The notes beneath the pieces were generated by a model. It was given only the letters and a program-made list of their open reading frames with translations, was not told where the DNA came from and ran no database searches. This document shows positions 1-64,000 of a DNA stretch of 64,000 nucleotides, piece by piece. Location of the stretch: assembly GCA_023421735.1 (NCBI GenBank), contig JAEZSP010000087.1, forward strand, positions 1 through 64,000, in the 5' to 3' direction. Source of the DNA: Bacillota bacterium. GTDB taxonomy: Bacteria; Bacillota_A; Clostridia; Christensenellales; Aristaeellaceae. The position numbers and the translations under genes were made by a program. How positions within the stretch are numbered: position 1 is the stretch's first letter; every line of letters starts with the position of its first letter.

Positions 1-168
1 ACCAGCGGCTTGGCGACTTGTCCGCTCTGTAAACCCCACCCGGTGCAAGATTGATAGGGGAGCATATGCGGCGGCCCGTCGCGCTCCCGGGTAATCGCTG
101 GAGCCCGCTGGCAACCGCGGGCCTAGACAGATGGTCGTCCAAGACAGAACTCGGCTTATAGACATGAC
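1..168 (+). ncRNA. rnpB: RNase P RNA, 3' part (5' end outside window)
   Basis: This is the 3' portion of bacterial RNase P RNA, the catalytic RNA that trims tRNA 5' leaders. The stretch ACAGAACTCGGCTTATAGAC near position 143 is the hallmark 3' core of the family, and the preceding CCACCCGGTGCAAGATTGATAGG block also matches it. The 5' half lies upstream of the window. A terminator follows directly. The exact 3' end is approximate. Confidence 0.88.
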
Positions 169-175
169 TCAGGCG

Positions 176-207
176 AAGGTGGGGGAAACCCCGCCTTTTC
201 GTTTTGG
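176..207 (+). terminator. Terminator of rnpB
   Basis: A 9-bp stem (AAGGTGGGG with CCCCGCCTT, one wobble pair) is followed by a T-rich tract (TTTTCGTTTTGGTTTT). It sits right after the RNase P RNA core. Confidence 0.75.
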
Positions 208-250
208 TTTTGTTGGCGGAAGGAGCAACGCAAAAAACAACGCCACGCAA

Positions 251-278
251 AAATAAAAAAGGGAGGGCGTACCCTCCC
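251..278 (-). terminator. Terminator of the murC-to-lipoprotein operon
   Basis: On the minus strand a GGGAGGG/CCCTCCC stem with a TACG loop runs into TTTTTTATTT. It lies about 180 nt beyond the lipoprotein stop codon, with the MITE-like element in between, so the operon transcript should read through the element and end here. Confidence 0.75.
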
Positions 279-293
279 AAACCGACCCGGCGC

Positions 294-458
294 TAGGGCA
301 ACACCGTACAAATCCTACGCGCGCGGACGGCTGCATTTCCGCCATCTTATGCTCGCAGAATTTTTGACGTAGCGCTGCTACGCCTGCAAATTCTGCAAAC
401 ACAATCTGACGAAGATTCATCTCGTCGGCGCACGCATTCTCCATGCGGTGTTGCCCTA
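294..458. mobile_element. MITE-like element with 11-13 bp terminal inverted repeats
   Basis: The ends are TAGGGCAACACCG at 294-306 and CGGTGTTGCCCTA at 446-458, a perfect 13-bp inverted repeat. Counting the outer TA as a target duplication leaves an 11-bp repeat GGGCAACACCG around about 161 bp. Inside is a second hairpin at 355-396 (GCAGAATTT with AAATTCTGC, plus GTAGC/GCTAC). There is no transposase, so this is a non-autonomous element. It carries an open reading frame on the minus strand that I regard as a by-product. The TA duplication suggests mobilisation by a TA-targeting transposase, for example IS630/Tc1-like, which is inference. Confidence 0.7.
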
Positions 459-1094
459 ATTTAACGTTATGGAATCCCGAATCCGCGTCATGACGCTGTA
501 AAAACTCTCGTAATCGTTCAGGCTGACCCGAAAATGATACACATAGAGCGATTTGTCCCGCGTCGCCATGATGACGTACCCCTTGAGCGTAACACCTTTG
601 GATTGAACCGTATAGGTGACGTAATAGGTACCGTTGTCGCCAAGGAATGAGCCGTCGGTGCTCAGCGGGCTGAGCTCATAGGAGTCGTAGTCCTGAATCA
701 CCCGGCGGACGAACGCGGCAAGCTGGCTCTTCTTTTTGTCCGGCGTCGGAGCGATTTCAAGCGTCTTTTTTGTGAAGGTGAAGCGCGCAGGCGAATCGCC
801 CTGTGCAACGGGTTCGACAAAGCAGATGGTGCTCGTTCCCGGTATTTGCGTCCAGGTAGATGGATAGTCAAGCGTCAGATTTCCGCTGGATGACGCGAGC
901 TGCGCGTATTGGTAGTCCTTGGGCGATTCGACAATCGCCTCGTCGGGCGGAAGCGTCGGTACATCGCTCGTTGCCTCCGGCTCCTGCGTCGCAACCGCGT
1001 TTGCTTCGTCGACGGTGGATGTAGATGAATTGGTGCAACCTGCGGCAAGCAGGCAAAGAACGATGCACATGCAGATCAATATGCTCTTTTTCAT
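456..1094 (-). CDS. Predicted lipoprotein of unknown function (212 aa)
   Basis: The protein begins MKKSILICMCIVLCLLAAGC, a lipoprotein signal with lipobox LAAG and Cys at +1, so it should be anchored to the outer face of the membrane. A Thr/Ser/Pro-rich linker of about 40 residues follows, then a globular domain of roughly 150 residues with a dense beta pattern that I do not assign to a family. The ATG at 1094 is chosen because GGGAGGCGAGGGG precedes it; a GTG at 1118 overlapping the upstream stop is the alternative. It is the last gene of the murC operon. Its TAG stop at 456-458 coincides with the outer end of the MITE-like element. Confidence 0.75.
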   Translation of the reverse strand: MKKSILICMCIVLCLLAAGCTNSSTSTVDEANAVATQEPEATSDVPTLPPDEAIVESPKDYQYAQLASSSGNLTLDYPSTWTQIPGTSTICFVEPVAQGDSPARFTFTKKTLEIAPTPDKKKSQLAAFVRRVIQDYDSYELSPLSTDGSFLGDNGTYYVTYTVQSKGVTLKGYVIMATRDKSLYVYHFRVSLNDYESFYSVMTRIRDSITLN

Positions 1095-1114
1095 GCCCCT
1101 CGCCTCCCGTTTTT

Positions 1115-2782
1115 TCACTTCTGGAGTTTCTCCGCGTCGCGTTCGCGCAGTTCCACGCGGCGGATTTTGTTGGAGATGGTCTTGGGAAGCGCGTCGACGA
1201 ATTCGATGATGCGCGGATATTTGTAAGGCGCGGTCGTCTTCTTGACATGTTCCTGCAACTCTTTTTTCAACGCGTCCGACGGCTCAAATCCCTTGGCAAG
1301 TACGATGGTCGCCTTGATGATCTGCCCGCGTACCGGATCCGGCACGCCCGTGATCGCACACTCGACGACCGAGGGATGCTCAACCAGCGCCGACTCCACC
1401 TCGAACGGCCCAATGCGGTAGCCGGAGGATTTGATCAGATCGTCCGCGCGCCCCACATACCAGAGATACTCCCATTCATCGCGCCATGCGAGATCGAGCG
1501 TGTGATAAATGCCGTCGTGCCAAACCGACTGCGTGCGCGCATCGTCCCTGTAGTAGCCAAGGAACATACCCACAGGCCGTTCGCCGCGCGTGCGCACGAC
1601 AATTTCACCAACCTCGCCCGCCGCGCAGGGCTTGCCGTCGTCCCCCAAGAGCTCCACGTCGAACATCGGCGTCGGCCGACCCATAGAACCGGGGCACGCC
1701 TTCATCCACGGGAATGTGCCCACCGTGACGCAAAGCTCGGTTTGACCGAAAATCTCGCGCATCTCGTGACCGGTCAGCTGCTTCCACTTGTTGAAAAGTT
1801 CTGGGCTCAGCGGCTCACCCGCTGTCGTGCAGTGGCGAAGCGCGGAAAGGTCGAACTTCGAAAGATCCTCCAACATCATAAACCGATAGATGGTCGGCGG
1901 CGCGCAGAAGGACGTCACATTGTATTTTTGGATCACCGATAAAAGATCAAGCGGCTTAAACTTTTCAAAGTCATATGCCATGACGGCGCAACCCGCGAGC
2001 CATTGCCCGTAGAGCTTGCCCCACACAGACTTTGCCCAGCCGGTCTCCGATACGGTCAGGTGCAGCCCATCCTCATCGCATTGCTGCCAATAGACGGCTG
2101 TTTGAATGTGTCCAAGCGGATAATCAAACCCGTGCGCGACCATTTTGGGCATGCCGGATGTGCCGGACGTGAAGTACATGAGCATGATCTCGTCGCGCAA
2201 AAACGGCTCCACCGGACGTGGAAAGTTCGAAACGGCCTCGGAAACGAGCTTCTCAAAATCAAGCCAACCTTCCGGTGCGCCGTCGACCGCCATGATGCGC
2301 GAAAGCGTCGGGCATTCCGGCATCGCTTCTTCGACGTGCTCTGTGAAATCACCCTGCGCGGAAGCGATGATCATCTTGATCTGCGCGTTTTCACAGCGAT
2401 AGACGATGTCCTTCTTTGTCAGCAGATGGGTTGCCGGAACCGCAACCGCACCGATTCGGTGAAGCGCCATGATTGCGATCCAGAACGTGTAGTGTCGCCG
2501 AAGCACCAGCATCACAGCATCGCCCTTTTTGATACCGAGATCCTGGAGCACGTTTGCCGCGCGCATGGATAAATCGGAAATTTCGCCGAATGTCATCCGC
2601 CTTTCGCGTCCGTCTTCGTGCGCCCACATGAGCGCGCATTTGTCGGGTTCGGTCTTTGCGATCTCGTCGAGCACATCGAAAGCGAAGTTAAAGTTGTCGG
2701 GTACGACGATCTCGAAGTTGTTGAAGTAATCCTCATAGGAATCAAAGCTGGATTGCACCAGATATTTCTGATAGAGTGCCAT
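1115..2782 (-). CDS. AMP-binding acyl-CoA synthetase, medium-chain (ACSM) type
   Basis: This 555-residue enzyme belongs to the ANL adenylate-forming superfamily and should activate a carboxylic acid to its CoA thioester by way of an acyl-adenylate. Visible motifs are the P-loop-like YFTSGTSGMPKM near residue 207, the EIFGQTE motif near 345, the GRADDLIKSSGYRIGPFEVE hinge near 445, and the C-terminal lysine region PKTISNKIRR. Length and motif order suit medium-chain or acetyl/benzoate-type synthetases; the acid is not predictable. It is preceded by GGAGG and lies 11 nt after the XRE-cupin gene, a pairing common in Clostridia, which suggests that regulator controls it. Confidence 0.9.
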   Translation of the reverse strand: MALYQKYLVQSSFDSYEDYFNNFEIVVPDNFNFAFDVLDEIAKTEPDKCALMWAHEDGRERRMTFGEISDLSMRAANVLQDLGIKKGDAVMLVLRRHYTFWIAIMALHRIGAVAVPATHLLTKKDIVYRCENAQIKMIIASAQGDFTEHVEEAMPECPTLSRIMAVDGAPEGWLDFEKLVSEAVSNFPRPVEPFLRDEIMLMYFTSGTSGMPKMVAHGFDYPLGHIQTAVYWQQCDEDGLHLTVSETGWAKSVWGKLYGQWLAGCAVMAYDFEKFKPLDLLSVIQKYNVTSFCAPPTIYRFMMLEDLSKFDLSALRHCTTAGEPLSPELFNKWKQLTGHEMREIFGQTELCVTVGTFPWMKACPGSMGRPTPMFDVELLGDDGKPCAAGEVGEIVVRTRGERPVGMFLGYYRDDARTQSVWHDGIYHTLDLAWRDEWEYLWYVGRADDLIKSSGYRIGPFEVESALVEHPSVVECAITGVPDPVRGQIIKATIVLAKGFEPSDALKKELQEHVKKTTAPYKYPRIIEFVDALPKTISNKIRRVELRERDAEKLQK

Positions 2783-2793
2783 GCGATCCTCCG

Positions 2794-3348
2794 TTATTTC
2801 ATGACGACGGCGATAAACCGACAGTCGGTGTCGAGCGCGTACATTGCGTGGGGGATAGACGAATCGTAGTAAAGGGAATCCCCGGGGCCGAGGTACACCT
2901 CGTTCGACGCGAGCACGATCTTCATCTGACCTTCGAGCACGTAATCAAATTCCTGGCCTTCGTGGGCATGCGCCGTCTTTTTCGAGTTCGTCGGGTCGTG
3001 CTGCACCGTCACGATGAAGGGCTCCGACTTCTTGTCGCGGAAGTTGTACGCCAGATGCTCGTAATGATAGGCCTTGCGGCGATCAAACGCCAAACCCTTG
3101 CCGGCACGGGTGAGGAGATAGCCCGTCAGCTTCGGGCTTTCGCCCGTCAAAAGATCCGAAATATCGACGCCCAGCACCGATGCAATGTTGAATAGATGGC
3201 TGAATGAAAAGTCCTTTTCGCCCGCCTCGTACAGCAAATATTCATCGGCGGGAATTCCTGTCTGGGCGGCGACCGCCTCGGGCGTCAGCCCTGCGATTTC
3301 GCGTAAATCACGAATTCGTATGGCAATAATCTTGATCTGGTTGTTCAT
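2794..3348 (-). CDS. XRE-family transcriptional regulator with cupin domain
   Basis: Residues 8-65 form an XRE-type helix-turn-helix (LREIAGLTPEAVAAQTGI ... SVLGVDISDLL). Residues 110-184 form a small cupin barrel with GPGDSLYYDSSIPHAM, a probable ligand-sensing domain. Such proteins regulate neighbouring metabolic genes, here most plausibly the acyl-CoA synthetase 11 nt downstream. The start ATG overlaps the murC stop as ATGA and has GAAGGAGGACGGAGA upstream, so translation is coupled to murC. Effector unknown. Confidence 0.88.
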   Translation of the reverse strand: MNNQIKIIAIRIRDLREIAGLTPEAVAAQTGIPADEYLLYEAGEKDFSFSHLFNIASVLGVDISDLLTGESPKLTGYLLTRAGKGLAFDRRKAYHYEHLAYNFRDKKSEPFIVTVQHDPTNSKKTAHAHEGQEFDYVLEGQMKIVLASNEVYLGPGDSLYYDSSIPHAMYALDTDCRFIAVVMK

Positions 3349-4751
3349 TCTCCGTCCTCCTTCAATGTATCGCCGTGGAGCGAAATCTGCTCGTTGAGCA
3401 GGTCGATATTGCCGCAGCCATGGGTAACCACGATGTCGCCCGGGTGCCAGTTCGCGCGCAGATACGTTTCCGCATCGTCAAATGTCGCTGTATAGTGTAC
3501 GTCAATGCCGCGCGCACGAATGGGATCCACGAGCATCGTTGCGTGGATGTCGCCCGGGTCCACTTCGCGCGCCGCCATGATATCCGTGATCAGCAGGTGA
3601 TCCGCCTTGTCAAACGTTTCGACAAAGCCCTGAAAAAGACTCTTTGTGCGCGAATACGTATGCGGCTGCCACACGGCCCAAAGCGCCCGGTGGGGTGTGA
3701 GGCTCGCGATTGTCAGCGCATTTTTGATTTCCGCCGGATTGTGACCGTAGTCGGTGTAGAGGGAAACGCCATCTGTGATGCTCGTCAATTCGTAGCGCCT
3801 GTGTGCGCCGATAAATGCAGAAAGCATCTCGGCAGCACGATCCATGTCGAGCCCGCGCAGATGTGCGCAGGCGAGCGCGGCGAGCGAATCCAGCATATTC
3901 GCCTCTCCGGATATAGAGAGATCGACATGGCACAGGATTTCGCCGTTGAGCGCAGCGTCATAAGAGGCGCAACCCTGTGCGTTGTATGTAAGGTTTGCGG
4001 GCCTGAACGCATTTTGCGCAGAAAGGCCATAGGCGATATAAGAGCGTCCCGCATGCTCCATTACGCGGCGCACGCGCATATCATCGCCCCAGCCGATGAT
4101 GTGGCCGTTTTGCGGCACGCGTGCCGCAAAGGCCGCGAACGAAGCCTCGATGTGATCGATGTCCTTAAAAAAATCGAGATGATCCTCGTCGATATTCAAG
4201 ATGACAGCGACGGTCGGGTGGAATTGTAAAAATGTGTTGTGAAATTCGCATGCTTCGCAGATGAAGTCCTCTCCGGAACCGCTGCGCGTCGATCCGCCGA
4301 TGAAGTCGAGTTCCCCGCCGATATGGATGGTGGGGTCGACGCCCGCCGCCATGAAAATCTGTGCGATCATGGACGTCACGGTCGTCTTCCCGTGCGTACC
4401 GCTCACCCCGACGGCGAATTTCTTTCCTTCCATGAGTTGACCAATCAATTCGCTCCGTTCAATTTGCGGGATGCCAAGCGCGGTTGCCTCCCGCCGCTCG
4501 CAATTTTCCGGCCCGATGGCCGCCGAATACACGATCAGATCCGCACCATGGATGTTTTCCGGCTGATGACCAATGAAGATTAAAATGCCCTTCTTCACAA
4601 GGGCATCCGTTTTATGTGATTTTGTAAGATCGGTTCCGGTCACGGTATAACCGTTTTGCTGAAGAAGCCCCGCCAGTCCGGACATGGAACTTCCGCCGAT
4701 TCCCAGGAAGTGAACCCGCCGACCGAGGTAGTTTTCGATACGTGCCTGCAT
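3345..4751 (-). CDS. murC: UDP-N-acetylmuramate--L-alanine ligase
   Basis: MurC adds L-alanine to UDP-MurNAc in the cytoplasm, the first peptide-stem step of peptidoglycan synthesis. The 468-residue protein shows the N-terminal Rossmann motif HFLGIGGSSMSG, the ATP-binding loop GVSGTHGKTT near residue 108, and the later NIDEDHLDFF and HRRYE motifs of Mur ligases. The ATG at 4751 is chosen for its AAGGAGGG Shine-Dalgarno; an in-frame 27-residue upstream extension would run across the promoter. It is the first gene of a four-gene minus-strand operon and is divergent from purR. Confidence 0.93.
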   Translation of the reverse strand: MQARIENYLGRRVHFLGIGGSSMSGLAGLLQQNGYTVTGTDLTKSHKTDALVKKGILIFIGHQPENIHGADLIVYSAAIGPENCERREATALGIPQIERSELIGQLMEGKKFAVGVSGTHGKTTVTSMIAQIFMAAGVDPTIHIGGELDFIGGSTRSGSGEDFICEACEFHNTFLQFHPTVAVILNIDEDHLDFFKDIDHIEASFAAFAARVPQNGHIIGWGDDMRVRRVMEHAGRSYIAYGLSAQNAFRPANLTYNAQGCASYDAALNGEILCHVDLSISGEANMLDSLAALACAHLRGLDMDRAAEMLSAFIGAHRRYELTSITDGVSLYTDYGHNPAEIKNALTIASLTPHRALWAVWQPHTYSRTKSLFQGFVETFDKADHLLITDIMAAREVDPGDIHATMLVDPIRARGIDVHYTATFDDAETYLRANWHPGDIVVTHGCGNIDLLNEQISLHGDTLKEDGE

Positions 4752-4775
4752 TCGATAACCCTCCTTCATCGAATT

Positions 4776-4804
4776 ATTATAAGTCAATCCCCAAATCAAT
4801 GCAA
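4776..4804 (-). promoter_or_regulatory. Promoter of the murC operon
   Basis: On the minus strand TTGCAT and TATAAT are separated by 17 nt, with the -10 box about 25 nt upstream of the murC ATG at 4751. Confidence 0.65.
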
Positions 4805-4898
4805 GCGTTTTCCTGCAAGCCCCTTCCGGCAACGGTTAAATATGTGTGCGCACGCCGAAAATACACAGAAGGAGAACGAAAAACAAACATTTACGAAT

Positions 4899-4934
4899 TA
4901 TAATGACAGATAAACACACGAACATTCGGATTTT
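4899..4934 (+). promoter_or_regulatory. purR -10 box and PurBox-like site
   Basis: TATAAT at 4899-4904 has no good -35 partner. Between it and the purR start lies CGAACATTCGGATTTT (4919-4934). Its complement AAAATCCGAATGTTCG matches most of the Bacillus PurBox consensus (A, three A/T, CCGAAC, A/T-rich), and the core CGAACATTCG is nearly palindromic. This suggests autoregulation by PurR, by inference from the known Bacillus system. Confidence 0.4.
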
Positions 4935-4944
4935 GGAGGCAGCC

Positions 4945-5769
4945 ATGGATCACGTCAAGCGGGCAGAGCGCCTCGGCGCCATCACGCGGATACTTACCCA
5001 GACGCCCAATCGAATTCACAGCTTCAGCGAGTTTTGCGAGCTGTTCGGCGCGGCGAAGTCCACCATCAGCGAGGACATTGAGATCATCGCGCATTCCATC
5101 GACAGCTTTGCGGAGGGCAAGGTGGAAACGATCGCCGGAGCGTCCGGCGGCGTGCGCTTTCGCGCCATTCCCTCTGATAAGCGCGTGCGCGAGACGATCG
5201 ATACGATCTGCCGGCGACTGTCGGAACCCGGGCGCATTCTTCCGGGCGGTTTTCTGTATACATCGGATGTGACCAGCGAAGCGGAAACCACGCAGGCCAT
5301 CGGTGAAATTCTCGCGCGCTCTTTTTATGAGGCGCAGCCGGACTTTGTGCTTACCATGGAAACGAAGGGCATTCCCATCGCCATGATGACCGCGCGCGTG
5401 CTGGATATACCGCTTGTCATCGCCCGGCGCGACAGCCGCGCTTACGAGGGCTCGGCGGTTAAGATCAATTACATCGCCGGAAACGGCGTCGATCTTGAGA
5501 CGATGGCGCTCGCGCGCCGGGCGGTCAAGCCCGGACAGAAGGCGCTCATTGCGGACGACTTCATGAAGGGCGGCGGCACGCTGCGCGGCATGACGGAGCT
5601 GATGCAGGAGTTTCAGGTCGAGGTGGTCGGCATCGGCGTCATGATTGCGACCAGCAAAAGCCCTGCGGAAAGGCTGAACGTGCGCGCGCTCGTGGAATTG
5701 GAAGGCTTTGACGAGGCGGCAGGGACTGCCTTTGTGCGTCCGAGTGCACATTTTGCACAATTGTTGTAA
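4945..5769 (+). CDS. purR: Pur operon repressor PurR (Gram-positive type)
   Basis: The protein has an N-terminal winged helix (residues 1-70, with ...SFSEFCELFGAAKSTISEDI) and a C-terminal type I phosphoribosyltransferase-like domain (75-274). The PRPP loop is ALIADDFMKGGGT near residue 205. In Bacillus, PurR binds PurBoxes and releases DNA when PRPP is high, controlling purine synthesis genes. The ATG at 4945 has TTGGAGG five nt upstream and gives 274 residues, close to the usual 285. The earlier in-frame ATG at 4903 lies within the -10 box and cannot be used from that promoter. No purine synthesis genes are in the window. Confidence 0.92.
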   Translation: MDHVKRAERLGAITRILTQTPNRIHSFSEFCELFGAAKSTISEDIEIIAHSIDSFAEGKVETIAGASGGVRFRAIPSDKRVRETIDTICRRLSEPGRILPGGFLYTSDVTSEAETTQAIGEILARSFYEAQPDFVLTMETKGIPIAMMTARVLDIPLVIARRDSRAYEGSAVKINYIAGNGVDLETMALARRAVKPGQKALIADDFMKGGGTLRGMTELMQEFQVEVVGIGVMIATSKSPAERLNVRALVELEGFDEAAGTAFVRPSAHFAQLL

Positions 5770-5803
5770 CGATTTATTTCTGTCACTATTTTGATAATTT
5801 ATG

Positions 5804-5842
5804 CCCCCATGTATTGAGCATCGGGGGTTTTTACTGTATAAT
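5804..5842 (+). promoter_or_regulatory. purR terminator hairpin overlapping the M42 operon promoter
   Basis: CCCCCATG ... CATCGGGGG followed by TTTTT (5804-5832) resembles an intrinsic terminator for purR. Within the same bases, TTGAGC (5814-5819) and TATAAT (5837-5842) with a 17-nt spacer form a promoter for the downstream peptidase genes. Confidence 0.6.
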
Positions 5843-5872
5843 AACAAATTGGAATGGAAGGAAGTGAACCAT

Positions 5873-6913
5873 TTGGATATCGAGGGATTCATCAGCGCGG
5901 CATCGGAACAGCTCGGCGTACCTGGTTATGAGCGCGAGGTGGGGGACTACGTTGCGTCTCAGTTTGAAGCATATGCGGACGACATCGCGCGCGACGCGCT
6001 CGAAAACGTCATTGCCCGCGTGGGGCAGGGCGGCCCGAAGGTCATGGTCTCGGCCCATCACGACGAAATCGGCCTCGTCGTCACGCACATTGAGGACGAT
6101 GGCTGCCTTCGGATTTTCCGAAACGGCGGCGTCGACCCGCGCATTCTCCCCGCGATGGAGGTCATCGTACGCACCAAGAGCGGCCCGCTCTTTGGCGTGA
6201 TCGGCGCGAAGCCGCCGCACCTTCTGAGCGAGGCGGATCGCAAAAAGAACGTTCCCTATGAGGATTTGTACGTCGATATCGGCTACCCGGCCGAAAAGAC
6301 GCGCGAACGCGTGCGCGTGGGCGATCCGATCGTCATGCGCGCCAAATGCGTGAAGCTCGCGGGCGGCATGATGGCCGCAAAGACCATGGACGACCGCGCG
6401 TGTGTGGCCTCCCTTTTGGTAGGCATGGAGCTCACGAGGAAGCTGCAATCGCCCGCGGAGGCGTACTATGTCGCCTCCTCGCAGGAGGAAATCGGCATGA
6501 AGGGCGCGGGCGTTGCCGCGCATGCCATCGACCCGGATTTCGCCATCGCCATCGATGTGACGCATGCGGAAGGCCCCGGCACCGGCAAGTGGGAGGCCGT
6601 GCCTGTCGATAAACTCACCATCTGCACAGGCCCAAATCTTCATCCCTCGTTGACCAAAAAGGCGGAGGAGATCGCGGATAAGTGGCACATCCCCTATGTG
6701 CGGGAGATTGAGCCGGGCGTGACGGGAACGGATGCGGCGGCGATTCAGGTCGCGCGCGGCGGCGTTCCGACGATTCTGATCGGCTTGCCGCTTCGGTACA
6801 TGCACACGACCGTCGAGACGGTCAAGCTGGACGTGATTGCGGACGTTGGCAGGCTCGTCGCGCTCATCATTGACGAGGTCTCGCGCGATTGGGAGGGCAT
6901 GAAATGGTATTAA
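5873..6913 (+). CDS. M42 family metallopeptidase (glutamyl aminopeptidase/cellulase-type), first of three
   Basis: M42 enzymes are cytosolic di-metal aminopeptidases that usually form dodecameric tetrahedra and trim peptides. Metal-site motifs are SAHHDEIG near residue 58, KTMDDRACVASLL, the SSQEEIGMKG glutamate pair, an Asp in IAIDVTHAE and the C-terminal His in RYMHTTVETV. Start chosen: TTG at 5873, eight nt after AAGGAAG and about 30 nt from the -10 box; no suitable ATG exists. The 346-residue length suits the family. It overlaps the next M42 gene by 10 nt. Confidence 0.9.
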   Translation: MDIEGFISAASEQLGVPGYEREVGDYVASQFEAYADDIARDALENVIARVGQGGPKVMVSAHHDEIGLVVTHIEDDGCLRIFRNGGVDPRILPAMEVIVRTKSGPLFGVIGAKPPHLLSEADRKKNVPYEDLYVDIGYPAEKTRERVRVGDPIVMRAKCVKLAGGMMAAKTMDDRACVASLLVGMELTRKLQSPAEAYYVASSQEEIGMKGAGVAAHAIDPDFAIAIDVTHAEGPGTGKWEAVPVDKLTICTGPNLHPSLTKKAEEIADKWHIPYVREIEPGVTGTDAAAIQVARGGVPTILIGLPLRYMHTTVETVKLDVIADVGRLVALIIDEVSRDWEGMKWY

Positions 6914-7935
6914 AGGATTTGTGCGCCCTCCGGGGCGTCGCGGGCTGCGAAGGCCCGGTCAGAGAATTCATCCTTGAACGTGCAAAAACCTGCGCGGACG
7001 ACGTCAGGGTCGACCGGATGGGCAATGTGATTGCGACAAAATACGCAAAGGTAAAATCGGATGTGACTGTGCTCCTCGACGCCCATATGGACGAGGTGGG
7101 CATGATCATCATCGGCATCAACGACAACGGGCTTTTGAGCTATGCGACCGTCGGCGGAATCGATCCGCGCGTGGTGGTCTCAAAGCGCGTGTTCGTGGGC
7201 GCGGACGCCGTGCCCGGCGTGATTGGGGCGAAGGCCATTCACCTGCAGTCGCCGGAGGATCGTGCGCGCGTGCTCGGGCACAAGGATCTTTATATCGATA
7301 TCGGCGCCAAGGATAAGGCCGCCGCAGAACGGCTCGTAAAGCCGGGCGACTATGTGGCCTTTGACGGCGAGTGGATTGAATTTGGCGAAGGATATGTGAA
7401 ATCGAAAGCACTTGACGATCGCATCGGCTGCGCGATCATGCTGCGCGTGCTCGAAAACGAGTATCCCGTGAACGTCGTATGCGCCTTTGTGGTGCAGGAA
7501 GAGTGCGGACTGCGCGGTGCGCGCGTGGCGCGGTACAATGTCGATTGCGATCTCGCCCTCGCGCTCGAAGGCACGACCGCCAATGACTTGGGCATGACGG
7601 ATCAGCACCTCAAGGTGTGCGAATGCGGCAAGGGCGTTGCAATCTCGTTTATGGATCGTGCGTCGATCAGCAATGTCAAGTTGTTCGAGGCGCTCACAAG
7701 CACGGCAGTCACGAACAAGATTGCATGGCAGCTTAAAAAGTATATTTCGGGCGGAAACGACGCGGGCGCACTCCAGACGCGCAAGGGTCCCATTCCAACG
7801 GGCGTGTTGAGCGTTCCCTGCCGCTACATCCATTCGCCATCAAGCGTGGCGAATCTCGCAGACGTCGAAGCGCAATATGCGCTTGTCGACGCGTTCTTGA
7901 AAAGCCGCACCGGCGGTAAGGAGGATATTATATGA
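6904..7935 (+). CDS. M42 family metallopeptidase, second of three
   Basis: A 343-residue paralogue of the preceding peptidase with the same order of metal ligands: LLDAHMDEVGM near residue 64, KALDDRIGCAIML, the VVQEECGLRGARVA glutamate pair and CRYIHSPSSVANLADVE at the C-terminus. The third metal ligand position reads ALEGTT, with Glu in place of the Asp found in its two neighbours. Both residues occur in the family, so this copy may differ in metal or substrate preference. The ATG at 6904 has GGGAGGG five nt upstream, inside the previous gene. Confidence 0.9.
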   Translation: MVLKDLCALRGVAGCEGPVREFILERAKTCADDVRVDRMGNVIATKYAKVKSDVTVLLDAHMDEVGMIIIGINDNGLLSYATVGGIDPRVVVSKRVFVGADAVPGVIGAKAIHLQSPEDRARVLGHKDLYIDIGAKDKAAAERLVKPGDYVAFDGEWIEFGEGYVKSKALDDRIGCAIMLRVLENEYPVNVVCAFVVQEECGLRGARVARYNVDCDLALALEGTTANDLGMTDQHLKVCECGKGVAISFMDRASISNVKLFEALTSTAVTNKIAWQLKKYISGGNDAGALQTRKGPIPTGVLSVPCRYIHSPSSVANLADVEAQYALVDAFLKSRTGGKEDII

Positions 7936-8921
7936 AGGAACTTTTGAAAACGCTGCTGTCCGCCTATGGCGCGACGGGCCGCGAGGAGAATGTCGCCTCC
8001 GTCATTCGTGAAATCGTCGCGCCTTATGTGGATGAGACGAAGATCGACGCCCTCGGGAACCTCATCTGCACCCGCCACGGCGCGGGAAAAAAGCTCATGT
8101 TCGCGGCGCACATGGATCACATCGGCTTTGTCGTCACCGACATCGACGACAGGGGTTTTTTGCGCGTGTTTAACGTCGGCGGCATCCGCTGGACGAATTC
8201 CTTTTTCCGCCATGTTGTCTTTGCGAACGGCGTGTCCGGCGTTCTCGCAGTGGAACAGGAAAACTTTGCGGACATCATGAACGACCCGAATCACATGTAC
8301 ATTGACATCGGCGCGTCCTCGAAGGCGGAGGCCGAGAAAATGGTCTCCCCGGGCGATGTTGCGGTGTATGCGCCGGATGTGTTTGACCTGGGCGCGGACA
8401 TGCTCGCGGGCCCTGCGATGGACAACCGCGTGGGCTGCGCGGTCTTGATCGGCATGCTCAAGGCATTGAAGGAAAAAAACAACGAAGTCGTCGCGGTCTT
8501 TACGACCCAGGAAGAAGTTGGTCTGCGCGGCGCCCGCGCGGCTGCCTACGACGTAAATCCGGATATCGGCATCGCACTGGATGTGACGCTCTCGGGCGAC
8601 ACGCCTAAGGGTCACAAGGTTGCCATGAAGGTAGGCGCCGGTCCCTGCGTCAAGATCATGGACCGCTCGCTGGTTTGTTCCCCAAAGGTCGTCGCGCTCA
8701 TGGAGGATGCGGCGGATCATGCGGGCGTCAAGTACCAGCGCGAAGTTTTGACCGCCGGCGGCACGGACGCAGGCGCGATTCAGCTGACGCGCGGCGGCGT
8801 CCATGCAGGCGTGCTCTCTATTGCATGCCGGTATGTCCATTCGGCATGCGAAGCCGTGTCGATTTCGGACGTCGAGGGTGGCGTGAAGCTGCTTGCGACG
8901 CTTGCTGATCAAAACTTGTAA
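7932..8921 (+). CDS. M42 family metallopeptidase, third of three
   Basis: The shortest of the tandem trio, 329 residues. Motifs: FAAHMDHIGFVV near residue 60, AMDNRVGCAVLIG, TTQEEVGLRGARAA, GIALDVT and CRYVHSACEAVSISDVEG. The first motif has MDH where the second copy has MDE. The ATG overlaps the previous stop as ATGA and follows GTAAGGAGG, so the three genes are translationally coupled. Three diverged copies in one operon suggest either different amino-terminal specificities or mixed assemblies; the latter is inference. Confidence 0.9.
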   Translation: MKELLKTLLSAYGATGREENVASVIREIVAPYVDETKIDALGNLICTRHGAGKKLMFAAHMDHIGFVVTDIDDRGFLRVFNVGGIRWTNSFFRHVVFANGVSGVLAVEQENFADIMNDPNHMYIDIGASSKAEAEKMVSPGDVAVYAPDVFDLGADMLAGPAMDNRVGCAVLIGMLKALKEKNNEVVAVFTTQEEVGLRGARAAAYDVNPDIGIALDVTLSGDTPKGHKVAMKVGAGPCVKIMDRSLVCSPKVVALMEDAADHAGVKYQREVLTAGGTDAGAIQLTRGGVHAGVLSIACRYVHSACEAVSISDVEGGVKLLATLADQNL

Positions 8922-8949
8922 AAAAATGACTTAAATTATGCCATTCGTA

Positions 8950-8978
8950 TTGCGAAACGAATCAGTTTCGTGTATAAT
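8950..8978 (+). promoter_or_regulatory. upp promoter with inverted repeat in the spacer
   Basis: TTGCGA (8950-8955) and TATAAT (8973-8978) are separated by 17 nt. The spacer carries CGAAAC at 8953-8958 and GTTTCG at 8965-8970, a 6-bp inverted repeat that a repressor dimer could occupy. Confidence 0.65.
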
Positions 8979-9030
8979 ATATTGGAATGGCTATGACCTG
9001 ATGAGAAATCACGTATGGAGGGATGTTCCC

Positions 9031-9660
9031 ATGAGTCAAGTCCATGTCGTCGACCATCCTCTTGTACAGCACAAGCTTACGCTGATGCGCAACAAGAATT
9101 GCGGAACCAAGGACTTCCGTCAGCTTCTCGAAGAAGTCGCGATGCTGATGGCCTATGAGGTAACCCGCGCACTTCCCCTCAAGGAAATCGAAATTGAAAC
9201 CCCCATCGCAAAATGCAAAAGCAAGATCATCGCCGGTAAGAAGCTGGGCATCGTACCCATCCTCCGTGCCGGTCTTGGTATGGTTGACGGCGTGACGGCA
9301 CTTGTGCCGGCGGCGAAGGTCGGCCACATTGGTTTGTATCGCGATCCGGAAACCCATCTGCCCATCGAATACTACTGCAAGCTCCCTCCGGATGTCGAAG
9401 ATCGCGAGCTGATTGTCCTTGATCCCATGCTCGCCACCGGCGGATCGTCCATCGCGGCGATCAATTCGCTCAAGCAGAGGGGTTGCACATCCATCAAACT
9501 CGTCTGCCTCGTCGGTTGTCCCGAGGGCGTGAAGGCGCTCACCGAGGCCCACCCGGATGTCGAGCTCTTCATCGCCGCTATCGACGATCATCTGAACGAA
9601 AACAAGTACATTGTCCCCGGTCTCGGCGATGCGGGAGACAGGCTGTTCGGCACGAAATAG
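9031..9660 (+). CDS. upp: Uracil phosphoribosyltransferase
   Basis: Upp salvages uracil by joining it to PRPP to give UMP in the cytoplasm. The 209-residue length is exactly typical. The PRPP-binding loop [10 protein letters not shown] lies near residue 131, and the uracil-binding C-terminus [12 protein letters not shown] is intact. The ATG at 9031 follows GGAGGG. It has its own promoter and stands alone between the M42 operon and the V-ATPase operon. Confidence 0.96.
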
Positions 9661-9921
9661 GCCGACAGACCGATTTTCCAACACCGAGAAATTGGCAGGG
9701 TGAACGCGCATCGGAAACGGCCTGTGCGCGTTCCCGGATGCCAAATACGGGATACCTGTCTCTGGGCGCGGTCAGGCGTGCGATGCTTGCCTCGCGGCAA
9801 ACAGGTCCGACAGCCGGATTTCAGACCCAATCTTTTTTGAAATTTGGCGCCCCGTTCTCTTGCAATTGCTTCCGGCGCGGTCGGAAGGATTGTCCCAATG
9901 AAGTGAACCGGAGGGATGAAG
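9661..9921. other. Intergenic region before the V-ATPase operon
   Basis: About 260 nt with no credible gene. A hairpin (GAACGCGC with GCGCGTTC, 9702-9732) follows upp but lacks a T-run, so it is at best a weak terminator. I see no convincing -35/-10 pair for the ATPase operon. Confidence 0.4.
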
Positions 9922-10232
9922 ATGTCATCTGATATACTCAGGCGCATACAGGATGCGGAGGCTCAGGCCGATGAAATTCGGCAGGAGGCCGCGCGCGACG
10001 CACGCGACATCGTGAAAGGTGTCGAATCTGCGATTTCCGCGCAGACGCGGGATGCTCAGAAGGAGCTGCGCGATACGGTGCAGGGCGTGCTTTCCGATGC
10101 CCGTGCGGCGACAGAGGACGAAATCCGTACGCTCGAAGTTCGGCGTGCCGCCGAGCGCGAAGAGCTTCGGCGCGCGGCAAAAGAGCGCGTGAAGCTGGCG
10201 GGCGACGCGATCTTTGAAAGGATTGTTGGCTG

Positions 10233-10233
<1 letters not shown>
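9922..10233 (+). CDS. V-type ATP synthase stalk subunit G/H-like
   Basis: A 103-residue, almost entirely helical and highly charged protein (heptad pattern through residues 8-95) at the head of the V-ATPase operon. Position, length and coiled-coil character fit the peripheral-stalk subunit that pairs with subunit E to hold the catalytic head to subunit I. The ATG at 9922 is preferred over 9916, which directly abuts the GGAGGG Shine-Dalgarno. Family assignment rests mostly on context. Confidence 0.8.
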
Positions 10234-12693
<2,460 letters not shown>

Positions 12694-12726
12694 TGGTCAG
12701 AGCCTGTATGGATTGGAGGGGTTCGC

Positions 12727-13320
12727 TTGAACGCTGACGCGATCACAAGTAAAATATTGGAGGACGCCCGGCAAAGCGCCTCCCAAACGCTCAAGGAAGC
12801 AGACGAACGCGCGCAGAAACTGCGCGAGGACAGCGACCGCAAGGCCGAACAGGACCGCACGGCCGCGATGGAACAGGCGCGCAGGGATTGCGCCGAGTTG
12901 CGCGACCGCATGCTGCGCATGGCGGAGCTTGACCAGCGCAAGGAACTTCTTGCGATGAAGCGTACCGTCATCGACATGGCGTTTGATCAGGCACTCGAAG
13001 CCATGCGCAACATGCCTGCCGAAAAGGCGCGTGCGTTTATGGAAAAAACGCTTCTCTCCCTCGCGGAGGGCGACGAAGGCGTGATCGTCTCAAGGGGAGA
13101 TGAGGCCGTGTTCGACGAATCGTTCGTCGCGCGCGTAAACGAAGCACTCAAAAAAGCCGGAAAGAGCGCCAATCTGACCCTCACGGGTGAGGTGCGCGAC
13201 GCGGGCGGCGGAATTCTGCTGCGGCGTGGCGGCATGGAGGTCAATCTGACGTATCCATCCGTTCTTTCAGAGCGACGCCCCGAGCTCGAGTCCGAGGTCG
13301 TGGGAATCTTGTTTCAATGA
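12727..13320 (+). CDS. atpE: V-type ATP synthase subunit E
   Basis: Peripheral-stalk subunit E, 197 residues: a long charged N-terminal helix (residues 1-95, rich in Glu, Arg, Gln) and a compact C-terminal domain that grips subunit B, ending near GGILLRRGGMEVN. The start is TTG at 12727, with GGAGGGG eight nt upstream; there is no in-frame ATG before the conserved region. It lies between K and C as in other bacterial V-ATPase operons. Confidence 0.88.
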   Translation: MNADAITSKILEDARQSASQTLKEADERAQKLREDSDRKAEQDRTAAMEQARRDCAELRDRMLRMAELDQRKELLAMKRTVIDMAFDQALEAMRNMPAEKARAFMEKTLLSLAEGDEGVIVSRGDEAVFDESFVARVNEALKKAGKSANLTLTGEVRDAGGGILLRRGGMEVNLTYPSVLSERRPELESEVVGILFQ

Positions 13321-13344
13321 TTGGATGGAAGGGAGACACAGCAT

Positions 13345-14337
13345 ATGCCTCAGTTAAGTCGCACCTATGCGATCGGTCGCATCAGGCCGCTTGAGCGCAC
13401 GCTGCTCACGCCGTCCACGCTCGAGAGGTTGATCGCTGCCGCAAGCATGCAGGAGACTGCGCGTGTCCTTTCAGACGCGGGCTGGGGCGACGCGCAGGAT
13501 CAGGCGGGCATCGAGGCGCTGGCCGATCGGCATGTTTCGCAGGTTTGCGATTTGATGCGGGAGATCATGCCGGATGAGAAGGTGGTTGAGTGCTTCCTCA
13601 TCAAATACGACATGCTCAACCTCAAGGCGCTTCTCAAGGCGCGCCTTCTGCGCGATGAACATCCGCCGCTTTCTCAAAACGGACTGATCGACGTCGAAAA
13701 GATGAAGCGCTGCGTCAGCGATTCCAATTACGTATCTCTCCCGGCGGAATATCGCTCCGTGCTCGATCAGATCGAGCAGCGGGTCGCCGTCGATCCGGAT
13801 CCCTTTCTCGTGGACTCGCTCCTCGATCAGTTGATGTTTCGCGTCATCTGGAAGAGGCTTGACGCCGCGGTGGACTGTCCAGATGAGATTCGAGATTACT
13901 TCTCCGCGCGTGCGGACGCAGTGAACCTCTTAATCGCCCTGCGCGTCGGCGGGATCGGGCATGATGCCGATTTTGCGGCAAATCTGTTCGTTGCGGGCGG
14001 TAAGATTACGCAAAATGCACTCAGGGCGGTCGTATCTGAGCCGCAGGAGTTGCTCACCGCCGTCAAATTCCTGCCGTTTGCCGCCTATGCGCGGCGCGGT
14101 TTAGAGTCTTTTGAACAAAAAGAGGGCCTTGCGCCCATGGAAAAGCAGCTCGAGGATTATCAACTGTCGATTTTCAAGGAGCGCCGCTTTGCGACGGACA
14201 GCATTCTTCCCGTCGTGGGGTATCTGCTTGCGCGGGAGCGGGAGGCATCGGCGGTCCGGCTCATCATCACCGCGAAGGCCGCGAAGGTGTCAGAGGACGC
14301 GCTTTCCAGGAGAATGCGCCGCCTGTACACGGATTAA
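13345..14337 (+). CDS. atpC: V-type ATP synthase subunit C
   Basis: Subunit C (yeast subunit d homologue) sits on the K ring as the socket for the central shaft. The 330-residue helical protein shows family landmarks near its start (AIGRIRPLERTLLTPSTLERL), FLIKYDMLNLKALLKARL near residue 85, and a C-terminal GYLLAREREASAVRLI motif. The ATG at 13345 follows AAGGGAG with a 9-nt gap. Confidence 0.9.
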   Translation: MPQLSRTYAIGRIRPLERTLLTPSTLERLIAAASMQETARVLSDAGWGDAQDQAGIEALADRHVSQVCDLMREIMPDEKVVECFLIKYDMLNLKALLKARLLRDEHPPLSQNGLIDVEKMKRCVSDSNYVSLPAEYRSVLDQIEQRVAVDPDPFLVDSLLDQLMFRVIWKRLDAAVDCPDEIRDYFSARADAVNLLIALRVGGIGHDADFAANLFVAGGKITQNALRAVVSEPQELLTAVKFLPFAAYARRGLESFEQKEGLAPMEKQLEDYQLSIFKERRFATDSILPVVGYLLAREREASAVRLIITAKAAKVSEDALSRRMRRLYTD

Positions 14338-14349
14338 GGGAGGCAGAAT

Positions 14350-14673
14350 ATGGCAAAGATTGCGGCTGTCGGCCCCAGAGAGGCGGTGCTCGCGTTTAAG
14401 GCGCTGGGCATCACGGTCAAGGGCATTTCAACGCCCGAAGAAGCCTCGCGCGCTGTGTTTGATCTTGCGAACGAGGGTTATCAGGTGATCTTCATCACGG
14501 AGGCCGAAGCAGAATCCATATCGGAAACCATTTCGCGCTACAAGACAAGCGCCACGCCGGCGATCATCCCCATCCCCGGTACGACCGGTACGACGGGATT
14601 CGGCATGGCGGCCGTACGCGCCAACGTCGAAAAGGCGGTCGGTGCGGACATACTTTTTAAGGAGGAAGGTTGA
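14350..14673 (+). CDS. atpF: V-type ATP synthase subunit F
   Basis: A small 107-residue Rossmann-like subunit that binds subunit D in the central rotor. The first 80 residues alternate strand and helix (VGPREAVLAFKALGITVKG, YQVIFITEAEAESI), and PIIPIPGTTG-type glycine loops follow. GGGAGG precedes the ATG by 8 nt. Confidence 0.9.
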   Translation: MAKIAAVGPREAVLAFKALGITVKGISTPEEASRAVFDLANEGYQVIFITEAEAESISETISRYKTSATPAIIPIPGTTGTTGFGMAAVRANVEKAVGADILFKEEG

Positions 14674-14676
14674 CCG

Positions 14677-16440
14677 ATGCAGCAGGGAACAATCGTAAAG
14701 GTGGCGGGTCCGCTGATCGTTGCCGAAGGCATGGGCGAGGCCACGATGTACGACGTCGTGCGCGTCTCTGACAAGCGGCTCGTCGGTGAGATCATCGAGC
14801 TGCGCGGCGACCGCGCCTCGATTCAGGTTTATGAGGAAACGGCAGGTCTCGGCCCGGGCGAACCCGTATATTCCACGGGTGCCGCGCTCTCGGTCGAACT
14901 GGCGCCGGGTTTGATCGAGTCCATTTTCGACGGCATTCAGCGCCCGCTGACAGAAATCAGGCGGCGCGTTGGCGACCGCATTACGCGCGGCGTCGTCGTC
15001 GATTCACTGGATCGCGAGAAGAAATGGGTGTTTGAACCCGTCGTGAAAGTCGGCGACAAGGTGAAGGGCGGCTCCATCCTCGGCCTCGTTCAGGAAACGG
15101 CCGTCGTCGTTCACAAGATCATGGTGCCTCCGGGTGTCGAGGGAACGGTGGAGGACATCAAGACAGGCTCATTCACAATCGTCGAACCCATTTGCACCGT
15201 TAAGACTCCGGCTGGCGAGACAAAGGAGATCCAAATGCTCCAGCGCTGGCCCGTCAGAAAAGGTCGCCCCTACAAGGAAAAGCTCGCGCCGGAGATTCCG
15301 ATGATTACCGGACAGCGCGTCATCGATACCTTCTTCCCGATCGCGCGCGGCGGCGTCGCGGCAGTGCCCGGCCCCTTCGGCAGCGGCAAGACCGTCGTAC
15401 AGCACCAGCTCGCAAAGTGGGCGGATGCCGATATCATCGTCTATGTCGGTTGCGGCGAGCGCGGCAACGAGATGACGGACGTTCTGATGGAGTTCCCGGA
15501 GCTTCACGACCCCCGCACGGGTGAAATGCTTATGAAGCGTACCGTGCTGATCGCCAATACATCCGACATGCCTGTTGCGGCGCGCGAAGCATCGATCTAT
15601 ACGGGTATTACCATCGCCGAATACTACCGCGACATGGGCTATAAGGTCGCCATCATGGCAGACTCCACGTCCCGCTGGGCGGAGGCGTTGCGCGAAATGT
15701 CGGGCCGCCTTGAGGAAATGCCCGGCGAAGAAGGCTATCCCGCTTATCTCTCGAGCCGCATCGCGGAGTTTTATGAGCGCGCGGGTTCGGTTGTCTGCCT
15801 GGGCGACGATGGACGCGAAGGCGCAATTTCCGCCATCGGCGCGGTTTCCCCACCCGGCGGTGATATCTCGGAGCCCGTTTCGCAGGCAACGCTGCGCATC
15901 GTGAAGGTCTTCTGGGGTCTTTCCGATAAGCTCGCTTATCAGCGCCACTTTCCGGCTATCGATTGGTTGCAGAGCTATTCACTCTACGTCGATCGCCTTG
16001 AAAAGTGGTTTGACGACGCCGTGTCGCCCGCTTGGATCGCCAATCGGCAGGAGGCCATGAACCTTTTGCAGAAGGAGTCCGAGCTCAACGAGATCGTGCG
16101 TTTGGTTGGCGTAGACGCCCTCGGCTGGAAGGACAGGCTGACGCTCGAAGTCACCCGTTCCATCCGCGAGGACTACCTCCACCAGAACGCCTTCGACGAG
16201 GTTGATACCTACACCTCGCTTTCGAAACAGTCGCGCATGATGGGACTGATACTCGATTACTATAAAAAGGGTCTTGCTGCGCTCGACGCCGGCGCGGACT
16301 TTTCGAAGGTCACCTCACTTCCCGTGCGCGAGCGCATTGGTCGCGCCAAGTACATTCCGGAGGATGAGATTGCCCAGTTCGACAAGATCGAAACCGAGCT
16401 TAACGAGCAGATGGGCGCGCTGACGGAGGAGGGACGCTGA
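14677..16440 (+). CDS. atpA: V-type ATP synthase catalytic subunit A
   Basis: The catalytic ATPase subunit, 587 residues. Walker A is [12 protein letters not shown] near residue 229 and Walker B lies near [17 protein letters not shown] (about 325). The long insertion between residues 110 and 200 (non-homologous region) that marks V-type A subunits is present. It hydrolyses or makes ATP at the A/B interface while driving the central rotor. The ATG lies 4 nt after the F stop, behind AAGGAGGAAGG. Confidence 0.96.
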
Positions 16441-16441
16441 C

Positions 16442-17830
16442 ATGCTGAAAGAATATTCAACGATCCGCGAGGTCGTCGGCCCGCTGATGGTGGTTGACGG
16501 GGTGAGCGGCGTCAAGTACGACGAGCTTGTCGAAATCCAGCAGCAGAGCGGCGAGGTACGCATGGGGCGCGTGCTCGAAATCGACGGTGACCGCGCCATG
16601 CTCCAGCTCTTTGAATCCTCACAGGGACTCAAGATCGATACCTCGAAAGCGCGCTTCCTCGGTCGTTCCATCGAGCTTTCGGTTTCTATGGATATGCTTG
16701 GCCGCGTGTTTGACGGCCTTGGCCGCCCGCGTGACAATGGTCCGGAAGTGATTCCGGAGATGCGCCTCGACATGAACGGCGCACCGATCAATCCCGCTTC
16801 GCGCGATTATCCCGACGAGTTCATCCAGACGGGTATCTCGGCCATCGACGGTTTGAACACCCTCGTGCGCGGCCAGAAGCTGCCGGTGTTCTCGGGCTCG
16901 GGTCTTCCGCACGCAAACCTCGCCGCGCAGATTGCGCGTCAGGCGAAGGTGCTTGGCGGCGGCTCGGAAAAGTTCGCGGTCGTGTTCGGCGCGATCGGTA
17001 TTACGTTTGAAGAAGCCGATTTCTTTATCTCGGATTTCCGCAAAACAGGCGCCATCGATCGTGCGGTTCTGTTTATGAATCTCGCCAACGACCCGGCCAT
17101 CGAGCGCATCGCAACCCCGCGCATGGCGCTGACTGCGGCCGAGTATCTGGCGTTTGAAAAGGGCATGCATGTTTTGGTCATTCTGACCGACATCACCAAC
17201 TACGCAGAGGCCCTGCGCGAGGTTTCGGCAGCGCGCAAGGAGGTTCCCGGCCGTCGCGGCTACCCCGGCTATCTCTACACCGACCTTGCCTCGCTTTATG
17301 AGCGCGCGGGCCGCGTGAAGGAGCGCCCCGGCTCCGTGACCATGATCCCGATCCTCACCATGCCCGAGGACGACAAGACCCACCCGATTCCCGACTTGAC
17401 GGGCTACATCACGGAGGGTCAGATCATTCTCTCTCGCGAACTGTATCGCCACGGTGTGCAGCCGCCAATCAACGTGCTTCCCTCGCTTTCGCGTCTGAAG
17501 GACAAGGGTATCGGCAAGGGCAAGACCCGCGAAGACCATGCAGCGACCATGAACCAGCTCTTCGCCGCCTATTCGCGCGGCAAGGATGCGAAGGAATTAG
17601 CCGTCATTCTTGGCGACGCCGCGCTTTCAGATGTCGATAAGCTCTATGCGCAATTCGCAGACGAGTTTGAAAACAAGTACGTGTCGCAGGGCTATGACAC
17701 CAACCGCTCCATTGAAGAGACGCTGAATCTCGGCTGGGAGCTTCTCTCGATTCTCCCGCGCGCGGAGCTCAAGCGTATCCGCGACGATATGCTGGACAAG
17801 TACCTCGGGGCGAAATCGGAGGACCAGTAA
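16442..17830 (+). CDS. atpB: V-type ATP synthase subunit B
   Basis: The non-catalytic nucleotide-binding subunit, 462 residues. It alternates with A in the hexamer. As expected for B subunits there is no Walker A; the corresponding loop reads [14 protein letters not shown] near residue 150. The signature [18 protein letters not shown] near 272 and the C-terminal arginine region are intact. One nt separates it from atpA. Confidence 0.96.
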
Positions 17831-18466
17831 ATGGCGCTTCTCAGTGTAAACCCGACGCGCATGGAGCTTACGCGCCTGAAAAAGCGGCTCGCAACCGCTA
17901 CGCGCGGGCATAAGCTCCTCAAGGACAAGCGCGACGAGATGATGCGTCGGTTTGTCCTGCTCATCCGCGAGAACGCACGGCTGCGCGAAGAGGTCGAAAG
18001 GCGGCTTTCCGAAGCGCTCGGGCAATTCGCGCTCTGCCGCGGGCTCATGGAACCGCAGGTTCTGGAGCAGGCGGTGATGTATCCGGCGCGCACGGTTGAT
18101 CTCACGGTCACCATGCGCAACATCATGTCGGTCAATGTGCCAAAGATCGACGTGACGGCAGGGGAGCCACGGCTCTCCTACGGTCTTGCACAGACCTCCG
18201 CCCAGCTTGACGGCGCGATTTCGAGTCTTGCAGAACTTCTGCCGGATATGATTAAGCTTGCAGAGATCGAAAAGACGTGCAACATGCTTGCGGATGAGAT
18301 CGAAAAGACCCGTCGCCGCGTGAACGCGCTCGAATATGTCATGATCCCGGACCTCACGGAAACCATTCGGTTTATTACCATGAAGCTTGACGAGAGTGAC
18401 CGCTCGGCGACGACCCGGCTCATGAAGGTCAAGTCCATGATCGCGGAACGCAACGCCGTTTCGTAA
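17831..18466 (+). CDS. atpD: V-type ATP synthase subunit D
   Basis: Central rotor shaft subunit, 211 residues, mostly a long antiparallel coiled coil. The N-terminus NPTRMELTRLKKRLATATRG and the internal NALEYVMIPDL ... TIRFI motif are diagnostic. The start codon directly follows the atpB stop. It is the last ATPase gene; GNAT and rsmA genes follow at short spacing and may be cotranscribed. Confidence 0.95.
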   Translation: MALLSVNPTRMELTRLKKRLATATRGHKLLKDKRDEMMRRFVLLIRENARLREEVERRLSEALGQFALCRGLMEPQVLEQAVMYPARTVDLTVTMRNIMSVNVPKIDVTAGEPRLSYGLAQTSAQLDGAISSLAELLPDMIKLAEIEKTCNMLADEIEKTRRRVNALEYVMIPDLTETIRFITMKLDESDRSATTRLMKVKSMIAERNAVS

Positions 18467-18483
18467 ACCAGCGGGAGGCGCAT

Positions 18484-19038
18484 ATGCTCGAACACACCGG
18501 CACAATGGAAATTCGGACGCAGCGTCTCCTTTTGCGTCGATTCCGTGAAGGCGATGAAGCCCAGATGTATCAAAACTACACTTCCGATCCGGAAGTGACG
18601 AAGTATCTCACCTGGCCGCCGCATAAATCGCAGAACGTCACCCGAAACTATCTTTCGGTCATCCTTCCCGAGTACGAGAGTCCGGACACCTATCGTTGGG
18701 CCATCGAGTACGAGGGTGAAGTGATCGGCGCAATCGACGCAGTGGATGTGGATACGCAAAACGAGAATTGCGAGATCGGCTATTGCATGGGTAAGGCGTG
18801 GTGGGGAATGGGGATCATGACCGAGGCGCTCAAGGCCGTCCTCGATTTCATGTTCACACAGCCTGTCTTTTACTGCGTCCACGCGCGCCATGATGAGATG
18901 AATACCGCCTCAGGGCGCGTCATGGCAAAGGCCGGCATGACCTATGAGGGCATGCTGCGTGCCCGCAGGAAGAAAGAAAGCGGATATTTCGGCCTTTGTC
19001 ATTACTCGATCACGCGAAAGGAATTCCTGGCGAAATAA
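18484..19038 (+). CDS. GNAT acetyltransferase, RimJ/RimL-like
   Basis: A 184-residue N-acetyltransferase of the RimJ/L type. It opens with EIRTQRLLLRRFREGDEAQMYQNY, and the acetyl-CoA pyrophosphate loop region is CEIGYCMGKAWWGMGIMTEA near residue 98. Likely substrates are protein or peptide amino termini or small amines; the target cannot be told. Shine-Dalgarno GGGAGG precedes the ATG. It lies between atpD and rsmA on the same strand. Confidence 0.85.
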   Translation: MLEHTGTMEIRTQRLLLRRFREGDEAQMYQNYTSDPEVTKYLTWPPHKSQNVTRNYLSVILPEYESPDTYRWAIEYEGEVIGAIDAVDVDTQNENCEIGYCMGKAWWGMGIMTEALKAVLDFMFTQPVFYCVHARHDEMNTASGRVMAKAGMTYEGMLRARRKKESGYFGLCHYSITRKEFLAK

Positions 19039-19908
19039 GTGGACATTTCCTATGAGCTGCGCGCACGCGTCGCGCTCGAAGCCGCGGGTTTTCGCAAGGC
19101 GCATGCGCTCGGTCAAAATTTCATACTCAATGAAAGCCTGATCTCCTCGCTGATGGAAGCGGCGGGGGTCAGGCCTGATGATTTTGTACTCGAAATCGGG
19201 CCTGGTGCGGGCGTCATGACCGCCCTGTTATCCGACTGCTGCGCGAAGGTGCTATCCATTGAGATTGACGAAAAGTTAAAGCCTGTGCTGACGGACGTCC
19301 TGCGCGGCAAGGAAAACGTACGGGTGGAATACATGGATGCCATGCGTGCGAGCGTTACCGCGTTGACACACAATTATTTTGGTGAAAGCCCCTTCCGCGT
19401 CGTTGCCAATCTCCCTTACTATATCACCTCTGATGTCATCGAAAAGCTCGTTTCAACCAATCTTCCGATCACGGATATTTGCGTGATGGTGCAAAAAGAG
19501 GCTGCGGAGCGCATCCTCTCACACCCCGGAACGAAAAAGTGGTGTGCGCTTGCCGCGACGATCGACTATTTTGGTACGCCCGAGGTATTGTTGGATATTC
19601 CGCGTACGGCTTTCGAGCCGCCGCCGCATGTGGACAGCGCATTTTTGCGCATTGGCGTGTACGCCGAAAAGCCCGTTCAGGCGCGAAGCGACGAGATGAT
19701 GAAGCGCGTGATTGCGGCGGCGTTTCTCATGCGCCGTAAAAAACTCGCCAATAATTTGAAGGCCGCCTTCTCCATTTCACAGGAGGTCGCAGCCGCATGC
19801 CTCGCAGAAGCGGAAATTGATGCAGATGTACGCGGAGAAGTACTGGACATTGCGGCACTCGCACGGCTGAGCGACGCAATTTTACGGGTCAGGGGGGCGG
19901 AAAGATGA
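19039..19908 (+). CDS. rsmA: 16S rRNA (adenine(1518)-N6/adenine(1519)-N6)-dimethyltransferase
   Basis: RsmA (KsgA) dimethylates two adjacent adenosines in helix 45 of 16S rRNA, using SAM. The SAM motif is VLEIGPGAGVMTALL near residue 50 and the catalytic motif NLPYYIT near 124. The N-terminus KAHALGQNFILNE is typical. The start is GTG at 19039, directly after the GNAT stop, with AAAGGAA about 15 nt upstream. Length 289 is normal. Confidence 0.95.
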   Translation: MDISYELRARVALEAAGFRKAHALGQNFILNESLISSLMEAAGVRPDDFVLEIGPGAGVMTALLSDCCAKVLSIEIDEKLKPVLTDVLRGKENVRVEYMDAMRASVTALTHNYFGESPFRVVANLPYYITSDVIEKLVSTNLPITDICVMVQKEAAERILSHPGTKKWCALAATIDYFGTPEVLLDIPRTAFEPPPHVDSAFLRIGVYAEKPVQARSDEMMKRVIAAAFLMRRKKLANNLKAAFSISQEVAAACLAEAEIDADVRGEVLDIAALARLSDAILRVRGAER

Positions 19909-20237
19909 ACGAGTTTGTCGCGCGGCTGACGGAGTATTTTGAGATTTTTGCGCAGATCAGCATCACACTTCTCGAATTCTTTGGCGTCGTCGTGCTCGTC
20001 ATTGGCGCGCTGAAGGCGATCGTCAACTATTTCCGCAAAAATAATCACCTGCGCCTCAACCTCGCGCAGGCCATCGCACTCAGTCTCGAATTTAAACTCG
20101 GCGGCGAGATTCTCCGCACGAGTGTCGTGCGCGATTGGTCGGAGCTTGGGATCCTGGGTGCGATTATTCTCCTGCGCGCAGCGATGACATTGCTTATCCA
20201 TTGGGAAATCAAAAATGAAGAAGCCCGCTGCGATTGA
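19905..20237 (+). CDS. DUF1622 family membrane protein
   Basis: A 110-residue protein with two or three hydrophobic segments (ISITLLEFFGVVVLVIGALKAI at 18-40; the region around 84-102) and the central NLAQAIALSLEFKLGGEILRT stretch typical of DUF1622. Function unknown. The ATG overlaps the rsmA stop by 4 nt. A strong terminator follows. Confidence 0.82.
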   Translation: MNEFVARLTEYFEIFAQISITLLEFFGVVVLVIGALKAIVNYFRKNNHLRLNLAQAIALSLEFKLGGEILRTSVVRDWSELGILGAIILLRAAMTLLIHWEIKNEEARCD

Positions 20238-20244
20238 GCGGAAT

Positions 20245-20276
20245 AAAAAGCGGGAGCAAGTTGCTCCCGCTTTTTT
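20245..20276. terminator. Bidirectional terminator
   Basis: AAAAAGCGGGAGCAA and TTGCTCCCGCTTTTTT form a 10-bp GC-rich stem with T-runs on both strands. It serves the plus-strand DUF1622 gene and the minus-strand gene that converges on it. Confidence 0.9.
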
Positions 20277-20282
20277 GTGCGG

Positions 20283-21002
20283 TCAGTCGTACTGAATGCA
20301 ATCGAGGATCGCGCCGATTTCTGCGTATCCCGTCGTTTCGTCCACATAGACGCTCTCGTTCGCGCCCTTGTGCGCCACCCGCACGATCAAACAGCCGCGC
20401 GCAGTGGGCAAGTAGCAGCTGAATGTCTGCTGATATTCCTTGACGGGCTGCCCGTTTTCGTCCAGAATCACTTGGCCGTTCTCGTCCTTTTTCTCCTGCC
20501 AGAACGTATACCAATAGGCGCTTCCCGTCCGCCTGCCGCGGGAGAATGCCGTAAGCGCATGGACATCGCCATTGGGGAGCATCGATCCGATCTGTGACTG
20601 GACATTCCGCGCGGTCGCCTGGGCATCGGAATTTTCTCCGTAGAGAAACGCGTAGGCGTAGGCTTCGTCGTGCGGATAGATGTAGATCCCCGTTTCGTTG
20701 CCATCTTCATTGACAGGTTCGACCGTCACCTCAGCGTCGAGCGGCGTAAAATCATACGAGCCGTACAGGTAATACTTCGGCTTGTTCGATGTCCCCTCAT
20801 TGACGACGATGGGATTGACGACGTCTGTTACGACCTTGCCCTTTTTAACCGGAAGGGAATCGTCGCGTGCCTCCTGTATGACAAAGTAGGCTGCAACGCC
20901 GAGCAGAATGGCGCCCAATACCGAAAGAACCACGCCCCATTCCCATTTTTTGAGATACGGCTTCTTGCCTTGGGGCTTTACATAATGCCCGTTTGCGCCC
21001 AC
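20283..21002 (-). CDS. Membrane-anchored protein of unknown function (239 aa)
   Basis: The protein has a basic N-terminus (KPQGKKPYLKKWEW), one membrane helix at about residues 17-38 (GVVLSVLGAILLGVAAYFVI) and an extracellular domain of about 195 residues with many Tyr, Asp and Asn residues. I do not recognise the family. The start is GTG at 21002, behind AGAGGTG; the ATG at 21035 in the same frame falls on the -10 box (TATAAT, minus strand, 21034-21039), which rules it out. It converges with the DUF1622 gene. Confidence 0.7.
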   Translation of the reverse strand: MGANGHYVKPQGKKPYLKKWEWGVVLSVLGAILLGVAAYFVIQEARDDSLPVKKGKVVTDVVNPIVVNEGTSNKPKYYLYGSYDFTPLDAEVTVEPVNEDGNETGIYIYPHDEAYAYAFLYGENSDAQATARNVQSQIGSMLPNGDVHALTAFSRGRRTGSAYWYTFWQEKKDENGQVILDENGQPVKEYQQTFSCYLPTARGCLIVRVAHKGANESVYVDETTGYAEIGAILDCIQYD

Positions 21003-21059
21003 TGAAAACACCTCTTTGCCTTGGATTGATCTCATTATAACATGCACAAAAAGAAAAAA

Positions 21060-21223
21060 CCACCCCTCCGCGCTGATATGCGTCCTCTTCGGCAACCGAT
21101 TCCGGTGGCGTCGCAGACAGCTTGTGCCACCTTGTCGACGGCGATGGACCAGGTTCCCTGTCCAACTTCGGGGATTTTCACACCGTTTGACAGCGTGAAT
21201 GTTTCGTTCAAAATCATATTCAT
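21060..21223 (-). pseudogene. Aldo/keto reductase, N-terminal remnant
   Basis: Translation from 21223 on the minus strand gives MNMILNETFTLSNGVKIPEV followed by GQGTWSIAVDKVAQAVCDA, a clear aldo/keto reductase N-terminus (family pattern LSNGVKIPxLGxGTW). The expected IGYRxIDTA motif is broken: the frame reads GIGC and then needs a shift to reach EEDAYQRGG, which resembles the following family segment. The remaining ~220 residues are absent, and the promoter of the neighbouring gene lies where they should be. I read this as a truncated, frameshifted relic. Confidence 0.6.
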
Positions 21224-21308
21224 TCGCCCGCCTATCTCGACGCAGAGAATCGGATTCCCTTTACTGGCATCAGAATCGGAACGGGTACCTGAAAGGGAGG
21301 CGGTATGG

Positions 21309-21539
21309 ATGCTGACAAGTGAGCAGCTCGTCGCATTTGCGGAAAACGTATTGTGCGTTCTCAATGCGACGGGGGTCATCACGATGAGCCAGTCGGAAGC
21401 GATCAATGACGTTGTGACGGTGGTGCTCGGCGCGCTCTCAACGTTTGGCATCGTCAACAACATGACAGTCGCGGTGCGGCTGCAGCATACCAAAACCATC
21501 GATCACCCGTCATCGGATTTCGAATTGGCATATTCTTGA
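21309..21539 (+). CDS. Small holin-like protein (76 aa)
   Basis: AAAGGGAGG lies 8 nt before the ATG. The protein has the segment VVTVVLGALSTFGIVNNMT, which resembles the second helix and LGIVNDPTT motif of phage holins of the phi LC3 type (PF04531). The C-terminus HPSSDFELAYS loosely recalls the family's DSxxALxY ending. There are no other phage genes here, so it is either a domesticated or relic holin or a chance match. A longer reading frame from 21042 overlaps the aldo/keto reductase relic on the other strand and is not used. Confidence 0.4.
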   Translation: MLTSEQLVAFAENVLCVLNATGVITMSQSEAINDVVTVVLGALSTFGIVNNMTVAVRLQHTKTIDHPSSDFELAYS

Positions 21540-21563
21540 ATGATGGGCGTTCTGAAAACGCAG

Positions 21564-21587
21564 AAAAGCACCTAAATTAGGTGCTTT
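21564..21587. terminator. Terminator between holin-like ORF and tRNA-Leu
   Basis: AAAAGCACCTA-AAT-TAGGTGCTTTT is an 11-bp perfect stem with T/A tracts on both sides. It can end the holin-like ORF on the plus strand and the tRNA transcript on the minus strand. Confidence 0.8.
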
Positions 21588-21598
21588 TCACTTGAATT

Positions 21599-21684
21599 TG
21601 GTGCCGGCGGTGGGACTTGAACCCACACGGTATCGCTACCAACGGATTTTGAGTCCGTCACGTCTGCCATTCCATCACACCGGC
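21599..21684 (-). tRNA. tRNA-Leu (anticodon CAA)
   Basis: The minus strand folds as a class II tRNA of 86 nt with encoded CCA. The acceptor stem is GCCGGTG/CGCCGGC, the anticodon stem ACGGA/TCCGT encloses CTCAAAA giving anticodon CAA, a variable arm follows, and the T-arm is GTGGG-TTCAAGT-CCCAC. It decodes UUG. Confidence 0.95.
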
Positions 21685-21728
21685 GTGCTCAAATATTATA
21701 ACGCATATCGATAGGTAAAATCAACCCC

Positions 21729-21757
21729 TTTGCAAAAATTCATTTATCGTGTATAAT
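21729..21757 (+). promoter_or_regulatory. Promoter of the sigma/anti-sigma operon
   Basis: TTTGCA and TATAAT are separated by 17 nt and lie 23 nt upstream of the sigma factor ATG. Confidence 0.6.
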
Positions 21758-21779
21758 GATTTCGTTTGGAGGTGTGTGC

Positions 21780-22361
21780 ATGCTCAGTGTCATGGATCGC
21801 GAAAGGGAGGAGCAGTTAATCGCCCGTGCGGCGTCGGGAGACGGCGTTGCATTTTCGGATCTGATGGCGATGCATGAAAGTCGCATGTTTGCGGTCGCTC
21901 TGCGCATGTGCGCAAATCGCGAGGATGCACAGGATTGCTTGCAGGATGCCATGATCCGCATCTATCGCTCCATTTCCGGGTTCCAGGCAAAATCTTCATT
22001 TTCGACTTGGGTGTACCGCATCACGATGAATACCTGCCTTGACGAGCTTCGAAGGCGCAAGGTGCGCGGGGCAGCTTCGCTCGATACGCTGCTCGATGGC
22101 GGCTGGTCGCCGTCCGACGAGGAGGATGTGCCGGAGAAATACGCCATCCAGTCAGAACAGCGGCGCACGCTCGATCAGGCGATTGCGGAACTTCCGGAGG
22201 ACATGCGCTCTGCCATCGTCCTGCGCGACATACAGGGATTTTCCTATGACGAGATCGCGGAAATGCTGACTGTGAACATCGGTACGGTAAAATCGCGCAT
22301 TAGTCGCGGACGCGAACGTCTTCGGCATATTTTAAAGGATCATATGGAACTTTTTGAATAG
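21780..22361 (+). CDS. RNA polymerase sigma factor, ECF (sigma-W-like) family
   Basis: A 193-residue ECF sigma factor. Region 2 (residues 25-92) contains the helix NREDAQDCLQDAMIRIYR and the -10-recognising FQAKSSFSTWVYRITMN. Region 4 (residues 130-185) contains RSAIVLRDIQGFSYDEIAEM and GTVKSRISRGRERLRHIL. The ATG at 21780 follows TTTGGAGG. It is followed 44 nt downstream by a zinc-finger anti-sigma factor, the usual arrangement for an envelope-stress module. Confidence 0.93.
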   Translation: MLSVMDREREEQLIARAASGDGVAFSDLMAMHESRMFAVALRMCANREDAQDCLQDAMIRIYRSISGFQAKSSFSTWVYRITMNTCLDELRRRKVRGAASLDTLLDGGWSPSDEEDVPEKYAIQSEQRRTLDQAIAELPEDMRSAIVLRDIQGFSYDEIAEMLTVNIGTVKSRISRGRERLRHILKDHMELFE

Positions 22362-22405
22362 CCCGGCGTCTAAATTTCGAAAGCTTGAGACAGAGGTGAT
22401 TGCGC

Positions 22406-23122
22406 GTGAAATGCGATGAATGGATGGGCATGCTGGACGCGTTCGTCGACGGGGAACTTGGCGGCGACGCGCGGGAAGGCATCCTTCAGCATGCGCGCGC
22501 ATGCGAAAAATGCGCGCTCGAGTTGAAGCGCGCCGAGAAACTGAAACAGATGCTTGCGGGGCTTGATGATGGCGTGCGGGTGCCGCTCGCGGCCCAGGCG
22601 GCTTGGCGCAATGCAGTGAAGGCCGAAGCGCGAAAGAAGCGCGCGCGCGGAATCTACCGTGTGGCGGGCGCAGTTGCGGCGGCGTGCGTGGTACTCGTCG
22701 GCGTGGCTGCGGGTTTGAACCTCTTCGGTTCGTCAACGACCCATGACCCGGTGGGAAATTTAGCGGGTCAATCTTCGGACGCGGCATCGTTTGCGTTTGT
22801 GGAACCCGATGGAAACGAGAATGCCCAGACGCTTAAAATGATGCCAAGTGCATCTGAGCCCGTGGAGCGGACTTCGACCGTACGCATTTCGGCGGACGAT
22901 ATCGCCGCAGCGGTCGATACGGTCAATTCGCTGGTTGACGAGTTCAATGGCTCCGTCGACGATCGCTCTGTCAGCGCATCCACCGCCTACATGACGGCCT
23001 CCATTCCCGCCGGGGAATATGATGCGTTCATCGATTCGCTGTCCTACGCGGGCAAGGTCGATGTCATGCAGGAAAGCGATGCCGATGACGATATGGTCTC
23101 GGTTTCGATTACGATTCAGTAA
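22406..23122 (+). CDS. Anti-sigma factor with zinc-finger and extracellular DUF4349-like domain
   Basis: The N-terminus carries the ZAS motif HARACEKC (His-x3-Cys-x2-Cys, residues 28-35) with an early Cys in MKCDEW, as in RsiW-type anti-sigma factors that hold their ECF sigma in the cytoplasm. A membrane helix spans about residues 83-104 (VAGAVAAACVVLVGVAAGLNLF). The outer region (140-238) resembles DUF4349 (TASIPAGEYDAFIDSL). Start GTG at 22406, behind AGAGGTG; a TTG at 22400 is possible. It is predicted to release the sigma factor upon envelope stress through regulated proteolysis. Confidence 0.85.
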   Translation: MKCDEWMGMLDAFVDGELGGDAREGILQHARACEKCALELKRAEKLKQMLAGLDDGVRVPLAAQAAWRNAVKAEARKKRARGIYRVAGAVAAACVVLVGVAAGLNLFGSSTTHDPVGNLAGQSSDAASFAFVEPDGNENAQTLKMMPSASEPVERTSTVRISADDIAAAVDTVNSLVDEFNGSVDDRSVSASTAYMTASIPAGEYDAFIDSLSYAGKVDVMQESDADDDMVSVSITIQ

Positions 23123-23136
23123 AATAGGCAAAACTA

Positions 23137-23178
23137 GGCGCGATTGACTGGAATTTCCAGTAATCGCGTCTATTTTTT
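23137..23178 (+). terminator. Terminator of the sigma/anti-sigma operon
   Basis: GGCGCGATTGACTGGAA pairs with TTCCAGTAATCGCGTC across a tiny loop, then TATTTTTT. Confidence 0.85.
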
Positions 23179-23248
23179 ACTTTTTACAGTGCATTTTAGA
23201 CATATATTTGTTTTATACTATCCTTGCAAATAAACGCGGGGGGGACTT

Positions 23249-23800
23249 TTGTTGAAGACGAAAAGCCATCTCTTGCTCGGGCAATACATCGTGCGGGGCA
23301 TCGGATCAAGCATCCGCTGGGCGCAGCGCTGGGCATTTGTGTTCGGCTGTGTCGAACCGGATTATAACTATCTCACTTACCTGCGCGGCTCGATTTCAAA
23401 CCGCATGTTTTCCGGACATACGTTTGAAAGCACGGCCGAATATATCAGCGAGGCAATCATGCGGCTCGAAACGCGCGGTCATTTTCGCTATCGGGACTAT
23501 TACCGCCTCGGGAAACTCATTCACTATGTGGTCGACGCGTTCACCTACGCGCACAATAAGAATTTTCCCGGTTCCCTGCCGGATCATCGCAGCTACGAAA
23601 TGGAACTCAAGGAGCAGTTTGCCGAGTTTCTCTCAAAGCGAAAGGCGAATGCCGTGTCTTCCATGAAGCCGCTGTACGAGGCGCTCGTCGACGAACATGC
23701 GCGCTATATGAAGATGCCCGCCTCGAAGCAGAAAGACATGAACTTCGTCGAGCAGGTCGCTTGCATGCTGTTTTCGCAACTGACCCCAAACATCGCATAA
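23249..23800 (+). CDS. Zinc-dependent phospholipase C-like protein
   Basis: A 183-residue protein of the zinc-dependent phospholipase C superfamily (PF00882). Candidate metal ligands include H7 in KSHLLLG, D38 in VEPDYN, H57 in FSGHTF, and His/Asp in GKLIHYVVDAFTYAHN. It lacks a signal peptide, so unlike secreted bacterial PLCs it should be cytoplasmic; such short clostridial members have no proven activity. The start is TTG at 23249 (or the adjacent TTG at 23252) behind GGGGGGGA. Confidence 0.8.
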   Translation: MLKTKSHLLLGQYIVRGIGSSIRWAQRWAFVFGCVEPDYNYLTYLRGSISNRMFSGHTFESTAEYISEAIMRLETRGHFRYRDYYRLGKLIHYVVDAFTYAHNKNFPGSLPDHRSYEMELKEQFAEFLSKRKANAVSSMKPLYEALVDEHARYMKMPASKQKDMNFVEQVACMLFSQLTPNIA

Positions 23801-23803
23801 GGG

Positions 23804-23834
23804 AAAACCGGATCGTGCACCGATCCGGTTTTCT
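23804..23834 (+). terminator. Terminator of the phospholipase-like gene
   Basis: AAAACCGGATCG-TGCAC-CGATCCGGTTTT is a perfect 12-bp stem ending in a T-run. Confidence 0.88.
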
Positions 23835-23915
23835 GTTATAATGAAACAAAGCAACGGCGGTCAAGCGCGGCTTGGCCGCTTTCGTGTATCATTGTGCGTG
23901 CGGGGAGGTGGGAAG

Positions 23916-24818
23916 ATGTTGCCGGAGGCAGTCGAAGCAATCGGTCGGGCGCAGGCACTCATTGAGGCAAATCTCACAGAGGAAATCACGATGAAGCAGC
24001 TTGCAAACGCTGCGGGGTATTCCGTCTGGCATACCGCGCGGATGTTCCGCGAACTGACGGGTAAATCGCCCTTCGAGTACATTCGGGCACGGCGCCTGTC
24101 CCATGCGGCGCTCCGTCTGCGGGACGGCAAAGAGCGGGTGATTGATGTGGCGCTCGCGTTCACATTTGACTCAAACGAGGGCTTCACGCGCGCGTTTACG
24201 CGGGCATTTGGCGTGTCCCCGGGCGCGTATGCGCGCATCGCGCCGCCGATTTACCTGTTTCTGCCGGAGAACGTCGTCCAATCCTACCGCGCAATGAACC
24301 GAGAGGATGTGACCAACATGGAATTTGATGCCAAGAGAACGATCTTTGCACAGGTGATCGAGCGCCCCGCGCGCCGGCTCCTTCTCAAGCGCGGGCTAAA
24401 AGCGACCCACTACTTTGAATACTGCGAGGAAGGCAACTGCGACGTTTGGGGCGTTTTGTGCAGCGCAAAGGAAGCGATCTATGAACCCTGCGGGCTCTGG
24501 CTTCCGCAGCACTTGATGACCGAAGGCACGTCGCACTACGTGCAGGGTGTCGAGGTTCCTACGGACTATGCCAAGACGCCGCCCGCCGGGTTTGAGGTGA
24601 TCGATCTCCCGCCCGCGACGTACATGGTGTTCCAAGGTGAACCGTATGCGGACGACGAGATGTTTGGCGCCGCAGTACAGGAGGTTTGGAAGCACCTCGA
24701 GACATTCGATCCCAAGGTCTACGGCTACGCGTGGGACCCTGAAGCAGCGCCGCGCTTCCAACTCGCGCCGATGGGCTATCGCGGCTATATCGAGGCGCGC
24801 CCCGTAAAGCGCGTGTAA
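23916..24818 (+). CDS. AraC family regulator with GyrI-like effector domain
   Basis: Residues 5-100 hold two helix-turn-helix motifs of the AraC type (ITMKQLANAAGYSVWHTARMF; VIDVALAFTFDSNEGFTRAF). Residues 135-300 resemble the GyrI-like/effector-binding domain seen in Rob/SoxS-like or BmrR-like regulators (...LPPATYMVFQGEPY). Such proteins sense small amphipathic molecules and switch efflux or metabolic genes. The ATG at 23916 follows GGGAGGTGGGAAG. No obvious target gene is adjacent. Confidence 0.88.
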   Translation: MLPEAVEAIGRAQALIEANLTEEITMKQLANAAGYSVWHTARMFRELTGKSPFEYIRARRLSHAALRLRDGKERVIDVALAFTFDSNEGFTRAFTRAFGVSPGAYARIAPPIYLFLPENVVQSYRAMNREDVTNMEFDAKRTIFAQVIERPARRLLLKRGLKATHYFEYCEEGNCDVWGVLCSAKEAIYEPCGLWLPQHLMTEGTSHYVQGVEVPTDYAKTPPAGFEVIDLPPATYMVFQGEPYADDEMFGAAVQEVWKHLETFDPKVYGYAWDPEAAPRFQLAPMGYRGYIEARPVKRV

Positions 24819-24830
24819 TCAGGAAGAATA

Positions 24831-24867
24831 AAAAGGATGCGCCCCCAAACGGGACGCATCCCATTTT
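24831..24867. terminator. Bidirectional terminator between convergent genes
   Basis: AAAAAGGATGCG ... CGCATCCCATTTTA: a 7-bp stem GGATGCG/CGCATCC with A and T tracts on both sides, between the AraC gene (plus) and the isomerase gene (minus). Confidence 0.75.
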
Positions 24868-24873
24868 ATGCCC

Positions 24874-25836
24874 TTATGCCCACCACATCTGCCCGAAATC
24901 CTCGAACATCATGACGTCCTTGAGCATCGCGATTGCCTTTTCAAGTCCCTCCGCCGGGCTCATGAGGCTGTCCTCGTGCTCGATGGAAATGCATCCGTCG
25001 TAGCCGACCATCCTGAGCGCGGACATCATGTCCTTCCACGTCTGGTGCGCGTGACCATAACCCACCGAGCGGAACACCCACGCGCGGTTGATCTCGTCGC
25101 CGTAGGGCTTGGTGTCTAAAACGCCGATCTTCGCGGTGTTGATCTCATCGACCTTTGTGTCCTTCGCGTGGAAGTAGTAAATGGCGTCGCCCAGATAGCG
25201 GATCGCCGCGACCGGATCAATGCCCTGCCAGAACAGGTGCGAGGGATCGAAGTTCGCGCCGATCGTGTCGCCTACGGCGGCGCGGATGCGCATCATGGTC
25301 TCGGGATTGTAGACGCAGAAGCCTGGATGCATTTCAAACGCGACCCGCACGCCGTGCGCCTTGCAGAATTCCGCTTCCTTCTTCCAGTAGGGAATGAGCA
25401 CCTCGTCCCACTGGTATTTCAGGATCGCGGTATAGTCGTCCGGCCACGGGCATGTGACCCAGTTGGGAGTCTTGTCCTCCGGCGATCCGCCGGGGCAGCC
25501 GGAGAAGGTCACGACCGTCTTGACATTCAGCTTCTCCGCCAGGAGAACCGCAGCTTCAAAATCATCATGGAACTGCTTCGCAACCGCCTTGTCCGGATGC
25601 ACGGGGTTCCCGTGGGTGGAGAGCGCGGCGATCTCGAGATTGTACTTTTCAAGGGTCTTTTTCAGGCCTTCGATCTTCGCCGGGTCCTTCAAAAACGCGG
25701 CCGCATCGACGTGCGCCTTTCCGGGGTATCCGCCGCAGCCGATTTCAACTGCCTGTACGCCCTGCGCGGCAAGGTATTTGCACGCATCGTCAAACGACCT
25801 GTCCTGCAAAAGCACGGCAAAAACGCTGAGTTTCAT
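24874..25836 (-). CDS. Sugar phosphate isomerase/epimerase (xylose isomerase-like TIM barrel)
   Basis: A 320-residue AP-endonuclease-2-type TIM barrel. Landmarks: VEIGCGGYPGK near residue 30, ALSTHGNPVHP near 70, TFSGCPGGSPED near 110, metal ligands in FEMHPGF (Glu, His), GANFDPSHLFWQG (Asp, His), YYFHAKD and SIEHED. This set is the usual divalent-metal site of sugar epimerases and inosose or hydroxypyruvate isomerases. The substrate cannot be predicted, and it stands alone. The ATG at 25836 follows AGAGGAGG. Confidence 0.88.
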   Translation of the reverse strand: MKLSVFAVLLQDRSFDDACKYLAAQGVQAVEIGCGGYPGKAHVDAAAFLKDPAKIEGLKKTLEKYNLEIAALSTHGNPVHPDKAVAKQFHDDFEAAVLLAEKLNVKTVVTFSGCPGGSPEDKTPNWVTCPWPDDYTAILKYQWDEVLIPYWKKEAEFCKAHGVRVAFEMHPGFCVYNPETMMRIRAAVGDTIGANFDPSHLFWQGIDPVAAIRYLGDAIYYFHAKDTKVDEINTAKIGVLDTKPYGDEINRAWVFRSVGYGHAHQTWKDMMSALRMVGYDGCISIEHEDSLMSPAEGLEKAIAMLKDVMMFEDFGQMWWA

Positions 25837-25909
25837 GATTTGATCCTCCTCTAAATTGGTAAGAAATACGCTGCGCTCATTATACATCAACAAGCGGGGG
25901 GAATCAAGC

Positions 25910-25939
25910 TTGACAAAGCGCCTGTTGTGCTGCTAAAAT
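25910..25939 (+). promoter_or_regulatory. Promoter of pth-mfd
   Basis: TTGACA and TAAAAT are separated by 18 nt, about 33 nt upstream of the pth start. Confidence 0.7.
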
Positions 25940-25971
25940 GAAATGATCGATTTTTACGGATGGTGAAGCGG

Positions 25972-26553
25972 ATGTACGTCGTCGTTGGACTTGGGAACCC
26001 GGGGAAAAAGTATGAGCACACGCGGCATAACGTGGGCTTTGACGTCGTGGACATCCTTTCTCAGAAGCACCATATCCTCATGGGGAAGCGCCATGGAAAG
26101 GCCATTACGGGCGAGGGGACGATCGGCGGCAATCGGGTTGCGCTGTGCCTTCCGCAGACGTTTATGAACCTCTCGGGCGAGAGCGTTGTGCAGCTCATCA
26201 GCTGGTATAAACCCCAATCCGATCAGTTGATCGTGGTCTATGACGACGTCGATCTCCCAGAAGGGAAGATACGCTTTCGCACCTCCGGCAGTGCGGGCAC
26301 ACACAATGGCATGCGCAACATCATATACCTTCTCGGAAGGGACGACTTTCCGCGCGTGCGCGTGGGCATCGGCCGTCCGCCGGCGTACATGGACCTCAAG
26401 GATTATGTGCTCATGGGCTACGATACGAAAGAGCTTCGCCAATCGATGTTTGATTCGTACATGCTCGCGGCCGATATCGTGACCGAATATATCAGATCGG
26501 GCGCGGATGGTGCCCGAAAACTCATCTCCGCAGCAGGGACAAAAGGAGAGTAA
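25972..26553 (+). CDS. pth: Peptidyl-tRNA hydrolase
   Basis: Pth cleaves peptidyl-tRNA released from stalled ribosomes. The N-terminus VVGLGNPGKKYEHTRHNVGF holds the catalytic His (HN in TRHNVGF), and LPQTFMNLSGESV and YDDVDLPEGKIRFR are conserved. The ATG at 25972 is preferred; one at 25960 adds four residues and has no Shine-Dalgarno. The 193-residue length is normal. Pairing with mfd one nt downstream is typical of Firmicutes. Confidence 0.95.
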   Translation: MYVVVGLGNPGKKYEHTRHNVGFDVVDILSQKHHILMGKRHGKAITGEGTIGGNRVALCLPQTFMNLSGESVVQLISWYKPQSDQLIVVYDDVDLPEGKIRFRTSGSAGTHNGMRNIIYLLGRDDFPRVRVGIGRPPAYMDLKDYVLMGYDTKELRQSMFDSYMLAADIVTEYIRSGADGARKLISAAGTKGE

Positions 26554-26554
26554 A

Positions 26555-29500
26555 ATGCTGTCAGACGACAAATTCGCTTGTCTTTTTACACCTCTGGACG
26601 AACTGACCGAATTTACAGCCCTGACGGGCGCTCTTGTGCGCGGCGGCGTGTACGCGGCTTACGGACCGGATGACAGCCAGCGCTCACATATCCTCTCAGC
26701 CCTCTGTCGCAAGACGGGGCGTCCCCTTCTCATTCTGACGCCCACCGACATGAACGCGCAAAAAACCACCGAGGACATGAACGCGCTCCTCGGCGGCGGC
26801 TGCATGTTCCTGCCTGCGCGGGATATTTCGTTTTTAAAGACAGCGGCTGCGAGCCGCGAGCTTTCCATGCGCCGCATTGAGGCGCTTGGCGAGGCGGCAA
26901 CGGGCGCACTCAAGGCGCTCGTGGTTCCGGTGGACGCCATGGCGCATAGGCTCATGCCCAAAAAGCGCTTCCAGGAGCGCATCCTTTCGCTCGACGAGTC
27001 CATGCGCATGCAGCCGGGCGAAATGATCGAGCGCCTCGTGGATGCGGGCTATGAGCGCGTGCAGCTTGTGGAAGGCCGCGGACAATGCGCCCTGCGTGGC
27101 GGCATACTCGATGTTTACCCCGTTGGGGAGCCGAATGCCCTTCGCGTGGAGTTTTTCGACGACGAGATCGACTCCATCCGCTCCTTTGACGTCATGACGC
27201 AACGGTCGATCGCGCGCATGAAATCCGCGCGCATCTATCCCGCCGACGAGATGCTGCCCACCGGCGATGAGTGCATCAAGGCTGCGCACGAACTGGGTCG
27301 TATGCTGCGCGCGCGCGGAACCGCGCTCGAGACGGAGGACCGACAAAAGCAGATCGAGCGCGAATTCGACCTGACGCCCGTCGAGGACTTTTTGCAGCTC
27401 GCCTATGAGCATACGGAGGATGACGAGCTGCCTGAATTCGGCGCGCTTGCCATCAAACAGCCCAAGAAAAAAGAACCTCCGAAAAAGTCGGTCGCCGAAC
27501 GCATCCTGCCGCCCAGGAGCACATTGGAACGCAATTTCCGTGAAACGCTCGACGCGCTTGAAACGGGGCGGCGCTCCGAGGGCTTTGATGCGCTTGTCCC
27601 GGTGCTCTTGAAGTACGCAGACACGGCGGCAGATTACCTTGATGATCCCATTATCGTGTTTGATCAGCCCGAACGGCTGCGCGAGCGCTGTGAAAATCGT
27701 GCGCTCGAGTTCCGCGAACAGTATGTCGCGGCGCTTGAGCGCGACGAGGCGCTCCCGGCGCAGGGCGAACTTTTGCTTTCCTATGATGAACTGCTCGCGC
27801 GCTTTTCGGAAACGACAACGCTCATCATGGATCCGTTTCTGCGCACCGAGAAGGATTTCAAGCCGCAGGGACTGTTTCAGTTCGAATGTCGCAATGCCAC
27901 CGGTTACCAGACAAACGTGAAGGAACTTGCGGGCGACCTGAAGCGCATGTCCGCCGACGGCTGGAAAATTGCGCTGCTTGCGGGCGGCATGGCGCGCGGG
28001 CAGCGGCTCGAGAGTGCGCTTATCGGCTTCGGGGTAACGGCGCGCTATTCGGAGGAGATTCCGGATGCGCTCGTTTCGGGCACGCCGATGATCTTCCCGC
28101 TCGGCATCGGGCGAGGCTTTCTCTATCCCAAGATTAAGCTCATGGTGGTATCGGAGTCGGACGTCTACGGCCTATCCCGCCAGAAATCGCGCGCGCGCGC
28201 CAAGACGGGGGAGAAGCTCGCCGCGTTTACCGAGCTCAAGATCGGCGATTACGTCGTCCACGAAAACCACGGCATCGGCCAGTATATGGGCACGATCCGG
28301 CTCGCGAGCGAGGGCACCTATCGCGATTTCCTGCACATCCGCTATCAGGGGACCGATAAGCTCTACGTCCCGACCGATCAACTCGATCGGGTGCAGAAAT
28401 ACATCGGTTCGGAGGGAGAGGCGCCCAAACTCAACAAGCTTTCGGGCGGCGAATGGCAAAGGCAGAAGGCCAAGGTTAAAAATTCCATTCGTGAGATCGC
28501 CGGCGAGCTGTTAAAGCTCTATGCCCATCGCGAGGCGACAGCAGGCCATCCCTTCGATCCGGATACACCTTGGCAACGCGAGTTTGAAGACAGTTTCCCC
28601 TTTGAGGAGACGCCCGATCAGCTCACCGCCATCCAGGAAATCAAGCGCGACATGGAAAAGCCGAAGATCATGGACCGGCTTCTGTGCGGCGATGTCGGCT
28701 ATGGAAAGACCGAGGTCGCGCTGCGCGCAATCTTCAAGGCCGTCATGAGCGGCAAGCAGGCGGCGCTTCTTGCGCCGACGACCATCCTCGTTCAACAGCA
28801 CTATGCGACCATGATGAACCGCTTTCATGGCTTCCCGGTTAAAATCGAGACGCTTTCGCGCTTCAAGACAGCGGCGGAACAGAAAAAGGTCATCAACGAC
28901 CTCAAAAGTGGCGAACTTGACGTCGTGATCGGCACGCATCGCCTGCTCGCCAAGGACGTTGGCTTTAAGGATCTGGGGCTCCTCGTCGTCGATGAGGAAC
29001 AACGCTTCGGCGTGTCGCATAAGGAGTCCATTAAAAAGCTCAAGCAAACGGTGGACGTTTTAACGCTCACCGCAACACCCATTCCGAGGACGCTTCACAT
29101 GTCCATGGTCGGCATTCGCGACATGAGCCTTCTCCAGTCTCCACCCGAGGAGCGGTATCCCGTGCAGACCTATGTCGTCGAGTATTCGGATGGTCTCGTG
29201 CGCGATGCGATCCTGCGCGAGCTTTCGCGCGGCGGACAGGTATACGTGCTCTATAACCGCGTGCAAACCATTGAGATCATGTACGCAAGGCTTAAAAAGC
29301 TCGTTCCGGAGGCGCGCATCGCAGTCGGCCATGGGCAGATGCGCGAACATGCGCTCGAAGACGTCATGCTCGATTTCTATGAGGGCAAGTTCGACGTGCT
29401 TCTCTGCACGACCATCATCGAGGCGGGCCTCGACGTGCCGCGCGCCAATACGCTCATCGTCTGCGATGCGGATCGCTTTGGTCTTTCGCAGCTTTATCAG

Positions 29501-30301
29501 CTCAGGGGCCGCGTGGGACGCTCGAATCGGCTTGCGTACGCTTACCTCACGGTCAATCCCTCGAAGGTTTTGACCGAGACGGCGGATAAACGCCTCTCCG
29601 CCATCCGTGAGTTTACCGAATTTGGTTCCGGCTTCCGCGTGGCAATGCGCGATCTCGAAATTCGCGGCGCAGGCAATCTCCTCGGCTCCGAGCAGAGTGG
29701 CTTCATGGCATCCGTTGGTTACGATCTGTACGTTAAAATGATCGAGGAAACGGTTTCCGAAATGCGCGGCGATGCCTCCCAGGGCGACATCGATACGCGC
29801 GTGGACATTAAAATCGACGCCTACCTCCCGTCCGAGTATGTTTCAAACGACATTCTGCGGGTAGAGATGTACAAGAAAATCGCCTCCGTCAAGTCGGATG
29901 CCGACCGGGACGACCTCGTGGAGGAACTCATCGACCGGTTTGGCGATCCCAATCGTCCGGTCATGAACCTCATTGCCATCGCGCGGATGAAAAACCTGTG
30001 CGGGCGGGTTGGCATCGACCTTGTCACCGTGCGCGGGGATCAAATCCACATGCGGTTCTCCATTTCGGCTGACATCGACCTCATGAAGGTTCTGATGGCA
30101 GCGAAAAACCACGAGGATCACCTGCGCTTCATGGGCGGGAATCCGCCGACTCTGGTCTATTCTGACAAGAAAAACATGACTGCAGAAGAACTGCTCAATG
30201 GTGCCAGCGATGTCATGAGCGCCGTGGTCGAGGATTTTCTTGCCACAGGCCAAGAACAAGAACCAGACGAAAGTCTGCAAAAAACAGACGAAAGTCGTTA
30301 A
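26555..30301 (+). CDS. mfd: Transcription-repair coupling factor Mfd
   Basis: Mfd displaces RNA polymerase stalled at DNA lesions and recruits UvrA. The 1248-residue protein has the UvrB-like N-terminal part, the RNA polymerase interaction domain starting LKIGDYVVHENHGIGQYMG near residue 560, the translocase with Walker A CGDVGYGKTEVA near 712, the DEEQ box (VVDEEQRFGV) near 813, motif VI QLRGRVGRSNR near 985 and the C-terminal TRCF domain. The ATG at 26555 follows AAAGGAGAG and lies 1 nt after pth. Confidence 0.97.
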   Translation: MLSDDKFACLFTPLDELTEFTALTGALVRGGVYAAYGPDDSQRSHILSALCRKTGRPLLILTPTDMNAQKTTEDMNALLGGGCMFLPARDISFLKTAAASRELSMRRIEALGEAATGALKALVVPVDAMAHRLMPKKRFQERILSLDESMRMQPGEMIERLVDAGYERVQLVEGRGQCALRGGILDVYPVGEPNALRVEFFDDEIDSIRSFDVMTQRSIARMKSARIYPADEMLPTGDECIKAAHELGRMLRARGTALETEDRQKQIEREFDLTPVEDFLQLAYEHTEDDELPEFGALAIKQPKKKEPPKKSVAERILPPRSTLERNFRETLDALETGRRSEGFDALVPVLLKYADTAADYLDDPIIVFDQPERLRERCENRALEFREQYVAALERDEALPAQGELLLSYDELLARFSETTTLIMDPFLRTEKDFKPQGLFQFECRNATGYQTNVKELAGDLKRMSADGWKIALLAGGMARGQRLESALIGFGVTARYSEEIPDALVSGTPMIFPLGIGRGFLYPKIKLMVVSESDVYGLSRQKSRARAKTGEKLAAFTELKIGDYVVHENHGIGQYMGTIRLASEGTYRDFLHIRYQGTDKLYVPTDQLDRVQKYIGSEGEAPKLNKLSGGEWQRQKAKVKNSIREIAGELLKLYAHREATAGHPFDPDTPWQREFEDSFPFEETPDQLTAIQEIKRDMEKPKIMDRLLCGDVGYGKTEVALRAIFKAVMSGKQAALLAPTTILVQQHYATMMNRFHGFPVKIETLSRFKTAAEQKKVINDLKSGELDVVIGTHRLLAKDVGFKDLGLLVVDEEQRFGVSHKESIKKLKQTVDVLTLTATPIPRTLHMSMVGIRDMSLLQSPPEERYPVQTYVVEYSDGLVRDAILRELSRGGQVYVLYNRVQTIEIMYARLKKLVPEARIAVGHGQMREHALEDVMLDFYEGKFDVLLCTTIIEAGLDVPRANTLIVCDADRFGLSQLYQLRGRVGRSNRLAYAYLTVNPSKVLTETADKRLSAIREFTEFGSGFRVAMRDLEIRGAGNLLGSEQSGFMASVGYDLYVKMIEETVSEMRGDASQGDIDTRVDIKIDAYLPSEYVSNDILRVEMYKKIASVKSDADRDDLVEELIDRFGDPNRPVMNLIAIARMKNLCGRVGIDLVTVRGDQIHMRFSISADIDLMKVLMAAKNHEDHLRFMGGNPPTLVYSDKKNMTAEELLNGASDVMSAVVEDFLATGQEQEPDESLQKTDESR

Positions 30302-30311
30302 TGGAGGCGGG

Positions 30312-32225
30312 ATGGATACACGTTTTTTACCGGTGACCTTGGAGGAGGTGCGCGCCCGTGGTTGGGACGCGCCGGACTTCGTTTACGTAACCGGAGACGC
30401 CTATGTCGATCATCCGTCCTTTGGCCTCGCAATCATCTCGCGGGTGCTCGAACACGCGGGCTATCAGGTTGCCATGCTCCCGCAGCCCGATTGGAAGACA
30501 TGCGACGCGTTTAAGGCGTTTGGGCGCCCGAAGATCGGCTTTCTGGTCACGGCAGGCGTCATCGATTCCATGGTCAATCATTATACGGCAGCAAAAAAAA
30601 CGCGCTCCGAGGATGCGTATTCCCCGGGCGGCAAGGCGGGGCATCGGCCCGATCGCGCGACCATCGTCTATGTCAATCGCATCCGCGAGGCCTACGGCAA
30701 TATCCCCGTCGCCATCGGAGGCGTCGAGGCGTCACTCAGACGGTTTGCACATTATGATTATTGGGACGACCGGGTGCGCAATTCCATGCTCGTGGACGCG
30801 GGTGCGGACATCCTTATGTTCGGCATGGGCGAACGGATGATCCTCAAGGTTGCGCAACGCATGCAAGAGGGCGGCGATTATTCGGACGTGCGCATTCCCG
30901 GTACCTGCGTCATGGGCAAGGATGTGCCGGAGGGTTTTCTTGAGATCGAATCATCCGCAACCGTCGCGCGGGACAAGCGCGCATATGCCCGCGCGTTCAA
31001 GGTGCAATATGACCAGCAGGATCCCGTGCGCGGAAAGCCCATCGCACAGAAACACGGGAAGAAATATCTTCTTCAGAATGTGCCGGACATGCCGCTCTCA
31101 CGTGCGGAACTCGACGCAACATACGCGCTCCCGTATGCGCGCACATGGCATCCCATGTATGACGCCGCAGGGGGCATTCCCGCGCTCGAGGAAGTCAAGT
31201 TTTCCATCGCATCCGTGCGCGGTTGCTTCGGCGCTTGCAGTTTTTGCGCATTGACGTTTCATCAGGGCAGGATTGTAACCAGTCGCAGCAGGGAGTCTAT
31301 CGTCTCAGAAGGCAAGCTCATTGCCCGGGAGAAGGACTTTAAGGGCTACATTCACGACGTCGGCGGACCGACGGCGAATTTCCGCGCGCCCGCGTGCAAG
31401 AAGCAGTTGACCAAAGGCGCGTGCTCCAACAAGCAGTGCCTCTTTCCAAAGCCGTGTCAGAATCTGGTCGCGGACCACACCGAATATATCGACATCCTGC
31501 GTGCGCTGCGTGAAATACAGGGCGTGAAAAAGGTCTTCGTGCGCTCCGGCGTGCGCTTTGACTACGTACTCGCGGATAAAAAGTCGGATTTTTTACGTGA
31601 ACTCGTCCGCCACCACGTCTCCGGGCAGTTGAAGGTGGCACCCGAGCACGTGAGCCCGCGCGTTTTGAAATATATGGGGAAACCCGATTCCACCGTCTAT
31701 GATCGCTTTGTCGAAAAGTATAAAAAAGAAAACGAAATGGCGGGCATGAAGCAGTTTCTCGTTCCCTATTTCATGTCCTCACATCCGGGCTGTACGCTCG
31801 AGGACGCGATTCTGCTCGCGCAGTACATGCAAAAAACGAACCAGCACCCCGATCAGGTGCAGGATTTTTATCCGACCCCCGGCACGCTTTCGACCGCCAT
31901 GTATTTCACGGGACTCGATCCCCGCGACATGACCGAGGTCTACGTGCCGCGCGACCCCGAGGAAAAGGCGATGCAACGCGCGCTCATGCAGTATAACAGG
32001 CCGCAAAATCGCGTGTTGGTTGAAAAGGCACTTCGTTTGGCGGACAGGCGGGATCTGATCGGCTTTGGTCGGGACTGCCTGATTCGTCCGAGAGAAATAC
32101 CAAGAAAACCGGGGAGGAAAACAAATGAAACTCACGATCAATCGCGGCGAAAGCAGGATCAACGCCGAGGCGGCGAGAGGCGAAAAACTGATCGAGGCAC
32201 TGGATCGCGCGGGCGTAAGCGTTAG
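30312..32225 (+). CDS. ygiQ: YgiQ family radical SAM protein
   Basis: A radical SAM enzyme of unknown reaction. The [4Fe-4S] motif is VRGCFGACSFCAL (Cys-x3-Cys-x2-Cys) near residue 308, within a SAM-binding barrel, and the YgiQ N-terminal domain is present (VTGDAYVDHPSFG). Family members usually end shortly after the GFGRDCLIRP region (about residue 595). Here the frame continues another ~40 strongly basic residues and overlaps the next gene by 101 nt. The tail is probably read from the next gene's DNA after loss of the native stop. The ATG follows GGAGGCGGG. Confidence 0.92.
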   Translation: MDTRFLPVTLEEVRARGWDAPDFVYVTGDAYVDHPSFGLAIISRVLEHAGYQVAMLPQPDWKTCDAFKAFGRPKIGFLVTAGVIDSMVNHYTAAKKTRSEDAYSPGGKAGHRPDRATIVYVNRIREAYGNIPVAIGGVEASLRRFAHYDYWDDRVRNSMLVDAGADILMFGMGERMILKVAQRMQEGGDYSDVRIPGTCVMGKDVPEGFLEIESSATVARDKRAYARAFKVQYDQQDPVRGKPIAQKHGKKYLLQNVPDMPLSRAELDATYALPYARTWHPMYDAAGGIPALEEVKFSIASVRGCFGACSFCALTFHQGRIVTSRSRESIVSEGKLIAREKDFKGYIHDVGGPTANFRAPACKKQLTKGACSNKQCLFPKPCQNLVADHTEYIDILRALREIQGVKKVFVRSGVRFDYVLADKKSDFLRELVRHHVSGQLKVAPEHVSPRVLKYMGKPDSTVYDRFVEKYKKENEMAGMKQFLVPYFMSSHPGCTLEDAILLAQYMQKTNQHPDQVQDFYPTPGTLSTAMYFTGLDPRDMTEVYVPRDPEEKAMQRALMQYNRPQNRVLVEKALRLADRRDLIGFGRDCLIRPREIPRKPGRKTNETHDQSRRKQDQRRGGERRKTDRGTGSRGRKR

Positions 32226-33840
32226 CGCACCGTGCGGTGGGCGCTGTTTCTGCGGGAAGTGCATTGTGCGCGTCGCGGGCAGCGTGCGTTCGGCCTGCGA
32301 TGCCGAACGGCGTTTCCTTTCCGATGCGCAAATCGAGCAGGGTTACAGGTTGGCGTGCGGTTGTGTGGTCGAGGGGGATGTTGAGGTAACCGTAGAGGAG
32401 GGCGCAGCGCGCGTGTTGGTAGATGGCGCGGGTGCGGTCTATACGCTTGACCCTGCCTGCCGGATCGACGAAGTGCGGTGTGAAAAGCCGTCACTGACCG
32501 CACAGAAGTCGGATGCGGCGCGGCTCGCCGATGCGCTCTCCATTTCCGAATCTGAGATCGGGGATGCGGCGTGTGCCCAGCTTGCGGAGGCCCTGCGTGT
32601 AGGCGATGCGGCTTATGCCGCGCGTTTCCTCGGAACCGTTACCCGCGTAACTGCTGAAAAGCCGCGCGTGTTCGGATGCGCAATTGATATCGGCACAACC
32701 ACCATGGCGGCCTACCTGGTCGACCTTTCCACGGGAGTACTTGCTGCGACTGCTTCCATGCTCAATCCACAGCGCGCCTATGGCGGCGACGTCATCACGC
32801 GGGCGAACCACACGATGGAGCACCCGGAGGGCCTTCAAACCCTCGCACGACTCGTGCGCGGCGGAGTTGCCGACCTGATCGACGAAATGCGCGCGCGCGG
32901 GAACGTCGAGGCGGGCGAGATTCGCCACATTGCGCTTGTAGGAAACACCATTATGATGCATCTGGCGGCAGAACTGAGCGTGAAATACATCGCGACGCTT
33001 CCGTTTGTGCCCGTCTATGCAGGGACGCGTCACACGCCGGCTTCGACCCTTCGCCTTCCCTACGAAAACGCGATGGTCACCCTCGGCCCCTGCGTCGCGG
33101 GTTATGTCGGCGCGGATACCGTCGCGGCGGTCGTTGCCTGTGGGCTTGATGCACCGGGCGAAGCGGCGCTGATGATCGACATCGGCACAAACGGCGAAAT
33201 TGCGCTGCGCGTGGGCGAAAAAATGTGGTGCTGTTCGGCGGCTGCGGGTCCGGCGTTTGAGGGCGCACACATTCGCTGCGGTTCCGGCGCGATGGATGGT
33301 GCGATAGACAGCGTCAGGATCGTGGATGGCGCGCCCATTGTCACCGCGATCGGCGACAAAAAACCCGCGAGCATCTGTGGCAGCGGCATCGTAGACGCGG
33401 TGGCCGAACTTCTGCGGGCAGAGATCATCGACGAAACGGGTCGCATGGAGGGGGATTTCACGCTCGCAGACGGCGTTTTCATCTGTCAGAAGGATGTGCG
33501 GGAGGTGCAGCTCGCAAAGGCCGCCATCGCTGCCGGCATCGGCGTGCTTGCGGACGCCGCCGGCATTGACATTGCGGACATCAAAAAGCTCTATCTGGCG
33601 GGCGGGTTTGGTAATTATATCGACAAGAAAAACGCCTGTGAGATCGGCCTTTTGCCCTTGGGATTGCTGAATCGCATCGAGTCGGTCGGAAATGCCGCAG
33701 GCACGGGCGCGCGTATGATGATTTCAGATCAGTCTGCGCTCTCTCGCGCGGAAGAAGTGCGGCGCAGGATGACATACATAGAGCTTTCTGCGAGCGCGGA
33801 TTTTCAGGAGCGATTCGCGGACAATATGCTGTTTGAATGA
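32125..33840 (+). CDS. RamA-like corrinoid activation protein (ferredoxin + ASKHA/DUF4445)
   Basis: Residues 1-90 form a [2Fe-2S] ferredoxin with C37, C43, C46 (SAPCGGRCFCGKC) and C78. Residues 180-560 form an ASKHA ATPase-like domain of the DUF4445 kind: CAIDIGTTTMAAYLVD near 190, VGNTIMMHLA, MIDIGTNGEI near 352 and YLAGGFGNYID near 490. Such proteins use ATP to reduce the cobalt of inactive corrinoid proteins in methyltransferase systems. No methyltransferase or corrinoid protein gene is nearby. AAACCGGGGAGG lies upstream of the ATG, within ygiQ. Confidence 0.88.
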   Translation: MKLTINRGESRINAEAARGEKLIEALDRAGVSVSAPCGGRCFCGKCIVRVAGSVRSACDAERRFLSDAQIEQGYRLACGCVVEGDVEVTVEEGAARVLVDGAGAVYTLDPACRIDEVRCEKPSLTAQKSDAARLADALSISESEIGDAACAQLAEALRVGDAAYAARFLGTVTRVTAEKPRVFGCAIDIGTTTMAAYLVDLSTGVLAATASMLNPQRAYGGDVITRANHTMEHPEGLQTLARLVRGGVADLIDEMRARGNVEAGEIRHIALVGNTIMMHLAAELSVKYIATLPFVPVYAGTRHTPASTLRLPYENAMVTLGPCVAGYVGADTVAAVVACGLDAPGEAALMIDIGTNGEIALRVGEKMWCCSAAAGPAFEGAHIRCGSGAMDGAIDSVRIVDGAPIVTAIGDKKPASICGSGIVDAVAELLRAEIIDETGRMEGDFTLADGVFICQKDVREVQLAKAAIAAGIGVLADAAGIDIADIKKLYLAGGFGNYIDKKNACEIGLLPLGLLNRIESVGNAAGTGARMMISDQSALSRAEEVRRRMTYIELSASADFQERFADNMLFE

Positions 33841-33842
33841 GC

Positions 33843-33899
33843 TTGACAGACTTCGGTATGTTTTGTATAATGATTTCAATACAGACTGAGGTTTGAAAT
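33843..33899 (+). promoter_or_regulatory. Consensus promoter of the TetR gene with inverted repeat
   Basis: TTGACA (33843-33848) and TATAAT (33866-33871) are both perfect and 17 nt apart. Just downstream ATTTCAA (33873-33879) and TTGAAAT (33893-33899) form a 7-bp inverted repeat with a 13-nt spacer at the likely transcription start, a plausible operator for the TetR protein itself. Confidence 0.65.
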
Positions 33900-33910
33900 G
33901 GGGGATCGGC

Positions 33911-34615
33911 GTGCGCAAGGGTGAAGAGAGCAAAAAAAAGATCATCGACGCGGCGGAAAAACTCTTCAGCGAGAAGGGCTATCAGGCGACGAGCGTGCAG
34001 GACGTGCTCGACGCGCTTTCCATCTCGAAGGGCGGTTTTTATCACTATTTCGAGACAAAGATGGATCTGCTTTCGGCGGTGTGCAATCGTCGCGCGGAAC
34101 AGTGGTATCGCGAAGGTGTTGCGTATGTGCGCGCCATGCGAGCGGGCGCCGTGGAAAAGCTGAATGCGTCGCTTCGGCTCATGAATACACTTGACCGCGA
34201 GACCCCCGCGATGCTTGGAACGCTCACGGAGTTGACCCTGAGCGCGCAGGATGCGTCCGTACGCCGGGAATTGCGGCTCATCACGCTTGAAACAATCGCG
34301 CCGCTCGTCGGTGAGATCATTTCAACGGGCGCGCGCGAAAAGCAGTTTACGGTCAAACGCACGGGCGAAGTTGCGCGCCTTATAACGCTTCTCGCCCTCG
34401 ACGTCAATGAGGAGGCTGCGCGCGAGATCGCGCTGAACTTCGATCAACCGGACTGCGCGATGAACGTCCTTTCACTCCTCAGCGCTTACCGTGAATCGGT
34501 CGAGACAATCGTCAACGCGCCCTACGGATCGATGGAATTGTTTGATTTGGGCGACATGATTTCTGCCATTGGCCGCATTGTCGCGGATTTAAAGGGAACA
34601 AAGCGGGGAATCTAA
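33911..34615 (+). CDS. TetR family transcriptional regulator
   Basis: A 234-residue regulator. The N-terminal helix-turn-helix domain is clear (KKIIDAAEKLFSEKGYQATS ... ISKGGFYHYFETKMDLL, residues 8-55). The remaining helical ligand domain is not recognisable. The start is GTG at 33911, with GGGGGA upstream. The likely operator lies in its own leader. It sits between the RamA-like gene and the amidase; neither is a sure target. Confidence 0.9.
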   Translation: MRKGEESKKKIIDAAEKLFSEKGYQATSVQDVLDALSISKGGFYHYFETKMDLLSAVCNRRAEQWYREGVAYVRAMRAGAVEKLNASLRLMNTLDRETPAMLGTLTELTLSAQDASVRRELRLITLETIAPLVGEIISTGAREKQFTVKRTGEVARLITLLALDVNEEAAREIALNFDQPDCAMNVLSLLSAYRESVETIVNAPYGSMELFDLGDMISAIGRIVADLKGTKRGI

Positions 34616-34651
34616 CGTCAAACGGTCAAATGTGCAAACGGAAGTGATTTT

Positions 34652-35419
34652 GTGCGACGTATCATTGGTTTCGCCGCGATATTGATCCTGATTCTCGCGG
34701 TTGTGGGCGTTTCGATGGGTGAGGATGCGCAGGAGATGCCCACGCTTGTCCCCGAGCAGCCGGTTTTGACTGTCGATCTGATGGACACACCCGGACCGCT
34801 GACGGGCATCATCATCGGCATCGATCCCGGACACCAGACAAAGGCAAATTCTGAGCAAGAACAAATTGCGCCCGGCAGCAAGGAGACGAAGGCGAAGACC
34901 AGCTCCGGTACGCAGGGCGTCAAGTCGCGCGTGCCCGAATATGAGGTAAATCTCGATGTGTCGCTTCAACTGAAAAGTGCGCTCGAAGCGCAGGGTGCAA
35001 CGGTCGTCATGACGCGCGAGACGAACGACGTTACCATCTCAAACATCGAACGCGCCCAGATGATGAACGAAGCGGGTGCTGATCTGGTTTTGCGCATCCA
35101 CTGCAACGGTGCGAACGATTCCTCCGTCCACGGCATCGGCCTTTACGTGAGAAAGACCGGCGACTGTGCCGAAGAAAGTTACGCAGCAGCAGCATACATT
35201 CTGCCTGCCATGGCGGAGACGACCGGCGCGAAAGCGAACGGTATTTATGAGCGCGATACCTATACCGGCCTCAATTGGTCCGAAGTGCCCGCAATCCTCG
35301 TGGAGATGGGCTATATGTCAAACCCCGATGAGGACAGAAAGCTCGTCGATCCGGATTACCAGGCTCTGCTCGTCAATGGCATAGTGGATGGCGTCTGTGC
35401 GTATTTTGCGGGTGAATGA
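34652..35419 (+). CDS. N-acetylmuramoyl-L-alanine amidase (Amidase_3), secreted
   Basis: The enzyme cuts the bond between MurNAc and L-Ala in peptidoglycan. An N-terminal hydrophobic segment (IIGFAAILILILAVVGVSM) is a signal peptide or anchor. The catalytic domain (residues 50-255) shows the zinc ligands His in GIDPGHQ, Glu in PEYEVNLD and His in LRIHCNGAN, and the catalytic Glu in AILVEMGYMSN. The start is GTG at 34652 after GGAAGTG. No cell-wall-binding repeats follow. Confidence 0.92.
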   Translation: MRRIIGFAAILILILAVVGVSMGEDAQEMPTLVPEQPVLTVDLMDTPGPLTGIIIGIDPGHQTKANSEQEQIAPGSKETKAKTSSGTQGVKSRVPEYEVNLDVSLQLKSALEAQGATVVMTRETNDVTISNIERAQMMNEAGADLVLRIHCNGANDSSVHGIGLYVRKTGDCAEESYAAAAYILPAMAETTGAKANGIYERDTYTGLNWSEVPAILVEMGYMSNPDEDRKLVDPDYQALLVNGIVDGVCAYFAGE

Positions 35420-35420
35420 C

Positions 35421-35449
35421 TTGCCAAAATCATCCGTTTGTGATATGAT
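35421..35449 (+). promoter_or_regulatory. Promoter of the aspS leader
   Basis: TTGCCA and TATGAT are separated by 17 nt. The predicted transcription start near 35456 is about 20 nt upstream of the leader-peptide ATG. Confidence 0.65.
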
Positions 35450-35474
35450 ATTGTAAAACAACCGGAGGAACCAT

Positions 35475-35507
35475 ATGTTCATAAATGTCCGTGACGATGA
35501 TATGTAG
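35475..35507 (+). CDS. Candidate aspS leader peptide MFINVRDDDM
   Basis: An 11-codon ORF (ATG to TAG) with an ideal GGAGG six nt upstream. Codons 7 to 9 are GAC GAT GAT, three consecutive Asp codons, and codon 4 is Asn. The first real gene downstream is aspartyl-tRNA synthetase, and an intrinsic terminator lies between. This is the layout of a ribosome-mediated attenuator. Too short to be found by length-based gene callers. Confidence 0.6.
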   Translation: MFINVRDDDM

Positions 35508-35600
35508 CGCTTGATTCGCGAATGAAACCGCGGGTCGAAGCGCTTCGTTTCGTGCCGCGGGACTTCAAACCTCGCTCGCACGACGGGCGGGGTTGTTTTT
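35508..35600 (+). promoter_or_regulatory. Candidate transcription attenuator of aspS
   Basis: Three mutually exclusive stems are visible. Early stem: CCGCGG 35528-35533 with 35555-35560, enclosing CGAAGCGCTTCG. Antiterminator: TCGTGC (35550-35555) with GCACGA (35578-35583), continued by GCGGG (35557-35561) with CC-CGC (35570-35575, T bulged). Terminator: AACCTCGCTCG (35568-35578) with CGGGCGGGGTT (35584-35594), 11 bp with two G-T wobbles, then GTTTTT. The antiterminator shares bases with both others, as in classic attenuators. I could not work out which ribosome position favours which stem. Confidence 0.6.
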
Positions 35601-35691
35601 ATGGGAAGAGGTGATCCTATGCGGCAGTTTGACAATGCCGGGGTTGACGCGCGCATGCTTTTTCCGATATAAAATGAGGAGGATTCCCCTT

Positions 35692-36978
35692 ATGGAAAGA
35701 ACATGCGTACTGGACTTGAAACCCGGGAAATCTTATCGGGTCGGCGGCTTTGTGAGCAACCTTCGCCTGAAAAAGACGATGGCGTTCCTCGTTCTTCGCG
35801 ATCGGACGGGGCAGATACAGATTACAATCGACCGCGCTGCGCATCCCGCATTCGAGGACGCGCTTTCAAAGTTGACCGTAGAATCGGTCATCACCGCGCA
35901 GGGCGTGGTCGCCGAAAACGCATATGTCAAGTTGGGCGGCATTGAGCTTCTGCCGGAGACGCTGACCATTGAATCGCTGGCGGACGCATACCCGCTGCTT
36001 GCGGATTCGGCCATCGATGTGCGGCTCGATTATCGCTGGCTCGATCTGCGCGCGGAAAAACAGCGCGTGATCTTCGAAATCCAGACGACGCTCGCCAATG
36101 CGGTGCGGGATTTTCTGCGCGCAAGGGCGTTTACGGAGATCCACACGCCCAAGTTGATCGCGGCGGCAAGCGAATCCGGTGCGGATGTATTTGAGGTCAA
36201 GTACTTCGACCGCAAGGCATACCTCGCGCAGAGTCCGCAGTTTTACAAGCAGATGGCGATGGCGGCTGGTCTTGAACGCATCTTTGAGATCGGCCCTGTC
36301 TTTCGCGCCGAAAAATCGCACACCAACCGCCACGCGACGGAGTTCACGGGCGTGGATCTCGAATTTTCGTTTATCGATTCTTACCGCGACGTCATGTCGC
36401 TCGAAGGCGAGATGCTCGCATTTGCCCTCGGGCAGGTCAAGGAGAAGCACGGTTCCGACGTCGCGCGCCTGTTTGGGGAGGAAGTTGTCGTGCCGCGGCT
36501 GCCGTTCCCGGAAATCAAGCTGCGCGCCCTCTATGGCGAGCTGGAAAAACGATATGGGTACGCCGTTGCGGAGGAAGAGATGGGGGATATGACCACCGAA
36601 GCGGAGCAGCTTGCGCGCACATTCGCCATGGAGGAATATGGCCACGAATTCCTCTTTGTCACCGACTTTTCGAAGGAGAAACGTGCGTTTTATCACATGC
36701 GTGAAGATGGCGTGCCCCAGGGTTACGACCTTATCTGGCGCGGCGTTGAGATCACGACCGGGGCGCAGCGCGAACATCGCTATGATGTCCTGCGGCGTCA
36801 GGCGGAGGAAAAGGGTCTCGCGGAGGATGTGCGGTTCTATCTCGAATTTTTCCGCTATGGCTGTCCGCCGCACGGGGGATTCGGCCTAGGGCTCGACCGA
36901 CTTACGATGCTTCTTTTAAACGTGCCGATCAAGGAAGCCATGTTCCTGTTCCGCGGTCCGTCGCGCCTGACGCCCTGA
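35692..36978 (+). CDS. aspS: Aspartyl-tRNA synthetase, archaeal type (probably non-discriminating)
   Basis: The 428-residue class IIb synthetase has an N-terminal OB-fold anticodon domain (GKSYRVGGFVSNLRLKKTMAF) and the catalytic core with motif 1 around FTEIHTPKLIAAASESGADV, motif 2 FRAEKSHTNRHATEFT near residue 207, and motif 3 GGFGLGLDRLTML near 400. It lacks the GAD insertion of bacterial AspRS (about 590 residues) and ends in RLTP as archaeal-type AspRS2 does. Such enzymes usually also charge tRNA-Asn, needing GatCAB, which is not in the window. The ATG follows TGAGGAGG. Expression is probably governed by the leader upstream. Confidence 0.93.
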   Translation: MERTCVLDLKPGKSYRVGGFVSNLRLKKTMAFLVLRDRTGQIQITIDRAAHPAFEDALSKLTVESVITAQGVVAENAYVKLGGIELLPETLTIESLADAYPLLADSAIDVRLDYRWLDLRAEKQRVIFEIQTTLANAVRDFLRARAFTEIHTPKLIAAASESGADVFEVKYFDRKAYLAQSPQFYKQMAMAAGLERIFEIGPVFRAEKSHTNRHATEFTGVDLEFSFIDSYRDVMSLEGEMLAFALGQVKEKHGSDVARLFGEEVVVPRLPFPEIKLRALYGELEKRYGYAVAEEEMGDMTTEAEQLARTFAMEEYGHEFLFVTDFSKEKRAFYHMREDGVPQGYDLIWRGVEITTGAQREHRYDVLRRQAEEKGLAEDVRFYLEFFRYGCPPHGGFGLGLDRLTMLLLNVPIKEAMFLFRGPSRLTP

Positions 36979-37006
36979 AAAAATCCCGCCTTGACGGAAA
37001 TATAAC

Positions 37007-37035
37007 TTGCAATGTGGGGAATGTTCCTGTATAAT
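37007..37035 (+). promoter_or_regulatory. Promoter of rplU-prp-rpmA
   Basis: TTGCAA and TATAAT are separated by 17 nt, with the transcription start expected near 37042. Confidence 0.7.
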
Positions 37036-37041
37036 TGTTGG

Positions 37042-37124
37042 GACAGCCGCACGGGACTGGCTGGTAAGTGCGCAAAAAGCGCCGCCTATACCCGGCGAGA
37101 TTGAGACATAGGAGGGAAACACGC
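37042..37124 (+). promoter_or_regulatory. Candidate ribosomal protein L21 leader
   Basis: The 5' leader of rplU can form CAGCC/GGCTG (37044-37063), GCGC-AAAAA-GCGC (37070-37082) and CGCCG/CGGCG (37080-37097); the last two overlap and exclude each other. L21 leaders that mediate autoregulation are known upstream of rplU in Firmicutes. I cannot test the consensus here, so this is a position- and structure-based call. Confidence 0.45.
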
Positions 37125-37436
37125 GTGTACGCAGTCATTCAGACAGGTGGCAAGCAGTACCGTGTTCAGCAGGGCGACGTCATCTTCATTGAGAAACTCG
37201 ACAGCCAGGCGGGCGACACGGTCTCCTTCGACGAGGTGCTCCTCGTGACGAAGGACGGCGCGACGACCATCGGCGCCCCCACGGTCGCTGGTGCGAAGGT
37301 GGAGGGCAAGGTCCTTTCTCAGGTAAAGGGAAAGAAGATCGTCGTCTACAAGTACAAGGCAAAGAAGAACGAGCGCAAAAAGCAGGGTCATCGTCAGCCC
37401 TACACGAAGGTCGAGATCACATCGGTCAACGCCTGA
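37125..37436 (+). CDS. rplU: 50S ribosomal protein L21
   Basis: A 103-residue L21 beginning [18 protein letters not shown] and carrying the [17 protein letters not shown] C-terminal RNA-binding motif ([17 protein letters not shown]). The start is GTG at 37125 behind AGGAGGG. It heads the rplU-prp-rpmA operon conserved in Firmicutes. Confidence 0.97.
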
Positions 37437-37795
37437 TGACGACGGTCGCTTTTTTTCGTGCCCCGCAGGATGGCCTGATCGGCTTTGAGGCGTCCGGGCA
37501 CACGGGTTTTGCCGCATCGGGCGAGGACATCGTCTGCGCGGCGGTCTCGGCACTGACGGAGGCAACGCTCCATGGACTTCAATCGGTGGTGAAAGCCCCG
37601 CTGATGTTCGATCGGGACGAAAAAAGCGCATTTTTAACCGCATGCCTGACGCCACAGTGCACGAGGGAGACGCTCGAACGGGCGCAAATTCTCCTTCAGA
37701 CGCTTTTGGAGTCGCTACAGGCAATTGCGCGGGATTATCCCCGCAACGTTCGCATCATCTTCAAGGAACGGAGGAAATACGCATGTTCAGAATAA
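37436..37795 (+). CDS. prp: Ribosomal-processing cysteine protease Prp
   Basis: Prp removes the N-terminal extension of ribosomal protein L27 before it enters the ribosome. Its catalytic pair is visible as H22 and C34 in [20 protein letters not shown], the same positions as in the Staphylococcus aureus enzyme. The ATG overlaps the rplU stop (TGATGA), and the 3' end overlaps rpmA by 13 nt, so the protease and its substrate are translationally coupled. Confidence 0.94.
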
Positions 37796-38079
37796 ATATC
37801 CAGCTCTTCGCGCACAAGAAGGGAATGGGTTCCTCCCGGAACGGCCGCGACAGCCACGCCCAGCGGCTTGGCACCAAGCGCGCCGACGGTCAGTTCGTGC
37901 TCGCGGGCAACATCCTCGTCCGTCAGCGCGGAACCCGCATCCATCCCGGCACCAACGTCGGCATCGGCGATGACGACACACTCTACGCAAAGATGGACGG
38001 CGTCGTGAAGTTCGAGCGCCTCGGCAAGACCCGCAAGCAGGTCAGCATTTATCCCAAGACCGAGATCGCCGCAGAATAA
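37783..38079 (+). CDS. rpmA: 50S ribosomal protein L27 with cleavable N-terminal extension
   Basis: A 98-residue L27. The N-terminus [14 protein letters not shown] carries the extension that Prp removes, with cleavage expected between Ala10 of QLFA and HKKG. The mature sequence [20 protein letters not shown] is typical. Its conserved N-terminus reaches the peptidyl transferase centre once trimmed. GGAACGGAGGAAAT precedes the ATG. Confidence 0.97.
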
Positions 38080-38093
38080 TCACGAACGAGCGG

Positions 38094-38124
38094 GCTCTCG
38101 CGGTTTTCCGCGGGAGCTCCTTTT
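38094..38124 (+). terminator. Terminator of the L21-L27 operon
   Basis: GCTCTCGCGG-TTTT-CCGCGGGAGC is a 10-bp stem with one wobble, followed by TCCTTTT. Confidence 0.75.
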
Positions 38125-38151
38125 CATACACGGGAGTTCCTGATTGTAGAA

Positions 38152-38982
38152 ATGAAACAGTATATTGGATCTGAGACAATCGACCTCGCGCTTACCCTCA
38201 TCGAAAGCGCCCAGTCGTTTATGTGGATGCAAAAAGACGGCGCATACGGCGCGGTGCTCAATCGCCGCCCCGTCTGGCTTTGGCAGGAGACGAACGGCGT
38301 ATATGCCGAGGGGTGTGATACGGCAGAGCTTCGCACATATCTGGATCTTGATCGCGATTACGAAACAATCGCGTCCGAATATGATCATTTCAAGCAAGCG
38401 GCAGATGCCATGCGCATGTATCCGGGGCTGCGCATACTGAACCAGCCGGCCTGGGAAACGCTCGCCGCGTTTATCATCTCCGCCAATAACAACGTCTCCC
38501 GCATACGCGGGATCGTGAAAAACCTCATGCAGATCTATGGCGAACGATTTGAAACGCCGCGCGGCGCGCTCCATTCGTTTCCATCACCCGCGCGCATCGC
38601 TGCATGTTCGGAAGGCGAGTTGCGCGCGCTCGGCATGGGATACCGCGATCAATATCTTCTTGCGACAGCGCGCGCGGTGGTGGACGGCTTCCCCCTCGAA
38701 GCCCTGCGCTTAATGGACTATCAATCGGCGCACGCCAAACTGACAACGCTCATGGGCGTGGGCGACAAGGTGGCCGATTGCGTGCAACTCTTCGGCTGTG
38801 GGCACACGGAGGCGTACCCTGTTGACGTTTGGATCGCACGCATCACAAAATCGGTCTTTCAAATCGATACGGAAAACCGCAAAGTACTGGGAGAACGCGC
38901 GCGGGCGCTTCTTGGAAAGAACGCCGGAATCCTCCAGCAGTTTCTGTTCCATGCGGCGCGCACGGGTGCGATGGAGGGTTGA
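38152..38982 (+). CDS. 8-oxoguanine DNA glycosylase-like protein (OGG1 type)
   Basis: A 276-residue HhH-GPD glycosylase of the OGG1 type, which excises 8-oxoguanine and can nick the strand. The hairpin and catalytic region reads TLMGVGDKVADCVQLFGCGH near residue 205, with the catalytic Lys in GDKVADC and the Asp in YPVDVWIARI. The N-terminal OGG_N-like domain (AQSFMWMQ) is present. Start ATG at 38152; the Shine-Dalgarno is weak. The DUF554 gene follows after 3 nt. Confidence 0.9.
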   Translation: MKQYIGSETIDLALTLIESAQSFMWMQKDGAYGAVLNRRPVWLWQETNGVYAEGCDTAELRTYLDLDRDYETIASEYDHFKQAADAMRMYPGLRILNQPAWETLAAFIISANNNVSRIRGIVKNLMQIYGERFETPRGALHSFPSPARIAACSEGELRALGMGYRDQYLLATARAVVDGFPLEALRLMDYQSAHAKLTTLMGVGDKVADCVQLFGCGHTEAYPVDVWIARITKSVFQIDTENRKVLGERARALLGKNAGILQQFLFHAARTGAMEG

Positions 38983-38985
38983 GCC

Positions 38986-39666
38986 ATGTTGGGTGTAACG
39001 GTCAATTTCTGCGCCGTGATCGCAGGCGGCATCCTTGGAACGCTCTTGCGGGGCGGCATTCCCGAACGATACCGCGCGCTCATACAGCAGGGTATTGCGC
39101 TGTGCGTGCTGGCAATCGGTATTTCGGGCACGATCGAAACCCAAAATATGCTGCTTGTCATCATCTCCATCGTGATCGGCGCGGCGCTCGGTACGCTTAT
39201 GCGGATCGAAACAGGCGTCGAAAACCTCGGCGCATGGGCGCAGAAAAAATTCAACAAAGGCGGCTTTGCGGAAGGGTTTGTCAACGCGACACTCCTTTTT
39301 TCCATCGGTTCGATGGCGGTTGTCGGTTCGCTGAACGCAGGTTTCGGCGATTCGTCGACGCTGCTTGCCAAGGCCGCGCTCGACGGCGTGACCTCGGTCA
39401 TCATCGCCTCGACGCTCGGCATCGGCGTCGCATTTGCCGCCGGGCCTATGACGGTCTATCAGGGCGGAATCGCGCTTCTCGCGGGGCTGGTCAGAGCGTA
39501 TATGACCGATGACATGATCCGCGAAATGGGTGCGGTCGGGTCGCTGCTCATCATTGCGCTGAGCCTTAATATGCTTGGCGTCGTAAAGATCAAAGTCGCC
39601 AACATGCTGCCCGCAATGTTCATTCCCTGCGTCTATTATCCCATCGCCGCGCTCCTGCATTTTTAG
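38986..39666 (+). CDS. DUF554 family membrane protein
   Basis: A 226-residue protein with about seven hydrophobic segments, starting NFCAVIAGGILGTLLRGGIP and including FSIGSMAVVGSLNAGFGD, the family signature. DUF554 proteins are predicted transporters with unknown substrate. GGAGGG lies 7 nt before the ATG. A terminator follows. Confidence 0.9.
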   Translation: MLGVTVNFCAVIAGGILGTLLRGGIPERYRALIQQGIALCVLAIGISGTIETQNMLLVIISIVIGAALGTLMRIETGVENLGAWAQKKFNKGGFAEGFVNATLLFSIGSMAVVGSLNAGFGDSSTLLAKAALDGVTSVIIASTLGIGVAFAAGPMTVYQGGIALLAGLVRAYMTDDMIREMGAVGSLLIIALSLNMLGVVKIKVANMLPAMFIPCVYYPIAALLHF

Positions 39667-39699
39667 ATCAGATTGAAACAAACCGTGAACAACTCCCGT

Positions 39700-39725
39700 C
39701 CGGGCATCTGCCCGGGCTTTTTTTT
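39700..39725 (+). terminator. Terminator after DUF554
   Basis: CCGGGCA-TC-TGCCCGG followed by GCTTTTTTTT. Confidence 0.85.
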
Positions 39726-39754
39726 AGTTTCCATTTAGTTGGGCGTGCTAAGCT
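39723..39754 (+). promoter_or_regulatory. Candidate response-regulator-dependent promoter of the exporter operon
   Basis: TTTAGTT occurs at 39723-39729 and again at 39734-39740, exactly 11 bp apart, eight nt upstream of a possible -10 TAAGCT (39749-39754). No recognisable -35 box is present. Direct repeats one helical turn apart replacing the -35 are typical of OmpR/PhoB-family activated promoters, and such a regulator is encoded at the end of this gene set. Confidence 0.4.
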
Positions 39755-39781
39755 CTCTTCGTAAATCTCGGAGGTGAGCGC

Positions 39782-40819
39782 ATGAAACGAAAACCTGTGA
39801 AAAAATGGAAACGAATCCTGAAACGCGTCATTCTGCTGACTGTTGTCCTGGCGGTTCTTGCGGGCGGAGTCTGGTACGCCTATGGCTCTCTCAAGAGCGA
39901 ATATGCAGTTACCTATGATGCGTACAGCGCAACGACCGGCTCAATCTCGAATTCACTCAGTTTCTCGGGCACATTTGCCCTCGTCGACGAAAAGACCTAT
40001 ACGGCCTCATCCGCAACATCCGTCAAGAACCTGTACGTCTCTGCGGGCGACGAGGTAAAGGAGGGCGATAAGCTCGTCCGCCTCGCAAACGGCGAAATCA
40101 TCACCGCGGACTTTGACGGCAGGGTGAACCTCGTTGGGGCATCCGAGGGCGACGATGTGGACACAAGTACGACACTGATTCAGATCGCGGATTTCTCGCA
40201 CATGCAGATTTCGATCCGCGTAGACGAATACGACATCGCGGATGTATCGGTCGGGTTGCCCGTCACGGTGACCGCGACCGCGACCGAAGAGACGTTTGAC
40301 TCCACCATCAACGCGATCAACTACATATCACAGTCGCAGGGAAGCGTCGCTTACTATACCGCAACCGCGGACGTGGATGTCACCGACAGCATCTATCCCG
40401 GCATGCAGGCAACCGTGACCATCACCCAGGAGGAAGCGGATAACGTCGTGATCCTCAAGGAGGACGCGTTGAGCTTTGATGCGATGAACAATGCGTTCGT
40501 CTACATAATGGGGGACGACGGGTCAATGAGCGAGCAAAGCGTGACCGTCGGCGTTTCAAACGGAAATTATGTTGAAATCAAGGACGGTCTCAAAGACGGC
40601 GACACAGTATACGTCGAAGCCGCCGAGGAGGAGACGACATCGGGCCTGTCGGGTCTTCTTTCCGGGCTCTTCGGTTCGCAAAGCGTGCGTGGCAATAATG
40701 CCGGCGCGGATCGCAGCGATTGGTCGGGCGGCATGTCAGGCGACATGAGCGGCGAGATGCCCAGCTTTGGCGGTGCACCCGGCGGCGCAAGCAATTCCGG
40801 AAGTGCGGGAGGCCAATAA
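39782..40819 (+). CDS. Membrane-anchored adaptor protein (HlyD/MacA-like)
   Basis: A 345-residue adaptor with a strongly basic start (KRKPVKKWKRILKR) and a membrane anchor at about residues 17-34 (VILLTVVLAVLAGGVWYAYG). The lipoyl-like half-motifs lie near 75-100 (VKNLYVSAGDEVKEGDKLVRL) and a beta-barrel region follows (VRVDEYDIADVSVGLPVTV). The last 50 residues are Gly/Ser/Met-rich and disordered. It should work with the ABC ATPase and MacB-like permease directly downstream. The ATG follows TCGGAGGTGAG. Confidence 0.87.
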   Translation: MKRKPVKKWKRILKRVILLTVVLAVLAGGVWYAYGSLKSEYAVTYDAYSATTGSISNSLSFSGTFALVDEKTYTASSATSVKNLYVSAGDEVKEGDKLVRLANGEIITADFDGRVNLVGASEGDDVDTSTTLIQIADFSHMQISIRVDEYDIADVSVGLPVTVTATATEETFDSTINAINYISQSQGSVAYYTATADVDVTDSIYPGMQATVTITQEEADNVVILKEDALSFDAMNNAFVYIMGDDGSMSEQSVTVGVSNGNYVEIKDGLKDGDTVYVEAAEEETTSGLSGLLSGLFGSQSVRGNNAGADRSDWSGGMSGDMSGEMPSFGGAPGGASNSGSAGGQ

Positions 40820-40820
40820 T

Positions 40821-41543
40821 ATGAATCGTCAGAAAATCGTCAAAACGCCCGAAGCGGAACTGTACTTTCGCATGCGAGGCATCAATAAGGACTATCCGCT
40901 GGTGGATGAGTCGATCCACGTGCTCAAGAACGTCGATCTCGACCTCGAGGAGGGGGAATACATCTCGATCCTCGGTCCTTCCGGCAGCGGGAAATCGACC
41001 CTGATGAACATCATCGGCCTTCTGGATGTGCCAACGACCGGCAGTTACATCCTGCGCGGCCAAATGGTCGATGAACTGGATGAAACGGAGCTTGCCCGCA
41101 CGCGCGGACAGGAAATCGGCTTCATTTTCCAGAATTCGCAGCTTCTCACGCGCATGGATGCGCTGCACAACGTAGAAATCCCTCTCATTTATGCGGGCGT
41201 CGGTGCAAAGGAGCGCAGGCGCCGCGCGGCGGAGATGCTCGAACGCGTGGGCCTTTCGGATCGCATGGAGCATCGCCCGAATCAGCTTTCGGGCGGCCAG
41301 CAGCAAAGGGTCGCAATCGCGCGGGCACTTGTCATGAACCCCTCGATTTTGTTGGCCGATGAACCGACGGGCGCACTCGACCAAGAGACGGGCCGGCAGG
41401 TGATGAAGCTCTTTGGCGAATTGAACGGGGAAGGGCGGACGGTCGTCATGATTACACATGACATGAACATCGCCCGCTTCGCCCGCCGCGTGGTGCACAT
41501 CATCGATGGTGTTTTGTCGGAGGAAGGGGAAGAGGCATCATGA
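40821..41543 (+). CDS. ABC transporter ATP-binding protein (MacB/LolD type)
   Basis: A 240-residue ATPase of the MacB/LolD/FtsE class. Walker A is LGPSGSGKSTLMN near residue 52, the Q-loop region FIFQNSQLL, the signature LSGGQQQRVAIARAL near 156 and Walker B ILLADEPTGALD near 177. It energises the permease encoded next. Shine-Dalgarno GGGAGG precedes the ATG. Confidence 0.95.
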   Translation: MNRQKIVKTPEAELYFRMRGINKDYPLVDESIHVLKNVDLDLEEGEYISILGPSGSGKSTLMNIIGLLDVPTTGSYILRGQMVDELDETELARTRGQEIGFIFQNSQLLTRMDALHNVEIPLIYAGVGAKERRRRAAEMLERVGLSDRMEHRPNQLSGGQQQRVAIARALVMNPSILLADEPTGALDQETGRQVMKLFGELNGEGRTVVMITHDMNIARFARRVVHIIDGVLSEEGEEAS

Positions 41544-42748
41544 GAGCCATTCAGGGTCGGTTCGTGATGATCTGGGAATGCGTCGTCATGTCCATTTCCA
41601 ACATTATGCACAACCGCATGCGCTCCTTTCTCACCATACTCGGCATCATGATCGGCGTGACGGCAGTCATTGCGCTGATTACGACGATCACGGGCGTTTC
41701 GGATTCGCTCTCCTCGTCGTTCAGTTCGATGGGCGCGGGTTCGCTCTCGGTATCGATTTCGGGAAGCGATCTGAAGGACGGCCTCTCGGCGGAGGATTTA
41801 CAGCAGATCACAAACCTTGACGAGGTGAACGGCATAACGCCTTCCGTGGCCCTCAAGACCCGGATCTCAAAGGGCGGAACTTATGAAAGCTCCATCTCGG
41901 TATCAGGCAAGAACTCGTATTACTTCGCGACCAACCCGGATTCAATCCTGCGCGGACGCGCGCTCAATGTGCTCGACGAGGATAACATGAGTTTTGTCTG
42001 CCTCATCGATCAGGATATGATCGACGAATTCTTCTTCGGCATCGATCCCGTGGGCGAATCCATCACCATCGACGGCCTGCGCTTTATCGTGGTCGGCATC
42101 TTCGACAGCGATGCGGATACCAGCCTCCAGAGCCTCATGAGCGGAACGAGCGACATCCTCATCCCGTACACCACGGCGCTCAAGATGAACAACGAATCGG
42201 TCGTCACGAGTTTCACGGTGTACCTTGCCGACGGCGTGGATTCGGATGCGGCATCGACCAGCATTTCGGACGTCCTGGACGCCATGTTCAGCTATGAGGA
42301 CGACACCTATGAAATCACAACCATGTCGGGCGTCGAGGATACGATGGACTCCATGCTCTCCATGATGTCCGCGCTCCTGGCGGGCATCGCGTCAATCGCG
42401 CTGGTTGTCGGCGGCATCGGTATCATGAACATGATGCTCACCTCGGTCACCGAACGCACCATCGAGATCGGCCTCAAAAAGGCACTCGGCGCCCTCGCCT
42501 GGCAAATCCAACTGCAATTTCTCACGGAATCCTTCCTGCTCTCGGTTCTCGGCGGCCTCACGGGCGTGGTGTTCGGCCTCAGCCTGTCCATCGCCCTGTC
42601 CAAGTACCTGAGCACCACATTCGTCGTGTCCTATGGCGCGATCGCGCTCGGCGTCGGCTTCTCTGCGGCCGTCGGCATCCTGTTTGGCTGGGCGCCTGCG
42701 CGCAAAGCAAGCCGACTGAACCCCATCGACGCACTCAGATCCATGTAA
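41540..42748 (+). CDS. ABC transporter permease (MacB/FtsX type)
   Basis: A 402-residue permease with the MacB layout: helix 1 near residues 25-48 (LTILGIMIGVTAVIALITTI), a periplasmic-type extracellular domain of about 220 residues, then three helices (ALLAGIASIALVVGGIGIMNMML; LTESFLLSVLGGLTGVVFGLS; GAIALGVGFSAAVGILFGWAPA). The ATG overlaps the ATPase stop as ATGA. Such mechanotransmission transporters export peptides, lipoproteins or antibiotics rather than carry sugars or amino acids. Confidence 0.94.
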   Translation: MRAIQGRFVMIWECVVMSISNIMHNRMRSFLTILGIMIGVTAVIALITTITGVSDSLSSSFSSMGAGSLSVSISGSDLKDGLSAEDLQQITNLDEVNGITPSVALKTRISKGGTYESSISVSGKNSYYFATNPDSILRGRALNVLDEDNMSFVCLIDQDMIDEFFFGIDPVGESITIDGLRFIVVGIFDSDADTSLQSLMSGTSDILIPYTTALKMNNESVVTSFTVYLADGVDSDAASTSISDVLDAMFSYEDDTYEITTMSGVEDTMDSMLSMMSALLAGIASIALVVGGIGIMNMMLTSVTERTIEIGLKKALGALAWQIQLQFLTESFLLSVLGGLTGVVFGLSLSIALSKYLSTTFVVSYGAIALGVGFSAAVGILFGWAPARKASRLNPIDALRSM

Positions 42749-42763
42749 ACGGGAGGTATCGTA

Positions 42764-43900
42764 ATGAAGATCAGGAGAAAGACATTTCTGGTGGCATTGG
42801 CGCTCATGACGACACTGATTCTGACCGCGCAGGCCGCATTGGCCGACTATGTATCCTTTTCCGGTACGGTCGCATCGTCTGAACAGACGGCCGTCATCGC
42901 GGCGATCGGCGGATCCATCGCAACGGTCGATGTGGTCGCGGGGCAAAAGGTAAGCGCGGGCGACGTGCTCGCGACGTTTGAAACGACCAAGGTCTACGCA
43001 TCCCAGGACGGCACCGTGACGGGCATCTTTGCCCAACCCGGCGATTCCGCGGACGAAGTGGGCACGACCTACGGCGCGGTTCTCTACGTGGAACCCACCT
43101 ATCAGTTCACCATCGCGGCTTCGACAGATAATTCCTACAGCGCGGAGGAGAACAAACTCGTGCATGTCGGCGAATCGGTCTATCTGAAGGGCTATTCCGA
43201 TTCTACGCATACCGGCACGGGGACCGTTACGGCGGTCAGCGGTACAGACTTTTCCGTTCGCGTCGATACGGGTGAATTCCTCGTCGGCGAAACCGTAACC
43301 GTATTCCGCTCGGAAAACTATACGTCCAAAAGCCGCATCGGGCGCGGTGAACTCTCGCGTTCCAATCCCGTCGCATATCCCGCAAGCGGAAGCATCGTTT
43401 CCATCGCGGTTGCAGATGGCGCGACTGTGCAAAAGGGCGATTTGCTCTTTGAAACGCTCGACGGCACCTTCGACGCCTATTATATGACGGGCCTTGACAT
43501 CGTCAGCCCGGTCAGCGGCACCGTTTCAGAAGTAAAGGCGACCGTAGATGCCACGCTCAATAAGGGCGAAACCGCGTTTGTCATCTATCCGGATACTGCC
43601 ATGTGGATCGAGGCCTCCGTCAATGAGACCGATCTCGGCTCCATCGCCGTGGGCGATCAGGTGTCGGTCTCCTTCACCTGGAACGACGACGACGTTACAT
43701 ACGACGGAACCATCGCCATGATCTCCGCCATCGGAACGACCGACGGCGAGAGCGTCACCTATCCGGTCTATGTCACATTCACGCCTGACGAAACCGTCAA
43801 GTACGGCATGTCGGTCGTCATTTCCACTCCGGATGGGGATGCCGCGCCTGAGACGGATGCGTCAGCTGCGCAAACGCAGCAGCCGACGGAGGGAAACTGA
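42764..43900 (+). CDS. Secreted adaptor-like protein (HlyD-like), second copy
   Basis: The N-terminus has a cleavable signal peptide ending AQAALA before DYVSF, not a membrane anchor. The body has two lipoyl-like half-motifs (GGSIATVDVVAGQKVSAGD near residue 50 and SGSIVSIAVADGATVQKGD near 210) and a C-terminal barrel (VNETDLGSIAVGDQVSVSF). The protein resembles a membrane-fusion adaptor but has no partner permease of its own and appears free on the outer side. It is paralogous to the gene at 45205. 15 nt separate it from the permease gene. Confidence 0.82.
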   Translation: MKIRRKTFLVALALMTTLILTAQAALADYVSFSGTVASSEQTAVIAAIGGSIATVDVVAGQKVSAGDVLATFETTKVYASQDGTVTGIFAQPGDSADEVGTTYGAVLYVEPTYQFTIAASTDNSYSAEENKLVHVGESVYLKGYSDSTHTGTGTVTAVSGTDFSVRVDTGEFLVGETVTVFRSENYTSKSRIGRGELSRSNPVAYPASGSIVSIAVADGATVQKGDLLFETLDGTFDAYYMTGLDIVSPVSGTVSEVKATVDATLNKGETAFVIYPDTAMWIEASVNETDLGSIAVGDQVSVSFTWNDDDVTYDGTIAMISAIGTTDGESVTYPVYVTFTPDETVKYGMSVVISTPDGDAAPETDASAAQTQQPTEGN

Positions 43901-43901
43901 C

Positions 43902-45188
43902 ATGACCCGTAAGCGCGCGCTGGCATGCCTTGCGCTCGCATGCATCCTCACCCTTTTGCCGTTCACGGCAACATGGCTCGGCGCAAGCGCCGAGCAGGGT
44001 GAGGCTTCGGAAACTGATATTCAGGCGACCGCATCACTCTCGGCAACTGCGACCGCATTACCAACCACAACGGCAACCGCGACGCCCACGGCAACGCCCG
44101 CAGCCGCACCGTCTGAAGCAACAACCGCGACGCCCAGCGCGACCACGACCATGACGCCCACGGCAACGCCCACAGCCGCACCGTCTGAAACAACAACCGC
44201 GACGCCCAGCGCGACCGCGACCATGACACCCACGGCATCGCCCACAGCCGCACCGTCTGAAACAGCAACCGCGACGCCCAGCGCAACGGCAACCGCGACC
44301 GCGACACCTACGGCAGAGCCGACCGTGGAGCCGACACCCACCGTATATCCTACCTTGCAACTTGGCAGCACGGGTGACGACGTGACGAATCTGCAAAACA
44401 GACTCATCGAGCTTTTGTATCTCGACGGAACCATCGAAGGTATGCCCTCGGGTATATTCGATGAGGCGACCAAGACCGCAGTCAAATTGTTTCAGCGCCG
44501 GAATGCATATGAGGAGGAAACGGGCATTGTGGATGACGCCCTGCAGCAACTCCTTTACGCCGAAGACACGCCCGCCTATCAGGCGGAAGAACAGCCCGGC
44601 GGCGAAATGCCGGGCGGCGGCGGCAGTAAGAGCGGCGGCAGGAGCAGCAGCGGCGGCGGAAGCAGCGCCGGAACGGGCGGTACGCAGGAAGAACAGGAAA
44701 CCGGCATCGTCCCCGGCGAGGCGCTCACATCCTCCCATTCTTCCGGTGACAAGGACATGTCGCGCAACTGGGCACTCGATCTGAGCACTTCGGAAGAAGA
44801 CGAACAAACGCTCACTTTGGGGGGCGAGCCGCTTGCCATCTCCCTTGCGGACGGCGCGTTCCATGCGACCACCGAAGACGGACGCTTGATCCTCTCGTCC
44901 GAAACCGGCTCGTCGTGGTCCGTCAACTGTTACGCGCTGAAGCTCCTGGAAATCAGCGGCATCACCGATGTGACGTTCGTTTCGGGCGACAGAATGATCA
45001 CGATTTCGACGACCGACTGCCTTTCCGGCACGGTCTATGGAACGTTGCGTTCCAAGGGACTCGTCTCAAAGGATTTCACAATTGAACTTGCGCTCTCGGG
45101 CGCCGGTTCTGCAACGGTGCTTGTCGCGGACCAGCGGTATCCGGTAGATGGCTCCACAATGATTCTCAATGCCGCAGGCACCGAATGA
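43902..45188 (+). CDS. Secreted peptidoglycan-binding protein with Thr/Pro repeats
   Basis: A 428-residue exported protein. A signal peptide (ALACLALACILTLLPFTATWLGASA) is followed by a Thr/Ala/Pro/Ser-rich stalk of about 110 residues built on three 24-residue repeats. A peptidoglycan-binding_1 domain follows (LQLGSTGDDVTNLQNRLIEL, about 145-205), then a Gly/Ser linker and a C-terminal domain of about 180 residues that I do not recognise. The stalk suggests a cell-wall-spanning, possibly glycosylated linker. GGAGGG precedes the ATG. Encoded between two secreted adaptors. Confidence 0.82.
   Translation: MTRKRALACLALACILTLLPFTATWLGASAEQGEASETDIQATASLSATATALPTTTATATPTATPAAAPSEATTATPSATTTMTPTATPTAAPSETTTATPSATATMTPTASPTAAPSETATATPSATATATATPTAEPTVEPTPTVYPTLQLGSTGDDVTNLQNRLIELLYLDGTIEGMPSGIFDEATKTAVKLFQRRNAYEEETGIVDDALQQLLYAEDTPAYQAEEQPGGEMPGGGGSKSGGRSSSGGGSSAGTGGTQEEQETGIVPGEALTSSHSSGDKDMSRNWALDLSTSEEDEQTLTLGGEPLAISLADGAFHATTEDGRLILSSETGSSWSVNCYALKLLEISGITDVTFVSGDRMITISTTDCLSGTVYGTLRSKGLVSKDFTIELALSGAGSATVLVADQRYPVDGSTMILNAAGTE
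44103..44318 (+). repeat. Three tandem 72-bp repeats (24-residue units)
   Basis: GCCGCACCGTCTGA recurs at 44103, 44175 and 44247, exactly 72 bp apart. Each unit encodes a variant of AAPSE-TTATPSAT-TMTPTATPT. The third unit is the most diverged, ending in a run of Ala-Thr. Confidence 0.9.
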
Positions 45189-45204
45189 AACGGGTGATGA
45201 TTAC

Positions 45205-46221
45205 ATGAAAAAGGCAACCATGGTTTTGTTGGCCCTCTTGCTCTTTGCGTGCCCGGCGCTTGCCGAATCAGGGGTTTATGAAGGCGCGGTGGTCGCAACC
45301 CAAGCGGTCAACGTACTTGCACCCTGCGATGGAACCATTGAAGCAGATGCGCTTCGAGTGGGGGAGCGGATCGCCACGGGCGATCCCGTTGCGACCTATG
45401 CAACCCAAAAGGTCTATGCAACAGGCGACGGCACCGTCGCTGCCGTTTGGGCGTACGAGGGTGCGGAAATCGACGGCACGCTCGTTACGGTCGAACCCAT
45501 CTGCAAATATACCATTTATTGCACCGTTGACGGCGGGTATGAAAGCCCGGAAACATACTTTGTTCATGCGGGTGAGTCGCTCTATCTCAAATGTACGAGC
45601 GATGGGACGCACCGGGGAACAGGCATTGTCACCTCCGTTGACGGGGAAACGTACATGGTCGCCGGCACCGGCGGTACATTTTACATCGGCGAGACGGTCT
45701 ACCTTTACCGGGATTCGGATTTTTCCAGCACCCAGCTGGTCGGTATCGGAACCCTCGTCGCTGCGGACGATACCTATTATGCGGCAACCGGAACCGTGAT
45801 CCGTCTCTACGTTCAACCGGGTGATCGCGTCGAGCGCGGACAGATTCTCTATGAAACGCTTGGATGTGCCGAAACGGAAGTCATTGCGCCCGTCGCGGGT
45901 ATCGTCGCGTCGGTCGGCAGTGCGGCGCAGGATACCGAAACATCCGCCGCAGACGGCGCCGTTTCCGCAGGCGATGTGCTCGCGGTCATCAACCCCGCAG
46001 ATTCGCTCATGGTCGAAATCTCCGTGCCCGAGGCATCCCTTTCCGATTTGATCGTCGGTGGGTCGGTTTCCGTCGTGTTCGCGGACGACCCGAATACCCG
46101 CTACCCTGGCAACATCTTGTCCATTTCGAACATCGAAGAAGACGGCGCATACGCAGCGCAGATCGCGGTTACGCGGACGGATTTGCGCATCGGCATGACC
46201 TGCGACGTCGTTGCCGATTAA
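45205..46221 (+). CDS. Secreted adaptor-like protein (HlyD-like), third copy
   Basis: A 338-residue paralogue of the protein at 42764. It has a cleavable signal peptide (VLLALLLFACPALA before ESGVY), a first lipoyl-like half (VNVLAPCDGTIEADALRVGE), a matching central domain (YFVHAGESLYLKCTSDGTHRG versus LVHVGESVYLKGYSDSTHTG in the other copy), a second half (GTVIRLYVQPGDRVERGQIL) and a C-terminal barrel. The ATG at 45205 has GGGTGATGA upstream. It ends the exporter gene set, 54 nt before the two-component genes. Confidence 0.82.
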   Translation: MKKATMVLLALLLFACPALAESGVYEGAVVATQAVNVLAPCDGTIEADALRVGERIATGDPVATYATQKVYATGDGTVAAVWAYEGAEIDGTLVTVEPICKYTIYCTVDGGYESPETYFVHAGESLYLKCTSDGTHRGTGIVTSVDGETYMVAGTGGTFYIGETVYLYRDSDFSSTQLVGIGTLVAADDTYYAATGTVIRLYVQPGDRVERGQILYETLGCAETEVIAPVAGIVASVGSAAQDTETSAADGAVSAGDVLAVINPADSLMVEISVPEASLSDLIVGGSVSVVFADDPNTRYPGNILSISNIEEDGAYAAQIAVTRTDLRIGMTCDVVAD

Positions 46222-46224
46222 AAC

Positions 46225-46252
46225 TTGAATTTCACCGAGGCTCGTGTATAAT
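46225..46252 (+). promoter_or_regulatory. Promoter of the two-component genes
   Basis: TTGAAT and TATAAT are separated by 16 nt, 24 nt upstream of the GTG start. Confidence 0.6.
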
Positions 46253-46275
46253 GAAAATACAAAGGAGGTGGGCGC

Positions 46276-46950
46276 GTGAAGCTGCTCATCGCAGAGGACG
46301 AACCCGAACTCGTCAAGGCGCTGAAGACCGTCCTCGAAAAGCAAAACTATACCGTTGTCACCGTGACAAATGGCATCGACGCACTGTCACACGCCACCTG
46401 CGGCGATTATGACGGTGCCGTGCTCGACATCATGATGCCCGGTCTCGATGGTTTGCAGGTGCTTGCGCGCATGCGTGCGGCGGGTATCGGCATCCCGGTA
46501 CTTCTCTTGACCGCAAAGGCCGAGGTGGAAGATCGCGTCGCCGGGCTTGATGCCGGCGCGGACGACTATTTGCCAAAACCCTTTGCCATTTCGGAGCTCC
46601 TGGCCCGCGTGCGTGCCATGCTCCGGCGCAAAGGCGATTATGCCGGGCAGACGCTCTCCTTCAACGGCGTCACGCTCGATGGTCAATCGTTTGAACTAAT
46701 CAGCGGCGACCAGTCGATCCATCTGTCCAGCCGTGAATACCGCATGGTGGAGATGATGATGGACACCCCGCGCCGCGTCATCCCAACCACCCAGTTCATC
46801 GAAAAAATATGGGGTTGGGACAGCGACGTGGACGTCTCCATCGTGTGGGTCAACATCTCAAATATCAGGAAAAAGCTCCAGTCCATCGACGCGCCCATTG
46901 CGATTCGCGCCATGCGCGGCGTGGGCTATGCGCTGGAGGCGGGCACATGA
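46276..46950 (+). CDS. Response regulator, OmpR/PhoB family
   Basis: A 224-residue regulator. The receiver domain (1-118) has the acidic pair in IAEDEPE, the phosphorylated Asp in GAVLDIMMPGLDG near residue 52, the Thr/Ser region LLLTAKAE and Lys in YLPKPF. The winged-helix output domain (130-224) has VDVSIVWVNISNIRKKL and a final RGVGYALE. The start is GTG at 46276 behind a perfect AAAGGAGGT. The kinase follows with ATGA overlap. It probably controls the exporter operon upstream. Confidence 0.95.
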   Translation: MKLLIAEDEPELVKALKTVLEKQNYTVVTVTNGIDALSHATCGDYDGAVLDIMMPGLDGLQVLARMRAAGIGIPVLLLTAKAEVEDRVAGLDAGADDYLPKPFAISELLARVRAMLRRKGDYAGQTLSFNGVTLDGQSFELISGDQSIHLSSREYRMVEMMMDTPRRVIPTTQFIEKIWGWDSDVDVSIVWVNISNIRKKLQSIDAPIAIRAMRGVGYALEAGT

Positions 46951-48161
46951 TCGCGCGGTTTCGTAGGCGTTTCGTTCTGGTCTGCATGCTCTCGGTGGCG
47001 TCGGTGTTGATCGTCATTCTCGCGGTCGTCAATGTCATGAACATGCGCACACAGGCCGCGCATGCAGATCGCGTACTCAATTTTCTGGCTCAAAACAACG
47101 GAACCTTTCCCACCGCGCAACCCCCCGTCAAGGATCATCGGCCCGGCGAGGAACTCGGCCCTGAAACGCAGTTTACCACGCGCTTTTTTACCGTGACGTT
47201 TGCAGACGACGGAACGGTTGCCGCCACAGATGTCAGTTATGTCGCTGCCATCGACCAACAGGAGGCCGAAACGCTTGCGGATCGCGTATATACATCCGGA
47301 AAAACATCCGGCTGGATCGGCGTGTACCGTTACCGCGTGGATGGATCGCTCGTCATCTTTGTCGATGCCTCGAACGAAAAGGCGAATGTCCAGCAGCTTC
47401 TCGTCGCATCCTGCGCGATCACGGCATCCGCGCTTTTGGTGATCTTCCTGCTGATGGTCATCTTTTCGCGCATCGCTTCGCGTCCCGTTTCGGAGTCCCT
47501 GCGCAAACAGCGCCAGTTTATCACGGACGCAAGCCACGAACTCAAGACACCGCTCACCATCATTTCCGCCAATGCTGAAATCATCGATATGAACTTTGGC
47601 GAAAACGAGTGGTCGCGCGGGATCGAGAAGCAGACCGCGCGCATGACTAGGCTCATCCAAAACCTCATCGAGCTGACCCGCATCGACGAGGGCGGGCAAA
47701 AACAGATCACCACGCGCTTCAATCTTTCGGACGCCGTGTACGACACCGCCATGACGTTTGCGATGCCCGCCGCCCGCAAAAATATGACCGTCTCGGTTGA
47801 CGCGACGCCGGAGGTGTACGCGCAGGGGGAGGAGGCCGCCGCGCGCCAGCTCGTCGCCATCCTCATGGACAACGCGATCAAGCACGCAGGTATGCCGGGG
47901 GAGATCGACGTGCGGCTCGTGCGAACGGGGAAGTACGCCTGCCTCACGGTCGTCAATCCCTGCGAGAATGCGGCGGCGATCCAGACAGATCACGTTTTTG
48001 ACCGCTTTTACCGCGCAAACGGAGCGCGCACGGGCGACGGCAGCTATGGCATCGGCCTTTCGATCGCCAAATCCATCGTCGATTCCATGAAGGGAAGGAT
48101 TGCCGCATCCGTCGAAGGCGATCTTTTCACAATTTCCGTCAAAATTCATGCAAAGATGTAA
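46947..48161 (+). CDS. Sensor histidine kinase
   Basis: A 404-residue membrane kinase: helix 1 (about 9-29), an extracellular sensor of about 120 residues, helix 2 (about 152-174), the HisKA box FITDASHELKTPLTIISANA with the phosphorylated His near residue 197, the N box LMDNAIKHAG, and the G box GDGSYGIGLSIAKS. It pairs with the response regulator at 46276. The sensor domain has no recognised fold. The next gene has its own promoter. Confidence 0.95.
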   Translation: MIARFRRRFVLVCMLSVASVLIVILAVVNVMNMRTQAAHADRVLNFLAQNNGTFPTAQPPVKDHRPGEELGPETQFTTRFFTVTFADDGTVAATDVSYVAAIDQQEAETLADRVYTSGKTSGWIGVYRYRVDGSLVIFVDASNEKANVQQLLVASCAITASALLVIFLLMVIFSRIASRPVSESLRKQRQFITDASHELKTPLTIISANAEIIDMNFGENEWSRGIEKQTARMTRLIQNLIELTRIDEGGQKQITTRFNLSDAVYDTAMTFAMPAARKNMTVSVDATPEVYAQGEEAAARQLVAILMDNAIKHAGMPGEIDVRLVRTGKYACLTVVNPCENAAAIQTDHVFDRFYRANGARTGDGSYGIGLSIAKSIVDSMKGRIAASVEGDLFTISVKIHAKM

Positions 48162-48174
48162 CGCATCCACAATG

Positions 48175-48204
48175 TTGTAAAAGGCGACGCGCTTATGCTA
48201 TAAT
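48175..48204 (+). promoter_or_regulatory. Promoter of the MFS transporter gene
   Basis: TTGTAA and TATAAT separated by 18 nt, 33 nt upstream of the ATG. Confidence 0.6.
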
Positions 48205-48237
48205 AGCCGGAGTGCATGGAAAGGATGGTGCGCCGGC

Positions 48238-49533
48238 ATGAACAGGCTGATGCGCGTCTTGCGCAAAAACGACATGGTCGACACATTCCTCCGGCTCAAG
48301 GGGAATGCGCGCGCATGTATTTGGACGGAGCCGCTCTGGGGTGTGCCCTTTAATCTTTATAAGCCATACATCGCCCGTTATATGGTGCTGATGGGTCTTT
48401 CGATGACAGACCTGGGGATTATCTCCACCATCTCCTACATATCGCAGGCCATTTCCTCCATCCTTTCGGGCGTCTTAACCGATAAGCTCGGACGCCGGAA
48501 GTGCACGCTCATCTTTGATGTGCTCTCCTGGAGCATTCCGGAGCTTTTGTGGGCATTCTCGCAGAACATCACCTGGTTTATCGCGGCTGCGTTGTTTAAC
48601 GGGCTGTGGAAGATTACGGATAATTCGTGGAGCCTCCTGCTCGTCGAGGATACCCCGCGCGAGCAGATCGTCCCGGTTTTTTCGATGGCGTCCTTCATGG
48701 GCGTCATTGCGACGTTTGTCGCGCCCGCATCCATGTGGGCGGTGATGCATTATTCCGTCATCCCTACCATGCGGGTTTTGTACTTTATCGCCTTTTTGTC
48801 AATGACCGCAAAGTTCGTAATCCTGTACATCTATTCAAAAGAAACGAAGGTCGGTACCCGGCGGCTGGCCGCGACGAAAAACGTGTCGATCTTCCGCAGC
48901 CTGTATGAATGCAAGGACGTGTATTTGGGCATCCTGCGTGAAAAACGAATGCTCCTGACGCTTGGCATTCTTGCCGTCTATTCGCTCGTCAACAACGTCA
49001 ACGATAACTACTGGTCGAACTTCGTGACCGGATATCTGGGCTTTCGTGAGAGCGATCTTTCATTATTTACCATGGCGAAGGGCGCTGCCACGCTGTGTGC
49101 CATTCTGATCCTCGTTCCGCGCCTCAAGCACCTTTCGTTCCGCCGTCCGATGCTCAGCGCAATCTCCATGCTTGCGAGCTCGCAGGCGATCATGCTCATG
49201 CTCGATGCATTTTCCGCACCGCGCGCATTCGCCTGGCCCACGCTCATCCTGTGTGTGTGCCTCGAGGCCATGGCGATTGCACTGCTCGCACCGCTGACGA
49301 GCTCCATGCTGTATTTTCATGCGGATCCCGAAGAGCGCGCACGCATATATGGCATGGTCTATGCGACGATCTCACTCATGGTTTGCGTGTTCCCAATCGC
49401 AATTGGAGGGCTTGCGAGTCTTTCGCTTTATCTTCCCTATTTTGTTAACTTCTTCCTGTTCGCGGTCATCGCCCTTCTCACAATCCTGCTCGCGCGCATA
49501 CCGATTCCGGAACATCAGACCGACGAGACCTGA
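48238..49533 (+). CDS. MFS transporter
   Basis: A 431-residue major facilitator with about twelve hydrophobic segments. The loop 2-3 signature is visible as GVLTDKLGRRKC near residue 80. Substrate unknown; drug or sugar efflux are both possible. The start is ATG at 48238 after AAGGATGG. It stands alone with its own promoter. Confidence 0.88.
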   Translation: MNRLMRVLRKNDMVDTFLRLKGNARACIWTEPLWGVPFNLYKPYIARYMVLMGLSMTDLGIISTISYISQAISSILSGVLTDKLGRRKCTLIFDVLSWSIPELLWAFSQNITWFIAAALFNGLWKITDNSWSLLLVEDTPREQIVPVFSMASFMGVIATFVAPASMWAVMHYSVIPTMRVLYFIAFLSMTAKFVILYIYSKETKVGTRRLAATKNVSIFRSLYECKDVYLGILREKRMLLTLGILAVYSLVNNVNDNYWSNFVTGYLGFRESDLSLFTMAKGAATLCAILILVPRLKHLSFRRPMLSAISMLASSQAIMLMLDAFSAPRAFAWPTLILCVCLEAMAIALLAPLTSSMLYFHADPEERARIYGMVYATISLMVCVFPIAIGGLASLSLYLPYFVNFFLFAVIALLTILLARIPIPEHQTDET

Positions 49534-49551
49534 CGATTTACGGGAAACGGC

Positions 49552-49581
49552 TTGAACGCCTGCATTTTGCAGGTGTATAAT
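49552..49581 (+). promoter_or_regulatory. Promoter of the ACT/UPF0210 genes with spacer palindrome
   Basis: TTGAAC (49552-49557) and TATAAT (49576-49581) are 18 nt apart. CCTGCA-TTT-TGCAGG (49559-49573), a perfect 6-bp inverted repeat, fills the spacer. It could be a repressor operator; without a T-run it is a poor terminator. Confidence 0.6.
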
Positions 49582-49613
49582 GGGTGCATCGATCGGAAAG
49601 GCGAGGGATATAT

Positions 49614-49895
49614 ATGGCAGAAATGACAAAGGCGGTCATCACGGTGCTCGGTTATGACCGCAAGGGCATCATTGCAAAGGTGTCGGATGCCTTGTATCGC
49701 TACGATGCAAACATTTTGGATATTTCACAAACAATTCTCTCAGGGCTTTTTAACATGATCCTGATCGCGGACGTCTCGTCGCCCGCGTGTGACTTTGCGG
49801 CGCTCACGGACGAGCTCAGGGCGTATGGCAAGGAACAGAACCTCCAAATTCGCGTGCAGAGAAGTGAAATCTTCGAAACCATGCATCAGGTTTAG
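49614..49895 (+). CDS. ACT domain protein (UPF0237 family)
   Basis: A 93-residue single ACT domain (AVITVLGYDRKGIIAKVSDA ... ILDISQTIL), the ligand-sensing fold that binds amino acids. In Firmicutes and archaea it is encoded next to the UPF0210 gene, as here with 12 nt between. The pair's function is not established. GCGAGGG precedes the ATG. Confidence 0.9.
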   Translation: MAEMTKAVITVLGYDRKGIIAKVSDALYRYDANILDISQTILSGLFNMILIADVSSPACDFAALTDELRAYGKEQNLQIRVQRSEIFETMHQV

Positions 49896-49907
49896 GGGGG
49901 CGCAGAC

Positions 49908-51260
49908 GTGATTCATACTTCTGAAATTCTTGAAACAATCCGGATGATCGACAGGGAGAAGCTCGACGTGCGCACGATCACGATGGGCATCTCCCTTTTC
50001 GAGTGCGTGGACGATAATCCCGCGCGGCTTTCCCAAAAGGTCTATGACCGGATTGCCAAAACCGCACAGCGGCTCGTTTCGGTCGGCTGTGACATCGAGC
50101 GCGAATATGGCGTGCCCATTGTCAATAAACGCATTTCGGTGACGCCGATTGCGCTCATTTCCGGCGCCGTATCAGACCCCATCCCGGTGGCGCGCGCGCT
50201 CGATCGGGCTGCCAAGGAGACGGGCGTCGATTTCATCGGCGGCTATTCCGCGCTGGTGCAAAAGGGCATGACGGCTGCCGATCGGCGACTCATCGATTCC
50301 ATTCCAGAGGCGCTCGCAACGACCGACCTGGTTTGCTCGTCCGTGAACGTCGGCTCCACCCGCGCGGGCATCGACATGGACGCGGTCGCGCTGATGGGCA
50401 AAGCCATCAAGGAAACGGCTGCGCGCACGAAGGACAGGGACGGCTTTGGCTGCGCGAAGCTTGTGGTGTTCGCAAATGCCGTGGAGGACAATCCCTTCAT
50501 GGCAGGTGCGTTCTTTGGCCCCGGCGAGGGCGATTGCTCCGTGAGCGTGGGCGTTTCCGGCCCCGGAGCGGTGAAGCGCGCGCTCGAAAAGGTAAAGGGC
50601 GAGCCGTTCGATGCGGTGGCGGAGGCCATCAAACGCACCGCATTTCGCATCACGCGCGTAGGCCAGCTCGTTGCACGCGAGGCGTCCGCCAGGCTGGCCG
50701 TGCCGTTTGGCATCGTCGACCTGTCGCTTGCGCCAACGCCCGCCGTGGGCGATTCCGTTGCGGCGATTCTCGAGGAAATGGGACTTGAGGTGTGCGGCAC
50801 GCATGGAACCACCGCCGCGCTCGCGCTCCTCAACGACGCGGTCAAAAAAGGCGGCGTCATGGCTTCCTCGCATGTCGGCGGACTCTCCGGCGCGTTCATC
50901 CCCGTCAGCGAAGACATTGGCATGATCCATGCCGCCCAGCGCGGTGCGCTTTCCCTCGAAAAACTCGAGGCGATGACCTGCGTATGCTCCGTTGGCCTTG
51001 ATATGATCGCCATCCCCGGCGAAACGTCTGCCGAAACCATCTCGGCAATCATCGCGGACGAAGCTGCCATCGGCATGATCAACAATAAAACCACCGCCGT
51101 GCGCGTCATTCCCGCACCCGGCAAGTCCGTTGGCGACATGGTCGAATTCGGCGGACTGCTCGGTCGCGCGCCGGTCATCCCCGTGCGTGCATTCTCCTCC
51201 GTCGACTTCATCCGTCGCGGCGGTCGCATTCCCGCACCGCTCAACAGTCTCAAAAACTAA
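49908..51260 (+). CDS. UPF0210 (PFL/DUF711) family protein
   Basis: A 450-residue protein of the UPF0210 family, structurally related to glycyl-radical enzymes but lacking the C-terminal glycyl radical loop. Conserved stretches include [13 protein letters not shown] near residue 25, [14 protein letters not shown] near 110, and [17 protein letters not shown] near 270. Function unknown. The start is GTG at 49908 behind GGGGGGCGC. It likely shares a transcript with the ACT protein. Confidence 0.92.
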
Positions 51261-51284
51261 ATAGTGAAAAGCGATCTGTTCGTC

Positions 51285-51321
51285 GACCGTTCGTGGCATG
51301 TGCCGCGGACGGTCGGTTTTA
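51285..51321 (+). terminator. Terminator of ACT/UPF0210 operon
   Basis: CGACCGTTCGTGGCA pairs with TGCCGCGGACGGTCG (15 bp including G-T wobbles), followed by GTTTTAAAA. Confidence 0.75.
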
Positions 51322-51357
51322 AAACGCGGGGTCCTGGGAGACAGCGAGGACGCAACG

Positions 51358-52329
51358 CTATTTTACACAATATTGCACATAGCGCGTGAACCAAATCTCA
51401 ATGCCCAGATCCCGCGCGAGGTCGGCCATCAGACTCTCGTCGTCTTTTGTCGACCAGCCGCCGGTGATGACGTTGTCAATCTTTCGGAAACCGGCGGAGA
51501 CCGATGCGCCATGATAATCCTCAAAGATATCCGGACGCCTTGCCAAAAGCTCCTTTTGAATGCTCTGCGGGAAAGATCTCAGCGTGTCCTGCGTCACGAA
51601 ACCGTCTCCGTTCACAAATAATCCGCCCGGTTTCAGCACGCGATAGATTTCCAACAGCGCCTTGTGGTGATCGCCCTCTGTGTTTCCGAAACCGCCACTC
51701 GAACTCACCACATCGATGCTGTTGTCCCGAAAAGGAAGATCGCAATTGTCAAGCGCCGCATATATAAGATTGGACGGGTAAAACGTCTCCTCAAAAAGCC
51801 GCTTCCATTCAAAAACGATGGTGGGGGAAAGGTCGCTCAGGATGATCCGCGCGTCGTTTTTCTGCATCAGAATCGGCGGCACATATCCGCCGCCCGGTCC
51901 TATGCCAATTTCCAGGATCAATCCGCCGTGCGCAACGATTCGTTGCGCGGGCGTATCGCCCCACTTGGGATTGCGCATCCGTTGATCCCAGTTGCGTTTC
52001 ACCCAGCCTTCCCGCACGATCCGATTCGCCCATTCCGCGTTGCCGGACTTTTCTGTGCGCGGCACAAAAAACGCGATGCCGTCCATCTCATATGTGCGGT
52101 TCGCAATACGCCGGAGTACGTCGTCCCCTTCCAGGATTTCGTTGATTGTAATGCTGAATTTGTTTGAAATCGCGAGCAGAAGCTCGATGTCCGGCAGCGT
52201 TAACCCCGTCTCCCACTTCGATATCGCCTGCGGCGTAACGCCGAGAAAATCCGCAAAAGCCGCCTGCGAAAGCCCGTTTTCCCTGCGAAGCGCGGCGATC
52301 CGCGCGCCCGCTTGCCTCTTGTTGATCAC
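51358..52329 (-). CDS. XRE-HTH and SAM-methyltransferase fusion protein
   Basis: A 323-residue fusion. Residues 1-65 are an XRE-type helix-turn-helix (ARIAALRRENGLSQAAFADF ... GVTPQAISKWETG). Residues 110-290 are a class I methyltransferase (LILEIGIGPGGGYVPP as SAM motif I; LPFRDNSIDVVSSSGGFG; LKPGGLFVNGDGFV). The substrate is unknown and the DNA-binding part suggests regulation by the same polypeptide. The start is GTG at 52329, six nt after GGGAGGG. A perfect palindrome covers the -10 box upstream. Confidence 0.85.
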   Translation of the reverse strand: MINKRQAGARIAALRRENGLSQAAFADFLGVTPQAISKWETGLTLPDIELLLAISNKFSITINEILEGDDVLRRIANRTYEMDGIAFFVPRTEKSGNAEWANRIVREGWVKRNWDQRMRNPKWGDTPAQRIVAHGGLILEIGIGPGGGYVPPILMQKNDARIILSDLSPTIVFEWKRLFEETFYPSNLIYAALDNCDLPFRDNSIDVVSSSGGFGNTEGDHHKALLEIYRVLKPGGLFVNGDGFVTQDTLRSFPQSIQKELLARRPDIFEDYHGASVSAGFRKIDNVITGGWSTKDDESLMADLARDLGIEIWFTRYVQYCVK

Positions 52330-52345
52330 GCACATCCCTCCCATA

Positions 52346-52378
52346 CGATCATTATAATGATCCGACCTAACCAGAGCA
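52346..52378 (-). promoter_or_regulatory. Promoter of the HTH-methyltransferase gene with palindromic operator
   Basis: On the minus strand TTGCTC and TATAAT are 17 nt apart. GATCATTATAATGATC (52346-52361), a perfect 16-bp palindrome, is centred on the -10 box. Occupancy would block transcription, and the adjacent gene encodes a helix-turn-helix protein. Confidence 0.65.
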
Positions 52379-52444
52379 ACGGAACCGGACTTGTTTTTCA
52401 AAGACAAAGGACAACCTGCGGTTGATGCCCCAAAAGCGAATCGG

Positions 52445-52468
52445 CCGCCCGGGACAAAACCCGGACGG
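52445..52468 (-). terminator. Possible terminator of lon-ysxC
   Basis: CCGTCCGGG-TTTTGT-CCCGGGCGG on the minus strand is a 9-bp stem downstream of ysxC, but the following bases (CCGATTCGCTTTT) lack a strong T-run. Confidence 0.4.
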
Positions 52469-52502
52469 TCGTCAAATCGATCACAATGCTTCATGGAAGT
52501 CC

Positions 52503-53108
52503 CTATGCGGGCGTTTCAGGCGCACCGCTTCCGAGCTTCTCCTCGATCAGATCGTGTAGTTTATCCCGTCCCGTCCCATCATCCGAGGAGTATGGGATAA
52601 TCTCCCACGGCTGGACGGCGAGCTTTCGGCAAATCACCGGGATGTTGCGCCCGCGCGCCGCCTTCGAAATCTTGTCGCATTTGGTCGCCACGACGGTGAA
52701 GGGAATGTCGTAGTGGCGCAGATATTCCACCATCAGCTGGTCGTCGTTCGTGGGCTCGTGGCGGATGTCGACGAGTTGGAGCACATGCCGCAGATTCTGC
52801 GAATGCTCGAGATACCCTTCGATCATCTGGCCCCATTTGTCGCGCTCGGTTTTTGATGCCTTTGCAAATCCGTAGCCCGGCAGATCCACCAAAAAGAACG
52901 CCTCGTTGATCTCATAGAAGTTGATCAGCCGCGTTTTGCCCGGTTCGCTTGAGATGCGCGCGAGCTTGGATCTGTTTGCAAACCGGTTGATGAGCGAACT
53001 TTTGCCCACGTTCGACTTGCCCGCCATGGCGATCTCCGGCAGGCCCTGTTTGGGGAAGGGTCGCAGCTCGGCGAGCGAGACGATAAAATTGGCGCTCTTG
53101 ATGATCAT
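52503..53108 (-). CDS. ysxC: Ribosome biogenesis GTP-binding protein YsxC/EngB
   Basis: A 201-residue GTPase needed for 50S subunit assembly. G1 is AGKSNVGKSS near residue 29, the G3 motif is DLPGYGFAK near 75 and G4 is TKCDK near 142. It is encoded directly after lon, as in Bacillus, and its ATG overlaps the lon stop. Confidence 0.95.
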   Translation of the reverse strand: MIIKSANFIVSLAELRPFPKQGLPEIAMAGKSNVGKSSLINRFANRSKLARISSEPGKTRLINFYEINEAFFLVDLPGYGFAKASKTERDKWGQMIEGYLEHSQNLRHVLQLVDIRHEPTNDDQLMVEYLRHYDIPFTVVATKCDKISKAARGRNIPVICRKLAVQPWEIIPYSSDDGTGRDKLHDLIEEKLGSGAPETPA

Positions 53109-55453
53109 ACGGCGCGCATGCGTTCCGCCTTGCGACCGACGGGTTCCGTCAGCACTTGCGCAAATGCATCCTCCACACGGTCGATCAGTTGCACATTCAT
53201 GTCGTTTCGCACGATCTGGTCAATCTGTTCCAAATCCTTTTCGTTTTCGCGCGGCAAGAGGATGTTTGAAACGCCCATCCGGTACGCAGCAAGCAGTTTC
53301 TCCTTCACGCCGCCGATGGGCAGTACGCGCCCCGTGAGCGTGATCTCGCCCGTCATGGCGATGTCCCCGCGCGCGGGAATCCCCGTTACGGCGGAGAGCA
53401 TGGCACACGTGATCGCAACCCCGGCAGAAGGCCCGTCCTTCGGCACCGCGCCTTCCGGCACATGCACGTGCATGTCGTGCGTCTTGAAGTAATCGATCGG
53501 CAGTCCGCAGTGCGAAAGCTGCGTGCGCACGGTGGTGTGCGCCAGTTTCGCGGACTCCTTCATCACGTCTCCCAATTTGCCGGTCAGCTCGACCGCGCCG
53601 CCGCCTTCGAGGGAAACGACCTCAACGGGCATGACCTCGCCGCCGACGCTCGTCCATGCGAGGCCGTTGACGACCCCGACGGTCGAAAGCGCGCTGATGG
53701 ATGTGCGCAGGTACTTCGGCGCACCGAGAAATTCGACGAGCACTCTGCTGTTGATCGTCACGCTCTTGACGGACGCGTCCTCGCTCAGCCGCAGCGCCGC
53801 CTTGCGGCAGATTTTCGCAATCAGCCGCTCGAGCGTGCGAACGCCGGATTCGCGGGTGTATTTGTCGATCAGCTCCCGCAGCGTCGCTTCCTGGAATTTC
53901 ACCTTCGCGGCCTTGAGCCCGTGCGCCTTGATCTGTTTGGGCACGAGGTGGCGCTTTGCGATCTGCACCTTGTCCTCGAGGGTATAGCTCGAAACCTCGA
54001 TGACCTCCATGCGGTCGATGAGCGCGCGGTCGATGGTATCCAGCGTGTTTGCGGTCGTGATAAACATCACGTCCGAAAGATCGAACGGCGCGTCCACATA
54101 ATGATCGCGGAAGCGGACGTTCTGTTCCGGATCCAGGATTTCGAGGAGCGCAGACGACGGATCGCCATGCATGGAATTGGTCAGCTTGTCGATTTCGTCA
54201 AGCAGCATCACCGGGTCCATGGTGCCGCAGTGCTCGATTGCGGAAACGACGCGCCCCGGCATCGCGCCGATGTAGGTGCGCCGGTGTCCGCGCAATTCCG
54301 CTTCGTCGTGTACGCCGCCGAGCGACATCTGCGCAAAACTCCTGCCCAGTGCGCGGGCGACGGAGCGCGCGATCGACGTCTTTCCGACGCCGGGCGGGCC
54401 CACAAGGCAGATGATCGGGCTTTTGACATCCGGATTGAGCGCGCGTACGCCGAGATATTCAAGCAATCTGTCCTTGACGTCGTGCATGCCGTAATGGTCG
54501 CCTTCGAGCACGGCGCGTGCTTTTTTGATGTCAACCTTCTTTTCCGTTCGCTTTCCCCAGGGGAGGGAGAGCATGTATTCGATGTAATTGACCGAAACGC
54601 TGGATTCGGGGGAGTGCATGGTCATCCTCGCAAGCTTTTTCATCTCGCGTTCTGTGCGCTCCCGCGCCTCGCCTTCGATCTTCGATTGCACGAGTCGCTC
54701 TCGCAGCGCGGCAATGTCCGGATCCTCCGCGTCGCCCAGCTCCTCCTGAATGGCGCTGATCTGTTCGCGCAGGTAGTAATCGTGGTTTGCCTTGTCGATG
54801 TTCTCGCGCACCTTCGCGGCGATCTTCGACTCGATTTTTGCGTACTCGAGTTCGCGCGTCACCAGCTTCAAGACCGTATCGAGCTGCAGTTGAATGTCCA
54901 TGCACTCGAGAACCGCCTGCTTGTCGGCCACTTCCGTAATCAGATTTGCCGCCACAAGATCGCACAGCGCCGCGGGATCGCGTTCGCCGGCAATCGCGGA
55001 GGCAAGTTCCGCCTGACCCGACCCGCGCATGCGCGCGACCTTGCCCGCCCGCGTCTTGATCACGCGCGTAAAAGCAGTCAACTGCAGCCCTTCGACGCGC
55101 TCCGCCTCGTTGATGGGGAAAACGTCCGCGAGCTGCACTTCGCCGCCCTCGATGACGTCTGTCAGAAGCGCCCGGCATACGCCGTCGGCGAACACGCGCA
55201 CGGTGCCGTCCGGCAGGCGCATGAGTTGCTTTAAGAGGATAATGGTGCCGACCTGATACACGTCTGCCATGTGGGGCTGGTCCTTCGCCGCGTCGCGCTG
55301 GGCGACTGAAAAGACACGGCGGTCGCCTTCCATGGCGCGTTCAATGGCGTTCACCGATTTGTCGCGGCCGACGTCGAACGTCACGGCCGTTGTAGGAAAC
55401 GCAATGATGCCCCGCAGAGGAATCATCGGCAGCTTGACATTTGACTCAGGCAA
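53105..55453 (-). CDS. lon: ATP-dependent protease Lon
   Basis: A 782-residue LonA: N-terminal substrate domain (LPMIPLRGIIAFPTTAVTFD), long helical region, AAA+ module with Walker A VGPPGVGKTS near residue 358 and Walker B VMLLDEIDK near 420, and the peptidase domain with the catalytic Ser in PKDGPSAG near 690 and a downstream Lys. It degrades misfolded and regulatory proteins in the cytoplasm. The start is TTG at 55453 behind AAAGGA; an ATG at 55495 in frame overlaps TATAAT and is rejected. Confidence 0.95.
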   Translation of the reverse strand: MPESNVKLPMIPLRGIIAFPTTAVTFDVGRDKSVNAIERAMEGDRRVFSVAQRDAAKDQPHMADVYQVGTIILLKQLMRLPDGTVRVFADGVCRALLTDVIEGGEVQLADVFPINEAERVEGLQLTAFTRVIKTRAGKVARMRGSGQAELASAIAGERDPAALCDLVAANLITEVADKQAVLECMDIQLQLDTVLKLVTRELEYAKIESKIAAKVRENIDKANHDYYLREQISAIQEELGDAEDPDIAALRERLVQSKIEGEARERTEREMKKLARMTMHSPESSVSVNYIEYMLSLPWGKRTEKKVDIKKARAVLEGDHYGMHDVKDRLLEYLGVRALNPDVKSPIICLVGPPGVGKTSIARSVARALGRSFAQMSLGGVHDEAELRGHRRTYIGAMPGRVVSAIEHCGTMDPVMLLDEIDKLTNSMHGDPSSALLEILDPEQNVRFRDHYVDAPFDLSDVMFITTANTLDTIDRALIDRMEVIEVSSYTLEDKVQIAKRHLVPKQIKAHGLKAAKVKFQEATLRELIDKYTRESGVRTLERLIAKICRKAALRLSEDASVKSVTINSRVLVEFLGAPKYLRTSISALSTVGVVNGLAWTSVGGEVMPVEVVSLEGGGAVELTGKLGDVMKESAKLAHTTVRTQLSHCGLPIDYFKTHDMHVHVPEGAVPKDGPSAGVAITCAMLSAVTGIPARGDIAMTGEITLTGRVLPIGGVKEKLLAAYRMGVSNILLPRENEKDLEQIDQIVRNDMNVQLIDRVEDAFAQVLTEPVGRKAERMRAV

Positions 55454-55560
55454 ATAAACACGTCCTTTGTGATAATCATCTATTCTATTATACATGCCCG
55501 CATGTTAAAAATAAAGGATGTTGGCCTTGGTGATATCTTGCACCATTCGCAAATACCACC

Positions 55561-55588
55561 AAAAAGACCGCCACAACATGCGTGGCGG
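55561..55588 (-). terminator. Terminator of the DUF1292 gene
   Basis: On the minus strand CCGCCAC ... GTGGCGG is followed by TCTTTTT. Confidence 0.8.
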
Positions 55589-55619
55589 CCGATCATGTCG
55601 AATTGAGGGTTCCGCGGGA

Positions 55620-55949
55620 TCATTCCTCGTCGTCGTCTTCCTCGTCGTCGTCTTCCTCGTCGAATTCCTCGTCCTCATCATAGAGGCCGCTTTCGACCAG
55701 TTCGATCAGTTTCGCCGATAATTCGTCGTCGACCGGAATAAACTCTTCTTCATCTTCGCCCACAGGAACAACCTGCATTACGACGACTTCGCGCTCGGAC
55801 GCTTCGTCCGCCTCGGATTCGTCGTCATCCTGTACCTCGGTCAAAAGCGCATACTCCTGACCCTCATAGAAGAAATAATCGAGCACTTCCATGGTCAACT
55901 CGTTCCCCTCGTCATCCTCAAAGACGACAAGATCCAGTTCGTCTTCCAT
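55620..55949 (-). CDS. DUF1292 family acidic protein
   Basis: A 109-residue protein. Residues 1-85 match DUF1292 (VVFEDDEGNELTMEVLDYFF, EGQEYALLTEV). The last 20 residues are almost only Asp and Glu. Function unknown; in many clostridia DUF1292 genes sit near ruvX and mreB. The ATG follows AAAGGAGCG. Confidence 0.88.
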   Translation of the reverse strand: MEDELDLVVFEDDEGNELTMEVLDYFFYEGQEYALLTEVQDDDESEADEASEREVVVMQVVPVGEDEEEFIPVDDELSAKLIELVESGLYDEDEEFDEEDDDEEDDDEE

Positions 55950-55991
55950 GTGATCACGCTCCTTTCATACCCGAATTTGGGCACCTGAGAT

Positions 55992-56020
55992 ATTATACCC
56001 CGCAAACCGTGGAAAAGCAA
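55992..56020 (-). promoter_or_regulatory. Promoter of the DUF1292 gene
   Basis: On the minus strand TTGCTT and TATAAT separated by 17 nt, 42 nt before the ATG. Confidence 0.6.
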
Positions 56021-56216
56021 CATATATCTTTGCATTGATTCGAGAAATGATGCTCCTGCGGTATGGCGCTCCCGTCAACGGCAGGACCGAAAAAGTGAAC
56101 CCCTGCAATGCAGAGTAAGTAGATTGCAGGCGGATTGTCCGCAGGTTCACGCCAACACCGAATGACGGCGCGACCGTCCAGATACTGCTGGGGATCGTCG
56201 CCGCTGCCGGGAATCA

Positions 56217-57428
56217 TTAATGATAGCCATGATATTTTTCTCCTGAAATAATCAATTCGGCGGCTTCGTGCAATCTTGCTAAAGAACAAAGAGTGCGGTA
56301 TAAGGCATCCATATCTACCGCTTTTTCTTTTTCTATGTTGATCTCCTTCACAACAAAATGTTTCTTATTTCTATCAAAATTGCAATCTACAAATCCCGCC
56401 AACTCGTTTTGAGATAGAATAGATAGCGGCCATTTCATGCCCTTTTTCTTAAAATATTCAAAATGAAAAGAGTAAGAAAAAAAGGTGTTCAACCAACGCT
56501 TGTCGCGTAGAATCCCCTCCATAGGTGATAGAAGGGAAACTTCATCCGTAGTCTTTGTCTCTTTTTGTTGCAAGACTGTCAATGATTTGCTCGCAGAGAC
56601 ATATGTTTTCTTTAAGTTTTTCACGTTGATGTCGGTAATCAATTCCTGAAACCGAAGAGATGCAATACCCTTTGATATGTCATCTGTATTCAGTCCGGTA
56701 ATTGCTTTTAAATGAGTCACGTCGGTAATTCCAAACGAGCAGACGAGCTTGTACAAAATAGTCTCAACAGCATCAATGTTGTTCATTTCAATCACAGCAG
56801 ATTTGTCTTTCAGTAAATCCTCTCTCAGGGCAAAAACGGGTTCCCTGAATATCCCGGGTAATCTGTGACAGACGATGATATCATTGGTCATCCTCATATC
56901 AAAAAAGACCTGAAAAATGGGGAGAAAATGATCAAGCTGCCCTCGTTTTCGACCCTCCGTATACGCGTTCCATTCCTCCGTAAGGCCGAGATGCTCCCAT
57001 AAACTGTGTTTCGTGCACGAGCGCAATTCATAAAACGCCCGTGTCAGCTTCTCCTCTTCTTCTGATCGTCCATTTCTTTGACGCTCACATTTTTGTTGCT
57101 CTCTTGTTTTTTCCCAGCGTACAATTCTTTCCGTCGCCGTATTATATATATCTAATTCACAGGTGGGAGCAATAAAAAGATTCCGCTTAAAAAGGTTTGC
57201 TTCAACAAGCTCCTTCTCATCATAGGCGATCCTGTCGTAATCTGTAACCTTAAAACCCGGCACTCGACTCCAAAGAACCAAGTAGTGATTCAAATGCAAA
57301 ATAGGACAAGGGTCATACTGTATGCCCGACAAATCAGACACCACTTGCACAACATGATTTTTTTCTTTTTTCAGTAGACGTTGCCCAGATAGAATCAGTG
57401 TTCTTGCGTCTTTTGTGGTTATTAACAT
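56217..57428 (-). CDS. AlkX/YcaQ-type DNA glycosylase (HTH_42 family)
   Basis: A 403-residue protein of the AlkZ/AlkX family (PF06224), which excises bulky or crosslinked bases; YcaQ of E. coli opens nitrogen-mustard crosslinks. The catalytic Q-x-D motif is Q37-Y38-D39 in SGIQYDPCP, followed by LNHYLVLWSR. The rest shows the tandem winged-helix pattern (SLWEHLGLTEEWNAYTEG) and a C-terminal beta domain. Base composition is clearly more AT-rich than in the first 56 kb, suggesting acquisition. The Shine-Dalgarno is weak; the ATG at 57428 is chosen because the family N-terminus starts there. Confidence 0.78.
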   Translation of the reverse strand: MLITTKDARTLILSGQRLLKKEKNHVVQVVSDLSGIQYDPCPILHLNHYLVLWSRVPGFKVTDYDRIAYDEKELVEANLFKRNLFIAPTCELDIYNTATERIVRWEKTREQQKCERQRNGRSEEEEKLTRAFYELRSCTKHSLWEHLGLTEEWNAYTEGRKRGQLDHFLPIFQVFFDMRMTNDIIVCHRLPGIFREPVFALREDLLKDKSAVIEMNNIDAVETILYKLVCSFGITDVTHLKAITGLNTDDISKGIASLRFQELITDINVKNLKKTYVSASKSLTVLQQKETKTTDEVSLLSPMEGILRDKRWLNTFFSYSFHFEYFKKKGMKWPLSILSQNELAGFVDCNFDRNKKHFVVKEINIEKEKAVDMDALYRTLCSLARLHEAAELIISGEKYHGYH

Positions 57429-57804
57429 ATGGCGTAATCGGCACCTACTTTCATCGACAGGTGGGATGGTTCGCACGAAGTTCGGTGCGGATAGGCGGAA
57501 AGGCGGCACAAGTCAAGGGACGGCTTTTGGGTAGACGGATCGACGCAATCGGCGGCGAAGCCGTAGCCGTCAGAATGGGTCACACGCTTCAAGGAAACGG
57601 GTGACACTTACTTCCTCCCCGCGTCATTCTGGAAGCAGTATAGCATAAATGCGTGAACCTTTCCACATATATCATTGCGCAAGGGTTACATCATTCCTCG
57701 TTTCGGCACAGGGATTTTACATGCAGAATTACGCATGTGTGCCGAATCGTGTATTCCAGCAAAATGAACCTCCAAACAGCGGAATGCCAGGGCAATATGC
57801 AGGC

Positions 57805-57834
57805 AAACAAAAACGCCCACCGTAACCGGTGAGC
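57805..57834 (-). terminator. Orphan terminator
   Basis: On the minus strand GCTCACC-GGTTAC-GGTGGGC runs into GTTTTTGTTT. No intact gene precedes it, so it may be left from a lost gene. Confidence 0.55.
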
Positions 57835-58101
57835 TTCTTTGTACCAACTAATGTCGGTCTTGATGTCTAAAGGGACACTAGTTGATATAATTACACGATT
57901 GTTTGGCCGCGCCCTGAAAACCGATTTAACGGCGAAATATGCCTTCATTTTCGTGTAATGATGCACACCCCCCTAAAAGGAAGGCTGGCATTTGTTTGTC
58001 GGCGTTGGGTCAGCGCCGTCTCTGGTCTGCTAGCTCAATTGGAAGTCCATGGGGGGCGACGGTCATCTTCAAGGTCAGACCACAACTTGATATATAAGGA
58101 A

Positions 58102-58136
58102 ATAAGCCGTAGTCTCGCTAATATCCTGCGGCTTAT
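58102..58136 (-). terminator. Terminator of the molybdenum hydroxylase operon
   Basis: On the minus strand ATAAGCCGCAG and CTACGGCTTAT form a stem with one mismatch, followed by TTCCTTATAT. It lies just after the last subunit gene. Confidence 0.5.
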
Positions 58137-58151
58137 CGTCAACAACTATAC

Positions 58152-58622
58152 TTACACACTTGCGTTAATAACCTCCCTAATTGACGCTTTAATTTCCTCA
58201 AAACAAGTACAGCGGCATATATTCGATTGCATCCATGCATCAATCGTGGTATCATCCGGTTTAGGGAAGTGGCTTAAAAGAGCGTGAGCGTTCATGATAA
58301 AGCCAGGTGTGCAATAACCGCATTGCATGGCAAAACAATTGGCAAACGCTTCTTGTATCAGGGTGTTTTGCAGCCCCTCTACGGTGATGATTTCGTGACC
58401 TACGGCCTCTACTGCAAGGCACAGGCAGGATTTCATAGGCCAACCATCCATTATGACAGTGCACGCCCCGCAATCCCCATTTTCACAGCCGGGCTTGCAT
58501 CCGGTGAAACCAAGGTTGTCCCTTAGCATATCCAGTAGCGTCTGAAATGGATAAACCGCAGTCTCGTAAGTCTGGCCGTTTATTTTGAGGGAGATGAGTG
58601 TTTTTCCTTCAATGCGCCTCAT
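58152..58622 (-). CDS. Molybdenum hydroxylase, [2Fe-2S] subunit
   Basis: A 156-residue small subunit of the xanthine dehydrogenase family. The plant-type ferredoxin cluster ligands are in GCKPGCENGDCGAC and SCLCLA; the second cluster ligands are in QCGYCTPGF and NICRCTCF. The last motif normally reads CRCTGY; here it is CRCTCF, giving an extra Cys. It passes electrons from the molybdenum centre to FAD. The ATG overlaps the FAD subunit stop. Last gene of the operon. Confidence 0.93.
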   Translation of the reverse strand: MRRIEGKTLISLKINGQTYETAVYPFQTLLDMLRDNLGFTGCKPGCENGDCGACTVIMDGWPMKSCLCLAVEAVGHEIITVEGLQNTLIQEAFANCFAMQCGYCTPGFIMNAHALLSHFPKPDDTTIDAWMQSNICRCTCFEEIKASIREVINASV

Positions 58623-59449
58623 TTTGCAAAACCTCCGAGTTCAGTCATCGCGTCTTTCAGCGCACCTTCGAGTCTGAAAAGCCTGTAATCCGCAGAGCCT
58701 CCGGTATCGTTCAAAGGTGGTTCCACAATTTGGTTATGAAGCAGGCCAGGAAGGCTTTCAAGGCCTGAATCTCCCGCAGCCAATGGGAAACGGAAACGAG
58801 CAGGATGGCGGTATAGTCCACTGATCGCCACCTCCAACGCGCCATCTTTTATCATCGCCGCCAGTGTAAAAAGAGGATATCCGATCTTTTCACTGGCCAC
58901 ATGCTTTACATGTACAAACGGCAGATCAGCGTATTTCCTTTCAAAGGAGAAACGAACGATAAATTCCCCCCGATTCATTGCAAGCGATGGATTGAACAAC
59001 GCATTCATGTTAACAGTTCGCCCTCCATCCGGGCCGTATAGTTCTGCCCGAGCTTCAGCCAGCATAAGCGCCAATACTGCTTCATGGTAAATAACAGTCC
59101 CCGCTATATTCCCGCCCAGGGTTATCTTGCATTGCGCCGTATGATCTGCGATCCGCTGACAGCATTTTGAGAGAAGGGGAAACCCATTCCAGCAAGCCAC
59201 AGCGTTTAGCGATTCAGCTCCTCCAAGGGAAAATGAACCACCTGAGCTATAAAAGCCTTTCATTTGCGGAATAGATTTTAGGTCTATGACCGCGTCAAAG
59301 CGGAGGCTGTTCACGCGCCCCATGGTGATGATTTCAGTTCCGCCGCTGAAGTACAGAGGCTTCAAGCCTCGGTTCTCAAAATCGACGTAAGCGTCCGCCG
59401 CCTCGCCAAGCGTGTCCGGGGTGATATAGGCAAAGGGAAAAGGGATCAT
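58619..59449 (-). CDS. Molybdenum hydroxylase, FAD-binding subunit
   Basis: A 276-residue subunit of the CoxM/XdhB type. FAD-binding landmarks are LYFSGGTEIITMGR near residue 35 and CKITLGGNIAGTVIYHEAVL near 105. Compared with CoxM the second glycine motif is slightly altered (usual TxGGNIAxxS/T). It overlaps both neighbours by 4 nt. Confidence 0.92.
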   Translation of the reverse strand: MIPFPFAYITPDTLGEAADAYVDFENRGLKPLYFSGGTEIITMGRVNSLRFDAVIDLKSIPQMKGFYSSGGSFSLGGAESLNAVACWNGFPLLSKCCQRIADHTAQCKITLGGNIAGTVIYHEAVLALMLAEARAELYGPDGGRTVNMNALFNPSLAMNRGEFIVRFSFERKYADLPFVHVKHVASEKIGYPLFTLAAMIKDGALEVAISGLYRHPARFRFPLAAGDSGLESLPGLLHNQIVEPPLNDTGGSADYRLFRLEGALKDAMTELGGFAK

Positions 59450-61776
59450 GCTTCTGCCCCCTTTCCTGATAGCTGCCAGACTTTTTCAAATGTCAGAGGT
59501 AGTTCATCCATTTCACAGCCCGTCGCTGCTGCCAAGGCGTTGGCCAGGGCGGCGGACATGCCAATGACGCCATGTTCGTTAATGCCTCGGTAGCCAAACG
59601 GGCCATCTTTATTCGGCGTCTCCAGAAAGGATACATCATATTCCGGGCATTCCCCGAAGTGCATAACTTTATAGGCGCGAAAGCTGGATTGCTGTAGCTG
59701 CGCCCGCTCATTATACGTGAGGTGCTCCCTTGTCGCCACGCTCAGCCCCATATTCATGCCGCCGGTGATCTGTCCCCGACTGATGGCGGTATGAACAACC
59801 TTTCCTTCATCTATGGCAGTAATGGCGCGCAGCAGACGATAGGTGCTTTCTTTTTTGTCATATTCAATTTCGACCGCCTGCGCCACCGGCGTCCAATAGG
59901 GGCCTGTCCGCCCCCTGCCGCTTTCCGTATCCAGCGTGGATAAATGCTCCATTACATAGCTTCCTCGGCCAATGATCTGGCCGCCAATGGCTAAGCCGTT
60001 TTGCAGCTTTAATCCTCCCACAAGGTCCTTGATCTCTATATACACGTCCGGATCGCTTACCTGGAAAACCCTTTCGTTGCCTACCTCCAAATGGCTTGCC
60101 TGGCACCTTAATGCCACAGCCGCTATCTTCTTAAGCTGTTCAATAGCGTCATCCGCTGCCGAAAGAACCGCGTTGCCCGCCATGAAGAGGGACATGCTGG
60201 CAACCGTCTTCCAATGTTCGGGAGAGGCTCTTGTATCGATTGTCTCCTTCACAAAAATCCTTTCAGGGGCCATGTACAATTTTTCAGCCAGGATTTGCCG
60301 AATGGAAGGAATAAATCCCTGCCCGCATTCCACCACGCCGCAGACAATATTTACGGTGCCGTCGGCGCAAAAAATGAGGATCGCTCCGGAACTGGCGTCC
60401 GTGGGGGAGCTGGACGTCTTCGTATAGCAGGCCATGCCCTTCGCGCGGACCTTCTTCTCCCCAACCGGAATCACCTGACCCTCATCCCATCGAATCATTT
60501 GCGCCGCTTTTACCAGGCAACCCAAGGGGTTGCCAAAATTGCTTGCCGTTATTTTTACCTGCGTTGATGTCGTGCCGCCCTCCTGGTTCAGGTTGATTTT
60601 CCGAACCGCGACCGCGTCCATTTTCAATTCCCTTGCCAACTTTTCAATCATGCGCTCCACGCAGAAAACGGACGTTTCGTGGCCGAATCCCCTGAATGAG
60701 GTTGCGTAGACATGATTGGTATATACGCATAGGGAATCGCATTGGATATTATCAATTGCGTAAACCTCTCCCGTGTTGCAGGCCGCCGAGACCGCCATCC
60801 TCGGGCCGGTATCGGCGTATGCCCCTGTGTCGATGTAATAAAGGGCTTCCAGAGCAACAATTTTTCCGTCCTTCTTCGCGCCGATCTTCACCGTACAATC
60901 CGACCCAATTTTGCAGCCTACGGAAGTGAAGCATTGCTCCCTTTGGAACGCTAGAACTACCTTCCGACCGCCGACTGCCCTGGAAGCAATATAAGCCAAC
61001 ATTTCAGGATGCCCATTAACTTTTCCCCCATATGCGCCGCCTACAGGATACCCGAATATCTCAACCTGCCCTTCGGAAAGTTTAAAGCAGGAAGCGAATA
61101 AGTTTCTTAAATTGTGGGGGGCCTGCGAGGAGGTTTCTATTATGACCGTCCCATCACCTTTAATCAATGCGGATGCGATCCGCGTTTCCATATAGCTATG
61201 GGCGGCTTGTGGAATAACAAAATGCCCCTCTGCGATTATTTCGCTTTCTTTCCATCCTGCAGCCATATCGCCTTTTCGAACCTTCACGTGGTTAACTATG
61301 TTGGTACTCAATTCAGGATGCAGATCACCGACCGCTTGTTTGTACTCGGACATATTTGGATGAATCAAAGGGGCTTGGCTCGACGCCGCTTCAATAACCG
61401 AATTGAGAACGGGCAGAGGATCGTAGGTGACCTTGATCAAAGCTGCAGCTTGGGCTGCCTGCCACCTTTCATATGCCACCACGAGCGCTACCGGCTCGCC
61501 GCAATAGCGTACGGTCCCTCGGGCCAATAAGGGCATATCCTCTATCTGGCTCCCAATTAGCTCCATATTATCTTCACCCGTCAATACGGTTATTACGCCC
61601 GGCACTTGAAGGGCCTCCTGCGTATCGACGGTCCGAATGATCCCGTGTGCTTCCCCTGAAACATGCAGCATTGCGTGCAGGCAGGACGCATCGACTTCAT
61701 CCCTGACATAGTGTAATTTTCCCGTCGCTTTGTCCAGAGCATCCGACCGTCTGGGGGATGATTCTAGCTTATTCAT
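59446..61776 (-). CDS. Molybdenum hydroxylase, molybdopterin-binding subunit
   Basis: A 776-residue large subunit of the xanthine dehydrogenase/CoxL family, which hydroxylates an N-heterocycle or aldehyde at a molybdenum-pterin centre. Landmarks: RSDALDKATGKLHYVRD at the start, FGYPVGGAYGGKVNGH near 250, ATSFRGFGHET near 365, CGVVECGQGFIPSI near 480, and the catalytic Glu region GINEHGVIGMSAALANA near 745. The substrate is not predictable; purines or nicotinate-like compounds are likely. No cofactor-insertion gene (xdhC/mobA type) lies in the window. The ATG at 61776 follows AAAGGAT. Confidence 0.92.
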   Translation of the reverse strand: MNKLESSPRRSDALDKATGKLHYVRDEVDASCLHAMLHVSGEAHGIIRTVDTQEALQVPGVITVLTGEDNMELIGSQIEDMPLLARGTVRYCGEPVALVVAYERWQAAQAAALIKVTYDPLPVLNSVIEAASSQAPLIHPNMSEYKQAVGDLHPELSTNIVNHVKVRKGDMAAGWKESEIIAEGHFVIPQAAHSYMETRIASALIKGDGTVIIETSSQAPHNLRNLFASCFKLSEGQVEIFGYPVGGAYGGKVNGHPEMLAYIASRAVGGRKVVLAFQREQCFTSVGCKIGSDCTVKIGAKKDGKIVALEALYYIDTGAYADTGPRMAVSAACNTGEVYAIDNIQCDSLCVYTNHVYATSFRGFGHETSVFCVERMIEKLARELKMDAVAVRKINLNQEGGTTSTQVKITASNFGNPLGCLVKAAQMIRWDEGQVIPVGEKKVRAKGMACYTKTSSSPTDASSGAILIFCADGTVNIVCGVVECGQGFIPSIRQILAEKLYMAPERIFVKETIDTRASPEHWKTVASMSLFMAGNAVLSAADDAIEQLKKIAAVALRCQASHLEVGNERVFQVSDPDVYIEIKDLVGGLKLQNGLAIGGQIIGRGSYVMEHLSTLDTESGRGRTGPYWTPVAQAVEIEYDKKESTYRLLRAITAIDEGKVVHTAISRGQITGGMNMGLSVATREHLTYNERAQLQQSSFRAYKVMHFGECPEYDVSFLETPNKDGPFGYRGINEHGVIGMSAALANALAAATGCEMDELPLTFEKVWQLSGKGAEA

Positions 61777-61917
61777 AATCTCAAATCCTTTGGCCTTTGA
61801 TAGCTCTAAGTTCCCCAAGTTATTTGGAAATTATGCTCATCGCTACTATAGTGACGGCAGGTTGTGACTGGGACAATGCCCCTCGTGCTTGCCGGTGCGG
61901 TACAGGTCTATGCAAAG

Positions 61918-61949
61918 AACTCCACCCCCGTGTCGAGGTGGAGTTTTTA
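61918..61949. terminator. Terminator after the unknown membrane protein gene
   Basis: AACTCCACC ... GGTGGAGTTTTTAT forms a 9-bp stem. The minus strand also has TTCTTT after the stem, so it can end the minus-strand gene at 61965. Confidence 0.75.
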
Positions 61950-61964
61950 TCTCGCGAGTAAGGA

Positions 61965-62669
61965 TTACAGCGCATATTCCAGAACCGCGAAAAGGCACAA
62001 CATAACGGCTACCGCGCTCACCCGGACGATCGGCGCTGCACGGCCCGGAACGCGTGAAAGCACCGCGGCTACGCCCCGCTCAGCGGCCGCGAAAGGCCGG
62101 AAGATCATGCGCTGATATTGATAGCCGATAAATAGGATAAGGCAGGTCGCCAGGTTCTGGGTGACCAGGAAGGGAACAAGCAGGTTCACGTCGCTGATGA
62201 CCGAGATCTCCCGCATCCAGTCGGGAACCAGAAAAAGGAGGTACAGGATGTAGGCAAGCCGCCAACACGTGCCCATCGCAAGCACTGCGACCGCCTTTGC
62301 AAGCGGGCCCCTATTCACCGCATGGCGGCGTAGAACGGCCACCACGGCGGCCATCGCCAGCGCCTCGAACAGGATCGAAACGGCCGGGTTGATCACGCGG
62401 TCGATCCGCCCCGGCGGAAGCAGGTTGAGCATCTTGATGGCCGCGCACAGCGCGCCTGCGGCGATGATGGAGGTGGCGCTGCCGGTCTTGCGGTACACAT
62501 TGGCCATAAAAAAGCAGGCTACCGGATACCAGATCAGCCATCCGATGTTGATCGGTATCAAGTGCACGAAGTACCCGACGGTGGCCTCGAAAATGCCCCA
62601 TATGGACGCCCAGGCGATCACATCAAGCGCGCGGTTGCGGATGGTTGCCCTATCTGGCGCGGTGGTCAT
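61965..62669 (-). CDS. Integral membrane protein of unknown function (234 aa)
   Basis: The protein has about six hydrophobic segments (WASIWGIFEATVGYFVHLIP; WLIWYPVACFFMANVY; SIIAAGALCAAIKMLNLL; SILFEALAMAAVVAVL; VLAMGTCWRLAYILYLLFLV; VTQNLATCLILFIGY) and a final hydrophobic C-terminus. The size and helix count recall substrate-binding S components of ECF transporters, but I see no family motif and do not assign it. The ATG at 62669 follows GGGGGAGGT. Confidence 0.7.
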   Translation of the reverse strand: MTTAPDRATIRNRALDVIAWASIWGIFEATVGYFVHLIPINIGWLIWYPVACFFMANVYRKTGSATSIIAAGALCAAIKMLNLLPPGRIDRVINPAVSILFEALAMAAVVAVLRRHAVNRGPLAKAVAVLAMGTCWRLAYILYLLFLVPDWMREISVISDVNLLVPFLVTQNLATCLILFIGYQYQRMIFRPFAAAERGVAAVLSRVPGRAAPIVRVSAVAVMLCLFAVLEYAL

Positions 62670-63063
62670 GGCACATACCTCCCCCAAATGTTTTGGACAG
62701 TATATGCCGCCCAGTAAAATAAAGACCTTCCGGCCCACCGGGGGCCGGGCTGCAACCTCCTGGCATGGCAAGCTGCGTTCCTTTTAAATTAAACCGAACG
62801 CTCTGTAAATGCATTCAGAACGCCTACCCTTTATACCTCAAGTTGTTAAAAAGCTTGGACGAGAATGCATAAAAGTGACGGTTCGTCATAAAATCATTGG
62901 GGGATGCCACCGTATGGATATACGTCCGCAAGGACTGCACTGCCGTATACGGTCAAAGGCATCCCCTTTGACCTTTACAGGACGTGGGCGCATCAAAGCG
63001 CAAGCTGTCGCATGGAAATCCGGCAGTATGGCCGGATTCTCTGCGTTTCTTGCGGACCGAACG
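62670..63063. other. Intergenic region with a foldable segment
   Basis: Nearly 400 nt without a convincing gene. A plus-strand frame of 87 codons from 62809 lacks a Shine-Dalgarno and covers the structured segment at 62900-62966, so I do not call it. Confidence 0.5.
62900..62966. other. Multibranched inverted-repeat structure, possible ncRNA or element end
   Basis: GGGGATGCC (62900-62908) pairs perfectly with GGCATCCCC (62958-62966). Between them are CGTAT-GGAT-ATACG, GTCC-GCAA-GGAC with a GNRA-type tetraloop on the plus strand, and the palindrome CCGTATACGG. Three inner hairpins closed by a 9-bp outer stem look like a structured RNA; I do not recognise the class. Confidence 0.45.
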
Positions 63064-63615
63064 TTATGCTGACTTAAGAAATTTTTCCTCAAGTCTGTGA
63101 AGGGTCTCGTGCAGTTTCTCATGGGTTCCCTTTCCCATGACCTCTTCCTCGAACCCCTCGAACAGTTCGAGCAACCGCGCCTGAACATCCAAAGGCAGCA
63201 TCCTATCACCTGCTGGAAACAGCACCGAGTTCTCCTTGTCGATGTGGCCGCGCATCAATTGAACATAGCTGATCGCGACTTCCGCAAACCTGTCCGCCTG
63301 CAGTGCGCCGCCTTCGGCGGACGCCGCCATTTCGGCGATATATTGCCTGCCCTGATTGTGATCAAGAAGCATAGCGCCGATCGGACCTCCCGCATTGGGG
63401 ATGCCCACCTTTTCCATCGCGGGGAATAGGAGGCCTTCTTCTTTCCCATGGTGGCACTTGTCGGCGAACAGGCGGAAAAAGTTGATCATTTCCCCGGCAT
63501 CCCTGGGGTCTATCGCGCCTCCCCGTCTGATCGTATCGGCCATTTTCTCCAAAATGTCGAGCCCGAAAAGAACGCCTTCGTGTTCGTTTCGCAAATCCTC
63601 GCTTGCATACTTCAT
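63064..63615 (-). CDS. Hemerythrin-like domain protein
   Basis: A 183-residue four-helix protein. Iron ligands typical of hemerythrin-like domains are visible: H12 and E13 in NEHEGV, His in DKCHHGKEEGLLFP near residue 54, His in LLDHNQGRQYI near 85, and His/Glu in MRGHIDKENSVLFP near 122. It probably binds O2, NO or iron in the cytoplasm. GGGAGG lies 7 nt before the ATG. It follows an FprA-type flavoprotein gene on the same strand by 16 nt. Confidence 0.9.
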   Translation of the reverse strand: MKYASEDLRNEHEGVLFGLDILEKMADTIRRGGAIDPRDAGEMINFFRLFADKCHHGKEEGLLFPAMEKVGIPNAGGPIGAMLLDHNQGRQYIAEMAASAEGGALQADRFAEVAISYVQLMRGHIDKENSVLFPAGDRMLPLDVQARLLELFEGFEEEVMGKGTHEKLHETLHRLEEKFLKSA

Positions 63616-63631
63616 ACGCTTATCCTCCCTT

Positions 63632-64000
63632 TTAATCGGTAGCGCTCTCCGGGGTCCACTCGCAAAGGGCCTTGGCTACGGCGACGGCCTTGTTAAACTC
63701 TTCTTCTACAGGAACCCAATTGCACCTAATCTCCGGCTCCGCAACCTTGAATCCAGCATCGGTTAACCGTTCGCGAAGGACCTTCGTAGATTCGCCGCTC
63801 CAGCCATAGCAGCCGAAGACTGCTGCCGTTTTGTTCCTGAACTTGAGCTCCTTCAAAAAGTCCAGCCATCCGCCTACGGAAGATAAAATGCTCTGCCCCA
63901 CTGTAGGCGAACCGACTGCGATCGCTTTGGACTTAAAAACCTCGGTCATGATGTCGTTTTTGTTGGTCTGGGAGATGTTGAAAATCTTCACCCTCGTGTC
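63632..64000 (-). CDS. FprA-type diflavin flavoprotein, C-terminal part (cut by window end)
   Basis: The visible 122 residues match the flavodoxin domain of FprA/rubredoxin:oxygen oxidoreductase family proteins (AIAVGSPTVGQSILSSVGGW; AAVFGCYGWSGES, the FMN loop; then ...CNWVPVEEEF). These enzymes reduce O2 to water or NO to N2O, protecting anaerobes. The diiron beta-lactamase-like N-terminal domain should lie beyond 64000. The frame is open to the window edge. It is probably cotranscribed with the hemerythrin gene. Confidence 0.88.
   Translation of the reverse strand, partial: DTRVKIFNISQTNKNDIMTEVFKSKAIAVGSPTVGQSILSSVGGWLDFLKELKFRNKTAAVFGCYGWSGESTKVLRERLTDAGFKVAEPEIRCNWVPVEEEFNKAVAVAKALCEWTPESATD

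What the first reader, a model, noticed from the sequence alone, without database searches (positions are those of the whole stretch)
35456..35691. aspS leader with an Asp-Asp-Asp leader peptide and attenuator-like hairpins
Sequence shows a promoter, an 11-codon ORF with ideal GGAGG and three consecutive Asp codons, then an early stem, an antiterminator and an 11-bp terminator with a T-run that share bases, ahead of an archaeal-type AspRS. Firmicutes usually control aminoacyl-tRNA synthetase genes by T-boxes; amino-acid-codon leader peptides are known elsewhere (for example pheST of E. coli). An Asp-sensing peptide attenuator for AspRS2 in Clostridia may be undescribed. An Asn codon in the peptide fits a synthetase that may also charge tRNA-Asn. 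The ribosome logic is unresolved: neither a stall at the Asp codons nor the stop codon directly covers the early stem.
Basis: partly seen in the sequence, partly recalled or inferred. Interest (0 to 1): 0.8.

Follow-up and report, generated by a model that had tools for sequence, protein, structure and literature searches.

The report
Asp-codon leader peptide controlling AspRS
A very short gene with conserved aspartate codons sits before the gene for an aspartate-charging enzyme and probably tells the cell, through folding of its messenger RNA, to make more enzyme when aspartate-loaded tRNA runs low; this control is of a known kind but seems new at this gene and in this group of bacteria.

Summary
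Window 35421-35692 holds a promoter, an SD, the leader peptide MFINVRDDDM and overlapping hairpins ending in an intrinsic terminator, before an archaeal-type AspRS. Ten relatives carry the same arrangement with different stem sequences. D-x-D is present in 11 of 11, and the core of the first stem begins 14 nt after the first Asp codon in 11 of 11. RNAalifold on a sequence-only alignment finds stem 1:2 and the terminator (14 of 21 pairs compensated); the antiterminator pairs in one fixed register. This suggests the ribosome logic. A ribosome starved at the first Asp codon spares segment 1, so 1:2 and then the antiterminator 3:4 form. One that reaches the stop covers segment 1, so 2:3 and then the terminator form. 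Energies lean this way in 11 of 11; three leaders switch less cleanly. No T-box is found here, although all ten leader-bearing relatives' genomes carry 7-20 T-boxes. No wet-lab data. New variant of ribosome-mediated attenuation.

The parts
35421..35449 (+). sigma-70-type promoter, TTGCCA-17-TATGAT, TG before the second hexamer
   Evidence: sequence
35464..35468 (+). Shine-Dalgarno GGAGG of ORF1
35475..35507 (+). ORF1, leader peptide MFINVRDDDM and stop
   Evidence: relatives
35493..35501 (+). Asp codons GAC GAT GAT; first and third are Asp in 11 of 11 leaders, with both GAC and GAT
35506..35544 (+). hairpin 1:2 (15 pairs, one bulge), -22.2 kcal/mol; first pair 13 nt and conserved core 14 nt after the first base of the first Asp codon
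35523..35567 (+). hairpin 2:3 (anti-antiterminator), core 35528-35560, -22.7 kcal/mol
35550..35583 (+). hairpin 3:4 (antiterminator) UCGUGC.GCGGG / CUCGC..GCACGA, -14.4 kcal/mol; takes up the 5' arm and loop of the terminator
35568..35600 (+). intrinsic terminator 4:5 (35568-35594) and T-run (35596-35600)
35606..35617 (+). extended Shine-Dalgarno of ORF2, AAGAGGTGATCC
35619..35672 (+). ORF2, MRQFDNAGVDARMLFPI and stop; conserved start MR..D.AG..D with Asp codons 5 and 10 in 11 of 11
35622..35640 (+). hairpin at the start of ORF2, CGGCA/TGCCG, with a GAY codon in the loop
35677..35682 (+). Shine-Dalgarno AGGAGG of aspS
35692..36978 (+). aspS, archaeal-type aspartyl-tRNA synthetase, 428 aa; NCBIfam NF003483 aspartate--tRNA(Asn) ligase

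Best explanation
This is a ribosome-mediated transcription attenuator that senses Asp-tRNA and controls aspS. ORF1 is translated as the leader is transcribed. If charged tRNA-Asp is short, the ribosome waits with the first Asp codon in its A site; its leading edge then lies just before segment 1, so hairpin 1:2 forms. That leaves segment 3 free to pair with segment 4, the terminator cannot form in time, and RNA polymerase reads into aspS. If Asp-tRNA is plentiful, the ribosome moves on to the stop codon and covers segment 1; segments 2 and 3 then pair, segment 4 is free to pair with 5, and transcription ends. Shown here by sequence comparison and folding: the ORF and Asp codons, the Asp-to-stem spacing, the covarying stems 1:2, 3:4 and 4:5, and the energy difference. 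Inferred: translation of ORF1, stalling, the ribosome's footprint, stem 2:3 in a common form, kinetic competition and the response to Asp-tRNA.
For: D-x-D in ORF1 in 11 of 11, with GAC and GAT both used at each position. For the 7 relatives picked by an Asp-rich ORF filter this is by construction; for L148, L149 and L156, found by the ORF2 motif alone, it is not. The first conserved G-C pair of 1:2 lies at +14 from the first base of the first Asp codon in 11 of 11, while the distance from ORF1 start to that codon varies from 18 to 36 nt and the stop codon starts 9 to 27 nt after it. RNAalifold on the unguided alignment A3 predicts 1:2 and the terminator; 14 of 21 pairs have compensatory changes. 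Stems 1:2 and 3:4 together: 82.5% of cells paired against 33-43% when slid, covariation score 0.428 against at most 0.135, 0 of 500 shuffles as high. Terminator: 84.8%, score 0.602 against at most 0.212 slid. Pairing of the terminator's 3' arm gains 2.6-10.9 kcal/mol less in the Asp-stall state than in the stop state in 11 of 11. Window folds of growing length give the predicted order of structures.
Against: No RNA or reporter data. At full length the terminator is still in the best fold of the stalled state in 9 of 11 leaders (all but L004 and L020), and in L158 stem 1:2 is then lost, so antitermination must be kinetic. Just before the terminator is finished, L004, L020 and L148 have as many terminator-arm bases paired upstream in the stop state as in the stalled state. 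Per leader, the shuffle test for the whole switch was passed by 29 of 300 shuffles in L004 and by 0 to 2 of 300 in the other ten. Hairpin 2:3 has no common register, and its covariation was not measured. The antiterminator register has 28% unpaired cells, and the count of further pair types is reached by 19 of 500 shuffles. SDs of ORF1 in L156 and L158 are weak or unclear. Before the terminator is complete, an untranslated leader has the terminator arm paired upstream in 9 of 11, which would mean read-through without translation. In species with runaway transcription, studied in B. subtilis, RNA polymerases outpace ribosomes (abstract of PMC13323073), so coupling in this lineage is unproven. 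A covariance model built from the ten relatives puts the window leader first in 64 kb, but at only 14.8 bits (E 0.005); another window stretch reaches 12.0 bits and hits in 93 loci without the leader reach 16.1 bits.
Confidence: 0.86

Rival explanations
1. T-box riboswitch, or a shortened or degenerate one: uncharged tRNA-Asp binds the leader directly and stabilises an antiterminator.
For: Common control of aminoacyl-tRNA synthetases in Firmicutes; T-box matches (full length, below the gathering score) lie directly before aspS in 5 of the 7 tested members of the sister type-B AspRS group (L175, L179, L181, L185, L186, positions checked); ACCGCGG occurs by sequence at 35527-35533.
Against: No T-box match in the window leader at gathering or at E up to 5, and none at gathering in the loci of the ten relatives (these were not searched at the laxer threshold); the conserved features are a translated ORF and an Asp-to-stem spacing.
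Confidence: 0.03
2. Attenuator driven by a bound protein or small ligand, with ORF1 incidental.
For: Alternative hairpins of this kind also serve riboswitches and protein-controlled leaders.
Against: Would not explain Asp codons conserved with synonymous changes or the constant 14 nt from the first Asp codon to stem 1 while the ORF lengths vary; no Rfam family fits.
Confidence: 0.06
3. Plain promoter-proximal terminator with an upstream ORF; regulation weak or absent.
For: Intrinsic terminators are common and GC-rich leaders fold readily; shuffled leaders reach the antiterminator pairing alone often (for example 204 of 300 in the window).
Against: Covariation of two mutually exclusive helices and conservation before two deep AspRS types.
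Confidence: 0.04
4. ORF2 and its hairpin, not ORF1, are the main control, for example as an autoregulatory binding site for AspRS or tRNA-Asp; the attenuator is secondary.
For: ORF2 start and hairpin are the best conserved sequence of the leader and co-occur with ORF1 in 11 of 11.
Against: The loop holds an Asp codon (GAY), not the anticodon GUC; neighbouring loop bases do not pair consistently with a tRNA-Asp anticodon loop (my inspection against a recalled loop sequence); the element precedes two AspRS types that are 35% identical; no consistent sequestration of the aspS SD.
Confidence: 0.12

Closest known systems
Histidine leader peptides before hisZ and hisS* of bacilli (Naville and Gautheret 2010, PMC2965389; passages read)
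   Same: Predicted amino-acid-codon leader peptide with a terminator at a gene of an aminoacyl-tRNA synthetase family in Firmicutes, in place of a T-box
   Different: Other amino acid and gene, Bacilli; here covariation supports the relay, and a second conserved ORF follows
Leu attenuator peptide of the S. aureus ilv operon (PMC5794164; passages read)
   Same: Leader-peptide attenuation in Firmicutes, with genetic evidence there
   Different: Biosynthetic operon; no second ORF mentioned in the passages seen
trp, his and pheST leaders of E. coli (recalled)
   Same: Stalled ribosome chooses between antiterminator and terminator; his also has a chain of overlapping hairpins
   Different: There the starved ribosome covers the first segment; here it must stop before it. 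I saw no protecting segment, and an untranslated leader is predicted to read through in 9 of 11
vmlR leader of B. subtilis (PMC9226507; abstract and passages)
   Same: uORF, anti-antiterminator, antiterminator and terminator in Firmicutes
   Different: Antibiotic-stalled ribosome prevents the anti-antiterminator, within which the uORF lies; no amino acid codons are sensed
T-box of the tRNA-dependent transamidation operon in Clostridium acetobutylicum (review passage in PMC4052509)
   Same: Control of the indirect amidation pathway in a clostridium
   Different: [quoted passage not shown] a T-box, not a leader peptide

Membership tests
Ribosome-mediated (leader peptide) transcription attenuation | Short ORF with SD and start, between promoter and terminator | tested here: met
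   SD unclear in L156 and L158; promoters scanned only in the window
Ribosome-mediated (leader peptide) transcription attenuation | Control codons cognate to the downstream gene, conserved as codons | tested here: met
   D-x-D in 11 of 11, both GAC and GAT at each place; not by construction in 3 of the 10 relatives
Ribosome-mediated (leader peptide) transcription attenuation | Mutually exclusive antiterminator and terminator | tested here: met
Ribosome-mediated (leader peptide) transcription attenuation | Geometry by which the ribosome at control codon or stop selects the structure (in silico only) | tested here: met
   +14 in 11 of 11, energy shift in 11 of 11, less clean in L004, L020, L148; footprint size is recalled
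Ribosome-mediated (leader peptide) transcription attenuation | Read-through rises on starvation for the amino acid | not testable with these tools
   Needs RNA or reporter data
trp-type attenuator in the strict sense | Starved ribosome covers segment 1 so that 2:3 is the antiterminator | tested here: not met
   Segment 1 starts beyond the starved ribosome (recalled footprint); 2:3 frees the terminator
T-box riboswitch (RF00230) | Match to the covariance model | tested here: not met
   Window: (E up to 5); ten relatives at gathering:
Any described RNA family (Rfam 15) | Match over the leader | tested here: not met
   the one match at E up to 5 is sR4 at 35643-35682, 11.8 bits, E 3.3, taken as chance

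The most novel reading that the evidence does not exclude
aspS in these Clostridia is under two-tier control by Asp decoding. The first tier is the ORF1 attenuator on transcription. The second is ORF2 on translation: an unusually strong SD loads ribosomes onto ORF2, whose frame ends at most 22 nt before the aspS start or runs past it. With enough Asp-tRNA these ribosomes occupy the aspS initiation site; when Asp-tRNA is short they halt at Asp codon 5 or 10 and leave that site free. The whole cassette was kept while the AspRS behind it was exchanged. (Odds lowered from 0.25 to 0.2 on re-checking: the open-frame evidence is weaker than I first wrote.)
Probability: 0.2. Interest if true: 0.8.

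Novelty: new variant of a known kind. Interest (0 to 1): 0.68.

Why it matters
Firmicutes commonly sense uncharged tRNA at synthetase genes by T-boxes. Here the ten leader-bearing relatives' genomes are rich in T-boxes (7-20 matches each at E up to 0.001, at least one over the cut-off in each), yet this aspS appears to use codon reading instead. A sister group of AspRS genes has T-box matches before aspS (5 of 7 tested), and one genome, G135, has one aspS copy of each kind. That gives a natural comparison of two solutions to the same problem and bears on whether ribosomes stay close enough to RNA polymerase for attenuation in Clostridia. The fixed 14 nt offers a precise test of ribosome geometry. 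The linked ORF2 hairpin matches no Rfam family. No paper describing an Asp leader peptide for aspS was found in the held library (searches; not every listed paper was opened); one Shewanella screen lists aspS with a 'tRNA synthetase leader' (passage).

Tried and rejected
T-box or other Rfam family: none over the leader. A T-box reading of ACCGCGG at 35527 was dropped for that reason.

ORF2 as a switch that hides the aspS SD: folding in three ribosome states gave no consistent change. ORF2 loop as an anticodon mimic or kissing site: loop sequences do not support it (inspection). ORF2 hairpin covariation is thin: one compensated pair, reached in 52 of 500 shuffles. ORF2 open frame: 9 of 11 frames are open to -16, expected 6.8, P 0.13; 11 of 11 to -22, expected 8.1, P 0.02, with that limit set after seeing the window. 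One search's product of 0.003 assumed all 11 open to -16 and is withdrawn.

Energies with the terminator forbidden are not used (the constraint blocked too much); replaced. Only the untranslated column is used. The pair tables rest on each sequence's own fold (for L158, of its first 48 nt only) and so lean towards pairing; searches are the ones relied on. The criteria were written after seeing examples, and 4 of the 122 negatives had under 250 nt of upstream sequence.

Wider searches found little: ORF2 motif, exact, in 8 of 103 genomes of the family; 2 of 391 of the class, one of them G001 itself; a looser motif in 7 of 398 of the phylum, one of them G001, the other 6 judged chance (5 inside long open frames; L222 without leader or aspS context). 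An earlier, shorter motif matched 2 of 297 genomes of the order, G003 and a chance site in G005. Of the one-mismatch places, I fetched L150-L154; none lay before aspS; the others were not opened. The covariance model R1 is too weak to search with; of its ten hits in other loci one, in L035, lies just upstream of aspS on its strand, and it covers the end of the preceding gene and a terminator. L148 was dropped from the tree for masked bases. G065 (L099) could not be scored: its contig starts 57 nt before aspS.

Full report
What is there. The window carries, from 35421, a good promoter, an SD, a ten-residue ORF (MFINVRDDDM), a set of overlapping hairpins ending in an intrinsic terminator at 35568-35600, and aspS at 35692-36978. 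AspRS is of the archaeal type: NCBIfam NF003483, aspartate--tRNA(Asn) ligase, 428.6 bits against a cut-off of 353; TIGR00458 scores 342.6, below its cut-off of 368.4. Whether it is truly non-discriminating is not tested. No whole genome is held for the window. No shuffle out of 200 folds as well as the leader. Rfam has nothing over the attenuator.

Relatives. A family search gave 30 loci, partly of the same genomes, and an order search 29. Short Asp-rich ORFs with an SD picked out L003, L004, L020, L052, L087, L105 and L158. All seven share a second feature just before aspS: an extended SD and a start codon followed by a hairpin, ATGCGG-N6-GAY-N-ATGCCGG (with G-C for C-G in L158). Searching for that motif alone found L148 and L149 and L156, and all three have the D-x-D leader. 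So each element was found starting from the other. Over 133 distinct aspS upstream regions, 11 have both and none of the other 122 met either criterion. The criteria were set after seeing examples, and 4 of the 122 had under 250 nt to look at.

Codons and spacing. ORF1 is 10 to 17 residues. The first and third codons of the D-x-D are Asp in 11 of 11, each with 8 GAT and 3 GAC. The first conserved pair of stem 1:2 lies 14 nt after the first base of the first Asp codon in 11 of 11, whereas the distance from ORF1 start varies from 18 to 36 nt and the stop codon starts 9 to 27 nt after that base. From general knowledge (recalled, not from a call), a ribosome covers about 12-13 nt beyond the first base of its A-site codon. 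A ribosome waiting for the first Asp-tRNA therefore just spares segment 1, and one at the stop covers most or all of it.

Structure. RNAalifold on a MAFFT alignment made from sequence alone predicts stem 1:2 (12 pairs) and the terminator; 14 of 21 pairs show changes on both sides. Stem 3:4 lies in one register: 86 of 121 cells pair, against at most 50 for any shift of 1 to 8. With 1:2 it scores 0.428, versions slid by 1 to 3 at most 0.135, and 0 of 500 shuffles reach it. The terminator scores 0.602. Terminator and 3:4 share the same 5' arm and so exclude each other. Stem 2:3 is predicted in the window and similar stems appear in stop-state folds of other leaders, but in different registers, so its covariation was not measured.

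Switch. In the window, RNA free from 35506 folds as 1:2 and then 3:4 by the time 35584 is made; RNA free from 35519 folds as 2:3 and then the terminator. In all 11, pairing of the terminator's 3' arm gains 2.6 to 10.9 kcal/mol less in the stalled state than in the stop state. At full length the terminator is still in the best stalled-state fold of 9 of 11, and in L158 stem 1:2 is lost, so the decision must be kinetic, as attenuators generally are thought to be. L004, L020 and L148 fold the arm upstream equally in both states before the terminator is complete and are weaker cases. Without any ribosome 9 of 11 have the terminator arm paired upstream; L105 and L156 (0 of 16 and 2 of 11 bases) do not.

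Where it occurs. Exact ORF2 motif: 8 of the 103 held genomes of one family, all before aspS; one genome of an order with two held genomes (L156). L158, with a variant motif, came from the order sample of 396. In the genus of G001, 6 of 8 genomes have an AspRS match: 5 with the leader and one cut short. Class and phylum samples gave no more. The ten relatives' genomes have 7 to 20 T-box matches each. The AspRS tree (132 rows, quick method, L148 left out) puts leaders on two deep types that are 35% identical in the one pair compared: window, L087 and the L003 group on one; L149, L156 and L158 on the other, as a group with 98% SH-aLRT. Near the second type, AspRS genes of a group of eight (99%) have T-box matches directly upstream in 5 of 7 loci tested (L175, L179, L181, L185, L186; not L182 or L184; L183 not tested), full length but below the gathering score. 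Genome G135 has both, a leader copy (L158) and a T-box copy (L186). Either the leader cassette is old and often lost, or it has moved, or genes were exchanged behind it; I cannot decide which.

ORF2. In the window: 35619-35672, MRQFDNAGVDARMLFPI. Across 11: M1, D5, A7 and D10 invariant, R2 in 10, G8 in 10; residue 6 is D, N, H or Y, its last two bases belonging to the conserved stem. Asp codons 5 and 10 vary synonymously, 10 GAT and 1 GAC, 2 GAT and 9 GAC. The frame ends between 19 nt before and 4 nt after the aspS start in seven leaders and runs at least 33 nt past it in L052, L148, L149 and L158. As evidence for translation this is weak: 9 of 11 frames open to -16, expected 6.8, P 0.13; 11 of 11 open to -22, P 0.02, with a limit chosen afterwards. 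The stem has one fully compensated pair, reached by 52 of 500 shuffles. Folding shows no consistent masking of the aspS SD. My favoured guess is an Asp-gated occluding uORF; positive coupling or a binding site for AspRS or tRNA is not excluded.

Relation to print. Leader peptides in Firmicutes were reported for hisZ and hisS* (PMC2965389, passages) and for the S. aureus ilv operon (PMC5794164, passages); a Listeria paper naming ribosome-mediated attenuation was seen only in a search listing. No paper describing an Asp leader peptide at aspS was found in the held library; most subscription journals are not held, and not every listed paper was opened. The kind of mechanism is therefore known. 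What appears new is the amino acid and gene, the lineage, the arrangement in which the starved ribosome must spare segment 1, and the linked ORF2.

Noticed in passing
window 37035-37112: L21 leader (RF00559) match upstream of rplU, 33.8 bits, just under the gathering score of 36, E 1.5e-5, right after a promoter-like site at 37007-37035.
   Followed up: partly
L186 1114-1379: Second aspS copy of genome G135 has a full-length T-box match (72 bits, gathering 93, E 8e-15), while its other copy (L158) has the leader-peptide attenuator: one genome, two control types for the same enzyme.
   Followed up: partly
window 35619-35672: ORF2 with extended SD and a conserved hairpin, in the same 11 of 133 upstream regions that have the Asp leader; function unknown.
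   Followed up: partly
L161, L162, L163, L165, L166: 6S RNA matches (44.9-64.8 bits, gathering 46.4, so L163 is just below) in the same few kilobases as aspS in five type-B AspRS loci without leader or T-box match.
   Followed up: no
window 1-174: 3' part of a bacterial class A RNase P RNA, cut by the window's start.
   Followed up: no
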